From assembly GCA_030427925.1 (NCBI GenBank), contig JAUICJ010000025.1:1-43216 (forward strand): a stretch of DNA of 43,216 nt, given 5' to 3'. Below the pieces are notes generated by a model. It was given only the letters and a program-made list of their open reading frames with translations. It ran no database searches and was not told the DNA's origin. The position numbers and the translations under genes are program-made. Source of the DNA: Bacteroidia bacterium. GTDB lineage: Bacteria; Bacteroidota; Bacteroidia; Flavobacteriales_D; Sanyastnellaceae. Every line of letters begins with the position of its first letter. Positions within the stretch are counted from its first letter, which is position 1. Positions 1 through 43,216 of this stretch are shown here, piece by piece.

Positions 1-1078
1 CGTTCAAGGTTTCCACCACCATGCCGTCCATCAAGTCGGTGCTCAACGTCGTTCCACCGACCACGTGGTAGGTCAAGATCGCCGTCAAGAGTTCCGTGTC
101 CGCGAGAACCGCTTCCAACGTTCCGGCCGGCAACGCATCGAACGCCGCATCCGTCGGAGCGAACACCGTGAACGGACCATCGCTGCTGAGCGTGCCCACC
201 AATCCCGCAGCGACGACCGCCGTTTCCAGAGTGGTGTGGTCTTCGCTGTTCACGATAATGTCCACCACCGTATTTGTTTCGGGCGTCGGCGGCAACAACA
301 CCGCATCGAGGACGTGCACCACCCCGTTGTCCGCCACGAGGTCCGCGACGATGACTTCGGCATCGTTGATGAACACGCCCTCCGCGTTGATGGTCACCGT
401 CACGGACTCGCCGTTCAAGGTTTCCACCACCATACCGTCCATGAGGTCGGTGCTCAGCGTCGTTCCCGCTACGGCATGGTAGGTCAAAATCGAAGTCAAG
501 AGCTCATTGTCCGCGAGCACCGCTTCCAACGTGCCCGCAGGCAACGCATCGAATGCCGCGTCCGTCGGGGCAAAAATCGTGAACGGACCCTCGCCGCTCA
601 AGGTGCCCGCCAATCCCGCCGCTACAACTGCGGTCTCAAGCGTTGTGTGATCGGGGCTGTTGACAATGATGTCCACCACCGTGTTGGACGGAGGCGGAGT
701 GACCGTGATGGTTCCTACCATGCCATTGGCCGCGTGCGCCCCAAAGGAACAATCGTATTGGTACGTTCCAGGCTCAGTGAACGTAAACGAGCCCATGCAA
801 ACTCCGGCCGAGTTTCCTGAAACGAGCGGCAACGAGAAGGTCTCGGGATTGGACCACGTCGCTCCTGTGGTGGACGATACGCCATTGACGTCGTGCGTTC
901 CACCGTAGTTAACCCAAACAACGGTTTCACCCGCCTCGATGGTCAGGCTGGATGGCGTGTAAGAAAGACCATTGGCCTCGACCACGACGCCTGGTGTGTT
1001 GCACGGGTTCTGAGCCACTGCCGTCAGGCTGGTCAGGGCTCCCAACGCGAGGAGCAAGAGAGTGAACGAATGTTTCAT
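1..1078 (-). CDS. Secreted cupredoxin + fasciclin (FAS1) repeat protein, partial
   Basis: The reading frame opens at the ATG at 1078 and is still open at base 1, so at least 359 residues are present and the C-terminus is missing. Residues 1-22 form a typical signal peptide ending at a VAQ site. Residues about 25-127 are a plastocyanin-like cupredoxin domain with a complete type 1 copper ligand set: His62, Cys110, His115 and Met120 (C-x4-H-x4-M). FAS1 repeats of about 137 residues follow: one complete (about 131-267) and a second running off the edge. FAS1 domains usually mediate extracellular adhesion; cupredoxins carry electrons. The combined role on the cell surface is inferred. The gene is divergent from the large gene at 1285, and a perfect inverted repeat lies upstream. 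The copper-site call is strong; the physiological role is open. Confidence 0.9.
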   Translation of the reverse strand, partial: MKHSFTLLLLALGALTSLTAVAQNPCNTPGVVVEANGLSYTPSSLTIEAGETVVWVNYGGTHDVNGVSSTTGATWSNPETFSLPLVSGNSAGVCMGSFTFTEPGTYQYDCSFGAHAANGMVGTITVTPPPSNTVVDIIVNSPDHTTLETAVVAAGLAGTLSGEGPFTIFAPTDAAFDALPAGTLEAVLADNELLTSILTYHAVAGTTLSTDLMDGMVVETLNGESVTVTINAEGVFINDAEVIVADLVADNGVVHVLDAVLLPPTPETNTVVDIIVNSEDHTTLETAVVAAGLVGTLSSDGPFTVFAPTDAAFDALPAGTLEAVLADTELLTAILTYHVVGGTTLSTDLMDGMVVETLN

Positions 1079-1122
1079 GTGTTGAAGGTTTGTAACGAAA
1101 GGTTAAACACACGCCGTTCAAC

Positions 1123-1146
1123 ATTGTTCGCACGAAATCGAACAAT
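1123..1146. promoter_or_regulatory. Perfect 8-8-8 inverted repeat, possible operator
   Basis: ATTGTTCG (1123-1130) and CGAACAAT (1139-1146) are exact reverse complements separated by 8 bases. The dyad lies in the 206-base divergent region between the cupredoxin-FAS1 gene and the 1436-aa gene, 45 bases upstream of the cupredoxin start. No U-tract follows on either strand, so an operator for a dimeric regulator is more likely than a terminator. The regulator is unknown. Confidence 0.4.
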
Positions 1147-1259
1147 TCCATTGATTTATGTGAATTTTTCTGAATTGAGCCCGGTAACAACTCCTCACAT
1201 CACGTATCACCATTTTCAACAGCCGCTCCGTTCACTTAAATCCGCTTCTAACCACATCC

Positions 1260-1267
1260 TATTTTCG
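1260..1267 (+). promoter_or_regulatory. Candidate -7 element for the 1436-aa gene
   Basis: TATTTTCG resembles the Bacteroidota -7 consensus TAnnTTTG. It ends 17 bases before the ATG at 1285. No clear -33 element is seen. Confidence 0.3.
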
Positions 1268-1284
1268 TTGAAAGCCCAATTATT

Positions 1285-4200
1285 ATGACTCAACGCTCAT
1301 TTATTGTCGTTAAAGTAATTGCTTCCAGCTTGATGCTCACTGTGGCAAGTTTGAGGAGCGCGGCACAGCTGAATTTGGTTTCAAGCACCCCCAGCATTCC
1401 CAATTCAGGAGTAGGAACGAATCAATCCATCCTCCTCACATTCGATGCCCCAGCGCCCGCAGACGTGGCTGACGGAATCGCGATTTCAAGCCGATTCCGA
1501 GGCTCAATCGCTGGGTCGTGGTCAGGCGCAGGAACGACGGAGCTTGAATTCACACCCAATGAGGCGCTCTGGCCGGGTGACTTGGTGGAATTTTCAGCCT
1601 TGAGTGACTGGGCGAGTTCCACATCGGAAACCCTGAATCCATTTTTACTGACGGCCCGTGTGAAGGGGCTCACCAACGATGCGTTTGCGACGGGCAACTT
1701 TTGGTCCACGCAAAACAGCTGGTCCAACGACACGGTCGCCATCTCGGACGTGACCTCTGCGGACTTCAATGGCGACGGAATTTTGGACTTGGCGGGCGTT
1801 TGGGGTCACCAATGGAACAACGATCCCGGTCAATTGAAGGTCGCCTTCGGAAACGGCGATGGCACCTTCGGAGCGTTCACCGACCAAGTGACCGACCTCA
1901 GCCGCGCGAAGAGCCTGAAGGCGCGGGACCTCGATCAAGACGGTGACGTCGATTTGATTCTCAGCGGATACGGAGGCACTTCCCCCTTGCGGTGGCTGTT
2001 GAACGATGGGACCGGATCGTTCAGCGGAGGCGGCTTCGCAACAGGCACGAATTGGTACGTGGATTTTGCGGACCTCGATGGGGACGGGGACCCTGATCTG
2101 GTCACTACCAGCTCAACGAGTGTGAAGCTCTTCCGAAATGACCTCTCCGATGGGGGAGGCATGACGGCATGGGCCACGTTGACCAACAATTACTACTATA
2201 CTTACGCTCCTGTTTTCGGCGACTTCGATGGAGATGGAGACCAAGACATTGCGGCTTCCTCGCTTGGGTGGGTGACCGGTGGATACCCTGAAAAGTGGTT
2301 CTGGCTTGAGAATACAGGCGACCCCTCCACTGGATGGGTCGAGCATGTGATACAGGAGGACGCCGCAACGTCCTTGACCAACATCAATGAGTTCAAGTCG
2401 GGCGACGTCGATGGCGATGGCGACGTGGATTTGATGGGTGATGGAGGGATGTTTTTCCAGAACGACGGAACGGGCACCTTCACCGTTACCAATGTCGTGA
2501 ATGGCGCATCGAGTTTCGAGTTGGTGGACTTCGATGCGGACGGCGACTTGGACATCGCAGCCTCCTTTTGGAATAACTGGACGCGCGTTTTCCGCAACAA
2601 CGGAAGCGGGGCGTTCACGGCCTTGACCGTTGTGGAATTGGCGGATAACAAGGGGGGCTTCCTCGATGTTGCTGACTACGACGGGGATGGCTTGATGGAC
2701 CTCTTGGTCACGGCGGGCGACGATTACACGAATCAGATGGGGATTTACCATGTGCTGCCGTTGGGCGGATCCATTTTGGACATCCAGCCGGCTGAAGGAG
2801 CGGCTTCGCTGACGGGCCAAATCCCAACTCAAGCAGGCACCATCACCGAGCGCGGCTTCGTCTACGGCACCACCCCAGCCCCCACAACCGCCGACACCCA
2901 GGTCATCGACGCCAGCACCGGCCCCGGGACCTTCACGGCCAATGTGACCGGCTTGGATGGCAACACCACCTACTACGTGCGCTCGTACGCGGTTGTCAAC
3001 GGCGTGACGCGATACAGCCCCGAATACAGCTTCAACACGCCGCTGTCGTTCACCTACAGCGTGGGCGACGTCGGACCGGCGGGCGGCATCATCTTCTTCG
3101 TCGACGAGAACGACGAGCACCCAGGATTCGATTACCTCGAACTTTCGCCCGTTGACCTGCAGGTCGATCGGCCGTGGGGTTGCCAGGGCGATGGCTACGC
3201 CCCACTGGATTTCCCCAACCCTTACAGCATTGGAACCGCTGACATGAGCGCTTTGGGCGATGGTGCACCCGCCACGGCGATGATCGTGGCGGGATGTGAT
3301 GAAACGCCCCACGCGGCTCAGTACGCGGACAGCGTTTGGGTGGTGGAGAATGGCGCATTTTTCGACGACTGGTTCTTGCCAGCGAAGGATGAGTTTTCCA
3401 CTTTGCGGGATGCGCTTGCTGGCGATGCCACGGTTTGGGACAGCCTTGGATTTGTGGCACCGATTCCGCAACCACCTTACACCCACTGGACCGCAACCGA
3501 ATGGTTCGACACGGGCTCAGCCCAAACCTGGTCCGGCCAGTACTCGAATTTCTTCGGGTCGTTGGGCAAGTCGTTGTCGTATAAGGTGCGTCCGATCCGG
3601 GCGTTTGCCGAGGAGCCCACCTTCGGCGCGAGCGAGCCCACTCCCCTGCTCACGGCTGCCCTTGCCGACACCCTGGTTTGCTCGGGCGGTGCAGATGTGG
3701 TCATCGACCTGTCCGAGCACTTCACGGCTCCTGTGGGCAGCCTGACGTTCTCGGTGACGGGAGGACCTGCGGGCAGCGAATTCACGGCGAGCGTGAACGG
3801 AAGCAACCTGACCATCGATTTCAGTGGAGCGGGCGATGACGCCACCGCCGTGCTGACGGTAACAGCTGAAGACGACAACGGGGACACGCTCGACGCAGCG
3901 TTCACGGTGACAGAGCTTGCGTCCGTGAGCATTACCGAGACGGTGACCGATGCCAGCTCCTGGGTGGCCACGGATGGCGAGATCGAGTTGCTGTTCGATG
4001 GCGGTGCTCCGGCCGCCAGCACGAGCGGCCCTTGTCACGGCGAGGCATCGGTAACCTACTTCGGTGTGGTGTACACGCTGCACGAGGTGGGAGACCAATG
4101 TTGGTTTGGCCAAAACCTGCAAACCACCCAATTCAACGACGGCACCTCCCTGACGCAGGAAACCGGCAACAGCCTCTACAGCACCGGCACCACCACGCCG

Positions 4201-5595
4201 ATGTACGCGGACCCTGAAGGCGGCGCCTCCGACCTCAGCACCGACGGGTACTTTTACAGCGCAGCGGCGTTGACGGCCACCGAGAACAACCTGTGCCCTT
4301 CGGGTTTCCACGTGCCAAACCGCTTGGAGGTCTTGACGCTGAACACGGCGTCTATTGCGGTTTTTGCAGAAGGCAGCGCTGCCTTGGGCGACACCGTGGC
4401 CGGAACGTGGTCGGATCCGTTCGCGGGTTTGACGAATGCGAGCGGGATGACCTTCCGGCCCTCGGGGGTGCGTTCGAACGTCATCTATTCCTACGGCGAT
4501 GGCACCAAAGCTTGGCTGGGCACATCGGAATTGTCCACAACCGCGGGCAAGATCAACGTGGGAACCTACGAAGTTTCGGGCGCTTCAACTTCGTTGTACA
4601 CCCAATCGTTGAAAGACCAGTACGGCTACCCCACGCGCTGCTTGAAAGACGCGGGCACTCCTCAGAGCGGATACAGTCCCGTTTGGGACCACGGTCCGAC
4701 CACGGCGACCTTGAGCGGGCTCACGGCAGGCGATTACGATGTCACCGTCACCGATGGCAGCGGATGCACGGCCACGGGGCAATTCACCATCTCAGCGGCC
4801 AACTTGAATCCGGTGGCGGATTCGCTCGTGGCCGACACGGTTTGCTTCGGCGCTGCGGCATTGACCTTGGACCTCGATACGGTCTTCACAGGCGATCCGA
4901 GCGCAACGCCATTGACGTACGCCGTATCGGGCGGTCCCGCAGGGGGTGAATTCTCAGGAAGCGTAAGCGGATCCTTGTTGACCGTTTCGTTCGATTCCGC
5001 AGGGAGTTCTGGCACCGCGCGCGACACGCTGTTCCTGACCGCAACCGATGACAACGGGTTGACGGGGTCGATGTACTGGGTGCTCATGGAATACGGTGAA
5101 ATCGCCTTGAGTGGCAGCACGACCGATTTGTCGGAAATCGGGTCCGGCGATGGCGCCATTGACGTCACGGCCTCCGGAGTTTCTTACGCGTGGGGCGATG
5201 GACCGACTACGCAGGACCGCAGCGGCTTGGATGCGGGAACGTATTCGCTGACGGTGACCGATTTGACAACCGGCTGCACAGCCGAGGATTCGTTCACGGT
5301 CACGCAACCTGGCCAAATGGAATTGAGCGGCACGTGGCGCGTCTCCCCCGCTTCCTCAGCCAGCGCTGCCGATGGAGGCATCGACGCCTCCTTCATCAAT
5401 GGATCCGGTGCCCGCTCGGTCACCCTCCAGGTGGGCAACAGCTCGTTCGACGTGGACTTTGGAGCCGGTGAAGACTTCTCGTGGACATTGCCAGCAGGCG
5501 TTTACTACATCCTCGGCTTCTCCGACGCCGCTGGGTCGGAGACGATTTACAGCCCGGCTCTCCGCATCGTGGTTCCCTACGAAAAGTGCGACTGA
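1285..5595 (+). CDS. Large secreted mosaic protein: FG-GAP propeller, Lcl-like, Fib_succ_major-like and SprB-like modules
   Basis: This 1436-aa protein begins with a signal peptide (residues 1-28, ending AAQ). Modules in order: a Big_5-like Ig domain (about 30-130); seven FG-GAP/VCBS Asp-rich loops of the DxDxDGDxD type (about 160-490), the number expected for one seven-bladed propeller; an FN3-like segment with ITERGFVYGT (about 510-590); a module resembling Lcl/DUF1566 domains beginning VGDVGPAGGIIFF (about 592-775); an Ig-like segment; a Fibrobacter-succinogenes-major-paralogous-like module with CPSGFHVPN (about 915-1125); and SprB-like repeats with GDYDVTVTDGSGC and GTYSLTVTD. No recognisable T9SS sorting domain ends the protein (last residues YEKCD), which is odd for a protein of this type. 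Adhesion or surface display is inferred from the modules. A hairpin terminator follows the stop. Confidence 0.88.
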   Translation: MTQRSFIVVKVIASSLMLTVASLRSAAQLNLVSSTPSIPNSGVGTNQSILLTFDAPAPADVADGIAISSRFRGSIAGSWSGAGTTELEFTPNEALWPGDLVEFSALSDWASSTSETLNPFLLTARVKGLTNDAFATGNFWSTQNSWSNDTVAISDVTSADFNGDGILDLAGVWGHQWNNDPGQLKVAFGNGDGTFGAFTDQVTDLSRAKSLKARDLDQDGDVDLILSGYGGTSPLRWLLNDGTGSFSGGGFATGTNWYVDFADLDGDGDPDLVTTSSTSVKLFRNDLSDGGGMTAWATLTNNYYYTYAPVFGDFDGDGDQDIAASSLGWVTGGYPEKWFWLENTGDPSTGWVEHVIQEDAATSLTNINEFKSGDVDGDGDVDLMGDGGMFFQNDGTGTFTVTNVVNGASSFELVDFDADGDLDIAASFWNNWTRVFRNNGSGAFTALTVVELADNKGGFLDVADYDGDGLMDLLVTAGDDYTNQMGIYHVLPLGGSILDIQPAEGAASLTGQIPTQAGTITERGFVYGTTPAPTTADTQVIDASTGPGTFTANVTGLDGNTTYYVRSYAVVNGVTRYSPEYSFNTPLSFTYSVGDVGPAGGIIFFVDENDEHPGFDYLELSPVDLQVDRPWGCQGDGYAPLDFPNPYSIGTADMSALGDGAPATAMIVAGCDETPHAAQYADSVWVVENGAFFDDWFLPAKDEFSTLRDALAGDATVWDSLGFVAPIPQPPYTHWTATEWFDTGSAQTWSGQYSNFFGSLGKSLSYKVRPIRAFAEEPTFGASEPTPLLTAALADTLVCSGGADVVIDLSEHFTAPVGSLTFSVTGGPAGSEFTASVNGSNLTIDFSGAGDDATAVLTVTAEDDNGDTLDAAFTVTELASVSITETVTDASSWVATDGEIELLFDGGAPAASTSGPCHGEASVTYFGVVYTLHEVGDQCWFGQNLQTTQFNDGTSLTQETGNSLYSTGTTTPMYADPEGGASDLSTDGYFYSAAALTATENNLCPSGFHVPNRLEVLTLNTASIAVFAEGSAALGDTVAGTWSDPFAGLTNASGMTFRPSGVRSNVIYSYGDGTKAWLGTSELSTTAGKINVGTYEVSGASTSLYTQSLKDQYGYPTRCLKDAGTPQSGYSPVWDHGPTTATLSGLTAGDYDVTVTDGSGCTATGQFTISAANLNPVADSLVADTVCFGAAALTLDLDTVFTGDPSATPLTYAVSGGPAGGEFSGSVSGSLLTVSFDSAGSSGTARDTLFLTATDDNGLTGSMYWVLMEYGEIALSGSTTDLSEIGSGDGAIDVTASGVSYAWGDGPTTQDRSGLDAGTYSLTVTDLTTGCTAEDSFTVTQPGQMELSGTWRVSPASSASAADGGIDASFINGSGARSVTLQVGNSSFDVDFGAGEDFSWTLPAGVYYILGFSDAAGSETIYSPALRIVVPYEKCD

Positions 5596-5618
5596 TCGTT
5601 TGAGCACCGCGCTGGTGC

Positions 5619-5659
5619 AGCGGGCTATCCCTTCGCGGGGGTGGCCCGCTTATATTTTC
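5619..5659 (+). terminator. Rho-independent terminator of the 1436-aa gene
   Basis: AGCGGGC (5619-5625) pairs with GCCCGCT (5644-5650), with extra C/G pairing inside, followed by TATATTTTC. It lies 24 bases after the stop at 5595 and overlaps the stop codon of the convergent SRPBCC gene. The U-tract favours + strand use. Confidence 0.6.
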
Positions 5660-6135
5660 TGACGGTGCTGTTCTGCTTCCGAGGCCCCGGGGAAGATGCC
5701 TTTCAAGGCTTCTCCGCGGTAAGTGAAGATGCCATCGACCTTTTTGTTCAGCATCAACGCCCCCATGACCTCGCCGATTGGACCTGCCGGCAGCACGTAA
5801 TGCAGCACGTCGTCCATCCACACGCCCCCATCGCCGGGGGTGAATCGGTGCAAGTGATGCCAGAACCGATATGGCCCAAATCGCTGTTCATCAATGAAGT
5901 ACTTGCCATCCTCTGACTCCACGATTTCCGTCACCCACCGCATGGGAATGTTCAACAGCGGGCGGACCGTGTAACAAATGACGTGTCCCGCAAACGTGCG
6001 CTCCCCCCCACCGGACAAGATTTCAAAGGACATGTCCTCCGGCGTAAGGCGGTTCAGGTTTTCAGGAATGCTGAAAAAGTCCCACGCCTCCTCGACGGAG
6101 ATGGGAAGGAATTGGCGGGTGGTGAGTCGGTGCAT
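5650..6135 (-). CDS. SRPBCC-family ligand-binding protein
   Basis: The 161-aa product matches the COG4276-like SRPBCC (START-type) proteins often labelled cell division inhibitor or SRPBCC family. Its N-terminus (TTRQFLPISVEEAWDFFSIP) and centre (FIDEQRFGPYRFWHHLHRF) are characteristic. Such proteins have a hydrophobic pocket and are cytosolic; the ligand is unknown. The ATG at 6135 is preferred over a GTG at 6171, which would overlap the preceding gene. It is the last gene of the five-gene minus-strand unit beginning at 10229, 32 bases after the GH16 gene. No signal peptide is present, unlike its neighbours. Confidence 0.82.
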   Translation of the reverse strand: MHRLTTRQFLPISVEEAWDFFSIPENLNRLTPEDMSFEILSGGGERTFAGHVICYTVRPLLNIPMRWVTEIVESEDGKYFIDEQRFGPYRFWHHLHRFTPGDGGVWMDDVLHYVLPAGPIGEVMGALMLNKKVDGIFTYRGEALKGIFPGASEAEQHRQKI

Positions 6136-6167
6136 GCCGGTTGAAACCACCGAACAACGTCGGAGGT

Positions 6168-7418
6168 TCACTCGCAGGGCTCGCCGAAGCCGTTGAGCAA
6201 GAGGAGCAGGTCGGAAACGCTCACGACCAAGTCGGCGGTGAGGTCGCCTGGGCAGTTGCCGAGGCAGCCGAAATTGGACAGGATGAACATCAGGTCGGTG
6301 ACCGTCACGAAGCCGTCGCCGTTGCCGTCGGCGGGGCAGGTGGTGCAGTTAATGCAGGAGGCCCAGCAATGGGCAGGCAGGGTCAGCGCCGGCTGGCCAG
6401 GAAGGACCGCCACGCCGTAGTTGCCGTATTCGTCGCACGGCAAGTGATCGCAGGAGGAGCCGAGGGGCGCGCCGCCAATGGTGGACCAGCCGTTCACCGT
6501 GAAGAGGTATTCGTGTTCGCCGGAGGGCAGCGTTTCCGTTCGGATGTACGTGCCGTCGACGAGGGCCATGGGGGCGCATGTGCCACACCAGTTGTTGAAG
6601 GTTCCGTTGAGGTAAACGATGTCGCTGGGGCCTGCAGGGGTTGTCGACGCGTCGAGCTGGAAGGTCACCTGGGCGGTCGTGGTGGGGAGCGGTGGGGTCA
6701 GGTTGAAGTGGATTTGGCCTTCAACTTGGGCCAAATTCGTCGACGAAAACGTACAAAAATTGCCTCCGAACGTTTCCAATTCATTCGTCTCCCATCGGTT
6801 CGGATCCACCCCATCGCACGCATCCGTCCACACGAGCGAGAAGTTGTTCGCCGTCCCCGCTGTGCCCTCGCCCGGCGTGTAAGCATAGACGGAAATCTCA
6901 GCGTAAATGGACTGCGCTTCCATGAACTCCCAAGGCCCCACCCACGCCGGAGAATCCGCCGCCCACAAGTTCATCATGAGGCGCATCGGGTGCTGCAGCC
7001 CCCCGACGTACGGCGCATCCTGCACGTAGGCCAGTTCGCCGTCCACGAACCACCGCACCGCCTCCGGCTCCCATTCGATGGCGTAATCATGCAACCCGGC
7101 GTGCGGATTGAATTCGAGTGGATGGATGTACGTGTACGACTGAAGAAATGGGTAATGCGTCGTGAATTGGACCGAGCCGCTGAGGTTGCCGGTCATCTCG
7201 ATGTCGATTTCGTTGTTGACCGCAGGCCAATTGCAGTTGACGTCCCGATTGTACAGGAAGAAACTGCTGACCAAACCACTCCCCTCCGCCGACTGCATCC
7301 GCACCTCGAACCGACCGTAAAGAAACGCTTCCCGACTCTGCAACGCAGCGCTGGCACATTCCTGGGCCGCAGCAGTTACTGGAAACAGCAACAGCAGAAC
7401 CAACCCGCGCATGGTCAT
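6168..7418 (-). CDS. Secreted GH16 beta-glucanase with glycogen-binding-like and dockerin-like modules
   Basis: A signal peptide (MTMRGLVLLLLFPVTAAAQ) leads into a glycoside hydrolase family 16 domain (about 22-235). The retaining catalytic motif NEIDIEMTG is intact, with Glu70, Asp72 and Glu74. GH16 enzymes cleave beta-1,3/1,4-glucans such as laminarin or lichenan; the exact substrate cannot be read here. A CBM48/AMPK-like module follows (VYLNGTFNNWCGTCAPM). The C-terminus carries two Ca-binding EF-hand-like loops (DGNGDGFVTVTDL and a degenerate second copy) resembling a dockerin, bracketed by cysteines. No T9SS sorting domain is present. The ATG at 7418 overlaps the upstream stop as ATGA, implying coupling to the esterase gene; ATG 7412 is the alternative start. 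Confidence 0.9.
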   Translation of the reverse strand: MTMRGLVLLLLFPVTAAAQECASAALQSREAFLYGRFEVRMQSAEGSGLVSSFFLYNRDVNCNWPAVNNEIDIEMTGNLSGSVQFTTHYPFLQSYTYIHPLEFNPHAGLHDYAIEWEPEAVRWFVDGELAYVQDAPYVGGLQHPMRLMMNLWAADSPAWVGPWEFMEAQSIYAEISVYAYTPGEGTAGTANNFSLVWTDACDGVDPNRWETNELETFGGNFCTFSSTNLAQVEGQIHFNLTPPLPTTTAQVTFQLDASTTPAGPSDIVYLNGTFNNWCGTCAPMALVDGTYIRTETLPSGEHEYLFTVNGWSTIGGAPLGSSCDHLPCDEYGNYGVAVLPGQPALTLPAHCWASCINCTTCPADGNGDGFVTVTDLMFILSNFGCLGNCPGDLTADLVVSVSDLLLLLNGFGEPCE

Positions 7419-8491
7419 CGGTTTTGTTGAATCCAATGCAAGGCCGTCCCAAACCGTTCGCCCCAATCCCGTTCAAAATGGCGTCCGCCCGGATAGGGCT
7501 GCACAATGAATGACGCACGGGTGGTCCTCAAATAGCCTTCCATGTCGTCCACTCCCGGTTGCAATTGAGCCTCCAACCCCACCGTGCCGTTGTCGATCCA
7601 AATCGGCCCCGCATTCACGGGCCACTCCCTGCCCCTCAACTCCTCGGCATAATTGAAGTCGCGGTAACCAAAAGCGGGCGACATGCAAATCGCCCCATCG
7701 AACACATCCGGGTGTTCCACCAAAGCGATGGCCGAAATGAGTCCCCCCATCGACGCCCCCGCCACGGTGATGGGGATTTCAGGAGCCAGGCCATACTTCG
7801 CCATCACCTCCGGCACCACCACGTCCGCGAGCCACGCCACGTAGGCCTTCCCCTCCGGTCCGGGTCCGTAATCGGTGGATCGGTCGTCCGTGCAATCCAC
7901 CGCAACGGCCAACACCCCGACCCGTGGCGCCCACTTCATCAAGGTGTCGTCCACGCCCCAATCCACCCCAAAGTTCGCCGATTCAGGATCGAAAACGTTG
8001 CGGCCATCGTGCAGGATGACCAATTCGTGGAGCGTGTCCGAGGGAGGCACCCACGCCGTGACCAAGCGCGGCAACAACCCAGGCGGCGTCCACGTGCCAA
8101 GCGTGTCGACCTGGCCCGTGACCTGGCCCTGACGCTCCTTCGGCGCTGGCCCGTTGCTCCAGCCCCAAACGGTGTCGCGCACCACAGCACGGCCATTCAC
8201 CACCTCAAGGAGCGCGTTGTCCCGCTGAAATCCATTGGACTTCAGGCCTTCCCGCTCCCAAGACCCCAGCGTGAATTTGAATTCATGGGTCCCATCGGGA
8301 GCACGGGTCCGTCCGATCCACCGCTCGTCCCCATCGTGCTTCAAAAGCACGGCATCAGGCCGCCAGCCGGTCCAGCTTCCTGCCACGTATATCCGCTCAG
8401 AAGGATCCAAGCCAGGAGCCACCACTTCAAATTCCACGCCTTGCTGCGAACACGCCACCAAGGCCAAGAGGCCGAACGCGATCAGTCGCAT
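7415..8491 (-). CDS. Lipoprotein esterase with N-terminal starch-binding-like domain (esterase D/enterochelin esterase fold)
   Basis: The 358-aa product starts with a lipobox-type signal (LLALVAC, Cys15), so it is probably a lipoprotein. Residues about 18-100 resemble a CBM20/CBM48-like domain (IYVAGSWTGWRPDAV). An alpha/beta hydrolase of the PF00756 esterase family follows, with nucleophile Ser247 in GASMGG. Related enzymes remove acyl or feruloyl esters from glycans or hydrolyse siderophore esters; the neighbouring GH16 gene favours a glycan substrate. It overlaps the DsbA gene upstream by 10 bases and the GH16 gene downstream by 4. Confidence 0.87.
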   Translation of the reverse strand: MRLIAFGLLALVACSQQGVEFEVVAPGLDPSERIYVAGSWTGWRPDAVLLKHDGDERWIGRTRAPDGTHEFKFTLGSWEREGLKSNGFQRDNALLEVVNGRAVVRDTVWGWSNGPAPKERQGQVTGQVDTLGTWTPPGLLPRLVTAWVPPSDTLHELVILHDGRNVFDPESANFGVDWGVDDTLMKWAPRVGVLAVAVDCTDDRSTDYGPGPEGKAYVAWLADVVVPEVMAKYGLAPEIPITVAGASMGGLISAIALVEHPDVFDGAICMSPAFGYRDFNYAEELRGREWPVNAGPIWIDNGTVGLEAQLQPGVDDMEGYLRTTRASFIVQPYPGGRHFERDWGERFGTALHWIQQNR

Positions 8492-9279
8492 TCCCCGTTT
8501 GGATTGCAGACCGGGCCTTCGGCTGGCGGCTCAGGGTTCAACGTGGAGAGCACCCCGTTCAGGGCATCCTGGAACGCCTCCATCGGCTGGGCGCCCGAGA
8601 CCGCGGTTTCCCCATTGATTAAATAGAACGGAACGCCTCGAATGCCCAAGGTGCGCGATTCGTACTCATCCGTGCGCACATCGTTTGCGAGGTCAGCATT
8701 GTCCAATGCTTCCTTGGCCTGTTCGGCATTCAGCCCCACTTCGGCGGCGAGCCGCAGCAGCGTTTGCCGATCGTCCACGTTCGCCCCTTCCATGAAATGC
8801 GCTTGGAACAGGCGCTCCTTCATCGCGTGTTGCTTGCCTTGGAGTTTGGCCCAATGCATCAGCACATGCGCTTGGAACGTGTTCGTCCAAACCGACTGAT
8901 CCAGCGCGTACTCCAGTCCTTCCTCCCGGGCCATCGCCGACACGTACTCGGTCATTTGCTGCATCCGTTCCAGCGGCATGCCCTTCTCTTCCGCGAGCAG
9001 CTGAGCCACCGGCACATCCGTGCGGGTGACCCGATTCGGGTCGAGTTCGAAACTTTTCCATTCCACGCGAATGCTCAAGTTCTCCGGAAGGGTCGCCAGG
9101 GCGCGCTCCAGTCGGCGTTTGCCGAGGTAGCAAAAAGGGCAAACGATGTCGCTCCAAACTTCAATGTGAAGGTCCGGATTTTCAACGTGTTGGGGCTCGT
9201 GAGCGGTCGTTAACATCGGGATTTGGGCATTCATGAGAAAGGGGGCCATGCAGGCCAAAAAAGGGATCAATCGGTTCAT
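8482..9279 (-). CDS. Exported DsbA/FrnE-family thiol oxidoreductase
   Basis: The 265-aa protein has a signal peptide-like N-terminus (MNRLIPFLACMAPFLMNAQ) and a thioredoxin-fold DsbA domain of the FrnE/2-hydroxychromene-2-carboxylate isomerase-like group. The active site is C47-P-F-C50, followed much later by the cis-Pro loop RGVPFYLING. FrnE-type proteins are usually cytoplasmic, so export is unusual. The neighbouring secreted proteins are cysteine-rich, which makes an oxidative-folding role in the periplasm a reasonable inference. The ATG at 9279 forms an ATGA overlap with the stop of the T9SS gene upstream, which decides the start over the in-frame codon at 9291. Confidence 0.88.
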   Translation of the reverse strand: MNRLIPFLACMAPFLMNAQIPMLTTAHEPQHVENPDLHIEVWSDIVCPFCYLGKRRLERALATLPENLSIRVEWKSFELDPNRVTRTDVPVAQLLAEEKGMPLERMQQMTEYVSAMAREEGLEYALDQSVWTNTFQAHVLMHWAKLQGKQHAMKERLFQAHFMEGANVDDRQTLLRLAAEVGLNAEQAKEALDNADLANDVRTDEYESRTLGIRGVPFYLINGETAVSGAQPMEAFQDALNGVLSTLNPEPPAEGPVCNPNGECD

Positions 9280-10229
9280 CGCACCAACCATTTGGTCCCT
9301 GCACCGTCCGACGAAACCATCACATACAGTCCGGGGATTGCAGGGGCGCGAAACGGCGCGTCAGGCAACTGGGTCCAAGCGGCAATCCGCCGCCCACCGA
9401 GGTCGTACAAGGCGTATGCACCTGACGGCCATCCCGTGCTCGGAAGGGCACTTCCCGCGGCTGCGGCAGGGAGCCGGCGCGGCGTGCGTTCCTCCTCACC
9501 TACGTCCGTTACGCAGTCCCCTCCGTACAGGTCCCACGTGGTGATGGTGGTGCCTGCGGACTCGAGCGTCCACGTGGCGTGCGGAAAGCCCAGCGCCCCG
9601 TCGCTCCAACTCAAGTTCACGAATGCGTCGGTGCTGCAGGCCACCTCCAAGGTGTAGCAATCGGCTTGCGCGAGGCAGAGCGAGTCGCTGGTTGTGAACC
9701 AGTTGTTCGCTTCGTTGACGTTTAAGCTTGTGGACCAAAATTCACCCGTCCACCCGAGCGAAGCCAACGTGACCTCAACCGTTCCCTGTGGGGGAGCGTA
9801 CCCTTGGAAGGAAAGGCGGACGGGGAGGCACTCACCTGAGGTTTGGCCCGCCCACTCGAACGAACGCGCCTCGAACGCGTACGGAATGGCGCATGCCAAC
9901 GACTCACCGAACCCGGTCCAAAGCTGCAACGTGACCTCCTGCGCCTCAAGCGGCACTTCAACCGGTGCAACCCACTGCAAATCATGCACATTGACCCCGT
10001 ACAAGCCGAACAAATTAGGAGCTTCTTCCGCGAGTACGTTCCCTTCCGCGTCAAGCAATTTCCACCCCGGGTAATCGTAGAGTTCGTCGAAGGAGGTGTA
10101 TTCGGAGATGAGGCGGATTCGGTCCGCTTGGAACGGATCTTGCCACACCCCGAGCACCGCCAAATCCGGGCAGTCTTGTGCAAAGCTCACCGCACTCACG
10201 CCCAACATCAAAGCAACGAAACCCTTCAT
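9276..10229 (-). CDS. Secreted protein with degenerate T9SS C-terminal domain, unknown function
   Basis: The 317-aa product has a signal peptide (MKGFVALMLGVSAVSFAQ) and a cysteine-containing beta-rich body with no family I recognise. The last about 50 residues (AYALYDLGGRRIA ... GLYVMVSSDGAGTKWLVR) look like the final strands of a T9SS type A sorting domain, preceded by an Ala/Pro-rich linker, so outer-membrane export by T9SS is likely. A -7 element TAACTTGG lies 4 bases before the start, making this the first gene of the unit that continues with DsbA, esterase, GH16 and SRPBCC genes. Confidence 0.78.
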   Translation of the reverse strand: MKGFVALMLGVSAVSFAQDCPDLAVLGVWQDPFQADRIRLISEYTSFDELYDYPGWKLLDAEGNVLAEEAPNLFGLYGVNVHDLQWVAPVEVPLEAQEVTLQLWTGFGESLACAIPYAFEARSFEWAGQTSGECLPVRLSFQGYAPPQGTVEVTLASLGWTGEFWSTSLNVNEANNWFTTSDSLCLAQADCYTLEVACSTDAFVNLSWSDGALGFPHATWTLESAGTTITTWDLYGGDCVTDVGEEERTPRRLPAAAAGSALPSTGWPSGAYALYDLGGRRIAAWTQLPDAPFRAPAIPGLYVMVSSDGAGTKWLVR

Positions 10230-10233
10230 GCAG

Positions 10234-10241
10234 CCAAGTTA
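10234..10241 (-). promoter_or_regulatory. -7 element before the T9SS/DsbA/esterase/GH16 operon
   Basis: TAACTTGG, read on the minus strand, is followed by CTGC and the ATG at 10229. Spacing and sequence match the recurrent start-proximal element of this window and mark the likely head of a five-gene transcript. Confidence 0.45.
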
Positions 10242-10269
10242 CGAAATGGTTCACGGGTAGACCCGGCGA

Positions 10270-11394
10270 TCAGAGCGCCGATCCGATGGCTTGGGCTACG
10301 GCTTGTGGGGTGGCGTCTTGGCCGATGGCCGAAAGGAGGAGGACGCTGGTTTCGACGCTGATGAGTTTGGCCTTCCAAAACGCGCGGTCGGCGAGGCAAC
10401 TTCCTTGCACGGTGAGGATGCCTTGGGCTCCGGCGTGCATCCCGGCCTCGACGAGGTCCACTTCTCTGATCAACCCGGTCATGGCGAGCTGTTGCTCTTC
10501 GAAAATGAGGTTCTGGACGCTGCGGTCCACGACATCGAAGTGCTGGATCAGCTCCATAGCAAAGAGGTCAACGGCGTCCGCGCTGTTCACCCCTGAACAG
10601 TCCGTGCCCGGCTGCGGAACGATCATCAAGGTGCTGATGCCATCCAAGCCATGCGGTCCTCCTTTGAGTTGGACATCGATTTCGGGTGGCGTGGCTCGGG
10701 CGGAAGGGTCGGGCTTCATGCGACGGGCAAGTTCGGGCACGATGGTGCTCGGGCAGGCCGAGCCCATCAAGGGTTGCTTGAACTCGAAGCTGATCAGCGG
10801 CGTGTTTTCTCCACCGCTGACGTCGTTGATGCTTCCGTGGATTTCGGAGAACGTGTTGCTGCAGGTCAGCGATTCGCGGTAGGTGTAATTGAAGGAGAAG
10901 AAGTGAAAGGTGTGGGGGGCGTCCAAGGTCGCCTCAGGCACTTCCGCTGCATCCCAAGCGTAATGGTCCGTCTTCTTTGTGAAGTACTGGGTGCGCGGGG
11001 TTTCGACCACCCAGGTGCGCGCCATTCCCTCCGCCACGTACCGTTCCACTTGGCGTTGGCCGTGAAGGGACCAACTGACGCCACGAGCCTGCAGCCGATC
11101 CTTCAATTCATCTTCGCTCAAGCCGTCCTGCCCTGCCGCTTGCAACACCTCGGCCGTCCGAACGGCCACTTGCTCCGAACGCCACATCTGCTGTTGCTGT
11201 TGCTCCGTAATGACGTGGAAACCATTGCGCTCCAACTCGGTGATGAACCGGCCCCTTGCATTCAACAAGTCGCTGCTGGCATTGGTCATCACGAGGTGCT
11301 CGGGCATCGGATAGGCATCCAATCCCGTCACGCTGTATTGAGCGGAGGTCTGGATGGAAACGAAAACAAAGGCAATGGATAAAAGGCGCAACAT
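10270..11394 (-). CDS. Secreted protein with CsgG/FlgO-like C-terminal domain
   Basis: The 374-aa product has a signal peptide (MLRLLSIAFVFVSIQTSAQ). The N-terminal two thirds show a split arrangement with a Gln-rich run (EQQQQQMW) and no family I can name. The C-terminal about 110 residues resemble the FlgO/CsgG fold: a phrase like FDVVDRSVQNLIFEEQQLAM, then LVEAGMHAGAQGILTVQGS and KLISVETSVLL, in the order seen in CsgG-type lipoproteins. No lipobox is present. It lies 40 bases upstream of the operon at 10229, so read-through is possible. The start at 11394 is preferred because the signal peptide begins there and a CATCTTTG element lies 5 bases upstream. Confidence 0.72.
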   Translation of the reverse strand: MLRLLSIAFVFVSIQTSAQYSVTGLDAYPMPEHLVMTNASSDLLNARGRFITELERNGFHVITEQQQQQMWRSEQVAVRTAEVLQAAGQDGLSEDELKDRLQARGVSWSLHGQRQVERYVAEGMARTWVVETPRTQYFTKKTDHYAWDAAEVPEATLDAPHTFHFFSFNYTYRESLTCSNTFSEIHGSINDVSGGENTPLISFEFKQPLMGSACPSTIVPELARRMKPDPSARATPPEIDVQLKGGPHGLDGISTLMIVPQPGTDCSGVNSADAVDLFAMELIQHFDVVDRSVQNLIFEEQQLAMTGLIREVDLVEAGMHAGAQGILTVQGSCLADRAFWKAKLISVETSVLLLSAIGQDATPQAVAQAIGSAL

Positions 11395-11399
11395 GATGA

Positions 11400-11407
11400 C
11401 AAAGATG
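11400..11407 (-). promoter_or_regulatory. Candidate -7 element of the CsgG/FlgO-like gene
   Basis: CATCTTTG on the minus strand differs from TAnnTTTG at one fixed position and lies 5 bases before the ATG at 11394. Confidence 0.3.
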
Positions 11408-11514
11408 CAATCTAAGCCATTCCTTTCCGCCATGAACGATGCAATTCGTGCAGCTGAAGCGGCGGTTTAAACGCGTCAATGCTCGCTGAATGAACTCCGA
11501 AACCCTAGAACTTC

Positions 11515-11532
11515 AGGCCAAAGAATTGGCCT
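11515..11532. other. Perfect hairpin between the CsgG-like gene and tRNA-Ser
   Basis: AGGCCAA (11515-11521) and TTGGCCT (11526-11532) form a 7-bp stem with a 4-base loop, followed on the + strand by TTCG. No gene ends here on the + strand and the T-run is short, so it may be a regulatory hairpin or a terminator remnant. The rest of 11395-11579 shows no gene. Confidence 0.35.
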
Positions 11533-11555
11533 TTCGTGGTGATTTGTTGTGCAGC

Positions 11556-11587
11556 GTTGATTCGTAAGGCGAATTGGCTTAAATTTG
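11556..11587 (+). promoter_or_regulatory. Promoter of tRNA-Ser
   Basis: GTTG at 11556-11559 and TAAATTTG at 11580-11587 are separated by 20 bases, close to the Bacteroidota TTTG / TAnnTTTG layout. The -7 element ends 9 bases before the mature tRNA 5' end. Because a stable RNA follows, this site independently calibrates the -7 motif for this genome. Confidence 0.65.
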
Positions 11588-11596
11588 CCACCTCTT

Positions 11597-11677
11597 GGAG
11601 GGGTGGACAGTGGCTGTCAAGCGGTCTTGAAAACCGTCGCCCGTTAAGGGTTGCAGGTTCGAATCCTGTCCCCTCCG
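11597..11677 (+). tRNA. tRNA-Ser (anticodon TGA)
   Basis: The acceptor stem pairs GGAGGGG (11597-11603) with CCCCTCC (11670-11676), discriminator G at 11677. A short D arm (GAC/GTC), an anticodon stem GCGGT/ACCGT around CTTGAAA (anticodon TGA), a long variable arm with CCCGTTAAGGG, and a T arm with GGTTCGAATCC are all present. The long variable arm and anticodon identify serine. CCA is not encoded. Confidence 0.95.
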
Positions 11678-11682
11678 CTTTG

Positions 11683-11711
11683 AAAAACGCCCGCAGTTGC
11701 GGGCGTTTTTT
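11683..11711 (+). terminator. Rho-independent terminator after tRNA-Ser
   Basis: AAAAACGCCCGCA (11683-11695) is complementary to TGCGGGCGTTTTT from 11698 onward, giving a long GC-rich hairpin with A- and T-runs on its two sides. It starts 6 bases after the tRNA and touches the stop codon of the convergent SGNH gene, so it can serve both strands. Confidence 0.9.
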
Positions 11712-13180
11712 CATCCCGCTCTTTTCGCCTGTTTGAGGTTCAATCTGAGGTCCGAGAGGCGCTTCAATTCCAACTGCTCCGAAATCGCACACCGAAAAAC
11801 GGTGAGCTCACGTGAGGACAAGTGGGGGATGAATTCCATCACGGCAGGCGATCTCACCCGCCCTTTATCCGGCCAAAGGACCTCCCATGAACCAATCAAC
11901 TGAACGGTCTCAGGTTGAGGGAGGTGGTCGGGCCAGCGGTGAATTCGGAACTGAAGGTAATCCATGCCCTTGCGGAGCATGGGGTCGTGGTACCTCATCA
12001 CGTCTTTGACTTCCAATTCTTTAAGCCGGACATTTTGAAAGATTACGGACACATTGGAGTCTGGCAATAAGGGCGCATTGAAACCATAAAACCCTTCGGA
12101 TTCGCGCATCAAGCGGTGCCAGTTGGTGTCCGCGAACCGGTTGATGCCTTCCGGCCCACGCAAGGAATCCATGAACTGGGCCAGCCGGTGACTCACCATC
12201 ACCGATCCTTGCCAGGTCATGTGTTGGTTCGCATCATACGTGTCTTCGAAAAACTCCTGACGAGCATTCAAGGAGGAGTCCGTCATCAGTTCTAAAAACG
12301 GAATGGCCTCATCCACCTCACGACGGATCGAATCCACACGCTGCATCCAGACCTCTTTCCCGTCCACATGTCGATGGTACATCGGAAGTGCCAACCAAAT
12401 CAAGGTGATGCCATGCTCTTTGCACAACGCGGCAATGTCCCGTGCCGCTTCAATGTTTCGCGGATGAATGGGTAAATCCGCACCATGTACCGGAGGACCG
12501 GCCGAATCATAGCGCGCTTGGGTATCATTCGTTAAACCGGTCGTAAAGCGAATGAACCTGCCCAAATACAGTCCCTCTGCTTCGGCCAAAGGACGCGGCC
12601 CCTTGTGCTTCATATTCGCACCGATGAGCTCCAGCGAGTCCCACAAAAAGTGATGGTTCCGCACGGTGGGGCTCAAGCCCATCGCCAGTTCATCCAACGT
12701 GAACAGGTCCCAGGCGGCTGGGTACTTCAAGGAAGGACTCTTGCGGGCTTCAAAGACTCGTATTTGGTTAACGAGTTGAGCTGAACTTCTCGAACCAGGC
12801 GCATTTCCATCCAATCCATACGTTTCGATGACCACGGTCTGTGGCGTGCACCACTCGAGGGCTTCCCGCAAGGTCCAATAGTGGTCCGTCCAACTCATTG
12901 AGTTGTTGGCCAAAACCATGCAGGTTTGTCCCAATTCAGCACTCAGGTGCTTCGGATTCACCCCGGTGTACGTGTGGCTATCTCCAAGGATCAGCACATC
13001 CACGGGCTCGCCGGCTTCGTGCAGTTTTCGAAGCGAGGACCAGCGCTTTTCAATGTGCGAATTCAGGTCTTGGGGTGCTTGAAACCAAGCCAGGCCATCC
13101 ATGATGGCGAGGAAAGCCACGATGACCGAAACTCCCACAACGCCTCGGGCCAGAAAAAGAAGGATGGATCGTGAATGCAT
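11711..13180 (-). CDS. Membrane-anchored SGNH/GDSL-like protein, MBOAT partner
   Basis: The 489-aa protein has an N-terminal signal-anchor (LLFLARGVVGVSVIVAFLAI) and an SGNH-hydrolase-like domain opening with VDVLILGDSHT, nucleophile Ser68. It begins 6 bases after the MBOAT gene stop, the arrangement seen for AlgI/AlgJ-type and DltB/DltD-type pairs. In those systems the MBOAT protein moves acyl groups across the membrane and the SGNH partner places them on an extracellular polysaccharide. The modified polymer is unknown. The body beyond the SGNH region is long and not otherwise recognised. Confidence 0.8.
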   Translation of the reverse strand: MHSRSILLFLARGVVGVSVIVAFLAIMDGLAWFQAPQDLNSHIEKRWSSLRKLHEAGEPVDVLILGDSHTYTGVNPKHLSAELGQTCMVLANNSMSWTDHYWTLREALEWCTPQTVVIETYGLDGNAPGSRSSAQLVNQIRVFEARKSPSLKYPAAWDLFTLDELAMGLSPTVRNHHFLWDSLELIGANMKHKGPRPLAEAEGLYLGRFIRFTTGLTNDTQARYDSAGPPVHGADLPIHPRNIEAARDIAALCKEHGITLIWLALPMYHRHVDGKEVWMQRVDSIRREVDEAIPFLELMTDSSLNARQEFFEDTYDANQHMTWQGSVMVSHRLAQFMDSLRGPEGINRFADTNWHRLMRESEGFYGFNAPLLPDSNVSVIFQNVRLKELEVKDVMRYHDPMLRKGMDYLQFRIHRWPDHLPQPETVQLIGSWEVLWPDKGRVRSPAVMEFIPHLSSRELTVFRCAISEQLELKRLSDLRLNLKQAKRAG

Positions 13181-13186
13181 CGTCCC

Positions 13187-14623
13187 TTAGAATTGAAAGT
13201 AAATGAATTCTTGATCTGTGACGTCAACGCCGTAAGCTCCCAACAACACGATTGCCATGCACAAGGACAAATACACGGACCAGCGAACGGCGCGTGGGCT
13301 ATTCAACACGAGCTCAACACCCTGCGCCCTCCGCTCCTGAATCAATTCAATGAAAAGGACAACAATCACCAAACCGATGGTCAACCTCCATGGGAAATGG
13401 ACCAACTCCGTCGGTATCCGCCCTTCCTTGGATAGAAGTGCACCGAGCATGTTGTGCGCTTGGTCCAAGGTTTGGGCCCGGAAATAACTCAAAGAAAGGG
13501 TCCAAAACGCCGTCACGACAACCGCCGCCACCCCCCGTCCGAATTTACCCAATCCCCTCAGGGCCTGAACAAGGAGCGGATCCACCACCACCAAGAACAA
13601 CCCATTCAACCCTCCCCAAATCACAAAACTCCACGAAGCCCCATGCCACAACCCGCTGACTAAAAATACCACCATCACGTTCAACCCAACGCGCACCCGA
13701 CTTCCTCGATTTCCTCCCATCGGGATGTAGAGGTAATCCCGGAACCAACTGCTGAGCGTGATGTGCCATCGCTTCCAAAAATCACTGAAGCTCGATGCGA
13801 AATACGGTCGTTTAAAATTCTCGGAAAGGCGATAACCAAGCATGCGACTGATGCCGCGAGCGATGTCTGAATAGGAGGAAAAATCCAAATACAATTGACC
13901 TGCAAAACAAAGCAGTCCGAGCGCAGCATAGTTTGCCCTGAGTTCATCGGAAGCAGTGAACGTGGCATCCACCACGGTCCCCAATCGATCAGCAACGACC
14001 ACCTTTTTGAACATCCCCCACAGGGCAAGCAACAGGCCGCTCCGAGCAGCGTCCACCTTGAACCCAGGATGTTCATCGCCGAACTGCGGCAGCAGGTCCC
14101 TGGCGCGCTCGATGGGCCCTGCAACGAGTTGAGGGAAAAACGCGACAAAAGTGAAGAATTGAATCGGATCATGCACGGCCTTCATTCGCCCACGAGAGAT
14201 GTCCAGGGTGTAGGAAAGCGTTTGAAAGGTGTAAAAACTGATCCCAACTGGAAGCACAACATCGATGTGTGCGGCTGCAGCGCTCGTGCCCACGTATGCG
14301 AGCAAAACATCGAGGGAATCAATGAAGAAATTGTAGTATTTGAATGCCCCCAATATGCCGAGGTTAACGAGCAAACTCACAAGCAAAAGCTGCTTTCGAA
14401 CCCGCGGTTCTCCAGATTTTTCAATGGCCTTGCCCAGGATAAAATCAACCATCGAACTGATGAAGATCAAACTGAGAAATCGCCAATCCCACCAACCATA
14501 GAAAACATAGCTGGTGAGCAGTAGGAATCCATTCCTCCGGGACTTCGAGCGAGAAAAGACCAACCAAAAGGCAGCAAATGCAACCGCAAAAAAGACCAAG
14601 AAAGTGATGCTATCGAAAAACAT
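13187..14623 (-). CDS. MBOAT-family O-acyltransferase (AlgI-like)
   Basis: The 478-aa polytopic membrane protein shows AlgI/DltB-type MBOAT signatures: YVFYGWWDWRFL near the N-terminus, LPVGISFYTFQTLSYTLD, FFPQLVAGPIERA and the catalytic-histidine motif GLWHGASW (His327). It probably passes acetyl groups across the inner membrane for polysaccharide O-acetylation, together with the SGNH protein 6 bases downstream. The length is normal for the family. The pair stands apart from other glycan genes, so the target polymer cannot be inferred. Confidence 0.92.
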   Translation of the reverse strand: MFFDSITFLVFFAVAFAAFWLVFSRSKSRRNGFLLLTSYVFYGWWDWRFLSLIFISSMVDFILGKAIEKSGEPRVRKQLLLVSLLVNLGILGAFKYYNFFIDSLDVLLAYVGTSAAAAHIDVVLPVGISFYTFQTLSYTLDISRGRMKAVHDPIQFFTFVAFFPQLVAGPIERARDLLPQFGDEHPGFKVDAARSGLLLALWGMFKKVVVADRLGTVVDATFTASDELRANYAALGLLCFAGQLYLDFSSYSDIARGISRMLGYRLSENFKRPYFASSFSDFWKRWHITLSSWFRDYLYIPMGGNRGSRVRVGLNVMVVFLVSGLWHGASWSFVIWGGLNGLFLVVVDPLLVQALRGLGKFGRGVAAVVVTAFWTLSLSYFRAQTLDQAHNMLGALLSKEGRIPTELVHFPWRLTIGLVIVVLFIELIQERRAQGVELVLNSPRAVRWSVYLSLCMAIVLLGAYGVDVTDQEFIYFQF

Positions 14624-14838
14624 GATGCTTCATATTACGCAAGGTGTTCGGTAAGGTTTCAACCATCATGCTCCGCTGCGCACCAAGTTTTCGAAGTGAA
14701 AACTCACATCAAAAACAATCCTGCTCTGCATCCGTTCAGAACCGAATCATGACAACAGCTGCAGACCAAAGCAAACGGATTCAGCAATCAAGGATTCCAA
14801 TTTGGGATTGAATTCTGTTTGTATCGATTGTTTTTTTA

Positions 14839-14846
14839 GATATTTG
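14839..14846 (+). promoter_or_regulatory. Candidate -7 element of the 24-residue repeat gene
   Basis: GATATTTG ends 4 bases before the ATG at 14851 and a TTTG lies at 14818-14821, 17 bases upstream. The first base deviates from TAnnTTTG. The 227-base divergent region 14624-14850 holds nothing else recognisable. Confidence 0.35.
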
Positions 14847-14850
14847 AACA

Positions 14851-15306
14851 ATGAAACGCATTCTCGCATTTACTGCACTCATCGGTTGCACGGCCGCTTT
14901 TGCCCAAAACACACCCGATGTTGGAACCGTAACCACGAGTGATGGCATGACCTGCCCAACGCTTCCGGGGACCTCCGTGCGGGATCATTCTAAGCCGTGC
15001 ACCAAACGCGAGGGGAACGAGTCCTACCTTACCCTTCCGGGCACTTCCGTTCGGGACTATTCCCAACCGGGTTGGGTGCACGAGGGCGACAAGAGCCATC
15101 CTACTGTGCCCGGCACCTCCGTGCGCGATTACTCGCAATCGAGCCTCGTCCGAGAAGGGGACTTCATTTATCCAACCCTTCCCGGAACCTCCGTGCGGGA
15201 TTACCAGGCTCCGGGGTTCATCGTTGTTGGCAACATGATGTACCCCACGTTGCCCGGAACGAAGGTGCGGGATTACTCGAAACCCGGAGTGAAAATTGAA
15301 GACTGA
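14851..15306 (+). CDS. Secreted protein built of five exact 24-residue repeats
   Basis: The 151-aa product has a signal peptide (MKRILAFTALIGCTAAFAQ) and then five tandem repeats starting at residues 36, 60, 84, 108 and 132, an unbroken 24-residue period. The core is PTLPGTSVRDYSQPG, followed by a variable segment such as WVHEGDKSH or LVREGDFIY. GT(S/K)VRD is kept in all five units while the DNA differs at synonymous sites, so the protein sequence is under selection. The last unit is shortened to about 20 residues and ends KIED. I do not know this repeat family. The period suggests a repetitive surface or scaffold protein; function unknown. No T9SS sorting domain is present. Confidence 0.85.
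   Translation: MKRILAFTALIGCTAAFAQNTPDVGTVTTSDGMTCPTLPGTSVRDHSKPCTKREGNESYLTLPGTSVRDYSQPGWVHEGDKSHPTVPGTSVRDYSQSSLVREGDFIYPTLPGTSVRDYQAPGFIVVGNMMYPTLPGTKVRDYSKPGVKIED
14956..15303 (+). repeat. 72-bp in-frame tandem repeats (5 copies)
   Basis: Units begin at 14956, 15028, 15100, 15172 and 15244, each 72 bases except the shorter last one. They encode the PTLPGTSVRD repeat. Divergence is partly at third codon positions (ccg ggg acc, ccg ggc act, ccc ggc acc, ccc gga acc). Confidence 0.9.
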
Positions 15307-15381
15307 GCCCTGCCCGAGGCAGCCACGAGTTCGCCAAGGGAGGAAAGGATACGCATTGGGAATGAATAGAATGCACGTAAA

Positions 15382-15825
15382 ATGAGTCCAGAGGATGCGT
15401 TAACCGTTGACGTGACCGTGGAACGGCAGGATTCCGAGCCGTGGTGGACCGTCTACTACAGCGATTTTGTCGCCGAGACTTCAAGCGATTGGATGGATGA
15501 GTCGGAACTGCGCGATTGGGCCCTCGAATTTTATGAAGGAACCGAGGAATTGGAATCCGTTGCGTCACTGGATTTGGAATCGATCAGGGAAATGCATCGG
15601 AGCCATTTTGCAGAATTCGAAGACCGAATGAACGGCTCTGAGGCGCTTTGGTATGCTTACGAGGACGATTGGCGACCGTTCGAAAAAGCGGGTTGGGTCC
15701 GGTTCGTGGAAGGAGAGCATCCAGGCAGTTCCTACAACGGAATGGAAGTGCGGCGAGAAGAGGGCTTGAATGCGTTGCGGTCCGTCATTGGCCCTTCATT
15801 GAGGTTGACCATCCATTCGTTCTGA
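15382..15825 (+). CDS. Hypothetical acidic protein
   Basis: This 147-aa product has no signal peptide or membrane segment and is rich in Glu, Asp and Trp (EPWWTVYYSDFVAE, DESELRDWALEFYEG). It resembles no family I can name. It stands between the repeat-protein gene (75-base gap) and the SRPBCC gene (60-base gap) on the same strand. No convincing promoter was found. Codon use looks like that of its neighbours, which supports it as a real gene. Confidence 0.6.
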   Translation: MSPEDALTVDVTVERQDSEPWWTVYYSDFVAETSSDWMDESELRDWALEFYEGTEELESVASLDLESIREMHRSHFAEFEDRMNGSEALWYAYEDDWRPFEKAGWVRFVEGEHPGSSYNGMEVRREEGLNALRSVIGPSLRLTIHSF

Positions 15826-15871
15826 GCGCGTTTGATTTGCCAAGGCGAAATTCCGTAGGGGCCCAATTCCC

Positions 15872-15879
15872 TAACTTGC
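15872..15879 (+). promoter_or_regulatory. Candidate -7 element of the AHSA1-like gene
   Basis: TAACTTGC ends 6 bases before the ATG at 15886, matching the start-proximal motif seen elsewhere in the window. Confidence 0.35.
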
Positions 15880-15885
15880 CGCCCC

Positions 15886-16308
15886 ATGGCGCACCTCATT
15901 CGCATTGAAACGTCCATTCAGCTGAGCCTGAAAGGTACCTGGGACACCTATACCCTGCCCGAGCACATTGTTCAGTGGAATTTTGCTGATGAAAGCTGGC
16001 ATTGCCCTTTTGCGACCAACGACTTGCGCGCAGGGGGCACCTACCATGCGCGGATGGAAGCACGGGATCAAAGCACGGGATTTGATTTCATCGCAGAATA
16101 CACGGAAGTCATTCCCCTCCAACAGTTTACCTATGTTTTTGGGGGCCGTTCTTGTACGGTTTCGTTCCTCCCCGAGCAAGATGCCACCCGGGTGCGAATT
16201 GAATTCGATGCGGAAGAAGAGCATTCCATCGAACTGCAAGAGCAAGGTTGGCAAGCCATCCTCAACCGGTTCAAAGCCCACGCCGAGGGTGCCCAAGGCA
16301 TTCAATGA
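15886..16308 (+). CDS. SRPBCC/AHSA1-type START-fold protein
   Basis: The 140-aa product matches the AHSA1-like branch of the SRPBCC superfamily: IRIETSIQLSLKGTWDTYTLPEHIVQWNFADESW, quoted in two overlapping parts as IETSIQLSLKGTW and LPEHIVQWNFADESW, then RAGGTYHARMEARD and a C-terminal helix (GWQAILNRFKAHAEG). These small cytosolic proteins have a hydrophobic ligand cavity; many are named activator of Hsp90 ATPase homologues without evidence for that role. It is a single gene with its own likely promoter. Ligand unknown. Confidence 0.85.
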   Translation: MAHLIRIETSIQLSLKGTWDTYTLPEHIVQWNFADESWHCPFATNDLRAGGTYHARMEARDQSTGFDFIAEYTEVIPLQQFTYVFGGRSCTVSFLPEQDATRVRIEFDAEEEHSIELQEQGWQAILNRFKAHAEGAQGIQ

Positions 16309-16359
16309 TCACGCGTCAGCCCCGACAGAATTTCGGCATCGTGGCAGCGTAACCGTTGT

Positions 16360-16367
16360 TAAATTCG
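16360..16367 (+). promoter_or_regulatory. -7 element of the M28 peptidase gene
   Basis: TAAATTCG is followed by GCGA and the ATG at 16372. The same octamer with the same 4-base gap precedes the gene at 38444. Confidence 0.5.
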
Positions 16368-16371
16368 GCGA

Positions 16372-17748
16372 ATGAAGCGATGCATAGGACTGATGGGCCT
16401 GTTGGTCTGTTGTGCGGGGGCTGCGGCCCAAGGGGCTAACGCAGACTCCGCCCGGGCCGCGGCTTTGTTCGAGGAGGCCCTCGGGAATGGGCAGTCGTAC
16501 GAACGGTTGAGGGAATTGACCAAGGGCGTTGGTCACCGGTTGAGCGGTTCCCCTGAAGCGGAAAGAGCGATGGTTTGGGGAGGGGAAGTGTTGGAGGCCA
16601 ACGGGGCCGACTCGGTTTATGTCATGCCCGTGGTGGTGCCGGCATGGACGCGGGGCACGGTTTGCTCGGCGTCCGCGGGGAACATGCCCCTTCGGGTGAC
16701 CGCTTTGGGAGGTTCCGTTCCGACGCCCGATGATGCCCCCCTTTCGGCGCCGTGTTTGGTCGTGCGGGGCATCGAGGAATTGGCGGAATTGCCCCGATCG
16801 GCTACGGAGGGGCGCATCATTTTGTTCAACCGTCCGATGGACCCGCTCCTCATCAACACCGGGGCGGCTTATGGCGGCGCGGTGGACCAGCGCGGGCAAG
16901 GCGCCATCGCAGCGGCGAAGGCTGGCGGGGTGGCGGCTTTGGTTCGCAGCATGACCCACGCCTACGACACCATCCCGCACACCGGGGCGATGTACTACGA
17001 AGAAGGCATTCCGCGCGTCCCCGCGGCAGCCATCTCAACCGTTGATGCGCGTGAACTTGCTCACCAAATTGCTGCCGACCCGGATTTGGAAGTTACGTTG
17101 AGCATGAATTGCCGAGACCTCGGCGAGCGCGAACAAGGCAATGTGATCGGTGTCCTTCGCGGACAGGAGTTTCCAGATCGGGTCATCGCTCTTGGCGGCC
17201 ACCTCGATTCTTGGGACATTGGAGAAGGTGCCCACGACGACGGTGCCGGTGTGGTTCACACGCTCGAAGCGTTGCGGTTGCTCAAAGCCATTGGTTATGA
17301 ACCGCGTCACACCTTCCATTTCGTCTTGTTCATCAACGAGGAAAACGGAAACCGGGGCGGCAAGGCGTATGCGGAGTGGGCTGCGACGAACGAAGCGGGC
17401 ATTCGCGTCGTGGGTGCCATGGAATCGGATGCAGGAGGGTTGGTTCCTCGCGGGTTCAGCGTAGATGCTGCTCCCGAACACGTTGCGTGGTTGCAAGCCC
17501 AGCTTCCTTCCCTCGAGCCTTACGGCCTCAATTCCTCACGAAGCGGATGGGCGGGCGTAGACATCTCGCCCTTGAAGACGCAGGAGCCGCGGCCTCTGCT
17601 CGTTGGGTTGTTGCCCGATGGGCAGCGTTACTTCGATTTTCACCACAGCGCGCGGGACGTGTTCGAAAACGTGCACAAGCGCGAGTTGGAGCTCGGAGCC
17701 GCATCGTGCGCGCTCATGTTGGTCATGATGGATCAACAACTCGATTGA
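16372..17748 (+). CDS. Secreted M28-family zinc aminopeptidase
   Basis: The 458-aa product has a signal peptide (to about residue 20, AAAQ) and an M28 peptidase domain interrupted by a PA-like insert (about 110-230). Metal and catalytic residues are intact: His277 and Asp279 in GGHLDSWD, Asp289 in GAHDDGAG, Glu323/Glu324 in NEENG, Asp353 in ESDAGG and His424 or His425 in FDFHHSARD. Such enzymes use two zinc ions to release N-terminal residues from peptides in the periplasm or outside the cell. Length and layout are normal for Bacteroidota homologues. It is convergent with the FG-GAP gene, only 8 bases separating the two. Confidence 0.92.
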   Translation: MKRCIGLMGLLVCCAGAAAQGANADSARAAALFEEALGNGQSYERLRELTKGVGHRLSGSPEAERAMVWGGEVLEANGADSVYVMPVVVPAWTRGTVCSASAGNMPLRVTALGGSVPTPDDAPLSAPCLVVRGIEELAELPRSATEGRIILFNRPMDPLLINTGAAYGGAVDQRGQGAIAAAKAGGVAALVRSMTHAYDTIPHTGAMYYEEGIPRVPAAAISTVDARELAHQIAADPDLEVTLSMNCRDLGEREQGNVIGVLRGQEFPDRVIALGGHLDSWDIGEGAHDDGAGVVHTLEALRLLKAIGYEPRHTFHFVLFINEENGNRGGKAYAEWAATNEAGIRVVGAMESDAGGLVPRGFSVDAAPEHVAWLQAQLPSLEPYGLNSSRSGWAGVDISPLKTQEPRPLLVGLLPDGQRYFDFHHSARDVFENVHKRELELGAASCALMLVMMDQQLD

Positions 17749-17756
17749 GTGAAGCG

Positions 17757-20117
17757 CTAGGAGCCGCACCCTTCGCTGTAGGCGACCAAAAGCTGAATCA
17801 AGTCGTTGACGTTGACCCCTCCATCACCGTTGAGGTCGGATCGGCCGCAAGGCGGTTCTGAAGCCCACGCCTCGCCCGATCCACAACCATACACCACCAA
17901 GAACTCGGTCAAATCTGCAGTGGATACGGTTCCGTCCGCGTTGATGTCACCTGAGCACGGAGCTGGCTGCATGCCCTCCAGCAGTTCCGTCCACTGGATT
18001 TCGGCCGATTGGTAAAAGGACAGCACAACGTCTTCATCGCCGTCACCGTCCACGTCACCGAAGGCTGCGTTTTGGGGGCCACTCCCCGCTGCCAATTCCA
18101 CCACCGATGCCGATGCCGCATGGTACAAGCGGGTGCGACCGCCACCGTATTCGCTCACCACCAGATCCGCAAAACCGTCCCCATCAGGATCGCCCACCGT
18201 GAGCCCCAAGCTGCCATTGAGGTCCGTGAAACCCACATCAACGGCTTCGGCAAAGCTCCCTTGCCCATCGTTCGTGAACTGCCGAACGCCCAGTTCATTG
18301 TAGCCCACACCAAACAGGTCCACATCCCCATCGCCATCTGCATCGCCTACAGCCAGGTCTTGTGCACTGCTAAGCGTGAGGATTTGAGGCGATTCGAAGG
18401 CCAACGTTTCCGGTGCGGAGCCTGCCGTACGAAGCCAAATGCGCACGTCCCCAGAGTTTTCAAAGCACGCTGCAAGGTCGATCAAGCCGTCTCCATTGAA
18501 GTCATCGGCGGCCACGGCCTCGCAACGACTTCCCGCATTCGTCATTGCGGTGGGAGCAGAGAATTGTCCGTTGCCCGTGTTCAAGGCCACCATCACGGCA
18601 GAGCCTTGCCAAGCTCCGGCTACGAGGTCGAGGTCACCATCCATGTCAAGGTCGCTCAGGACCACGTCATCGCATCCATTGATGTTCGGGATGAGCGTAT
18701 CGGAAAGGGCAAGGGCACCACTTCCATCGTTTCGCAGGCCCACGACGCGGTCGCCGTTGTAATCCGAGACCACCGCATCGAGGTCGCCGTCTCCATCGTA
18801 ATCGGCGAGGACCACATCGTAGCCGAAGTACGTGCCCGTGGGGACGTACTGCACTTCCCAGCCGCCGCCCGGTTGAGAGAACGCCACATTCAAGTACTCC
18901 GGGCCGCCGCCGAACACGTTCGTTCCTTGCACCATGGCCGCTGCGTCGGCGAGGCCATCGCCGTTCAGGTCGCCGACCGCCACGTTGCGGACATACTGCA
19001 ATCCTTCGAGGATGGGATGGTAATCGGTGGGGGTGCCGGCGGCATCGAAATCCCGCCAGCCGATTTGGCCTCGGGAACGCGAAGCCGTCAGCATCTCGGC
19101 CACGCCGTCCCCGTCGACATCAGCCAACGCCACGTCGAGGGCTTGTGGGACGTTGAACTCGATGGGATTTGGGAGGAAACCGCCGGCTCCATCGCCGAGG
19201 ATGAGTCCGCATTCGTTCGAGGTTTGGGCCGCGACGGCGATGTCCAAGTGGCCGTCGCCGTTGGCGTCCGCGAGGTCGAATTGTTGGGCTTTGGCGAACA
19301 GCCCCAAGGTGTCGGGCGGAGAGCCGTCGTTGTGCCAGCGGATGACGTACGTGTCGTCGACGCCGAGGATGAGGTCGGTGGTGGTGCCGTTCGGCAAGGC
19401 CATGACGGCGGAGAGTTTGCCAAAATCGGCTACGATTTGGTCTTCAGCAAAGCCCCCTTCCCCATCGCCATAGCGCACGCTCAAGGTGCCCCACGTGTAC
19501 GAGCCCACCAACCAATCCAGCGCGCCATCGGCGTTCCAATCGGCGAACAGCACCACCGCTGCACCCGCGAGCTGCATGGGCGTTTCGAACTCAGAAACCG
19601 CGCCCGAACCTGCGCCGAGCAACAGCACCACCTCCCCGGATTGCGAATCCGCATAGGTCACATCGAGGTGGCCATCGCCGTTCACGTCAGCGATGTCGAG
19701 CCGAAAGGGATTGGGGCTGGCGCGCAATTGCACCGGTTCGGCCAACGAGCCGTCCTCCAGCTGTTCGAGGAACACCAGCCCGCCTTCCTCACAGGCCATC
19801 ACATCCATGCGCCCATCGGCGTTCCAATCCACCACCCGGAAGTCGTTCCAATCGTCCCCCATGGCCGCAGGGTCAAACAATTTCACCCAGCCAAAGGCCC
19901 CGGGTGCGGTTTGTTCAAACCAGGCCAACTGGTTGTTGCCATTCGCAGCTGCGATGACATCGAGGTCTCCATCGGAATCGAAATCCGCCCATTCCACCGT
20001 GCCTGCGGAAATGAGCCGGTCCACCACGCGCTCTGCAGGTGCGAAAACAGGCGATTCTCCTTGACCCAAAGCCAAAGTCGGCGCGCACATCAGCGCAATG
20101 ATTGGAAAGCGAAGCAT
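17757..20117 (-). CDS. Secreted FG-GAP/VCBS propeller protein with dockerin-like C-terminus
   Basis: The 786-aa product starts with a signal peptide (MLRFPIIALMCAPTLALGQ). I count thirteen Asp-rich loops of the form DxDxDGxxD along the body, close to the fourteen expected for two seven-bladed beta-propellers, each loop a likely calcium site. The last about 65 residues carry two EF-hand-like loops (DINADGTVSTADL and DLNGDGGVNVNDL) bracketed by cysteines, resembling a dockerin and the tail of the GH16 protein at 6168. No T9SS sorting domain is seen. A surface or binding role is inferred. The ATG at 20117 is chosen because TAATTTTG precedes it by 3 bases. Confidence 0.85.
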   Translation of the reverse strand: MLRFPIIALMCAPTLALGQGESPVFAPAERVVDRLISAGTVEWADFDSDGDLDVIAAANGNNQLAWFEQTAPGAFGWVKLFDPAAMGDDWNDFRVVDWNADGRMDVMACEEGGLVFLEQLEDGSLAEPVQLRASPNPFRLDIADVNGDGHLDVTYADSQSGEVVLLLGAGSGAVSEFETPMQLAGAAVVLFADWNADGALDWLVGSYTWGTLSVRYGDGEGGFAEDQIVADFGKLSAVMALPNGTTTDLILGVDDTYVIRWHNDGSPPDTLGLFAKAQQFDLADANGDGHLDIAVAAQTSNECGLILGDGAGGFLPNPIEFNVPQALDVALADVDGDGVAEMLTASRSRGQIGWRDFDAAGTPTDYHPILEGLQYVRNVAVGDLNGDGLADAAAMVQGTNVFGGGPEYLNVAFSQPGGGWEVQYVPTGTYFGYDVVLADYDGDGDLDAVVSDYNGDRVVGLRNDGSGALALSDTLIPNINGCDDVVLSDLDMDGDLDLVAGAWQGSAVMVALNTGNGQFSAPTAMTNAGSRCEAVAADDFNGDGLIDLAACFENSGDVRIWLRTAGSAPETLAFESPQILTLSSAQDLAVGDADGDGDVDLFGVGYNELGVRQFTNDGQGSFAEAVDVGFTDLNGSLGLTVGDPDGDGFADLVVSEYGGGRTRLYHAASASVVELAAGSGPQNAAFGDVDGDGDEDVVLSFYQSAEIQWTELLEGMQPAPCSGDINADGTVSTADLTEFLVVYGCGSGEAWASEPPCGRSDLNGDGGVNVNDLIQLLVAYSEGCGS

Positions 20118-20120
20118 GCT

Positions 20121-20128
20121 CAAAATTA
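20121..20128 (-). promoter_or_regulatory. -7 element of the FG-GAP gene
   Basis: TAATTTTG on the minus strand, an exact TAnnTTTG match, is followed by AGC and the ATG at 20117. Confidence 0.55.
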
Positions 20129-20168
20129 CGAGGCCCCTGCCCCCAACACAAGCCCGAAGCGATGGCAG

Positions 20169-21071
20169 TCAGCCCCAGAAGTGTGCGGCCAAACGGAACG
20201 TCTCGACGTGGGCGTCGACGATGTGTCGGAGTTCGGGAGAGTATCCCCCGCCCATCGCACACACGACGGGAACGCCGTGCCGCCAGCAGCGCTCAAGGAC
20301 TTCGCGATCCCGGTCGCGGCATCCTTCACGGGTCAAGGCCAAGCGGCCGAGCTTGTCCGAGGCGAGGACGTCAACTCCGCTTTGGTAAAGCACGAGGTCC
20401 GGCTCCACGGCATCGAAGAGCCGCGGCAGGTGGTGCCGCAACTGCCCCAAGTAATGCGCGTCGTCGCAACCGTCGGGCAACGGCACATCGAGGTCGCTGC
20501 GTTCCTTGTGCAGCGGATAATTCGAGGCGCCGTGCATGGAAAAGGTGAACACACGGGGCTCGTGGGCGCACATCGCCGCCGTTCCATTGCCTTGGTGCAC
20601 GTCGAGGTCGACGATGAGGATTTGGCTTGCAAGCCCTTCATTTAAAACAAGTTGAGCTGTCAATGCCAAATCATTCAACAGGCAAAACCCCTCACCCCGA
20701 TCCCGAAAAGCGTGGTGCGTTCCCCCGGCCACATTCAAGGCCACGCCCCCTCCCGCAAGTGCATGCCGCGCGCATTCCAAGGTGCCTCCAGCGATCTGCA
20801 CTTCCCGTTCCACCAGCTCGCGCGACCACGGAAAACCCGTCCGACGCACCTCCGCTCGGGACAATTCCCCTGCCTGCAATCGCGCCCAATACCCCGCATC
20901 GTGAACCGCGCACACCTGCGCATCCGACAACGGCTCGGGCTCAAAAAAGTCCTGATCCGCCGCGATGCCTTCGTAACGAAGCTGCTCCGGAATCAACGCG
21001 TACTTCGCCATCGGGAAACGGTGACCCGGTGGCAGCGAATGGGCATACGACGGATTCCAAGCGATGCGCAT
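20169..21071 (-). CDS. Histone deacetylase-family amidohydrolase (AcuC/acetylpolyamine deacetylase-like)
   Basis: The 300-aa protein covers a class I/II-type arginase-deacetylase fold. Active-site residues are complete: His119-His120 in GGTHHAF, Asp157 and His159 in VDLDVHQGNGT, Asp234 in QSGVDVLASD, and the Tyr277 loop MGGGYSPE. It should remove acetyl groups using Zn2+; bacterial homologues act on acetylated polyamines, acetyl-lysine or other small amides, so the substrate is open. The ATG shares its A with the stop of the ydbT-like gene (TGATG), so translation is probably coupled to the membrane PH-domain genes, an unexpected partnership. Confidence 0.92.
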   Translation of the reverse strand: MRIAWNPSYAHSLPPGHRFPMAKYALIPEQLRYEGIAADQDFFEPEPLSDAQVCAVHDAGYWARLQAGELSRAEVRRTGFPWSRELVEREVQIAGGTLECARHALAGGGVALNVAGGTHHAFRDRGEGFCLLNDLALTAQLVLNEGLASQILIVDLDVHQGNGTAAMCAHEPRVFTFSMHGASNYPLHKERSDLDVPLPDGCDDAHYLGQLRHHLPRLFDAVEPDLVLYQSGVDVLASDKLGRLALTREGCRDRDREVLERCWRHGVPVVCAMGGGYSPELRHIVDAHVETFRLAAHFWG

Positions 21072-22528
21072 CACATCCAGGGCTCAGATGAGGTTTCGAC
21101 CGCGTGCAAGATGCGGTCGGCAAAGGACCGGGCTTCGCGCTCGGGCAAGAACGACAGCCGAATGGAGCCAGCGGCCGTGTGCAAGATGAGGTGGGCGATT
21201 CCGCGGTGGGCATGCCAAAACGCCTGCCGCACTTCCACCCGCTGCACCTGATGGAATTGCGTCATCGTGGTGGTCCGTTTCCACCAGCCGCGCTGGGAGG
21301 CCAAAGCGGAATCCGATAGGCGCACCATTCGACTCGCGACGTATCGGTGTGCCACCCAACCGCCCCACAACACGAGGCCTGCTCCGAAGATCACATTCCC
21401 AACCGAAAACGGGGTGAGCGCTTGCCAAATCCCCGCTGCCACCCACCACGGAATCCACCGGACCCAGCGCAGCGCAGCGACGGGCCGAAGCACCGGCGGG
21501 GCGTCCCGGCGCCATCCCGGGAAAAGCAGTTCGTCCAACGTTCGCCGTTGCTGCCCTTCAACGCCCGGAATGGTCAACCGCTGCTCCCGGCCTGGTTCAG
21601 CCGAACCTGCGCGCGCCTGGGACCAAAGGAGCGATTCGAATCCGAGCCATCGACTCAGGGGCGTGTCGGACCACGTGGCGGTTTGGATTTTAGAACGCTC
21701 GATGGTGAAGGCAAAGCGGCGAAGCAGACCGGCTTGAACGTGGAATCGCTGCCGGGATTTGGCCTTCAACGTCAAACCGAAATGCTTCAAAAAAACCACC
21801 GAAAAGGATGCAAATGTTCCAACCAAGACGGCGAATACAAGCGCCGGAAACCACAAAATGAAGCTGAGCATGGTCGCCACGAGCGGGAGCCACCAAGGCA
21901 CCCAATCCATGAACCACTCCAGCGCCCCATCGACTTGGCTCAACAGCGCAAACGGCGCCGAAAGCGCGATCAAACCATTGCGCAAGTGATTCTGAGCCAA
22001 TGAAATGCGAACGAGTTGTCGCCAGTCGAGTTGAAGAATGGACTCGGGTTCTTCCACGGTGGTGGGGTGGGCACCCGGTGCGATGGCGTTGCGCAAGGCC
22101 TCTGCGTCCCTCCAATTCAACGCGAGGAATTCCAGTTCATTCCCCTTCGTTCCCGCGGTATCGATGGTCAAGCCCGTCAAGCCGAGGATGCGCTGAAGGG
22201 CCCCTTGGCTGAGCTGAACGGCTTGGATGCGATCGAACGGAATGACCGTGCGTTTGCGAAGGAACACCCCCGATTTCACGTGCAAGGCACCTGGGCGTAG
22301 TCGGAATGTGAACCGCCAGTGTTCCATCAGCGTGTAGCCCAACAACAGCACCCCGACGCCCATCATCGCCAGCACGCCATATCGCGGTAACGCCTCACCC
22401 CGGAGCCACAGCGGAAGGAGCAGCGGCCAGAACGACTTCGCCACCCGCACGGCGTTCCGAACCGTGAGCAAGATGACCCCCAGGCTGTGCTGGCGATTCC
22501 AGCGTTGGAAATCAATCCGTTGTGCCAT
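21071..22528 (-). CDS. Membrane PH-domain protein (YdbT-like)
   Basis: The 485-aa protein has paired hydrophobic segments followed by bacterial PH (bPH_2) domains: TFRLRPGALHVKSGVFLRKR / VIPFDRIQAVQLSQGALQRI near residues 85-130 and further copies around residues 260-300 and 400-470 (FHQVQRVEVRQAFWHAHRG). This is the YdbT layout. The function of YdbS/YdbT is not firmly known; a role in envelope or peptide-toxin resistance has been reported in Bacillus. It overlaps the ydbS-like gene by 17 bases and couples to the HDAC gene. The start at 22528 (MAQRID) is chosen over an earlier alternative because it leaves the shorter overlap. Confidence 0.85.
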   Translation of the reverse strand: MAQRIDFQRWNRQHSLGVILLTVRNAVRVAKSFWPLLLPLWLRGEALPRYGVLAMMGVGVLLLGYTLMEHWRFTFRLRPGALHVKSGVFLRKRTVIPFDRIQAVQLSQGALQRILGLTGLTIDTAGTKGNELEFLALNWRDAEALRNAIAPGAHPTTVEEPESILQLDWRQLVRISLAQNHLRNGLIALSAPFALLSQVDGALEWFMDWVPWWLPLVATMLSFILWFPALVFAVLVGTFASFSVVFLKHFGLTLKAKSRQRFHVQAGLLRRFAFTIERSKIQTATWSDTPLSRWLGFESLLWSQARAGSAEPGREQRLTIPGVEGQQRRTLDELLFPGWRRDAPPVLRPVAALRWVRWIPWWVAAGIWQALTPFSVGNVIFGAGLVLWGGWVAHRYVASRMVRLSDSALASQRGWWKRTTTMTQFHQVQRVEVRQAFWHAHRGIAHLILHTAAGSIRLSFLPEREARSFADRILHAVETSSEPWM

Positions 22529-23030
22529 CTTGCAAAATCGCAGTGCGCAGCGCATGAGCGGTTTCCGCCTGCAGCCCCGGAATGCTCAGGTTCGCACCCG
22601 AACTACCGGCCGTGTAAATGCGCAAGGTGCTCAATCCCAGCCACCGATCGAGCGGAGTGCGGTGCACTTCGCTGTGCTGAATGCGCGCCAGCGGCACCGT
22701 CACTTGCGTGCGAATGAGCCAGCCGCGCTGAAAGGTCAAATCGTGTTCCCGCAACAGAAACCCCATCCGTTTGTACCCCCGATCGGCCAACAGCACGCCC
22801 CACCCCACAATCAAGGTTCCCGCCAGCGCCGCCCCAAATCCCGCCCATCGCGGAACAACGTCGTCCGACAAGCTCAGCCACACCATGATCCCTGCCCCGG
22901 TCATCAACACCAAGCTCGCCATTGCGGCAACCACCATTCGCTGCGTTCGATACGCACGCGGCAGGGATTCGAATGCTCCCAACGGCAGCCGGGGCACAGC
23001 CCCCACCGGTCGAACATCATTGCTGAACAT
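22512..23030 (-). CDS. Membrane PH-domain protein (YdbS-like)
   Basis: The 172-aa product has two hydrophobic segments (about 33-55 and 62-82) followed by a bPH_2 domain (RGWLIRTQVTVPLARIQHSE ... DRWLGLSTLRIYTAGSSG), as in YdbS. It is the first gene of the ydbS-ydbT-HDAC unit. The start at 23030 is favoured over ATG 23057 because a TATCTTGC element lies 4 bases upstream. A much longer in-frame extension upstream would run antisense through the sigma factor gene and is not credible. Confidence 0.83.
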   Translation of the reverse strand: MFSNDVRPVGAVPRLPLGAFESLPRAYRTQRMVVAAMASLVLMTGAGIMVWLSLSDDVVPRWAGFGAALAGTLIVGWGVLLADRGYKRMGFLLREHDLTFQRGWLIRTQVTVPLARIQHSEVHRTPLDRWLGLSTLRIYTAGSSGANLSIPGLQAETAHALRTAILQDGTTD

Positions 23031-23034
23031 GCCC

Positions 23035-23042
23035 GCAAGATA
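23035..23042 (-). promoter_or_regulatory. -7 element of the ydbS-like operon
   Basis: TATCTTGC on the minus strand is followed by GGGC and the ATG at 23030, the standard 4-base gap in this window. Confidence 0.4.
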
Positions 23043-23108
23043 GAACGCATCCTGCATCAGCCCCGCATGCCCCAAGCTTTCAGGAGGCTCGAAAAGTTTC
23101 GCATTCCT

Positions 23109-23133
23109 GTAACTATTGTTGCAGTTTTGCGTC
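23109..23133 (+). promoter_or_regulatory. ECF-type promoter (GTAAC-N16-CGTC) before the sigma gene
   Basis: GTAAC at 23109-23113 and CGTC at 23130-23133 are separated by 16 bases, the AAC / CGTC layout of many ECF sigma promoters. The same pair with the same 16-base gap recurs at 24342-24366, which supports autoregulation. CGTC lies 8 bases before the ATG at 23142, predicting a near-leaderless message. Confidence 0.6.
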
Positions 23134-23141
23134 CCGTGAGC

Positions 23142-23621
23142 ATGGACGAACAGCATTTCGCGAAATTGGTGGACGCGCACGCCGATGGGCTTTACCGCTT
23201 CGCGCTGTCCATGTTGCACGAAGAAGCCGCTGCCGAAGATGCGGTTCAGGATGCCTTTGAGGGGTTGTGGCGCAAGCGGAATCGCGTGGATTTGGCCAAA
23301 ACCAAAAGCTACCTCTTCACTACCGTCCACAACCACTGCATCGATGTCATCCGCCGCCAGCGGCCGCACATCGCCGCAGAAACGGCGAACCTTGTGGCCT
23401 CGGAAGCGGAGCCCCACGATTTGCAAGCTCACCTGCATGAGGGCCTCGCCTCCTTGCCGGAGAAGCAACAGTCGATGGTGCTGCTTCGGGACTACGAGGG
23501 CTACAGCTACGCCGAAATTGCGGCGATCACGGAATCCACCCTCGAAACCGTGAAGGTTTCCATTTTCCGAGCCAGGAGGGCATTGCGCGCTTATTTGGGG
23601 TCCATTGAAAACGTGCGGTGA
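23142..23621 (+). CDS. ECF-type RNA polymerase sigma factor
   Basis: The 159-aa product has a sigma-70 region 2 (FAKLVDAHADGLYRFALSML, EDAVQDAFEGLWRKR, YLFTTVHNHCIDVIRR) and region 4 (LPEKQQSMVLLRDYEGYSYA, TLETVKVSIFRARRALR), the compact two-domain ECF form. It should direct RNA polymerase to a small regulon. The next gene starts 1 base after its stop and is the likely anti-sigma factor; the outer-membrane barrel gene follows. A much longer frame extending upstream on this strand is antisense to the PH-domain genes and is rejected. Confidence 0.93.
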   Translation: MDEQHFAKLVDAHADGLYRFALSMLHEEAAAEDAVQDAFEGLWRKRNRVDLAKTKSYLFTTVHNHCIDVIRRQRPHIAAETANLVASEAEPHDLQAHLHEGLASLPEKQQSMVLLRDYEGYSYAEIAAITESTLETVKVSIFRARRALRAYLGSIENVR

Positions 23622-23622
23622 A

Positions 23623-24345
23623 ATGGAACAACCCTCGCTTCACCCCAAACACCGTTCAGGTCCTGCTCGCTCATTCGTTGAGGGCCTGAAGCGCATTCCC
23701 GAGAACTCGGATTGGAAAGCCCAGTTGCGCAACATTCCCTACGAACACTACCTCGACCCGGAATCGCGTCCCGGCGCAAGGGAGGATTTCAAAGCCCAAC
23801 TGAAGCGCATTCCAGCAAAACCGAAGGTGCTTCCCCTGGCTTGGCGGGTGGCGGCAGCGGCAGCAGGGCTGGGACTCGTGTCGCTGCTTTGGAGTCCCAA
23901 CGACCCGGTCATTGAAATCGAGCCCACCGCCTACGTTGAGCAAATGCCCGCTGCGTCCCCCGTGCCGTTGACCCAGGTTGCCCTAGCGCCCCTACCCAGT
24001 GCGCTGCCCGCGAGAGCCATTCGATTTGCACCGCGCACATCACCTGTTCCGTCGGAGGTTCGCCCTGATCCGATGACCGCCCGGATCGCTGAACCCCTGG
24101 CCACCCTTCCTTGGAGTGCGGATTTGGTTCAGTCCACAGAACCGGTGGTGGCAGAAGAACACACCGCTTCGATGCGGGACCACACAACGGTTCGCGCGCG
24201 GTTTTCCAAAACGGGGGAACACCTGCTCACCCGAAGTGGTGGGAAGTGGGGCTGGTCCATCGGCTCGGCCAATGACCCCGTCAGATTCAGGGTGTATGCG
24301 AATAAAAACCAATGGGTTGCACTCCGCAGAAAGGGCGGAAGGTAA
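23623..24345 (+). CDS. Putative anti-sigma factor, single-pass membrane protein
   Basis: The 240-aa product has a cytoplasmic N-terminus of about 70 residues, one transmembrane segment (about 72-91, LAWRVAAAAAGLGLVSLLW) and a Pro/Ala-rich periplasmic domain. This layout and its position 1 base after an ECF sigma gene indicate an anti-sigma factor, although no named anti-sigma domain is seen. The N-terminal part carries three copies of an L-[KR]-x-I-P motif (residues 22-26, 35-39 and 60-64) that may form a sigma-binding surface. Its stop codon TAA lies inside the GTAAC of the promoter of the next gene. Confidence 0.7.
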   Translation: MEQPSLHPKHRSGPARSFVEGLKRIPENSDWKAQLRNIPYEHYLDPESRPGAREDFKAQLKRIPAKPKVLPLAWRVAAAAAGLGLVSLLWSPNDPVIEIEPTAYVEQMPAASPVPLTQVALAPLPSALPARAIRFAPRTSPVPSEVRPDPMTARIAEPLATLPWSADLVQSTEPVVAEEHTASMRDHTTVRARFSKTGEHLLTRSGGKWGWSIGSANDPVRFRVYANKNQWVALRRKGGR

Positions 24346-24366
24346 CTTTTTTCTCCCGCCGTCGTC
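24342..24366 (+). promoter_or_regulatory. Second ECF-type promoter (GTAAC-N16-CGTC) before the barrel gene
   Basis: GTAAC at 24342-24346 overlaps the stop of the anti-sigma gene; CGTC at 24363-24366 follows after 16 bases, exactly as upstream of the sigma gene, and both sites continue CGTCCC. The barrel gene starts 19 bases downstream. The repeated signature makes this the likely target of the adjacent sigma factor. Confidence 0.62.
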
Positions 24367-24385
24367 CCAATTCAAAATCCACATC

Positions 24386-25459
24386 ATGAAGCACTTGATT
24401 GCCTGCACCGTCGCCTTATTCGCATCGTTTGGAACCATGGCTCAGAATCCCGTTGAGGCCCCCCTGGCCCTCGAATTGGAACGCGCATTGAGCTCATTGG
24501 ACTCGAACCTTGCAGCGGGCCTTTCTGAACAATTCACGAATGCCTTGTTTCGGTTGATTGCGGTGTCCATGGAAGAGGCCGCCAATGAGATGGAGGACGC
24601 GGCGAGAGAACTCCACCTGGAAGTGGTACCCAATGAAGGTTCTGGCGGGGTCACGGTGGTATCGGGAGCGCGGGACGGTGATTTGGTGCGTACAGAAAAC
24701 GAGCTGGTTTTGGTGAATGGAACGGATTCGCTAACGCTCGAGGACCGATCAGTGAATGACCTGCTCGACTTGGAGGAAGTGGAAGAACCCCAAGACCCGG
24801 GCCATGTCGGGTATTGGAAAGGTTGGGGGCTGGGATCTGTTTTGCTGACCAACCGACCCAACCCCGGAAACCTCAACGGCATGGAGTTGCTGGACTCTCC
24901 GTTTGACCTGCAAACGGGCAATGCACTCAGCAGTTGGAACATCCAACTCAATCCTTACGAGTACCGGCAGCCCCTCATCGGCGATGCCATCGGCATCACG
25001 ACGGGGGTGGGATTCGATTGGTGGCGGTTCAATGTCAGCCCCAAAACCGTGCTGACCCGTTCAGAAACCGGGGCCATCGCTCTTGCGGTGGATACCACCA
25101 ACCAAGTCCGTCGAAATCACCTGAGCCTAACCTATCTGCGCGTCCCTTTGCTGCTGAGTTTGCGCACGCAATCTGATCCAGAAAGCGCCCTCCACATCGA
25201 GTGCGGTGTGGTCGGGGGCATTCGGTTGCACAACCAGTACGTTCGCAAGTACAGCGACTCCGAATCGAATTACGTGGACAAGGTCAAAGGATTTGGCATG
25301 AACCCGCTCCAATTGAACGCACGCTTGGTCCTAGGTTATGGAGGATTCAGTGTGTTTGCTGAAGTTCCGTTCCGTCCGTTGTGGAACGAGGCTGCAATCA
25401 GCGACAACCCGCTGGTATATCCCGTGACGCTCGGCATCAAGTTCACCGATTTGGATTGA
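24386..25459 (+). CDS. Outer-membrane beta-barrel protein with N-terminal helical region
   Basis: The 357-aa product has a signal peptide (MKHLIACTVALFASFGTMAQ), a helix-rich stretch (about 25-80, LELERALSSLDSNLAAGLSE) and a C-terminal region of about 200 residues of alternating strands typical of OMP_b-brl_2-type barrels (HLSLTYLRVPLLLSLRTQ, IECGVVGGIRL, NARLVLGYGGFSVFAEVPF). It probably sits in the outer membrane. It is the third gene after the sigma and anti-sigma genes and has its own GTAAC-N16-CGTC site, so it is likely the effector or sensor of the stress circuit. The start at 24386 is set by the signal peptide. Confidence 0.8.
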   Translation: MKHLIACTVALFASFGTMAQNPVEAPLALELERALSSLDSNLAAGLSEQFTNALFRLIAVSMEEAANEMEDAARELHLEVVPNEGSGGVTVVSGARDGDLVRTENELVLVNGTDSLTLEDRSVNDLLDLEEVEEPQDPGHVGYWKGWGLGSVLLTNRPNPGNLNGMELLDSPFDLQTGNALSSWNIQLNPYEYRQPLIGDAIGITTGVGFDWWRFNVSPKTVLTRSETGAIALAVDTTNQVRRNHLSLTYLRVPLLLSLRTQSDPESALHIECGVVGGIRLHNQYVRKYSDSESNYVDKVKGFGMNPLQLNARLVLGYGGFSVFAEVPFRPLWNEAAISDNPLVYPVTLGIKFTDLD

Positions 25460-25505
25460 TCGGATCACAGGCGAGCCCAACGCTCGTTCATGCATTTTGG
25501 GGCGA

Positions 25506-26507
25506 ATGAACCTTATTTTCGCCCTCATGGGTGGTTTCATTTATTGGTACAAATCGAGAATGGGCATCGGTGATCGGCTTCACCACGTGGTTCAGCTGAT
25601 GGAGCTTGCAGAACAAAACGACGCTCATTTTGTGGTCGATATGCGGGATGGCATGTTCGGCGAATTCGGAGAAGATGCATTCAGCAAATGGTTCGACAGC
25701 CCCCATCCGAAATGGATTAGAAACCCTGATTTTGCGGGGTTACTGAGCGATTATTCTGGACGACTCATACCTCCGCGTCCGAATTGGTTCGAACCCACTC
25801 CCGTGGACACGTGGCTTTGGAAAGATGTATTCCTGTGGCAGCGGTGGGTCTTCAAGACGCTGGAGTTGAGGGAATGGGGAGCACCGGGGGCATGGATTCG
25901 AAAAATCATGCGCTTGGTGTTTCAAACGACATCCGTTCAAGCGCTGGATACGCGAACTGTGGTGTGCTCGCTGGGGCCATTCGTGCGTCCCCATCGCCAT
26001 CCGGGATGCATTCACCTTTACGACGATTGGATTCGCACCCCCAAGTGGAGCCCTGAACGCATGGTTTGGCCCAATCAATCGGTCATCGACGAAATCGAAT
26101 CGGCCTGGCGGGACCTTTCGTTCGATCCTTCTCGCGCCGTAGGCATCCACATTCGCCAAACGGACAAGACCCAAAACAATTGGTGGGAGACCTGGCTTGA
26201 CGAACTGGTTGCAGGAACCCATTCGGCGTCCTTCCCATTCGTTTTTCTTGCCACGGATTCACGACGCGTTGTAGAAGCGTTTGAAAACGCGCCGATGAAG
26301 CAGCAACTCTTTTGCAATCCGTGGCTTGAGCTGCCCGATGAAGAAACACCATTGCATACGAGCAACTTCGATGGCGAATGGGTGCTGAAAACCGCCCTCT
26401 TCGACCTGTGGACGTTGTCCCAATGTGGCGATTTTGTGCCGTCCAAAAAGGGAAGCAGTTTTTCCCGTGTTGCGGATGCTTGGCGGAAGTTTCCCAGGAC
26501 TCACTGA
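25506..26507 (+). CDS. Fucosyltransferase-like glycosyltransferase (GT23/NodZ/FUT8-like fold)
   Basis: The 333-aa product keeps the donor-binding motif of alpha-1,6- and O-fucosyltransferases: VGIHIRQTDK, with His215, Arg217 and Asp220, followed by FVFLATDSRRVVEAF and a C-terminal DLWTLSQCGDFVPSKKGSSFSRVA. These enzymes usually transfer fucose from GDP-fucose, so a glycan-modifying role is inferred. The N-terminal half is less typical. There is no signal peptide. The ATG at 25506 is used rather than TTG at 25497. The gene stands alone between the ECF module and the convergent glycosidase gene, overlapping the latter by 7 bases. Confidence 0.72.
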   Translation: MNLIFALMGGFIYWYKSRMGIGDRLHHVVQLMELAEQNDAHFVVDMRDGMFGEFGEDAFSKWFDSPHPKWIRNPDFAGLLSDYSGRLIPPRPNWFEPTPVDTWLWKDVFLWQRWVFKTLELREWGAPGAWIRKIMRLVFQTTSVQALDTRTVVCSLGPFVRPHRHPGCIHLYDDWIRTPKWSPERMVWPNQSVIDEIESAWRDLSFDPSRAVGIHIRQTDKTQNNWWETWLDELVAGTHSASFPFVFLATDSRRVVEAFENAPMKQQLFCNPWLELPDEETPLHTSNFDGEWVLKTALFDLWTLSQCGDFVPSKKGSSFSRVADAWRKFPRTH

Positions 26508-27193
26508 GCGGCATCCACCACCCCAATCAGGACGCTGAACGTGCCTCCCTCCTCGATTGCACAGGAATCAGCCACGCACATGCGCGAGATGGCGCCGTCG
26601 AGGTAAAGGGCTTGCTCGCACCCTTTACCGGCAAAGGCCTCCGCAAAGGCGTAAAACGTGACGGGTTCCGTTGACAAACCGAACACCGCGCTTCCATCAG
26701 GGCGCACCCCTACCCCGTTGCGGATGTTGACGTTCGTGGACGCCTCGTTGAAAGCGGGATGAGGGCGGCCCTCGATGAGCAACATGGGGCCGCTTTGGGT
26801 GGCTTCTTGCCAAACCATGCCCGCGGCCCCTTCCGTGGTAACGACTTGAAACGCGCCCGATTCGTCCACGCCGAACACCCCGTTGGGCAGCAGGAAGAAA
26901 TTGCCTCGCTTGCCGGATTCAAGGTTCAGCGGAAACCGCTCTGCACCTCCTTCCACAAGCAACCCTACGGGCGTGCCGTCGGAATGAAACATCCCGCCAT
27001 TCATGGCCATCGTGACGGATCGGCCTGCGCGTTCTTCAAGCCGATTCACTCCTTCCTCGAACGTCCCCGTTGGCCGAGCATGCACCACGAACACGTCCGC
27101 ATGCGGTGAGGCCTCAAACCAACGGATGGTTTGGGTTTGGCCTGCTGATGCAAGCCCCATGAATGCAGCATAAATTGTGGTCCGAATCAGCAT
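26501..27193 (-). CDS. Secreted phosphodiester glycosidase-family protein (NAGPA/DUF2233)
   Basis: The 230-aa product has a signal peptide (MLIRTTIYAAFMGLASAGQ) and matches the phosphodiester glycosidase family: AMNGGMFHSDGTPVGLLVEG near residue 70, SGPMLLIEGRPHPAF in the centre and ALYLDGAISRM near the C-terminus. The eukaryotic member uncovers mannose-6-phosphate; bacterial members are thought to cleave sugar-phosphodiester bonds on cell-surface glycans. The length is normal. Its ATG shares one base with the stop of the carbohydrate-binding gene (TGATG). It ends the minus-strand unit that begins at 29797. Confidence 0.87.
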   Translation of the reverse strand: MLIRTTIYAAFMGLASAGQTQTIRWFEASPHADVFVVHARPTGTFEEGVNRLEERAGRSVTMAMNGGMFHSDGTPVGLLVEGGAERFPLNLESGKRGNFFLLPNGVFGVDESGAFQVVTTEGAAGMVWQEATQSGPMLLIEGRPHPAFNEASTNVNIRNGVGVRPDGSAVFGLSTEPVTFYAFAEAFAGKGCEQALYLDGAISRMCVADSCAIEEGGTFSVLIGVVDAAQ

Positions 27194-28485
27194 CAATGCG
27201 CAAGGTACACCCGTTCGCGCACGAGTGAACCTTCAGGAGTCAATCCGGCAAGCACGTAAAGTCCCTGCGGCAAGTGCGGAACCGACGCCCGTGCACCTTG
27301 AACCATCGAGGCCCCCACTTGTCGGCCCGAACCATCGAACCACCGCATTTCCGTTCCATGAAGCGACGAATTCAACCAAGTCAACTGTTCTCCGGGGCGA
27401 ATGACGTTGTGCACCAGCCGGCTGTCCCCATTCAAGGCGGCCACCAAGGACGGCTGCGGAGCCCCGACGAGCTCCACATCATCCAAACGGAACGTGAGCG
27501 GACCGAAAACGGCTCCGCTGTAGCCGAAATTGAAGAACACCACCGGCAGGTCGTACGTGGCGTTGAAATTGAGTCCTGGGGTTCCCTCCGTCGGTTGCGA
27601 GAAATCGAACTCCAAAGTGTCCCAGCCGACGGTTTGGGTGGTGGTCAGGGTTTGGGCGAACACCGCGGGATCGTCTTTGTCTTCGACCTTCATCAGAATC
27701 GGCAACGCCACATCGGGGGACCAAATCCGCGCCCGAATGACTTGATTCTCCGCTGAAAACGGAATCGGGTTTTCCAATCCATTGCGGTTGGTCAACACCA
27801 CTCCGCTGTAATCCAAAGCCAAGCCCGTCTTCAGAACTTCCAAGACGGTATTCCCTGACTCCTCGGGGTCTTCGGCCAGCCAAACCGCTGAGCCCTCAAA
27901 CCCGAATGGGTGGTAATGAACGCCCTCCTCTTCCCATGTAAGGGGCAAGTCGGGAGTGTCCAGGTCTCCATCGGCATCGAACCAGGTGATGTCATCGAAG
28001 TAGAACGTGGAGTTCGCGGTGGCGTCGCCTTCCGTTCCCACATCGAGCATGAAGACCAATCGGTTGAACAATCCGGAAGGCATGTTAGAAAAGTCCCATT
28101 CCAGCACCGACCATTCGCCCGAGGTGGTGAGCCATGCATCGCGCTCCACCGCCCCTTGCTCGGACTCGAATTTGATGCGCATGAACACATCCGACTCGGG
28201 GCTCCAGATGCTCATCCGAAGGCCGGACAATACACCGAAAGTCGCTGGTGCATCGAGCGTGAGGTAGCTTCCCGCCCAGAGGGCTCCGGGTCCACGAACA
28301 ATTTGAGCGACGGTTGCGCTGCTGTTCACCGCATCCGGTGCCGGATTGGGAACGACCGTTGCTACACCGCCGTCGAAATTGGTAAAGTCGGCGGTGGTTG
28401 GGGTGGACTCGAAGTCGCAGGGCAATGAGATTTGGCCCCACAACGGGAGCGCGCTCATCGCAAACACGAAAGGAAAGCATTTCAT
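27193..28485 (-). CDS. Secreted two-module carbohydrate-binding-like protein with T9SS type A tail
   Basis: The 430-aa product has a signal peptide (MKCFPFVFAMSALPLWGQ) and two jelly-roll-like modules of about 160 residues (about 20-185 and 190-350). Each closes with a similar strand, FYFDDITWFD and FRLDDVELVG, and carries a W-x-x-L-E-[WF]-D-F pattern, as in beta-sandwich carbohydrate-binding modules attached to glycan hydrolases. The C-terminus (MRWFDGSGRQVGASMVQGAR, then LPQGLYVLAGLTPEG) resembles a T9SS type A sorting domain. No catalytic motif is seen. A TACCTTGT element lies 4 bases before the start, so it may be transcribed both alone and after the esterase gene. Confidence 0.75.
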   Translation of the reverse strand: MKCFPFVFAMSALPLWGQISLPCDFESTPTTADFTNFDGGVATVVPNPAPDAVNSSATVAQIVRGPGALWAGSYLTLDAPATFGVLSGLRMSIWSPESDVFMRIKFESEQGAVERDAWLTTSGEWSVLEWDFSNMPSGLFNRLVFMLDVGTEGDATANSTFYFDDITWFDADGDLDTPDLPLTWEEEGVHYHPFGFEGSAVWLAEDPEESGNTVLEVLKTGLALDYSGVVLTNRNGLENPIPFSAENQVIRARIWSPDVALPILMKVEDKDDPAVFAQTLTTTQTVGWDTLEFDFSQPTEGTPGLNFNATYDLPVVFFNFGYSGAVFGPLTFRLDDVELVGAPQPSLVAALNGDSRLVHNVIRPGEQLTWLNSSLHGTEMRWFDGSGRQVGASMVQGARASVPHLPQGLYVLAGLTPEGSLVRERVYLAH

Positions 28486-28489
28486 GCGC

Positions 28490-28497
28490 ACAAGGTA
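28490..28497 (-). promoter_or_regulatory. Candidate -7 element of the carbohydrate-binding-like gene
   Basis: TACCTTGT on the minus strand is followed by GCGC and the ATG at 28485; the 4-base gap matches other starts in the window. Confidence 0.35.
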
Positions 28498-28537
28498 GGT
28501 CATCGGCTGCTGCGACCTCCCCTACATCGCCTGCACA

Positions 28538-29797
28538 TCAGGGCACCAACAGCCGGCTTCTCCAGCCCCAAGCCCCCACTTCCACCACATACCAGCCGCT
28601 GCGCAAGGCATCAACATTCAGCACATCGGAGCTTCCTCGGCCGTTGAATTCCAAAACCACACGACCTTGGGCGTCCACTACGCGAGCGGTCCAGGCGGTT
28701 CCTTCGGCTTGGCGGTTGACGAGGTGAACGGTGCCGGAGGTAGCTGGATTGGGATACAGGCGCACGTCGGCAGTGGAAATCAACGGCACCTCGGTGGTGT
28801 AATCGTATGCTCCGCATTGGGCGGGGTAATTGCCACACAGCCACGTCGAAAGGGCGCCTGACACGGTTGAAAGGGTCAGGTCATAAGCCGCACCGTCCGT
28901 GACATGGGGCACGTGGTCAGCGCCCTCAATGGGCACGAAACAATGCGTCAGTCCGACCGCCTCAGCCTGCTGATGAACGACGGAACTTCCGTCTACTTGA
29001 GTGACGGGAAAGCCCATCAGCGACACCATGTCCGAACCAAATGGTACCGTGGCGTCTGCGGTGCCATGAACGGAAACCACCGGCTCGTCTCCCGCGGCAA
29101 TCCAGTCGGAGTCCTTCAAAGCACCGCAGATGTTGAAGATCCCGGCCACATCCGAGCTCACGCCAGGGTTGCCCGAAAGCCCTTCCAGTCCGCCACCGAG
29201 TCCGGGAAGGCTTTGGTCAATGTTCGCGGGGATTTCGGATTCCTGATCCACGTAAGCATGGTGCAGGGCGATGAATCCGCCGGCTGACACGCCACCAAGA
29301 AAGATGCGGTCGGGGTCAATGCCCCAAGGATTGCCTTCGTCGAGTGCGCTTTGGCGGAAGTAGCGGATGGCTGCACGCCCATCGTGCACTCCTCTCCAAA
29401 CTGCCCGAACCAGTTCATTCTCCAAATCGAGGATGTTGGCCACACCCAAGCGGTAGGAAATGGAAGCCACCGCGTACCCCATGCGCGCCAAGTCCTCACA
29501 AAGGGGCACGACGTCCGCTCCATCGTTCGAACCGGCCAAGAAAAACCCGCCGTGCGCGATGATGATGAGTGGCCGATCGGTTTCCATGGAACCGGTGGCT
29601 TCGTAGAAATCAAACACCAAATCCTCATCGACGCCGAACGCATTGAGGTTGGAACCATACGGATGGTCGTACGACACCGACGTGTTTTCGAAGGCGGAAG
29701 TGTAGCGGTAGCGAATTCCATCACAATCGGATTGGGAGTGGCCGGCTGAGCTGAGGAGCAATGAAGCCGCCAGGGCGAAGGTGTTGCTTGCTTTCAT
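28538..29797 (-). CDS. Secreted carboxylesterase-like alpha/beta hydrolase with T9SS type A sorting domain
   Basis: The 419-aa product has a signal peptide (to SAGHSQ) and an alpha/beta hydrolase domain with oxyanion motif IIAHGGFFLAG and nucleophile Ser171 in LGGVSAGGF; an Asp in HGTADATVPFG and a His in GADHVPH complete a likely triad. This is the type B carboxylesterase/acetyl esterase group. The C-terminal about 75 residues are a T9SS type A sorting domain (VRLYPNPATSG ... RVVDAQGRVVLEF). It heads the unit continuing with the carbohydrate-binding-like protein and phosphodiester glycosidase. The ATG at 29797 is set by the signal peptide; a longer in-frame extension is not supported. Confidence 0.88.
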   Translation of the reverse strand: MKASNTFALAASLLLSSAGHSQSDCDGIRYRYTSAFENTSVSYDHPYGSNLNAFGVDEDLVFDFYEATGSMETDRPLIIIAHGGFFLAGSNDGADVVPLCEDLARMGYAVASISYRLGVANILDLENELVRAVWRGVHDGRAAIRYFRQSALDEGNPWGIDPDRIFLGGVSAGGFIALHHAYVDQESEIPANIDQSLPGLGGGLEGLSGNPGVSSDVAGIFNICGALKDSDWIAAGDEPVVSVHGTADATVPFGSDMVSLMGFPVTQVDGSSVVHQQAEAVGLTHCFVPIEGADHVPHVTDGAAYDLTLSTVSGALSTWLCGNYPAQCGAYDYTTEVPLISTADVRLYPNPATSGTVHLVNRQAEGTAWTARVVDAQGRVVLEFNGRGSSDVLNVDALRSGWYVVEVGAWGWRSRLLVP

Positions 29798-29939
29798 GTT
29801 TGCAAAATAGTGCACTTTTTGGCGTTTCCTTTTGATGGTCGGTTTCAACACGTGTACCGAATAGGCCGACCAGGCGTTCGACCTGACCTTTCCGCCTTCA
29901 GCAGGGCAAATCTCCAATTCGTGCTGAAAGATGAAACAG

Positions 29940-29970
29940 AAAAAGGGGCCTCCCGTTGTGGAGGCCCTTT
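29940..29970 (-). terminator. Rho-independent terminator of the Dab operon
   Basis: GGGCCTCC and GGAGGCCC flank a 6-base loop; on the minus strand the hairpin is followed by CCTTTTTCTG. It starts 4 bases after the stop of the DUF2490 gene at 29975, and lies upstream of the esterase promoter region (29798-29939, otherwise without recognised features). Confidence 0.85.
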
Positions 29971-29974
29971 CCGT

Positions 29975-30661
29975 TCAGTGTGCTTGCCAAGTGCGATGGA
30001 CCGAAACCTGTCCGATGGGGCTGACCCGCCATCCCGCATCCAGTGCATCCCGTTGGTGCAACGCTGTGAGTTGCACCCGCCAGCCCGAATCGAAACGCCG
30101 TCCTACACCGACAGCATGCCACGTGCGGCTGCAGGACGTGAATCGGTAGTCACCGTCTTGGTCTCCCCACCATTCAACAAACCCCGCAGCGTACCAGCTC
30201 CCATTGCCCCAAGAGAGCGGGTGGGTAGCTGCCACCCGAAGGCGAAGTCGGTTCAGGCGTTGGGTGAGGTCACTGGAGGCAATCCGTCGCTGTTCTTGCC
30301 GAATCCGAACGGCCCACTTCCAGCGTTCATCGCCCCCTTTCATCGCAAGTTGTTCCCATCCATTCCACTCCACTCCCCCTGTGGAAGAACCGACCCACGT
30401 GCCACCGAGAGCACCCTCGAATTGAGGCGTAAATGCCCAATGAACGGCTGGCCGAACGATCGCAAGCGCCTGCTCTTCGAACAAACCCCACGTGCGTTCG
30501 TGCAATTCCATGGAGAACGCCAGCGGACGACTTCCCACCCAATTCAAATCCACCATGCCCCAAGCACCCGGTGCGAGCGTTACTTCGCTTTGGCTCCATG
30601 CGGGACTTCCCCCTGAAATCGCGACGCTGGCCAACACCAAGCGCAATGCCCTTCGGATCAT
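29975..30661 (-). CDS. DUF2490-type predicted outer-membrane protein of the Dab operon
   Basis: The 228-aa product has a signal peptide (MIRRALRLVLASVAISGGSPAWSQ, cut after about residue 24) and alternating beta-strand patterns matching DUF2490: GAWGMVDLNWVGSRPLAFSM, RPAVHWAFTPQFEGALG, then RLRLRVAATHPLSW and FVEWWGDQDGDYRF. DUF2490 proteins are predicted outer-membrane barrels of unknown role. The ATG overlaps the SulP stop as ATGA, tying it to the inorganic-carbon operon, and a terminator follows at once. A channel or accessory role for anion entry is inference only. Confidence 0.8.
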   Translation of the reverse strand: MIRRALRLVLASVAISGGSPAWSQSEVTLAPGAWGMVDLNWVGSRPLAFSMELHERTWGLFEEQALAIVRPAVHWAFTPQFEGALGGTWVGSSTGGVEWNGWEQLAMKGGDERWKWAVRIRQEQRRIASSDLTQRLNRLRLRVAATHPLSWGNGSWYAAGFVEWWGDQDGDYRFTSCSRTWHAVGVGRRFDSGWRVQLTALHQRDALDAGWRVSPIGQVSVHRTWQAH

Positions 30662-32229
30662 GACGCCATTCGCTTCCGGGCCGCCTTGGGATGATCGCTC
30701 AACAGCGTGAGCCCTTCGCTCCCTGACCACGTAAATTGACCACCAGCCCGGTTCACTTCCATTTCCCACCGCTGCAGCACTTCAAAGAAGGAATGGTCCA
30801 TGAAATACAAGGCGTCCAAGTGGAGCACCACCTTCGAGGTCAGTGGGATGCTTTGGAAGATTTTTTGATGCCCCAAAATGGTCGTGAACACCGCCACTCT
30901 GCCCAATTTGACATGCGCAACGGCCCCTTCGCGCCAGACGGTGGCTTGGGTTTTGAACAGTTCCTTGAAGCGCACACCGCGGGCGAGGTGGAACGCCAAC
31001 TTCACCAAGATGCCTGCGGCCACACCGAGCAACAGATCTTCCAACAACGTTACGGCGATGGTGACCAAGAAGATCGTTAATTGGTCTTTCCCGATGGCGT
31101 ACACCCCTTTGAACTCATTCGGGGAAGCCAGGCGAAATCCCGCATAGATCAGCATTGCAGAAAGGGCCGCGTTCGGAATGAGCTCAATCCAAGGAATGAC
31201 CAGCAGCATGGCGATCAGCAAGAACAAGCCATGGAAAAAGTTGGACCATTTCGTTCGAGCCCCAAATCCAACGTTGGCGCTGCTTCGAACCACCTCCGAA
31301 ATCATCGGCAGTCCACCGAGTAGCCCCGAAAGGGCATTCCCCGCTGCCAATCCGGTCAAGTCAGCACTCGGATTGGCCTTGCGGCCTTGAGGATCCAATC
31401 CATCCACGGCCTTCACCGTCAGCAGCGACTCCAAGCTGTTTACGAAAAGGAACATCACCACGTACTTCCAGAAGGCGAACGTACCGATGGCCGTGAAGTC
31501 CGCATGCAGCCCGAGGTTGCCCCAGAAATCGCCGATGTGCACCAAGGAATACGACGGTTCCGATTCGCTGAAATGCCAATACAGCGAAAGCGGCACGGCA
31601 ATCAAAAGCACCACCATCGGCCCCGGAACAGAGCGCAACGCCTTCCACGGCAATCGCGGTTGCAGCACCAAGATGAGCAGGCTCAACACCCCCACGATCC
31701 CAATGTGCCAATGAGCGTGGCTGATGAAGCGCGGGATGTCCAACAAAAGTTCCACCGGCCCCTCCCCTGCATAAAGCGACGGCTCGTCGCCCAAGAGCAC
31801 CGGGATTTGTTTTGCGATGATGATGATGCCAATGGCGGCCAGCATGCCGTGCACCACCGAGTGCGGAAAGAAGTCGCTGAGTGAGCCGAGTTTGAAAGCC
31901 CCGATGAGGAACTGAAGCAGGGCCATCACGACGATGACGCCTGAAGTGGCTTCCCATCCCAATTCCGCGATGGACGCAGCGCAAATGGTGATCAGACCCG
32001 CTGCCGGTCCTTTGATGGTCATTTCTGCCACGTTGAAGAAACTCACGAAGAGCCCTCCTATCATGGCCGTAAGGACGCCCATGGCAGGTGGAAAGCCCGA
32101 CGCCTTGGCAATGCCCAGCGATAGCGGAAGGGCTAAGAGGAAAACGAAAAAACCGGACAGTGCGTCCTTTTTTAGGTGAGCTTTGAAGCCCGATGCTCCC
32201 GATGCAGAAGCGGAATGTTGAGGATTCAT
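30658..32229 (-). CDS. SulP-family inorganic anion transporter (probable bicarbonate permease) with STAS domain
   Basis: The 523-aa membrane protein has the SulP signature: SGFFVFLLALPLSLGIAKAS and FPPAMGVLTAMIGGL near the N-terminus, then GPAAGLITIC, many hydrophobic segments and a cytosolic STAS-like domain at the C-terminus (about 440-515, containing VVLHLDALYFMDHSF). SulP proteins import sulfate, bicarbonate or other anions by Na+ or H+ coupling; the upstream DabAB genes favour bicarbonate. It follows dabB by 18 bases and couples to the DUF2490 gene. No sulfate-assimilation gene is nearby. Confidence 0.9.
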   Translation of the reverse strand: MNPQHSASASGASGFKAHLKKDALSGFFVFLLALPLSLGIAKASGFPPAMGVLTAMIGGLFVSFFNVAEMTIKGPAAGLITICAASIAELGWEATSGVIVVMALLQFLIGAFKLGSLSDFFPHSVVHGMLAAIGIIIIAKQIPVLLGDEPSLYAGEGPVELLLDIPRFISHAHWHIGIVGVLSLLILVLQPRLPWKALRSVPGPMVVLLIAVPLSLYWHFSESEPSYSLVHIGDFWGNLGLHADFTAIGTFAFWKYVVMFLFVNSLESLLTVKAVDGLDPQGRKANPSADLTGLAAGNALSGLLGGLPMISEVVRSSANVGFGARTKWSNFFHGLFLLIAMLLVIPWIELIPNAALSAMLIYAGFRLASPNEFKGVYAIGKDQLTIFLVTIAVTLLEDLLLGVAAGILVKLAFHLARGVRFKELFKTQATVWREGAVAHVKLGRVAVFTTILGHQKIFQSIPLTSKVVLHLDALYFMDHSFFEVLQRWEMEVNRAGGQFTWSGSEGLTLLSDHPKAARKRMAS

Positions 32230-32247
32230 GGAATTCGAGTTGAAGGG

Positions 32248-34146
32248 TTACGCGGTCCGATTGGGAACGCCAAGGGGAGTCCGGGCATCCGGACCGAGGA
32301 ACAAACGGGCGTACAAGCGCACGAGGGCGATGCCGCCGAAGATGAACGTGATCGCATTGAGCGCAGCGAGCACGGGTTGATTTGCGTGGATGTGACTGAA
32401 AATCAAATCTTCACCGATGAACGAAAGCGAAATGGGAAAGCCCATGACGCTGAGGAGCGCAGGAATGAACAAGGCGTGCAGAACGGGGGCGTGCACGACC
32501 TGTCCTTGGTAGGTGGAGAGGCTGTATCGAGCGTTGGGTTGCCGTTTGATTTGGACCAAAACCCAGCCTCCCAACGCCGCACCACCCGCGATTCCACTCA
32601 AGTACCAAGCTACGTGATCGAAGCCAAAATGCTCGTTCAACGAAACCGCCAAAGCGACCCACAAATGGCTCATGATGACCAAGATCCACACGACACCTGG
32701 GGACTGCCGCTCCGTAAAGGCCCGAAAAACCAAGGCCATGGCCAAGGCCGCGAACAGGGCCGGTAGCACCGCTTGAACGGCCGAAGGCAGCACTTCTTGC
32801 ACCCACCAAGCCGACCACCCCAACCCATACAGCGGCAGCAACACGAACACCGCGTTGCGACCGTTCAGGAAATCGAGGCGATGGCCCAACGCCTTTACCG
32901 GCTTGAACACCATCCGACTCACCACCCGGTCCAAGTGCCACTCCTGCATCGCCCGGCGTTGCACGTGCAAGCGCCAGTTTTCGGGAATCCACGACCACGA
33001 AGATGGGGCTTCTTCGCGGTGGTGGTAAAACTGATCTCGGATGCGGTAACTCACGATTGAAGGGCTGGCCAGCAATTGATACGATCTTAAAAACGCATTG
33101 CCCACAGCATGCAGCAGAACCAGTGCATGCCAACCGAGCGCGAGCTCCACGAACATCAGTCCGATTTGGACGATGGAGGAATACGCGATTTGGGATTTGA
33201 TGTTCGACTGCACCCGGGCCGTGAAAAAGGACAGGATGGCCGTCACGAGTCCGATGAGTCCGATGAGGATGCGGGCTGGGATTTGGTGTTCCCAAAATGG
33301 CGCCGTCCGCAACAGCAAAAAGACCCCCATGTGCACCGCGAGCGAACCATAAAAAATGGCACTCGACGGCGTGGGCCCTTCCATGGCCCGGGGAAGCCAC
33401 GAAGCAAATGGCCCCTGCGCCGATTTCACGCTCGCTGCCACGAGCAAAGCCATCGAAATGAACAGGCCCTCTGAGCTGTGCCCTTCCAGATGCGCCAGAA
33501 CGAGTTGGGCATTGTGCAATCGGGCAAAGGTGACGTTCTCGTGCCAAAGGTGGTGGCTTGCCCACATCGCTAGCAGAATCCCCACATCCCCGATGCGGTA
33601 GATGCTGAACACCTTCACGGCATTGCGCACGGGCAAGTAGCGTGTCCGGTAAAAAGCAATCAGCAAGAAGGAACTGAAACCGAGCACTTCCCAACCAATG
33701 AACAGCGTTTCGAAATTGCCCGAAAGCAACGTCCACACGTATCCGAAATAAAACAACGACACGGTCACGAAATACCTTCGGTAGCCGGGCTCTTGATGCA
33801 AGTATGCACTGCTGTACCGGATGATGAGGGCATGGAGCAACGACCCGACGACTAAGAAGGCCGCGCTGTCCTTGTCGAAATACAAGTCAATGAGGAACAC
33901 GTAAGCGTCCGATCCGTAGACTTCAAACTCGGGCACATCGATGGCGTGGCCTCCGTGAAACAGCCAAGCCGCCACACCGCCAACGGTCCAAAACATTTGG
34001 ACCAACGCAGCGCCGAGCACCACCCAATGGATTGCGCGCTCTTTGCGCTCGGGAATCAATTGGGCCAACACCATGCTCAGCAGGGGAAGAGCCAAGGCGA
34101 GGAAAAACGAGGCCTGCACCCAATCATACAAGTTCGCGGCACTCAT
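32248..34146 (-). CDS. dabB: DabB: NuoL/MrpA-like proton-conducting membrane subunit of the inorganic-carbon pump
   Basis: The 632-aa polytopic protein belongs to the proton-conducting antiporter-like family of respiratory complex I subunit L and MrpA: LLSGNFETLFIGWEVLGFSS, EGPTPSSAIFYGSLAVHMGV and IAYSSIVQIGLMFVELALG are the conserved helices. Alone among such genes it sits next to a DUF2309 gene, the hallmark of DabB, which couples proton flow to DabA. Other complex I or Mrp genes are absent, which rules out those systems. The ATG at 34146 overlaps the dabA stop (ATGA), implying tight coupling. It is longer than a minimal DabB. Confidence 0.9.
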   Translation of the reverse strand: MSAANLYDWVQASFFLALALPLLSMVLAQLIPERKERAIHWVVLGAALVQMFWTVGGVAAWLFHGGHAIDVPEFEVYGSDAYVFLIDLYFDKDSAAFLVVGSLLHALIIRYSSAYLHQEPGYRRYFVTVSLFYFGYVWTLLSGNFETLFIGWEVLGFSSFLLIAFYRTRYLPVRNAVKVFSIYRIGDVGILLAMWASHHLWHENVTFARLHNAQLVLAHLEGHSSEGLFISMALLVAASVKSAQGPFASWLPRAMEGPTPSSAIFYGSLAVHMGVFLLLRTAPFWEHQIPARILIGLIGLVTAILSFFTARVQSNIKSQIAYSSIVQIGLMFVELALGWHALVLLHAVGNAFLRSYQLLASPSIVSYRIRDQFYHHREEAPSSWSWIPENWRLHVQRRAMQEWHLDRVVSRMVFKPVKALGHRLDFLNGRNAVFVLLPLYGLGWSAWWVQEVLPSAVQAVLPALFAALAMALVFRAFTERQSPGVVWILVIMSHLWVALAVSLNEHFGFDHVAWYLSGIAGGAALGGWVLVQIKRQPNARYSLSTYQGQVVHAPVLHALFIPALLSVMGFPISLSFIGEDLIFSHIHANQPVLAALNAITFIFGGIALVRLYARLFLGPDARTPLGVPNRTA

Positions 34147-36665
34147 GACGCGAAGGATTGCAACGGTTCCACCTTTCGAAGCACTTCGACCGAATCCCGG
34201 CGTCCCGCGAAAGCGTTCGTCCAGTTTCGGATGGATCGGGGTGGGGTGAATTCCGGTTCGTATCTACGGAATCCATTCCCCTCCCATCGGAAAAACAACC
34301 CGCTATCGGGCTCGCGCACCACGGCATGAACCCATCCGTTTTCGATCCACTCCAACGTCGCAGGGAACGCCTTCAAGGTGCGCTCAACGCGCGCGACCGG
34401 AGCGTCCACCACGACGAGCAACCGATAGGGGTTGTGGATGTTGACCATTTGGAGCGGAAGCCCTGTGCGCAAGTCCCCATCCATGCCGTTTGCAACACCG
34501 AGCAAGCCCACCACGTTGTGCGGCAACTTGCTCCCCGCACCGAGGCGGTCGTTGTCCACTTTCGAGAAGTAGTATTCGAGGTTGATGCCCCCACATACGG
34601 GAACGACGGCATTCAATATGCCTGCGAGCAGGGCACCATCGGGATCGCTCGCGGCGTCGTATGAATGCAGGAACGCCGTTCGGTCAAGGAACAAGTTGCG
34701 ACTTGCGGAACGCTTCCCGACCAAGCACAAGTGGTTCGTGGCGTGGTTCCATTCCGGCCGAGGCTCGAAAAGCCGCTGGGCCCGCTGGCGAACCTGCGCG
34801 TGGATGCGGCGGGCGGGTTGCCCCTTGGAAATCCCGTCGAACCGGCGAGCGCGCTCCACGGCATTGGCCTCCAGCGCTCGTTGCATTCCGGGCCATTCTC
34901 GGTCATGAACATGCTGAGCGAACGCAGGCCAAATCGCAGCGTCGTAAAAAAAGAACGCATCCCGCGTGGTGTCGTGAAGTCCACCGATGAACCACGTAGA
35001 AAGTGGAACGCGAATGCCGCGACCCGCAAGTCCCAATCGGACCTCCGGGTGGTTCAACATCGCAGCTGCTACACGAGCGTTGACGGAGCCTGAACGGCCG
35101 CTGCATGCGCCACAATCGTAGCCCGCATAGTGCGTGTTGTTCACGCTGCTCGCTCCGTGCCCCATCAAATAAACCACGGGAGCAAATCCGTCCACAAGCC
35201 CCACGCTTTGGAGCAACACCGCCATGGCATTCACCGCTTCATCGAGCGTGAATCCATGGGCGCCCTCCAACGCGGGATCGCCATCCCAATAATGCAACGT
35301 ACCCTCGGGATCCATGTGCCATTCACTTCGCACCATGGCCGGCGAATCGGACGGGGCCAGTACGTTCTTCGCCAACCGCCAAGCGGCGGCAAGTCCCAAG
35401 CCTTGTGCTGAAATCCACCCACCCAGCAGCCCATGCGAGTGCCGTGACATGTGGGCATCCCGAACGTGACGCTTGGCCGCATTCGTTTCGGTGACCCGAT
35501 GCGTTGGGGTCACGGGGCCAGGGCAGCACTTCGTTGCGAAATGCGCGCTTGCAGGCTGAAAGGTGCAATCGATTTGGAAAAACCCCGCCACACCATAGGT
35601 GCTTGCCGCGGGTTGCTCCGCCTCCAAGTGGCGTCGAATGGAACACTCTCGGTCGTCGATGCAGAACAGCGCTTGGTATGCCAAATCCGCCGGCATTCCC
35701 TTGTGCTTCGACCGATCAACGGGCTGACGTCGCTCGGCATCCAGGCCCGACAGGACTTGGTCGTAGCGCGTCCATTCCCACGCCTCCTGCCAACAGGCCA
35801 AAATCCGATGGTGCCGACGCAGGCGGCTCTCCCCCTCCGGTACCGGCCAGACAGGCCGCAAGGCGCCCCAGTGGGCACCCTCCATGGACTCCAACGCATC
35901 CCATTCCATGAGCAATTCCAACGCAATGAAATCCTTCAGCGACACTTCACGGCGGTCCATGAGTCCGCTCGGATTGCGCTCCAAGTGAGCCACCAGTCCC
36001 GACCACCCCGGATGCGCAAACGCTTGGTCCACGAGGTAGGCGTGCCAAAACGATTCGTCCTGCACCAATTCCTGGAGCAACTCCCGCAAATCGGGCTGCT
36101 CGTGGGAATTCAAGTACGCTCGAGCGCGTTTGCACTGAAAGACCCCGCCCGCTCCGGGCGATTCCATGGCGCGGACTGCAGACCAGAGTCCGCCGGTGTT
36201 TGCGACCTGCATTCGCCAAATCCCCACTCCCTGATCCAAAAACCCTGCGATGAGGGCAAACAAGCGCGTGTGGACGTACTTGTCGAGGTTGAGTCGCCGA
36301 TCCGTTTTCCACTGGCTCCGAATGGATCCGACGCGAGCAGGCGGCAATTGAGGCAACGGCTCGTTCAACAAGGCGGGAAGTTCGTCCTCGCTGAACCCAA
36401 GGCGCCGCATGGCGCGATCGAGTTGTTCCTTGGAAATCTCGCCGGTTTGCCAGCGTTTTCGAAAGAACTCAATGGGGGCATAAGTTCGGTGTCCCCACTC
36501 CCGAGCCGCCACCACCATGGCCTCATTGAAGGGCAGGTGTTGCAGGGCGTGCAAGGTGTTGTGATGGACAAAATCTTTGAGGGGTGCCTGACTCGGCAAC
36601 GTGTGATGCAAGTCATGCAAAAGGCGTTGCTCGTCGAAAGACGGGCTCGCTTGCCAACTGTTCAT
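34143..36665 (-). CDS. dabA: DabA: DUF2309 beta-carbonic-anhydrase-like subunit of the inorganic-carbon pump
   Basis: The 840-aa protein is a DUF2309/DabA homologue with conserved N-terminal LKDFVHHNTLHALQHLPFNE. The zinc-site residues are intact: Cys335 and Asp337 in FCIDDREC, His503 in YLMGHGASS and Cys518 in GYDCGACSG. The Cys-x-Asp and the His-to-Cys distance of 15 residues match the characterised DabA site as I recall it. DabA converts CO2 to bicarbonate in one direction, driven by ion flow through DabB, so the pair concentrates inorganic carbon. The ATG at 36665 is used; the in-frame codon 9 bases earlier is TTG. It lies 98 bases after the small gene at 36764. Confidence 0.94.
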   Translation of the reverse strand: MNSWQASPSFDEQRLLHDLHHTLPSQAPLKDFVHHNTLHALQHLPFNEAMVVAAREWGHRTYAPIEFFRKRWQTGEISKEQLDRAMRRLGFSEDELPALLNEPLPQLPPARVGSIRSQWKTDRRLNLDKYVHTRLFALIAGFLDQGVGIWRMQVANTGGLWSAVRAMESPGAGGVFQCKRARAYLNSHEQPDLRELLQELVQDESFWHAYLVDQAFAHPGWSGLVAHLERNPSGLMDRREVSLKDFIALELLMEWDALESMEGAHWGALRPVWPVPEGESRLRRHHRILACWQEAWEWTRYDQVLSGLDAERRQPVDRSKHKGMPADLAYQALFCIDDRECSIRRHLEAEQPAASTYGVAGFFQIDCTFQPASAHFATKCCPGPVTPTHRVTETNAAKRHVRDAHMSRHSHGLLGGWISAQGLGLAAAWRLAKNVLAPSDSPAMVRSEWHMDPEGTLHYWDGDPALEGAHGFTLDEAVNAMAVLLQSVGLVDGFAPVVYLMGHGASSVNNTHYAGYDCGACSGRSGSVNARVAAAMLNHPEVRLGLAGRGIRVPLSTWFIGGLHDTTRDAFFFYDAAIWPAFAQHVHDREWPGMQRALEANAVERARRFDGISKGQPARRIHAQVRQRAQRLFEPRPEWNHATNHLCLVGKRSASRNLFLDRTAFLHSYDAASDPDGALLAGILNAVVPVCGGINLEYYFSKVDNDRLGAGSKLPHNVVGLLGVANGMDGDLRTGLPLQMVNIHNPYRLLVVVDAPVARVERTLKAFPATLEWIENGWVHAVVREPDSGLFFRWEGNGFRRYEPEFTPPRSIRNWTNAFAGRRDSVEVLRKVEPLQSFAS

Positions 36666-36763
36666 GGGCTTCAATCAATGAGAAATACCGCACCCACCGC
36701 GCGCTTGCGCTGGGAACCTCGAGTCTTAAAGAAGCCGGAAGGAAGGTGCGTGCGGAATCCCCA

Positions 36764-37198
36764 TCACTCGCCGGCTGCTTCAGCCAACAGAGGTATTTTC
36801 CAAGATTGATAGAGCAGATAAGCGTGCGGCTTCAGGGCCAAGCGCACCAAGTGTTGCAACCAAGCGACCGCTTGGGCGGTGCGGCAGTGTTGCGCTGGTT
36901 CGCCCGCATTCACGGCATGAGCCGAACGACAGGCCGTCAGGGAACCGCCTTCGATGCCTTCCGCCTCTTCTTCCGCCTCGGCGAGTTCGGCCAAAAGCCA
37001 ATGGAATCCCTGAGCGCCCTCGGCATCGTTTCCCGTGACTTCGCAACCTGCCCCGTTGGATGCCGTGAAGTGCAGAACGTCCAGCGCGCGCGCTCCACTC
37101 ATGGCAGAAGGCAACAGGATGCCTACCAGTCCGAGCAGAAAGAACCACCTCGACCACAATTGGCCGGTTTGTTTCATCAACGATGGCTCGATGCGCAT
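36764..37198 (-). CDS. Small membrane/exported protein upstream of dabA
   Basis: The 144-aa product has one hydrophobic N-terminal segment (about residues 18-32, FFLLGLVGILLPSAMSG) followed by a region with Glu-rich helix (LLAELAEAEEEAEGIEG) and a C-terminal part with LVRLALKPHAYLLYQSW. It resembles no family I can name. The start at 37198 is chosen because TATTTTTG lies 4 bases upstream; ATG 37177 is an alternative. It probably heads the transcript of the Dab operon, since 36665 has no comparable promoter. The hydrophobic segment could be a signal peptide or an anchor. Two shadow frames cover the same bases, but only this one has a promoter at its start. Confidence 0.65.
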   Translation of the reverse strand: MRIEPSLMKQTGQLWSRWFFLLGLVGILLPSAMSGARALDVLHFTASNGAGCEVTGNDAEGAQGFHWLLAELAEAEEEAEGIEGGSLTACRSAHAVNAGEPAQHCRTAQAVAWLQHLVRLALKPHAYLLYQSWKIPLLAEAAGE

Positions 37199-37202
37199 GC
37201 GG

Positions 37203-37210
37203 CAAAAATA
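37203..37210 (-). promoter_or_regulatory. -7 element of the Dab operon
   Basis: TATTTTTG on the minus strand is an exact TAnnTTTG match, followed by CCGC and the ATG at 37198. Confidence 0.55.
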
Positions 37211-37251
37211 CGGAACATCGAATGCGCAGTGCACGACCCGCTGAAAACAAA

Positions 37252-37287
37252 AGCAAAAAGGCCGGTGCTCAATCGAACACCGGCCTT
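37252..37287 (-). terminator. Rho-independent terminator of the CBS gene
   Basis: GGCCGGTG (37260-37267) and CACCGGCC (37278-37285) flank a 10-base loop; on the minus strand the hairpin continues into TTTTTGCTTTTG. It lies 21 bases after the CBS gene stop and separates it from the Dab operon. Confidence 0.85.
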
Positions 37288-37307
37288 GTTGGCACCTTGT
37301 GGATGAA

Positions 37308-37721
37308 TCAATACTGATCCGACAAGTACTTCAGCAAATCCGTGGTGGTCACAATGCCCGCCAATTCCTCGCCCTTCAAGACGGGCAACGCATGAAATTC
37401 ATTGGCCGCGAGCACATCCGTGACCTCGTGGATGGTGGAGGTTTCTTGCACGGTGGTGAGGTCTTTCGTCATCACCTGCTCAATCGTCAAGGCATCGTAC
37501 AACGCGGTCGTCAGGCCTTCTCCATCGAAATCGTTGACGAAGCTTATTTTCTGCAAATCGGTGCGGCTGATCATTCCGATGACTTGCTTGCCTGACACCA
37601 CCGGAATGTGGCGAATGTGCTTCTGCTTCAGCAATTCTTCAACGTCGCGGATTTTCTGCGTTTTGTTGACCGTCACAACGTCTGCCGTCATGATCGTGCT
37701 CACGGGAGTGCGCTTTTTCAT
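37308..37721 (-). CDS. Two-CBS-domain protein
   Basis: The 137-aa protein consists of a tandem CBS pair: VSTIMTADVVTVNKTQKIRD with HIPVVSGKQVIGMISRTDLQ, then IEQVMTKDLTTVQETSTIHE with HALPVLKGEELAGIVTTTDL. CBS pairs bind adenosyl nucleotides and sense energy state or act as regulatory modules; stand-alone members are usually regulators of other enzymes or transporters. It is transcribed just upstream of the Dab operon on the same strand but ends in its own terminator, so it is likely a separate unit. No start-proximal -7 element is obvious. Confidence 0.92.
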   Translation of the reverse strand: MKKRTPVSTIMTADVVTVNKTQKIRDVEELLKQKHIRHIPVVSGKQVIGMISRTDLQKISFVNDFDGEGLTTALYDALTIEQVMTKDLTTVQETSTIHEVTDVLAANEFHALPVLKGEELAGIVTTTDLLKYLSDQY

Positions 37722-37836
37722 TTCAATGAAGTTTGGGTTTGTTTTTCAGTCCAAACCTACCCCCTTCCTCACCGCTACGACCTGACCAAAGACCGCTGTC
37801 CCGCCCCACAAACCTGACCTCAATCAGCTCAACGAC

Positions 37837-38406
37837 TCACCCCTCAATCTCCAGTCCCCAACGCATCAACAGCCCAGGCAACGCGTCGCGATCCACCCGC
37901 ATTCCCATCACCCGATTCAGGGTCGGATCCAATTCCAATCCCGTCACACCACTGAATCGCGCGCCCTTCAGTCGGGTTTCCTCAAATCGGGCACCTGTTA
38001 AATTCACCCCCTCGAATTCTGTTCCTTCGCAAAGAGCTCCCGTAAAATCGCACTCCCTCAACGACCCTCCAACGAACCCCGAACGGGACAAATCGCACCC
38101 ATTCCAACTCCCCAAATCCAACGCGCAGTCGGTCATGCGCACCGCAAAGAGCAAGCGCTCGCACGCTTCCCACAGCACGCCCAAGGCCTTGCACCGGTCA
38201 AACGTGACCCCCTGAAAGCCCGTACCGATGACCTTCGAGTTGGAAAAATCGCACCCCACAAAGGAGCAATCGGTGAACCGCCGCCGTCCCAAGTTCGCCT
38301 CCGTGAAGTCACAGTCGATGAAGGTGCACCCTTCGCACCGGTCGGGCACAGGCGTTGCCGCGTTGAAGCGCACGCCTTCAAATCGTTCGTCATCCGCATA
38401 TTCCAT
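37837..38406 (-). CDS. Pentapeptide-repeat protein
   Basis: The 189-aa product is made of pentapeptide repeats A(D/N)LxX (CTFIDCDFTEANLGRRRFTD, CDLSRSGFVGGSLRECDFTG, TEFEGVNLTGARFEETRLKG), predicted to form a right-handed quadrilateral beta-helix. It resembles the Qnr-like group in size, but such proteins are common and resistance is not implied by sequence alone. The middle (CKALGVLWEACERLLFAVRM) interrupts the helix as in Qnr-type proteins. Cytosolic; a single gene with a TAACTTCC element 4 bases before the ATG. Confidence 0.9.
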   Translation of the reverse strand: MEYADDERFEGVRFNAATPVPDRCEGCTFIDCDFTEANLGRRRFTDCSFVGCDFSNSKVIGTGFQGVTFDRCKALGVLWEACERLLFAVRMTDCALDLGSWNGCDLSRSGFVGGSLRECDFTGALCEGTEFEGVNLTGARFEETRLKGARFSGVTGLELDPTLNRVMGMRVDRDALPGLLMRWGLEIEG

Positions 38407-38410
38407 GCGG

Positions 38411-38418
38411 GGAAGTTA
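38411..38418 (-). promoter_or_regulatory. Candidate -7 element of the pentapeptide-repeat gene
   Basis: TAACTTCC on the minus strand is followed by CCGC and the ATG at 38406. Confidence 0.35.
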
Positions 38419-38431
38419 AGTCGATGGTCTG

Positions 38432-38439
38432 TAAATTCG
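38432..38439 (+). promoter_or_regulatory. -7 element of the FemAB-like gene
   Basis: TAAATTCG is followed by GGGC and the GTG start at 38444. The octamer and gap are identical to those of the M28 gene, and they support the GTG as the true start. Confidence 0.5.
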
Positions 38440-38443
38440 GGGC

Positions 38444-39292
38444 GTGGACGGTTGCGTCAATGCATGCTCTGCCTCCTGGGCTGCGGGCTTGAGCGCCCCG
38501 CTAGTTCGCGGTCCTTTTGGCTGCGTACAAGCCGCGCGTGTTCAGGGAGTTCGAGCCCTCGTCACGCCACAATGGGCACTGGATGTGGGAATGCCTGGAG
38601 CGCTTTGGGAAGACCGGCATGAGGAAGCAATCGCCGGTGCCATGGCGGAATCGCGGGCTCGGTTGGCGGTGGTGGATCTTCCGGCAGGCGTGGACACGAC
38701 CGCTCATCTTCCGCGCCTTGGGCACTTCCAAGAACGCCATACGAGGCGAGCCCTTTTGTCCATTGACCTGCCATCGACCCGTCGCAAACAGGTTCGACGG
38801 GCCGTGCGGGCGGGGCTGACCTTTGAGCAGGATGGAACGGATTTGGATCGGTTGGTGGCGTTGCACCAGGGCGCACGCGAGCGCAAGTCCATCCCGTCCG
38901 ATGGGGCCGCGCTGGGCACCTTGCTTCACCACTTGTTGCAGGAGCCCGGAACCCGCATGCACTTTGTTCGAAATGAGGAGGGACAGCGCATTGCAGGAGG
39001 GGTGTTCTTGCGCACCGGTCCGGGAACCGTGCTGTATGCCTTCGGTGGCGCTGAGCGTTCCGAAGTGTCGGGGTTGGCTACGGTGCTGCTGCTGGCGCGC
39101 TCCATGGAATGCGCCGCGAACGATGGGGCCGAGGACTTCGATTTCGGGGGCTCGCAAGACCCCGGGGTGGATCGATTTTATGCAGAATTTGGCGGAGAGC
39201 GCATTCCCAAATGGCGGTATGTCTTGTCCGCCCCAGGATGGACTTGGTGGTGGAAATGGCGACGGCCAGATTTGTTCAACGCACCAACGTGA
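38444..39292 (+). CDS. GNAT/FemAB-like acyltransferase
   Basis: The 282-aa product resembles the FemAB/BioF2-like GNAT-fold proteins (PF13480): STRRKQVRRAVRAGLTFEQ in the centre, FVRNEEGQRIAGGVFLRTG and the C-terminal DFDFGGSQDPGVDRFYAEFGGE, which is a hallmark of this group. Members transfer aminoacyl or acyl groups in cell-wall or polysaccharide synthesis, but many are uncharacterised. It starts with GTG at 38444: no in-frame ATG occurs until residue 49, and a TAAATTCG element lies 4 bases upstream. Its end overlaps the convergent T9SS type B gene by 17 bases. Confidence 0.75.
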   Translation: MDGCVNACSASWAAGLSAPLVRGPFGCVQAARVQGVRALVTPQWALDVGMPGALWEDRHEEAIAGAMAESRARLAVVDLPAGVDTTAHLPRLGHFQERHTRRALLSIDLPSTRRKQVRRAVRAGLTFEQDGTDLDRLVALHQGARERKSIPSDGAALGTLLHHLLQEPGTRMHFVRNEEGQRIAGGVFLRTGPGTVLYAFGGAERSEVSGLATVLLLARSMECAANDGAEDFDFGGSQDPGVDRFYAEFGGERIPKWRYVLSAPGWTWWWKWRRPDLFNAPT

Positions 39293-41477
39293 CCTCACCT
39301 TGGTACTGGAACGGCGTGGTCGCACACGCATGCTGGGATTCCAAAATGACGTAATAAGTCCCCTCAGAAGCGTCCTTGCCCCACCACCCCGCTAAGGCCT
39401 CGTCCGTTTCGAACACCAGCGTTCCCCAACGGTTGTAAACTGCCAAGTGGTGCAACGAAAAGCTGCTGTTTGTCAACCCATTGACCGGCACCCCATCGGG
39501 CGTGCGATAATCCAATTCAAACCGCTCGTTCTTCCCATCGTTGTTGGGAGAAAACACGTTAGGAACCACGTAACTGACCTCCGACAACGGAGCCAACGCA
39601 TCCACCTCCAACGGCACTTGAACGGTCAAATCGCAACCGGCATGGTACAAACTCACCACCCCGGACTGCACCCCTGGCTCCTCAAACATCAAAACGACTG
39701 GCGAACCTTCAAGGGCTTCCAGACCCGGAAAATCCCACGTCAAGCCGTCGGCAGGTTGCCCGAGGTACGTCACCTGAACCCGGCTCGTGTCATCGCATGA
39801 AACCACAGGACGCACATCAAATGCCGGGTCGAACGGATCCAACGGATACACGCTGAAGGATTCCCATGCCGTATCCGCGCAAGCGGTTCCCCCTCCTGCA
39901 ATCGATTGGATGACATACGGTCCAAACTCGGGATAGACGTGGACGGGATTGGGCCCCGTTCCCGACGTGCCATCCCCAAACGACCACGTAAACGGCCCGA
40001 GATTCGGTTGTTCATTCGCGAACTCAACCGTCAATCCTCGGCAGGGAGGCGTAAGCACTTCAAAGTCGGCATCGGGAAGGGCCTCCAACTGGAGCGTCAC
40101 TTGGTCGGACTCCACGCATCCGAAGGATTCGGTAATGAGTTGCAAGGTGGACGTGCCTCCAGCGGGCAACAGCACGCCGTTGGGTGTTCCTCCAGCAAAC
40201 TGTTCGGGTTCCGCTCCATTGCCAAATGACCAGTCCACTGAAGCCCCTTCTGGCAACCCCACGGGCGCCGTCAGTTCCACCCACCACCCACCCTGGGTGC
40301 ATTCCGGGTCAGCGGCCATCAGGTCCACGCTCCACGGTTCTTGCGCTTGAACGGTGAAACTGGTTTCGCCAGCGCAATCACCGTTCGTATACGAGAGTTC
40401 AACTTCGTAAATTCCGGGTGTTGGAAACGCAACCACCGGCTCGGGTTCTGTGCTCGTCCCATCAGGTCCTGCAAAACCAAAATCCCACGCATAGCTTTCT
40501 GCGGGATTGCTGGTTTGGACAAAGGCCACCTCAAGCCCATTGCACGGCTCGATCCCAGCGTAAAAGGGGGCCGAAAGCGCGCACGACACCACATCCAACG
40601 TGAAATCGCGCAAAATGGAATTGATGAGCACGCCATCCCGCCACTCTTCTACGCACACCCCGATGGCGTATTTACCGAGTCCCGATGGCGTACCGGTGAG
40701 CAGCCCCGTCAAGGGATCGATGGCAATGCCCAAGGTCGATTGGATGGGAGCGGTCGCATTGAAACCAGCTGACCACGTCACTTCCGTGAAAGGCGGACCC
40801 AACGGCGGAGCCGGAATGGGCGCCAGCGGTGTGGCGCCGATGTAGATGGAACACACGTGATACGCCAACGAGTCCCCGTCCGGGTCCACTGCAGAATTGT
40901 CCAATTCAAAGGCCAAGTTGTTGCAAACGAAGGCTTGAGGAAGTTCGGAAAACACGGGAGAAGAGTTGGGCTGCTCCACCAAAGCGGTGCCCGGAATCTC
41001 CGTCAGGAGGGTGAACCCCTGGTCTTGGGGGGTGATCAAGTTGACGATGGCGGGAGAGCGGCAGCAGCGTTGGTAGCTGAGCACGTAATTGCCCGAGGTC
41101 GGCGGCAGGGTGATCGTGAAGAGGTACTCTCCGCGCTCAATGCACAGGTCTTCCGGCAATTCGGCGCAGGAATTGGGGTCTTCTGGCAGGATGTCTTGTA
41201 TGAGGGATGGATCCAAATTCGACTGGTGGTTGGAAACCAACGAACCGTTCAGGTAAACGCCGAGTGAGGCCACCAGGTCGAAATCCGTTTGGTTCGTATT
41301 GGCGGAAGAGCAATCCCGATAAATCGCAACGCGCACTTCATACGTGTGCCATCCGGAGCCATTGGTTCCAACATGCGTGTAGGTCATCTCCCCCCCCATG
41401 AGGTGCGTCGCACCAGCCCAAAGCGGCATGAACATCGCCAACAAGCTGCCGAATAAACCGATGAATTTCCTGACCAT
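39276..41477 (-). CDS. Secreted PKD-domain protein with gliding-motility (T9SS type B) C-terminal domain
   Basis: The 733-aa product has a signal peptide (MVRKFIGLFGSLLAMFMPLWAGA) and an N-terminal module found in many Bacteroidota surface proteins (THLMGGEMTYTHVG ... YEVRVAIYRDCSS). Ig/cadherin-like and PKD-like repeats follow, with PKD phrases YAWDFGFAGPDG and FTWSFGDGTSGTGPNPVHVY. The last about 95 residues are a type B sorting domain of gliding-motility-associated proteins: VPNVFSPNNDGKNERFEL, LAVYNRWGTLVFETDEALAG and GTYYVILES. It should be exported by T9SS to the cell surface. The start at 41477 is set by the signal peptide; 37 bases separate it from the divergent GWxTD gene. Confidence 0.92.
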   Translation of the reverse strand: MVRKFIGLFGSLLAMFMPLWAGATHLMGGEMTYTHVGTNGSGWHTYEVRVAIYRDCSSANTNQTDFDLVASLGVYLNGSLVSNHQSNLDPSLIQDILPEDPNSCAELPEDLCIERGEYLFTITLPPTSGNYVLSYQRCCRSPAIVNLITPQDQGFTLLTEIPGTALVEQPNSSPVFSELPQAFVCNNLAFELDNSAVDPDGDSLAYHVCSIYIGATPLAPIPAPPLGPPFTEVTWSAGFNATAPIQSTLGIAIDPLTGLLTGTPSGLGKYAIGVCVEEWRDGVLINSILRDFTLDVVSCALSAPFYAGIEPCNGLEVAFVQTSNPAESYAWDFGFAGPDGTSTEPEPVVAFPTPGIYEVELSYTNGDCAGETSFTVQAQEPWSVDLMAADPECTQGGWWVELTAPVGLPEGASVDWSFGNGAEPEQFAGGTPNGVLLPAGGTSTLQLITESFGCVESDQVTLQLEALPDADFEVLTPPCRGLTVEFANEQPNLGPFTWSFGDGTSGTGPNPVHVYPEFGPYVIQSIAGGGTACADTAWESFSVYPLDPFDPAFDVRPVVSCDDTSRVQVTYLGQPADGLTWDFPGLEALEGSPVVLMFEEPGVQSGVVSLYHAGCDLTVQVPLEVDALAPLSEVSYVVPNVFSPNNDGKNERFELDYRTPDGVPVNGLTNSSFSLHHLAVYNRWGTLVFETDEALAGWWGKDASEGTYYVILESQHACATTPFQYQGEVTLVR

Positions 41478-41482
41478 GGCAA

Positions 41483-41490
41483 GCAATTTA
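41483..41490 (-). promoter_or_regulatory. Candidate -7 element of the T9SS type B gene
   Basis: TAAATTGC on the minus strand is followed by TTGCC and the ATG at 41477. It shares a 37-base divergent spacer with the + strand element at 41503. Confidence 0.4.
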
Positions 41491-41502
41491 TGCACCAACC
41501 GG

Positions 41503-41510
41503 TACTTTTG
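41503..41510 (+). promoter_or_regulatory. -7 element of the GWxTD gene
   Basis: TACTTTTG, an exact TAnnTTTG match, is followed by TGCC and the ATG at 41515. It supports the start at 41515 rather than an earlier in-frame codon that lies within the divergent gene. Confidence 0.55.
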
Positions 41511-41514
41511 TGCC

Positions 41515-42972
41515 ATGGACAAGAGGAAATTCACGGGCGTGCTCTGGGGATTGATGTGCGCAGCTTGGGGCCTCGTCCCTGGACTGCATGCGCAGGTGGC
41601 CCAGATTGACATGGATGTGTTGCTTTTCCAAACCACGTCCGAGCCCTATTTGGAGGTTCAACTCGACATCCCTGGCGTGCTGCTTCCGCTGGAAACGGGG
41701 GATTTTGGCTACCGGACGGTGGGCGAAGTGACGTGCATCCTGGAGCAAGCCGGCGCCATCACTTCGTTCAGCAAGAGGCGCCTAGTCGGTCCGGACTTTG
41801 AAGACGAAGAGAAGGCCTTGAACGGGAGCCATTTTCACGTAGATCGGTTGATTGCAAAGCCCGGGCCGGGTCGGGTGACGGTTGAAATTCGAAGCGAGCC
41901 GGGGGGACCCGCTGCCGAGGCGTTTTTGGATGTGGTGGTGCCGAACTTGGATGTGCCGCACTTCAGTTCGCCCATGTTGGTGGAGGCGTTTGGGCCCGCG
42001 GAGCCGAATTCCCCGTACGCTCATTCGGGGGTGGATTTGCTTCCGGTCGTCGGTGCACGGGTGGGATTTGAGGCCGAGGAATTGCGCTATTACATGGAGT
42101 TGTACGGGGTTTCGCACGTTCCCGATAGCCTGATTTACATCGCGAACTGGCTGGAGGATTCGGAAGGGGTTGAATTGGAAGGCAGCCGCGTGTACTTGCG
42201 GGAGGCGAAAGGCCAAATCCTGCCCCTCTTCACCACGCGGCCCTGGGGCCCGTCCTTTCAGTCCGCCCGGTCCATTGTTTGGGAAGCCATTTCAAAGACG
42301 GGCGGTGCCTTGTGCCGGGAAGAGCTGCCGCTTTCGGTCCATCGCGCTGCGGGATCAGCAGGTGAATTGCTTCCCTTTGTTCTCGAGTGGACGGATCGCG
42401 ATTCGTTGCTCAGGCACGTGCAGGATCACCAGCCCCGCGCAAATCCCAGCCAGCAACGGTTGATTCGCGACGTACTGCCATCCGCGGATTTGCCCGCGCT
42501 GCAATCCTTCTTGGATCGGTTTTGGCGGCTTGAACGACCGGACAACCCCACCTTGGGGCACGCGGAATACGTTCAAGACATCGCGTACGTCAACGAGCGC
42601 TGGGGATCGTGCTATGCCGGACACGGAGCCGACAGCGACATGGGCTACGTGTATTTGCGCTACGGGAAGCCGAAAACCGTCGTCCAGCGGCACAACGAAA
42701 CCGAATATTACCCGTACGAAATTTGGCATTATTACCGCGCGGGCAATTTCACGGACAAACGGTTTTTGTTCTACAGCCCCCACATGGTCGCCGAATGCTT
42801 CCGATTGCTCCACAGCGACATGCTCGGCGAGGTGTCGAACCAAGATTGGCTGACCATTTTGCGAAACCGAGAGAACAATTTGCGCGTAACGGAGTCGCAA
42901 CAGAACAGCTCCAATCCGCGCGACAACTACACGCGGGAGGAGCCTGAAGACCTCTTTTTCAACCCGCGCTGA
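41515..42972 (+). CDS. GWxTD-domain protein
   Basis: The 485-aa product has a signal peptide (to GLHAQ) and the C-terminal GWxTD domain common in Bacteroidota: SFLDRFWRLERPDNPTLGHA, YVNERWGSCYAGHGADSDMG, YLRYGKPKTVVQRHNETEYY, PYEIWHYYRAGNFTDKRFLF. Family members are exported proteins of unknown biochemical role. Here the canonical GW(x)TD core reads GADSDMGYVYLRYGKP, so the name-giving residues are only partly kept. The C-terminus (NNLRVTESQQNSSNPRDNYT) is polar. The stop overlaps the next start as TGATG. Confidence 0.85.
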   Translation: MDKRKFTGVLWGLMCAAWGLVPGLHAQVAQIDMDVLLFQTTSEPYLEVQLDIPGVLLPLETGDFGYRTVGEVTCILEQAGAITSFSKRRLVGPDFEDEEKALNGSHFHVDRLIAKPGPGRVTVEIRSEPGGPAAEAFLDVVVPNLDVPHFSSPMLVEAFGPAEPNSPYAHSGVDLLPVVGARVGFEAEELRYYMELYGVSHVPDSLIYIANWLEDSEGVELEGSRVYLREAKGQILPLFTTRPWGPSFQSARSIVWEAISKTGGALCREELPLSVHRAAGSAGELLPFVLEWTDRDSLLRHVQDHQPRANPSQQRLIRDVLPSADLPALQSFLDRFWRLERPDNPTLGHAEYVQDIAYVNERWGSCYAGHGADSDMGYVYLRYGKPKTVVQRHNETEYYPYEIWHYYRAGNFTDKRFLFYSPHMVAECFRLLHSDMLGEVSNQDWLTILRNRENNLRVTESQQNSSNPRDNYTREEPEDLFFNPR

Positions 42973-43216
42973 TGTCCCTGCCCCCCTTGCCCGCCTCCCC
43001 CACCGTTGCTGTGGCCATCCTGAATTGGAATGGACGAGCGCACCTCGAGACCTACCTTCCGTCCGTAGTGGAGCACAGCGCTGAAGCCGACGTGGTGGTC
43101 ATCGACAACGGCAGCACGGACGATTCCTTGGATTGGTTGCGGGCGCATTGCCCAACGGTGCGCATTGTGGCGCTGCCCGAAAATTCGGGGTTTGCGGGGG
43201 GATACAACAAAGGCCT
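42972..43216 (+). CDS. Family 2 glycosyltransferase, partial (5' end only)
   Basis: Eighty-one codons are present before the window ends. The N-terminus VAVAILNWNGRAHLETYLPS, then ADVVVIDNGSTDDSLDWLRA and NSGFAGGYNKG, is the GT-A fold nucleotide-sugar site of GT2 (rhamnosyltransferase-like) enzymes; the DNGSTDDS aspartates are intact. The enzyme is probably cytosolic or membrane-associated and acts in polysaccharide or lipid-linked glycan synthesis. Its ATG shares one base with the GWxTD stop, so the two genes are likely co-transcribed. Confidence 0.9.
   Translation, partial: MSLPPLPASPTVAVAILNWNGRAHLETYLPSVVEHSAEADVVVIDNGSTDDSLDWLRAHCPTVRIVALPENSGFAGGYNKG

Follow-up and report, generated by a model that had tools for sequence, protein, structure and literature searches.

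A five-gene operon in a Bacteroidia genome (Sanyastnellaceae), located in a stretch of 43,216 nucleotides that was analysed as a whole and is here called the window, is read by us, with a probability of about 0.6, as encoding a complete system for the uptake of inorganic carbon in a member of the Bacteroidota lacking RuBisCO, a function that we infer throughout from sequence and structural models. If this is true, a chain for the uptake of inorganic carbon, leading from the outer membrane to the cytoplasm, would be contained in one operon of such a host. Searches of the open-licence literature found no report of dabAB together with SulP, DUF2490 or a porin.

In the proposed chain the DUF2490 barrel, replaced by a larger porin in other genomes, would admit bicarbonate to the periplasm, and SulP would then move it over the inner membrane, while DabAB would hydrate cytoplasmic CO2 in a reaction driven by an ion gradient. 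Hydration by DabAB and import by SulP would thus turn both forms of dissolved inorganic carbon into cytoplasmic bicarbonate for carboxylases. In the DabAB encoded here ions would take another path, and a histidine would act in the transition state. The product of the small first gene may be a leader exported during its translation; its C-terminal motif would slow translation, and its acidic cluster would let the state of export, possibly the membrane potential, tune the operon; this role is the least certain step and is proposed tentatively.

Organisation and conservation of the operon

The features of the locus are as follows, in the direction of transcription.

37258-37287, minus strand: longer terminator-like hairpin between the upstream CBS-domain gene and the small gene (terminator-hairpin search)
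37203-37210, minus strand: TATTTTTG, Bacteroidota-type -7 promoter-like element, read directly from the sequence
36764-37198, minus strand: small exported protein gene, 144 aa; likely start Met8 at 37177, which gives a better signal peptide
36666-36763, minus strand: spacer upstream of dabA, following the small gene; long stem predicted, z only -1.2
34143-36665, minus strand: DabA, Bacteroidota subtype; PF10070, 707 bits (cut-off 25)
32248-34146, minus strand: DabB, NuoL-like membrane subunit; PF00361, 134 bits, and PF00662, above the curated cut-offs
30658-32229, minus strand: SulP anion transporter, probable bicarbonate carrier; PF00916, 176 bits (cut-off 23.2)
29975-30661, minus strand: DUF2490, predicted outer-membrane beta-barrel; PF10677, 73 bits (cut-off 29.8)
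29946-29967, minus strand: intrinsic-terminator-like hairpin at the operon end, after DUF2490 (terminator-hairpin search)

The five genes, all on the minus strand, encode in this order the small exported protein, DabA, DabB, SulP and DUF2490. ATGA overlaps join dabA to dabB and the SulP gene to the DUF2490 gene, and 18 bases separate dabB from the SulP gene; the coordinates and the Pfam matches thus agree with the preliminary description of the locus, in which a five-gene operon with these overlaps and this gap was claimed. The promoter-like element and the terminator placed at its two ends by that description fared less evenly. The element TATTTTTG is present and fits the Bacteroidota -7 consensus, but the -33 element is absent at the expected distance from it, and the promoter search of the window gave no sigma-70-type promoter on the operon strand. 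A hairpin does follow the DUF2490 gene (29967-29946), but terminator-like hairpins, taken together, are no more frequent in this stretch than chance predicts (14 vs 11.2 expected).

The dabA gene is present in 36/150 genomes of the order of the host and in 78/395 of its class. The preliminary description had made its case for the DUF2490 and small genes depend on their conserved linkage to dabAB, and across Bacteroidota such linkage is indeed seen, both for the small gene and for an outer-membrane barrel; the order of the five genes is conserved as well. Of 106 dab loci, 17 were dropped as truncated, leaving 89 loci of the Bacteroidota type with enough flank; L106, L132 and L164 were dropped as copies of L050, L062 and L037. 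A barrel occurs in the same gene run in 54 of the 89 loci, being DUF2490 in 32, a larger porin in 22 and both in none. It follows the presence of SulP: 54/74 loci with SulP have a barrel (20 do not) vs 0/15 loci without SulP (p 8.5e-8), and after thinning at 70% DabA identity the counts are 34/48 vs 0/8 (p 2e-4). The small first gene, too, goes with SulP, occurring in 61/72 loci with it vs 4/15 without it. In the SulP-less Runella loci L127, L135, L136 and L148 a short DUF2490 gene is present on the opposite strand, and in L147, which was counted among the loci lacking SulP, the opposite strand encodes SulP-DUF2490-SulP. In L142, set aside as truncated, DabB is followed directly by DUF2490 with no SulP visible.

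The DabAB subtype

The DabA zinc site, earlier described as complete, is C335-x-D337 ... H503-x14-C518, with D337 and R339 forming the Asp-Arg dyad. Together with the PF10070 match above its cut-off, these features place the protein, by sequence, in the DAC/DAB family; the Cys2His ligands and the dyad are kept in 145/145 aligned DabA rows, 142 of them distinct. The PF10070 protein, the NuoL-like subunit, the zinc Cys2His site and the Asp-Arg dyad are shared with DAB2 of Halothiobacillus neapolitanus (DabA2-DabB2, PDB 9rd0) (PMC13144422). The subunits differ from DAB2 at several sites. DabA His641 aligns with Leu658 of DabA2, and this position is His in 131/131 sequences of the present type vs Leu in 14/14 DabA2-like ones, the groups having been drawn by overall identity with the Leu658 column left out. 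At the finger residue Glu444 (DabA2 numbering) Gln is found in this DabA and in 103/131 sequences of its type; Glu444 is a weak subtype marker, since it is present in only 4/14 DabA2-like sequences and absent from 10/14. The sites of DabB2 H260, H343 and K347, each of which is required in DAB2 (PMC13144422), are Tyr, Asn and Arg here and, at each site, in 95/96 DabAB-type DabB sequences. The site of Ile151 is Glu in 96/96 of these, and NuoL Glu144 is retained. The gene order is AB in the 104 mapped loci of this type vs BA in the five mapped DabA2-like loci, and this operon, unlike that of DAB2, adds SulP, a barrel and a small protein. By Leu658 and by the three DabB residues the complex falls outside the DAB2 subtype, and on sequence grounds it is a distinct subtype of DabAB, differing at positions that have been probed by functional tests.

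The difference at these tested sites is a point beyond those raised in the preliminary description, as is the class of the small first gene described below.

The other system to be compared is MpsAB of Staphylococcus aureus, a DAC relative that provides a heterotroph with inorganic carbon (PMC8552792), in a host that, unlike the present one, has no outer membrane. A sodium-coupled import of bicarbonate has been proposed for MpsAB, and the Bacteroidota DabAB might work in the same way instead of as a proton-driven CO2 hydrase. The substitutions of H260, H343, K347 and Ile151 in DabB and of Glu444 in DabA are consistent with such an importer, which we consider unlikely: the zinc ligands and the dyad are intact in every aligned DabA, and Glu444 separates the subtypes poorly. 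A hydrase with other ion-path residues, the reading preferred here, bears on the proton-or-sodium question that lies between DAB2 and MpsAB.

The same source states that DabA-type systems (MpsAB) and carbonic anhydrase rarely coexist in one species (PMC8552792), whereas here DabA and beta-carbonic anhydrase (PF00484) occur together in 26/36 genomes with dabA. No exclusion between the two was seen; 14/20 genomes without dabA have PF00484.

SulP and the outer-membrane barrel

The SulP protein is placed in its family by the Sulfate_transp domain, and it scores 110.7 bits vs the 880-bit cut-off of the BicA equivalog NF050096, which it does not reach. A second SulP gene in the same genome adjoins a beta-carbonic anhydrase gene, so the dab operon is not the sole route in this genome, and SulP-beta-carbonic anhydrase pairs are found in other surveyed genomes as well. 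SulP transporters with carbonic anhydrase were reportedly treated by Felce and Saier in 2004; these systems, like the present one, place SulP in an inorganic-carbon context, but here it joins DabAB and an outer-membrane barrel. The comparison set of SulP loci outside dab consisted of 20 hand-picked, non-random loci, mostly beside a carbonic anhydrase, of which two (L196, L213) were below the SulP cut-off and were dropped.

The score far under the BicA model, with a substrate that is not readable from the sequence, leaves room for an operon serving another anion or pH homeostasis, in which the substrate of SulP would be sulfate or a carboxylate, with the barrel as its general porin. This is very unlikely in our judgement, as SulP is tightly coupled to DabAB, a single locus (L035) even encodes a SulP-DabA fusion of 1,394 aa, and the other SulP genes in these genomes are paired with beta-carbonic anhydrase.

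DUF2490 is listed in PMC4827864 as a putative porin family (TC 1.B.81) whose function is not established. The AlphaFold2 model of the protein from this operon is a small barrel (pLDDT 89.4), with VIA Z 15.1-15.5 to VhGalP, NanC and KdgM at a sequence identity of about 10%; it also ties with PcoB (Z 15.2) and autotransporter barrels (Z 14.5). The modelled barrel appears close in fold to KdgM/NanC-type porins. KdgM and NanC, the nearest solved folds, are sugar-acid porins, KdgM and VhGalP being so titled, and this point would also suit the transport of another anion. The larger porin that takes the slot of DUF2490 in other dab loci has a porin-like fold match, its neighbours being OprP and general porins, again at about 10% identity. 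The earlier idea of an outer-membrane pore gains from the predicted barrel, its porin-like fold matches and the exchange for a porin in the same slot, but the barrel goes with SulP rather than with DabAB. Given its tie to SulP and the KdgM/NanC-like model, the predicted barrel most likely supplies bicarbonate to SulP while DabAB hydrates CO2.

A DUF2490 match at E 0.001 is found somewhere in all 36 genomes with dabA and in all 20 checked genomes without it, as could be expected of a passenger with no functional tie to the operon. This explanation is highly improbable. Genomes of the order with dabA have only one to six DUF2490 matches each, and in 13/36 of them one sits, on the same contig, within the dab operon, so the linkage is far above chance. 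A tree of 57 DUF2490 sequences requires at least six changes of dab linkage, with L091 and the second L143 copy labelled as not linked though near the operon; different DUF2490 lineages have been repeatedly placed beside SulP, another porin replaces DUF2490, and the counts of barrels in loci with and without SulP speak against a passenger as well. Outside dab loci no DUF2490 gene adjoining SulP was found when positions were compared by eye: the nearest pair is 6.7 kb apart on opposite strands (G009:C57), and a weak 38-bit SulP match lies 1.9 kb from a DUF2490 gene (G133:C6). One DUF2490 gene adjoins beta-carbonic anhydrase (G015:C9).

The small first protein

The small protein contains a signal sequence, an acidic cluster and the C-terminal motif HAYLLYQSWK. 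It gave no Pfam match above cut-off and none in NCBIfam or PHROGs, and the HYC_CC_PP model NF047658, of which no mention was found in the open-licence literature, matched neither it nor four other dab small proteins. Because phmmer with this protein or with DUF2490 returned almost no matches, motifs and iterative profiles were used. A C-terminal motif learned on other loci matches 52/75 held-out loci, with a threshold that about 0.5% of 2,192 background ORFs exceed; a further 15 of the 75 lack any candidate small ORF. The count of matches is less blind than it appears, since width and seeds were chosen after all sequences had been seen and relatives are shared with the training loci. A width of 10 rather than 12 was used, as in many cases only 0-1 residues separate the motif from the stop. 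The pN/pS ratio is 0.09 in the last 20 residues vs 0.44 in the middle. A hydrophobic N-terminal segment is present in 75/75 motif-bearing small proteins, as judged by hydropathy and not by a signal-peptide program. The acidic cluster lies 54 residues before the motif (IQR 50-58), and none of 2,000 random placements or 200 residue shuffles gave so tight a spacing; the hydrophobic centre lies 107 residues from the motif end (IQR 104-109). Among background ORFs outside the geometry set with a signal and an acidic cluster, 17/35 carry the cluster at a distance of 51-62 residues from the end. Inspection showed six small ORFs upstream of dab that score under the motif cut-off, and three copies; by eye, most of the remainder resemble further small leaders, while two do not. 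By these sequence features the small first gene is a member of a class without a name, defined by signal, acidic cluster, C-terminal motif and fixed spacing.

The protein could be an accessory factor, located in the periplasm or anchored in the membrane, whose C-terminal motif binds DabB, SulP or the barrel, a role close to the one first suggested and one to which we give a real, if less than even, chance. Strong protein-level constraint at the C-terminus and fixed spacing would also fit a binding peptide, the gene tracks SulP, and no RNA switch was found. Other contexts are less easily explained by binding. Where SulP precedes DabA, in the four examined loci L036, L121, L155 and L156, the first gene is still a small acidic ORF, that of L121 being below the motif cut-off; a motif-like C-terminus occurs in HYC_CC_PP proteins preceding TonB-receptor-like and CopZ-like genes; and several SulP-carbonic anhydrase operons open with similar acidic small proteins that end in PP, a motif different from that of dab. 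The small gene is linked to dabAB as first proposed, but its product looks more like a regulatory exported leader than a part of the transporter.

By analogy, the small first protein resembles nascent-chain leaders such as CutF and MifM. These too are small, exported and first in their operons, with a conserved C-terminus near the stop and a short gap to the next gene (PMC9973294, PMC10987492). MifM also has an acidic stretch, but its acidic residues are required for stalling itself (PMC10987492). The dab small protein differs in bearing an acidic cluster in place of a metal motif, another C-terminal motif and a putative inorganic-carbon target, and no start-site hairpin switch was found for it. 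Of the traits of monitoring-type arrest peptides given in PMC10987492, it has the localisation signal, the conserved C-terminus and a spacer of >30 residues; its gene precedes dabA or sulP and is not upstream of secA, secDF or yidC. It does not pass the CutF-like filter of PP within the last 15 residues (PMC9973294): there is no PP near its end, and PP occurs among the final 20 residues of 6/75 dab small proteins.

Two forms of RNA switch were considered. Masking a ribosome footprint at the stop of the small gene did not free the next start (-0.009 vs +0.021 in controls; 65 leaders, 200 gaps), which gives no support to unmasking of the start site, and attenuator-type terminators are rarer in the spacer than in controls (3/69 vs 81/485). 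The spacers show somewhat stronger folding than do control gaps (mean z -2.05 for 67 vs -1.33 for 150), and no switch emerged. Both tests being negative, the leader idea is offered as a hypothesis.

In its widest form, speculative and on the unlikely side, the small genes that open the inorganic-carbon operons of Bacteroidota would be a new class of nascent-chain sensors reporting proton-motive force, and the DabAB under their control would be a subtype whose ion path is rebuilt and whose His resembles that of beta-carbonic anhydrase. The acidic cluster would be expected inside SecYEG while the candidate arrest motif sits in the ribosome tunnel, and membrane potential pulling on the cluster would let the leader report proton-motive force to an operon whose transporter spends it. 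SecM arrest is also released by basic and neutral segments, according to a review, so pulling by membrane potential alone does not fully explain that experiment. If the leader idea is true, a possibly voltage-sensing class would be added to the nascent-chain regulators, and two operons of one cell could be compared, as two parallel types of candidate leader occur in one genome, a PLYxLFxxWK-like one before dabAB-sulP-barrel and a PP(E) one before sulP-carbonic anhydrase.

Operon organisation and the DabAB subtype

The layout of a five-gene inorganic-carbon operon proposed in the preliminary description, including its ATGA overlaps and 18-base gap, was borne out on direct reading.

37198-29975, minus strand: five-gene operon encoding a small exported protein, DabA, DabB, SulP and a DUF2490 protein

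DabA, DabB, SulP and DUF2490 were all confirmed by Pfam, while the small exported protein had no match in NCBIfam or PHROGs and none above cut-off in Pfam. Terminator-like hairpins flank the operon on both sides, and the upstream CBS-domain gene is therefore probably separate. The genome contains one dabA and three SulP genes, one of the two non-operon SulP genes adjoining a beta-carbonic anhydrase; a search of the genome for the RuBisCO large subunit found none. The operon is a novel variant of the known DAC systems, with a predicted physiological role. Large FG-GAP repeat proteins are encoded elsewhere in the window (17757-20123 and 1285-5595, the latter also with a Fib_succ_major domain).

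DabA proteins were aligned with DabA2 of Halothiobacillus neapolitanus as the reference. The zinc ligands C351, H524 and C539 and the D353-R355 dyad (DabA2 numbering) are kept in 145/145 rows. The DAB2 study describes position 658, the site that holds Gln or His in canonical beta-carbonic anhydrases, as strictly Leu across 150 DabA2 homologues (PMC13144422). Our first count grouped rows by position 658 itself, the residue then counted; the repeat count (145 rows, 142 distinct) grouped them by overall identity, with residue 658 and its neighbours left out. Position 658 was Leu in 14/14 rows nearer DabA2, a set that counts DabA2 and five rows from the same order, and His in 131/131 rows nearer the window. 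Gene order, where readable, matches this split: it is DabA-DabB in 104 His loci and DabB-DabA in 5 Leu loci, with 5 His loci undecided. The equivalent of finger Glu444 is mostly Gln in the aligned DabA, to which little weight was given because just 4 of 14 DabA2-like sequences carry Glu.

In DabB, where site correspondence was checked by direct alignment with the DabB2 chain and copies were left out, NuoL Glu144 (Ile151 in DabB2) is retained in 96/96 proteins, and at the positions matching DabB2 H260, H343 and K347 the residues are Tyr, Asn and Arg, in 95/96 each. Five DabBA-type DabB proteins retain His, His and Lys. Alanine at any of these three sites impairs DAB2 activity, according to PMC13144422. 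Judged by these residues, the DabAB of this group is a distinct subtype, and since DabB is altered at sites that DAB2 needs, its coupling ion or ion path may differ. The DabBA-type loci L040, L042 and L046 (neighbourhoods in other genomes) have another small upstream gene of ~100-140 aa, alike by eye, with no signal seen. Putative LysR-like regulators, by sequence reading, adjoin L048, L055 and L063.

Linkage of SulP to an outer-membrane barrel

At the order level 36 of 150 genomes carry DabA, and at the class level 78 of 395 do. Neighbourhoods were mapped in the 36 order-level genomes and at named loci, for which the best 80 of at least 571 confirmed were taken; among the 106 Bacteroidota-type DabA loci obtained, the 89 with enough downstream sequence were used for counts. 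The linkage of the additional genes to dabAB, which the preliminary description had pointed out, is strongly conserved across the mapped loci. An outer-membrane barrel lies in the same gene run in 54/74 loci with SulP vs 0/15 without (Fisher p 8.5e-8), and, once the loci were thinned at 70% DabA identity, in 34/48 vs 0/8 (p 2e-4), p-values that are generous because loci share descent. The barrel is DUF2490 in 32 of the 89 loci and a ~450-residue porin in 22, never both. The pattern is broken by 20 SulP loci that lack a barrel and, at individual loci, by L142, L147 and the Runella group. At L147 (3947-8567), SulP, DUF2490 and a second SulP are grouped divergently from dabAB. At L067 (G015:C9, 7592-8353), a DUF2490 gene lies immediately upstream of a beta-carbonic anhydrase, with no SulP or DabAB labelled within the surrounding 16 kb.

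A direct tie of SulP to DabAB, in a single case, is a SulP-DabA fusion of 1,394 residues in one open frame (L035 5437-9621), followed by DabB and DUF2490. The dab-operon SulP reaches ~700-720 residues in L052, L056, L060, L062, L070 and L071, and the ~200 residues past the STAS domain had no Pfam match in the four tested.

The window DUF2490 protein, modelled together with 24 relatives (mean pLDDT 89.4), has 12 strands behind a signal helix, strand 1 being very short. The nearest solved folds are the KdgM-type porins VhGalP, NanC and KdgM (Z 15.1-15.5, 157-179 residues), tied with PcoB (Z 15.2) and with two autotransporter barrels, BrkA and NalP (14.5); the top Foldseek match is NanC (E 8e-5). 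The model of the alternative porin is weaker (pLDDT 79.9) and closest to OprP (E 6e-13), with general porins close behind; OprP is a phosphate porin with an arginine ladder. The 11 invariant DUF2490 columns include five Arg and three Glu, which, from strand alternation, would face the lumen. A quick tree built from 57 DUF2490 proteins has well supported branches that require six or more switches between linkage to dab and its absence, so the barrel slot was probably filled more than once; the window copy has a long branch and an uncertain placement. In our reading, CO2 passes the outer membrane unaided and bicarbonate does not, and an operon importing bicarbonate through SulP would therefore gain from its own anion pore. 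The earlier idea that DUF2490 could be an outer-membrane pore is well supported by the modelled fold and by its replacement with another porin.

The small first gene as a putative leader

A 10-residue C-terminal motif trained on order-level loci only was matched in 23/27 of these and in 52/75 held-out loci, or 52/60 of those with any candidate ORF. The cut-off was passed by ~0.5% of 2,192 background ORFs, and the ORFs that passed include copies and likely members of the family. The pooled consensus is PL[YF][ILD]L[FY][HCR][NS][WLF][KR], ending 1-5 residues ahead of the stop in 67/75 proteins. All 75 motif-bearing proteins have an N-terminal hydrophobic segment, which is combined with an acidic run in 67/75 vs 24/1,019 background ORFs. 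A clear acidic cluster occurs in 54/63 non-redundant proteins. Its centre lies 54 residues ahead of the motif end (IQR 50-58), and the hydrophobic centre lies 107 residues ahead of it (IQR 104-109); spacing this tight never arose under random placement or shuffling. In 10 close pairs, some with common members, pN/pS was 0.44 in mid-protein and 0.09 over the final 20 residues. The motif-bearing gene is found in 61/72 SulP loci vs 4/15 others, and a small acidic ORF is first in all four examined loci with SulP ahead of DabA. A similar C-terminal PLYxLYC stretch occurs in matches to NF047658 (HYC_CC_PP) at L152 5222-5629 and L119 4126-4545, and in a protein resembling this type at L118 5284-5691, with TonB-receptor-like and CopZ-like genes downstream (matches below curated cut-offs).

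The geometry of the small first protein fits an export-sensing leader device by analogy with CutF. That exported small protein carries a proline motif at its C-terminus and, as PMC9973294 shows, controls the next gene via a stalling-like delay of its own co-translational export, the proline motif by itself giving no strong stall. Unlike in the CutF-type device, an acidic cluster stands where the metal site would be. PMC10987492 reports candidate arrest peptides with a proline end in Bacteroidota and acidic residues critical for MifM stalling; a review describes membrane potential as moving acidic residues through SecYEG and releasing SecM arrest, though not as the sole force (PMC6028853). Against the leader reading, two RNA-switch tests were both negative. 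A Rho-type mechanism is possible for the putative leader; CruR works via Rho-dependent termination, as stated in PMC9973294. A serious rival to the leader reading is that the protein is a plain periplasmic accessory protein.

Small ORFs at SulP-carbonic anhydrase loci

Outside the dab operon, 18 SulP loci were counted, 17 adjoining a beta-carbonic anhydrase. A small exported ORF with PP in its last 12 residues opens 11 of the 18, compared with 22/1,904 pool ORFs (a pool including these 11), a pattern first noticed in the very data used for its count. In each of the 11, an acidic cluster lies 45-58 residues ahead of PP. The window genome itself has such a locus (L195 3123-3476, contig C43), where the first gene of a SulP/beta-carbonic anhydrase locus is a small acidic exported ORF with the C-terminus PPSPPPRRSC. 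More small ORFs with a signal, an acidic cluster and a C-terminal PP appear in the background list at L122 17307-17657, L124 17200-17550, L060 353-679 and L116 16583-16954.
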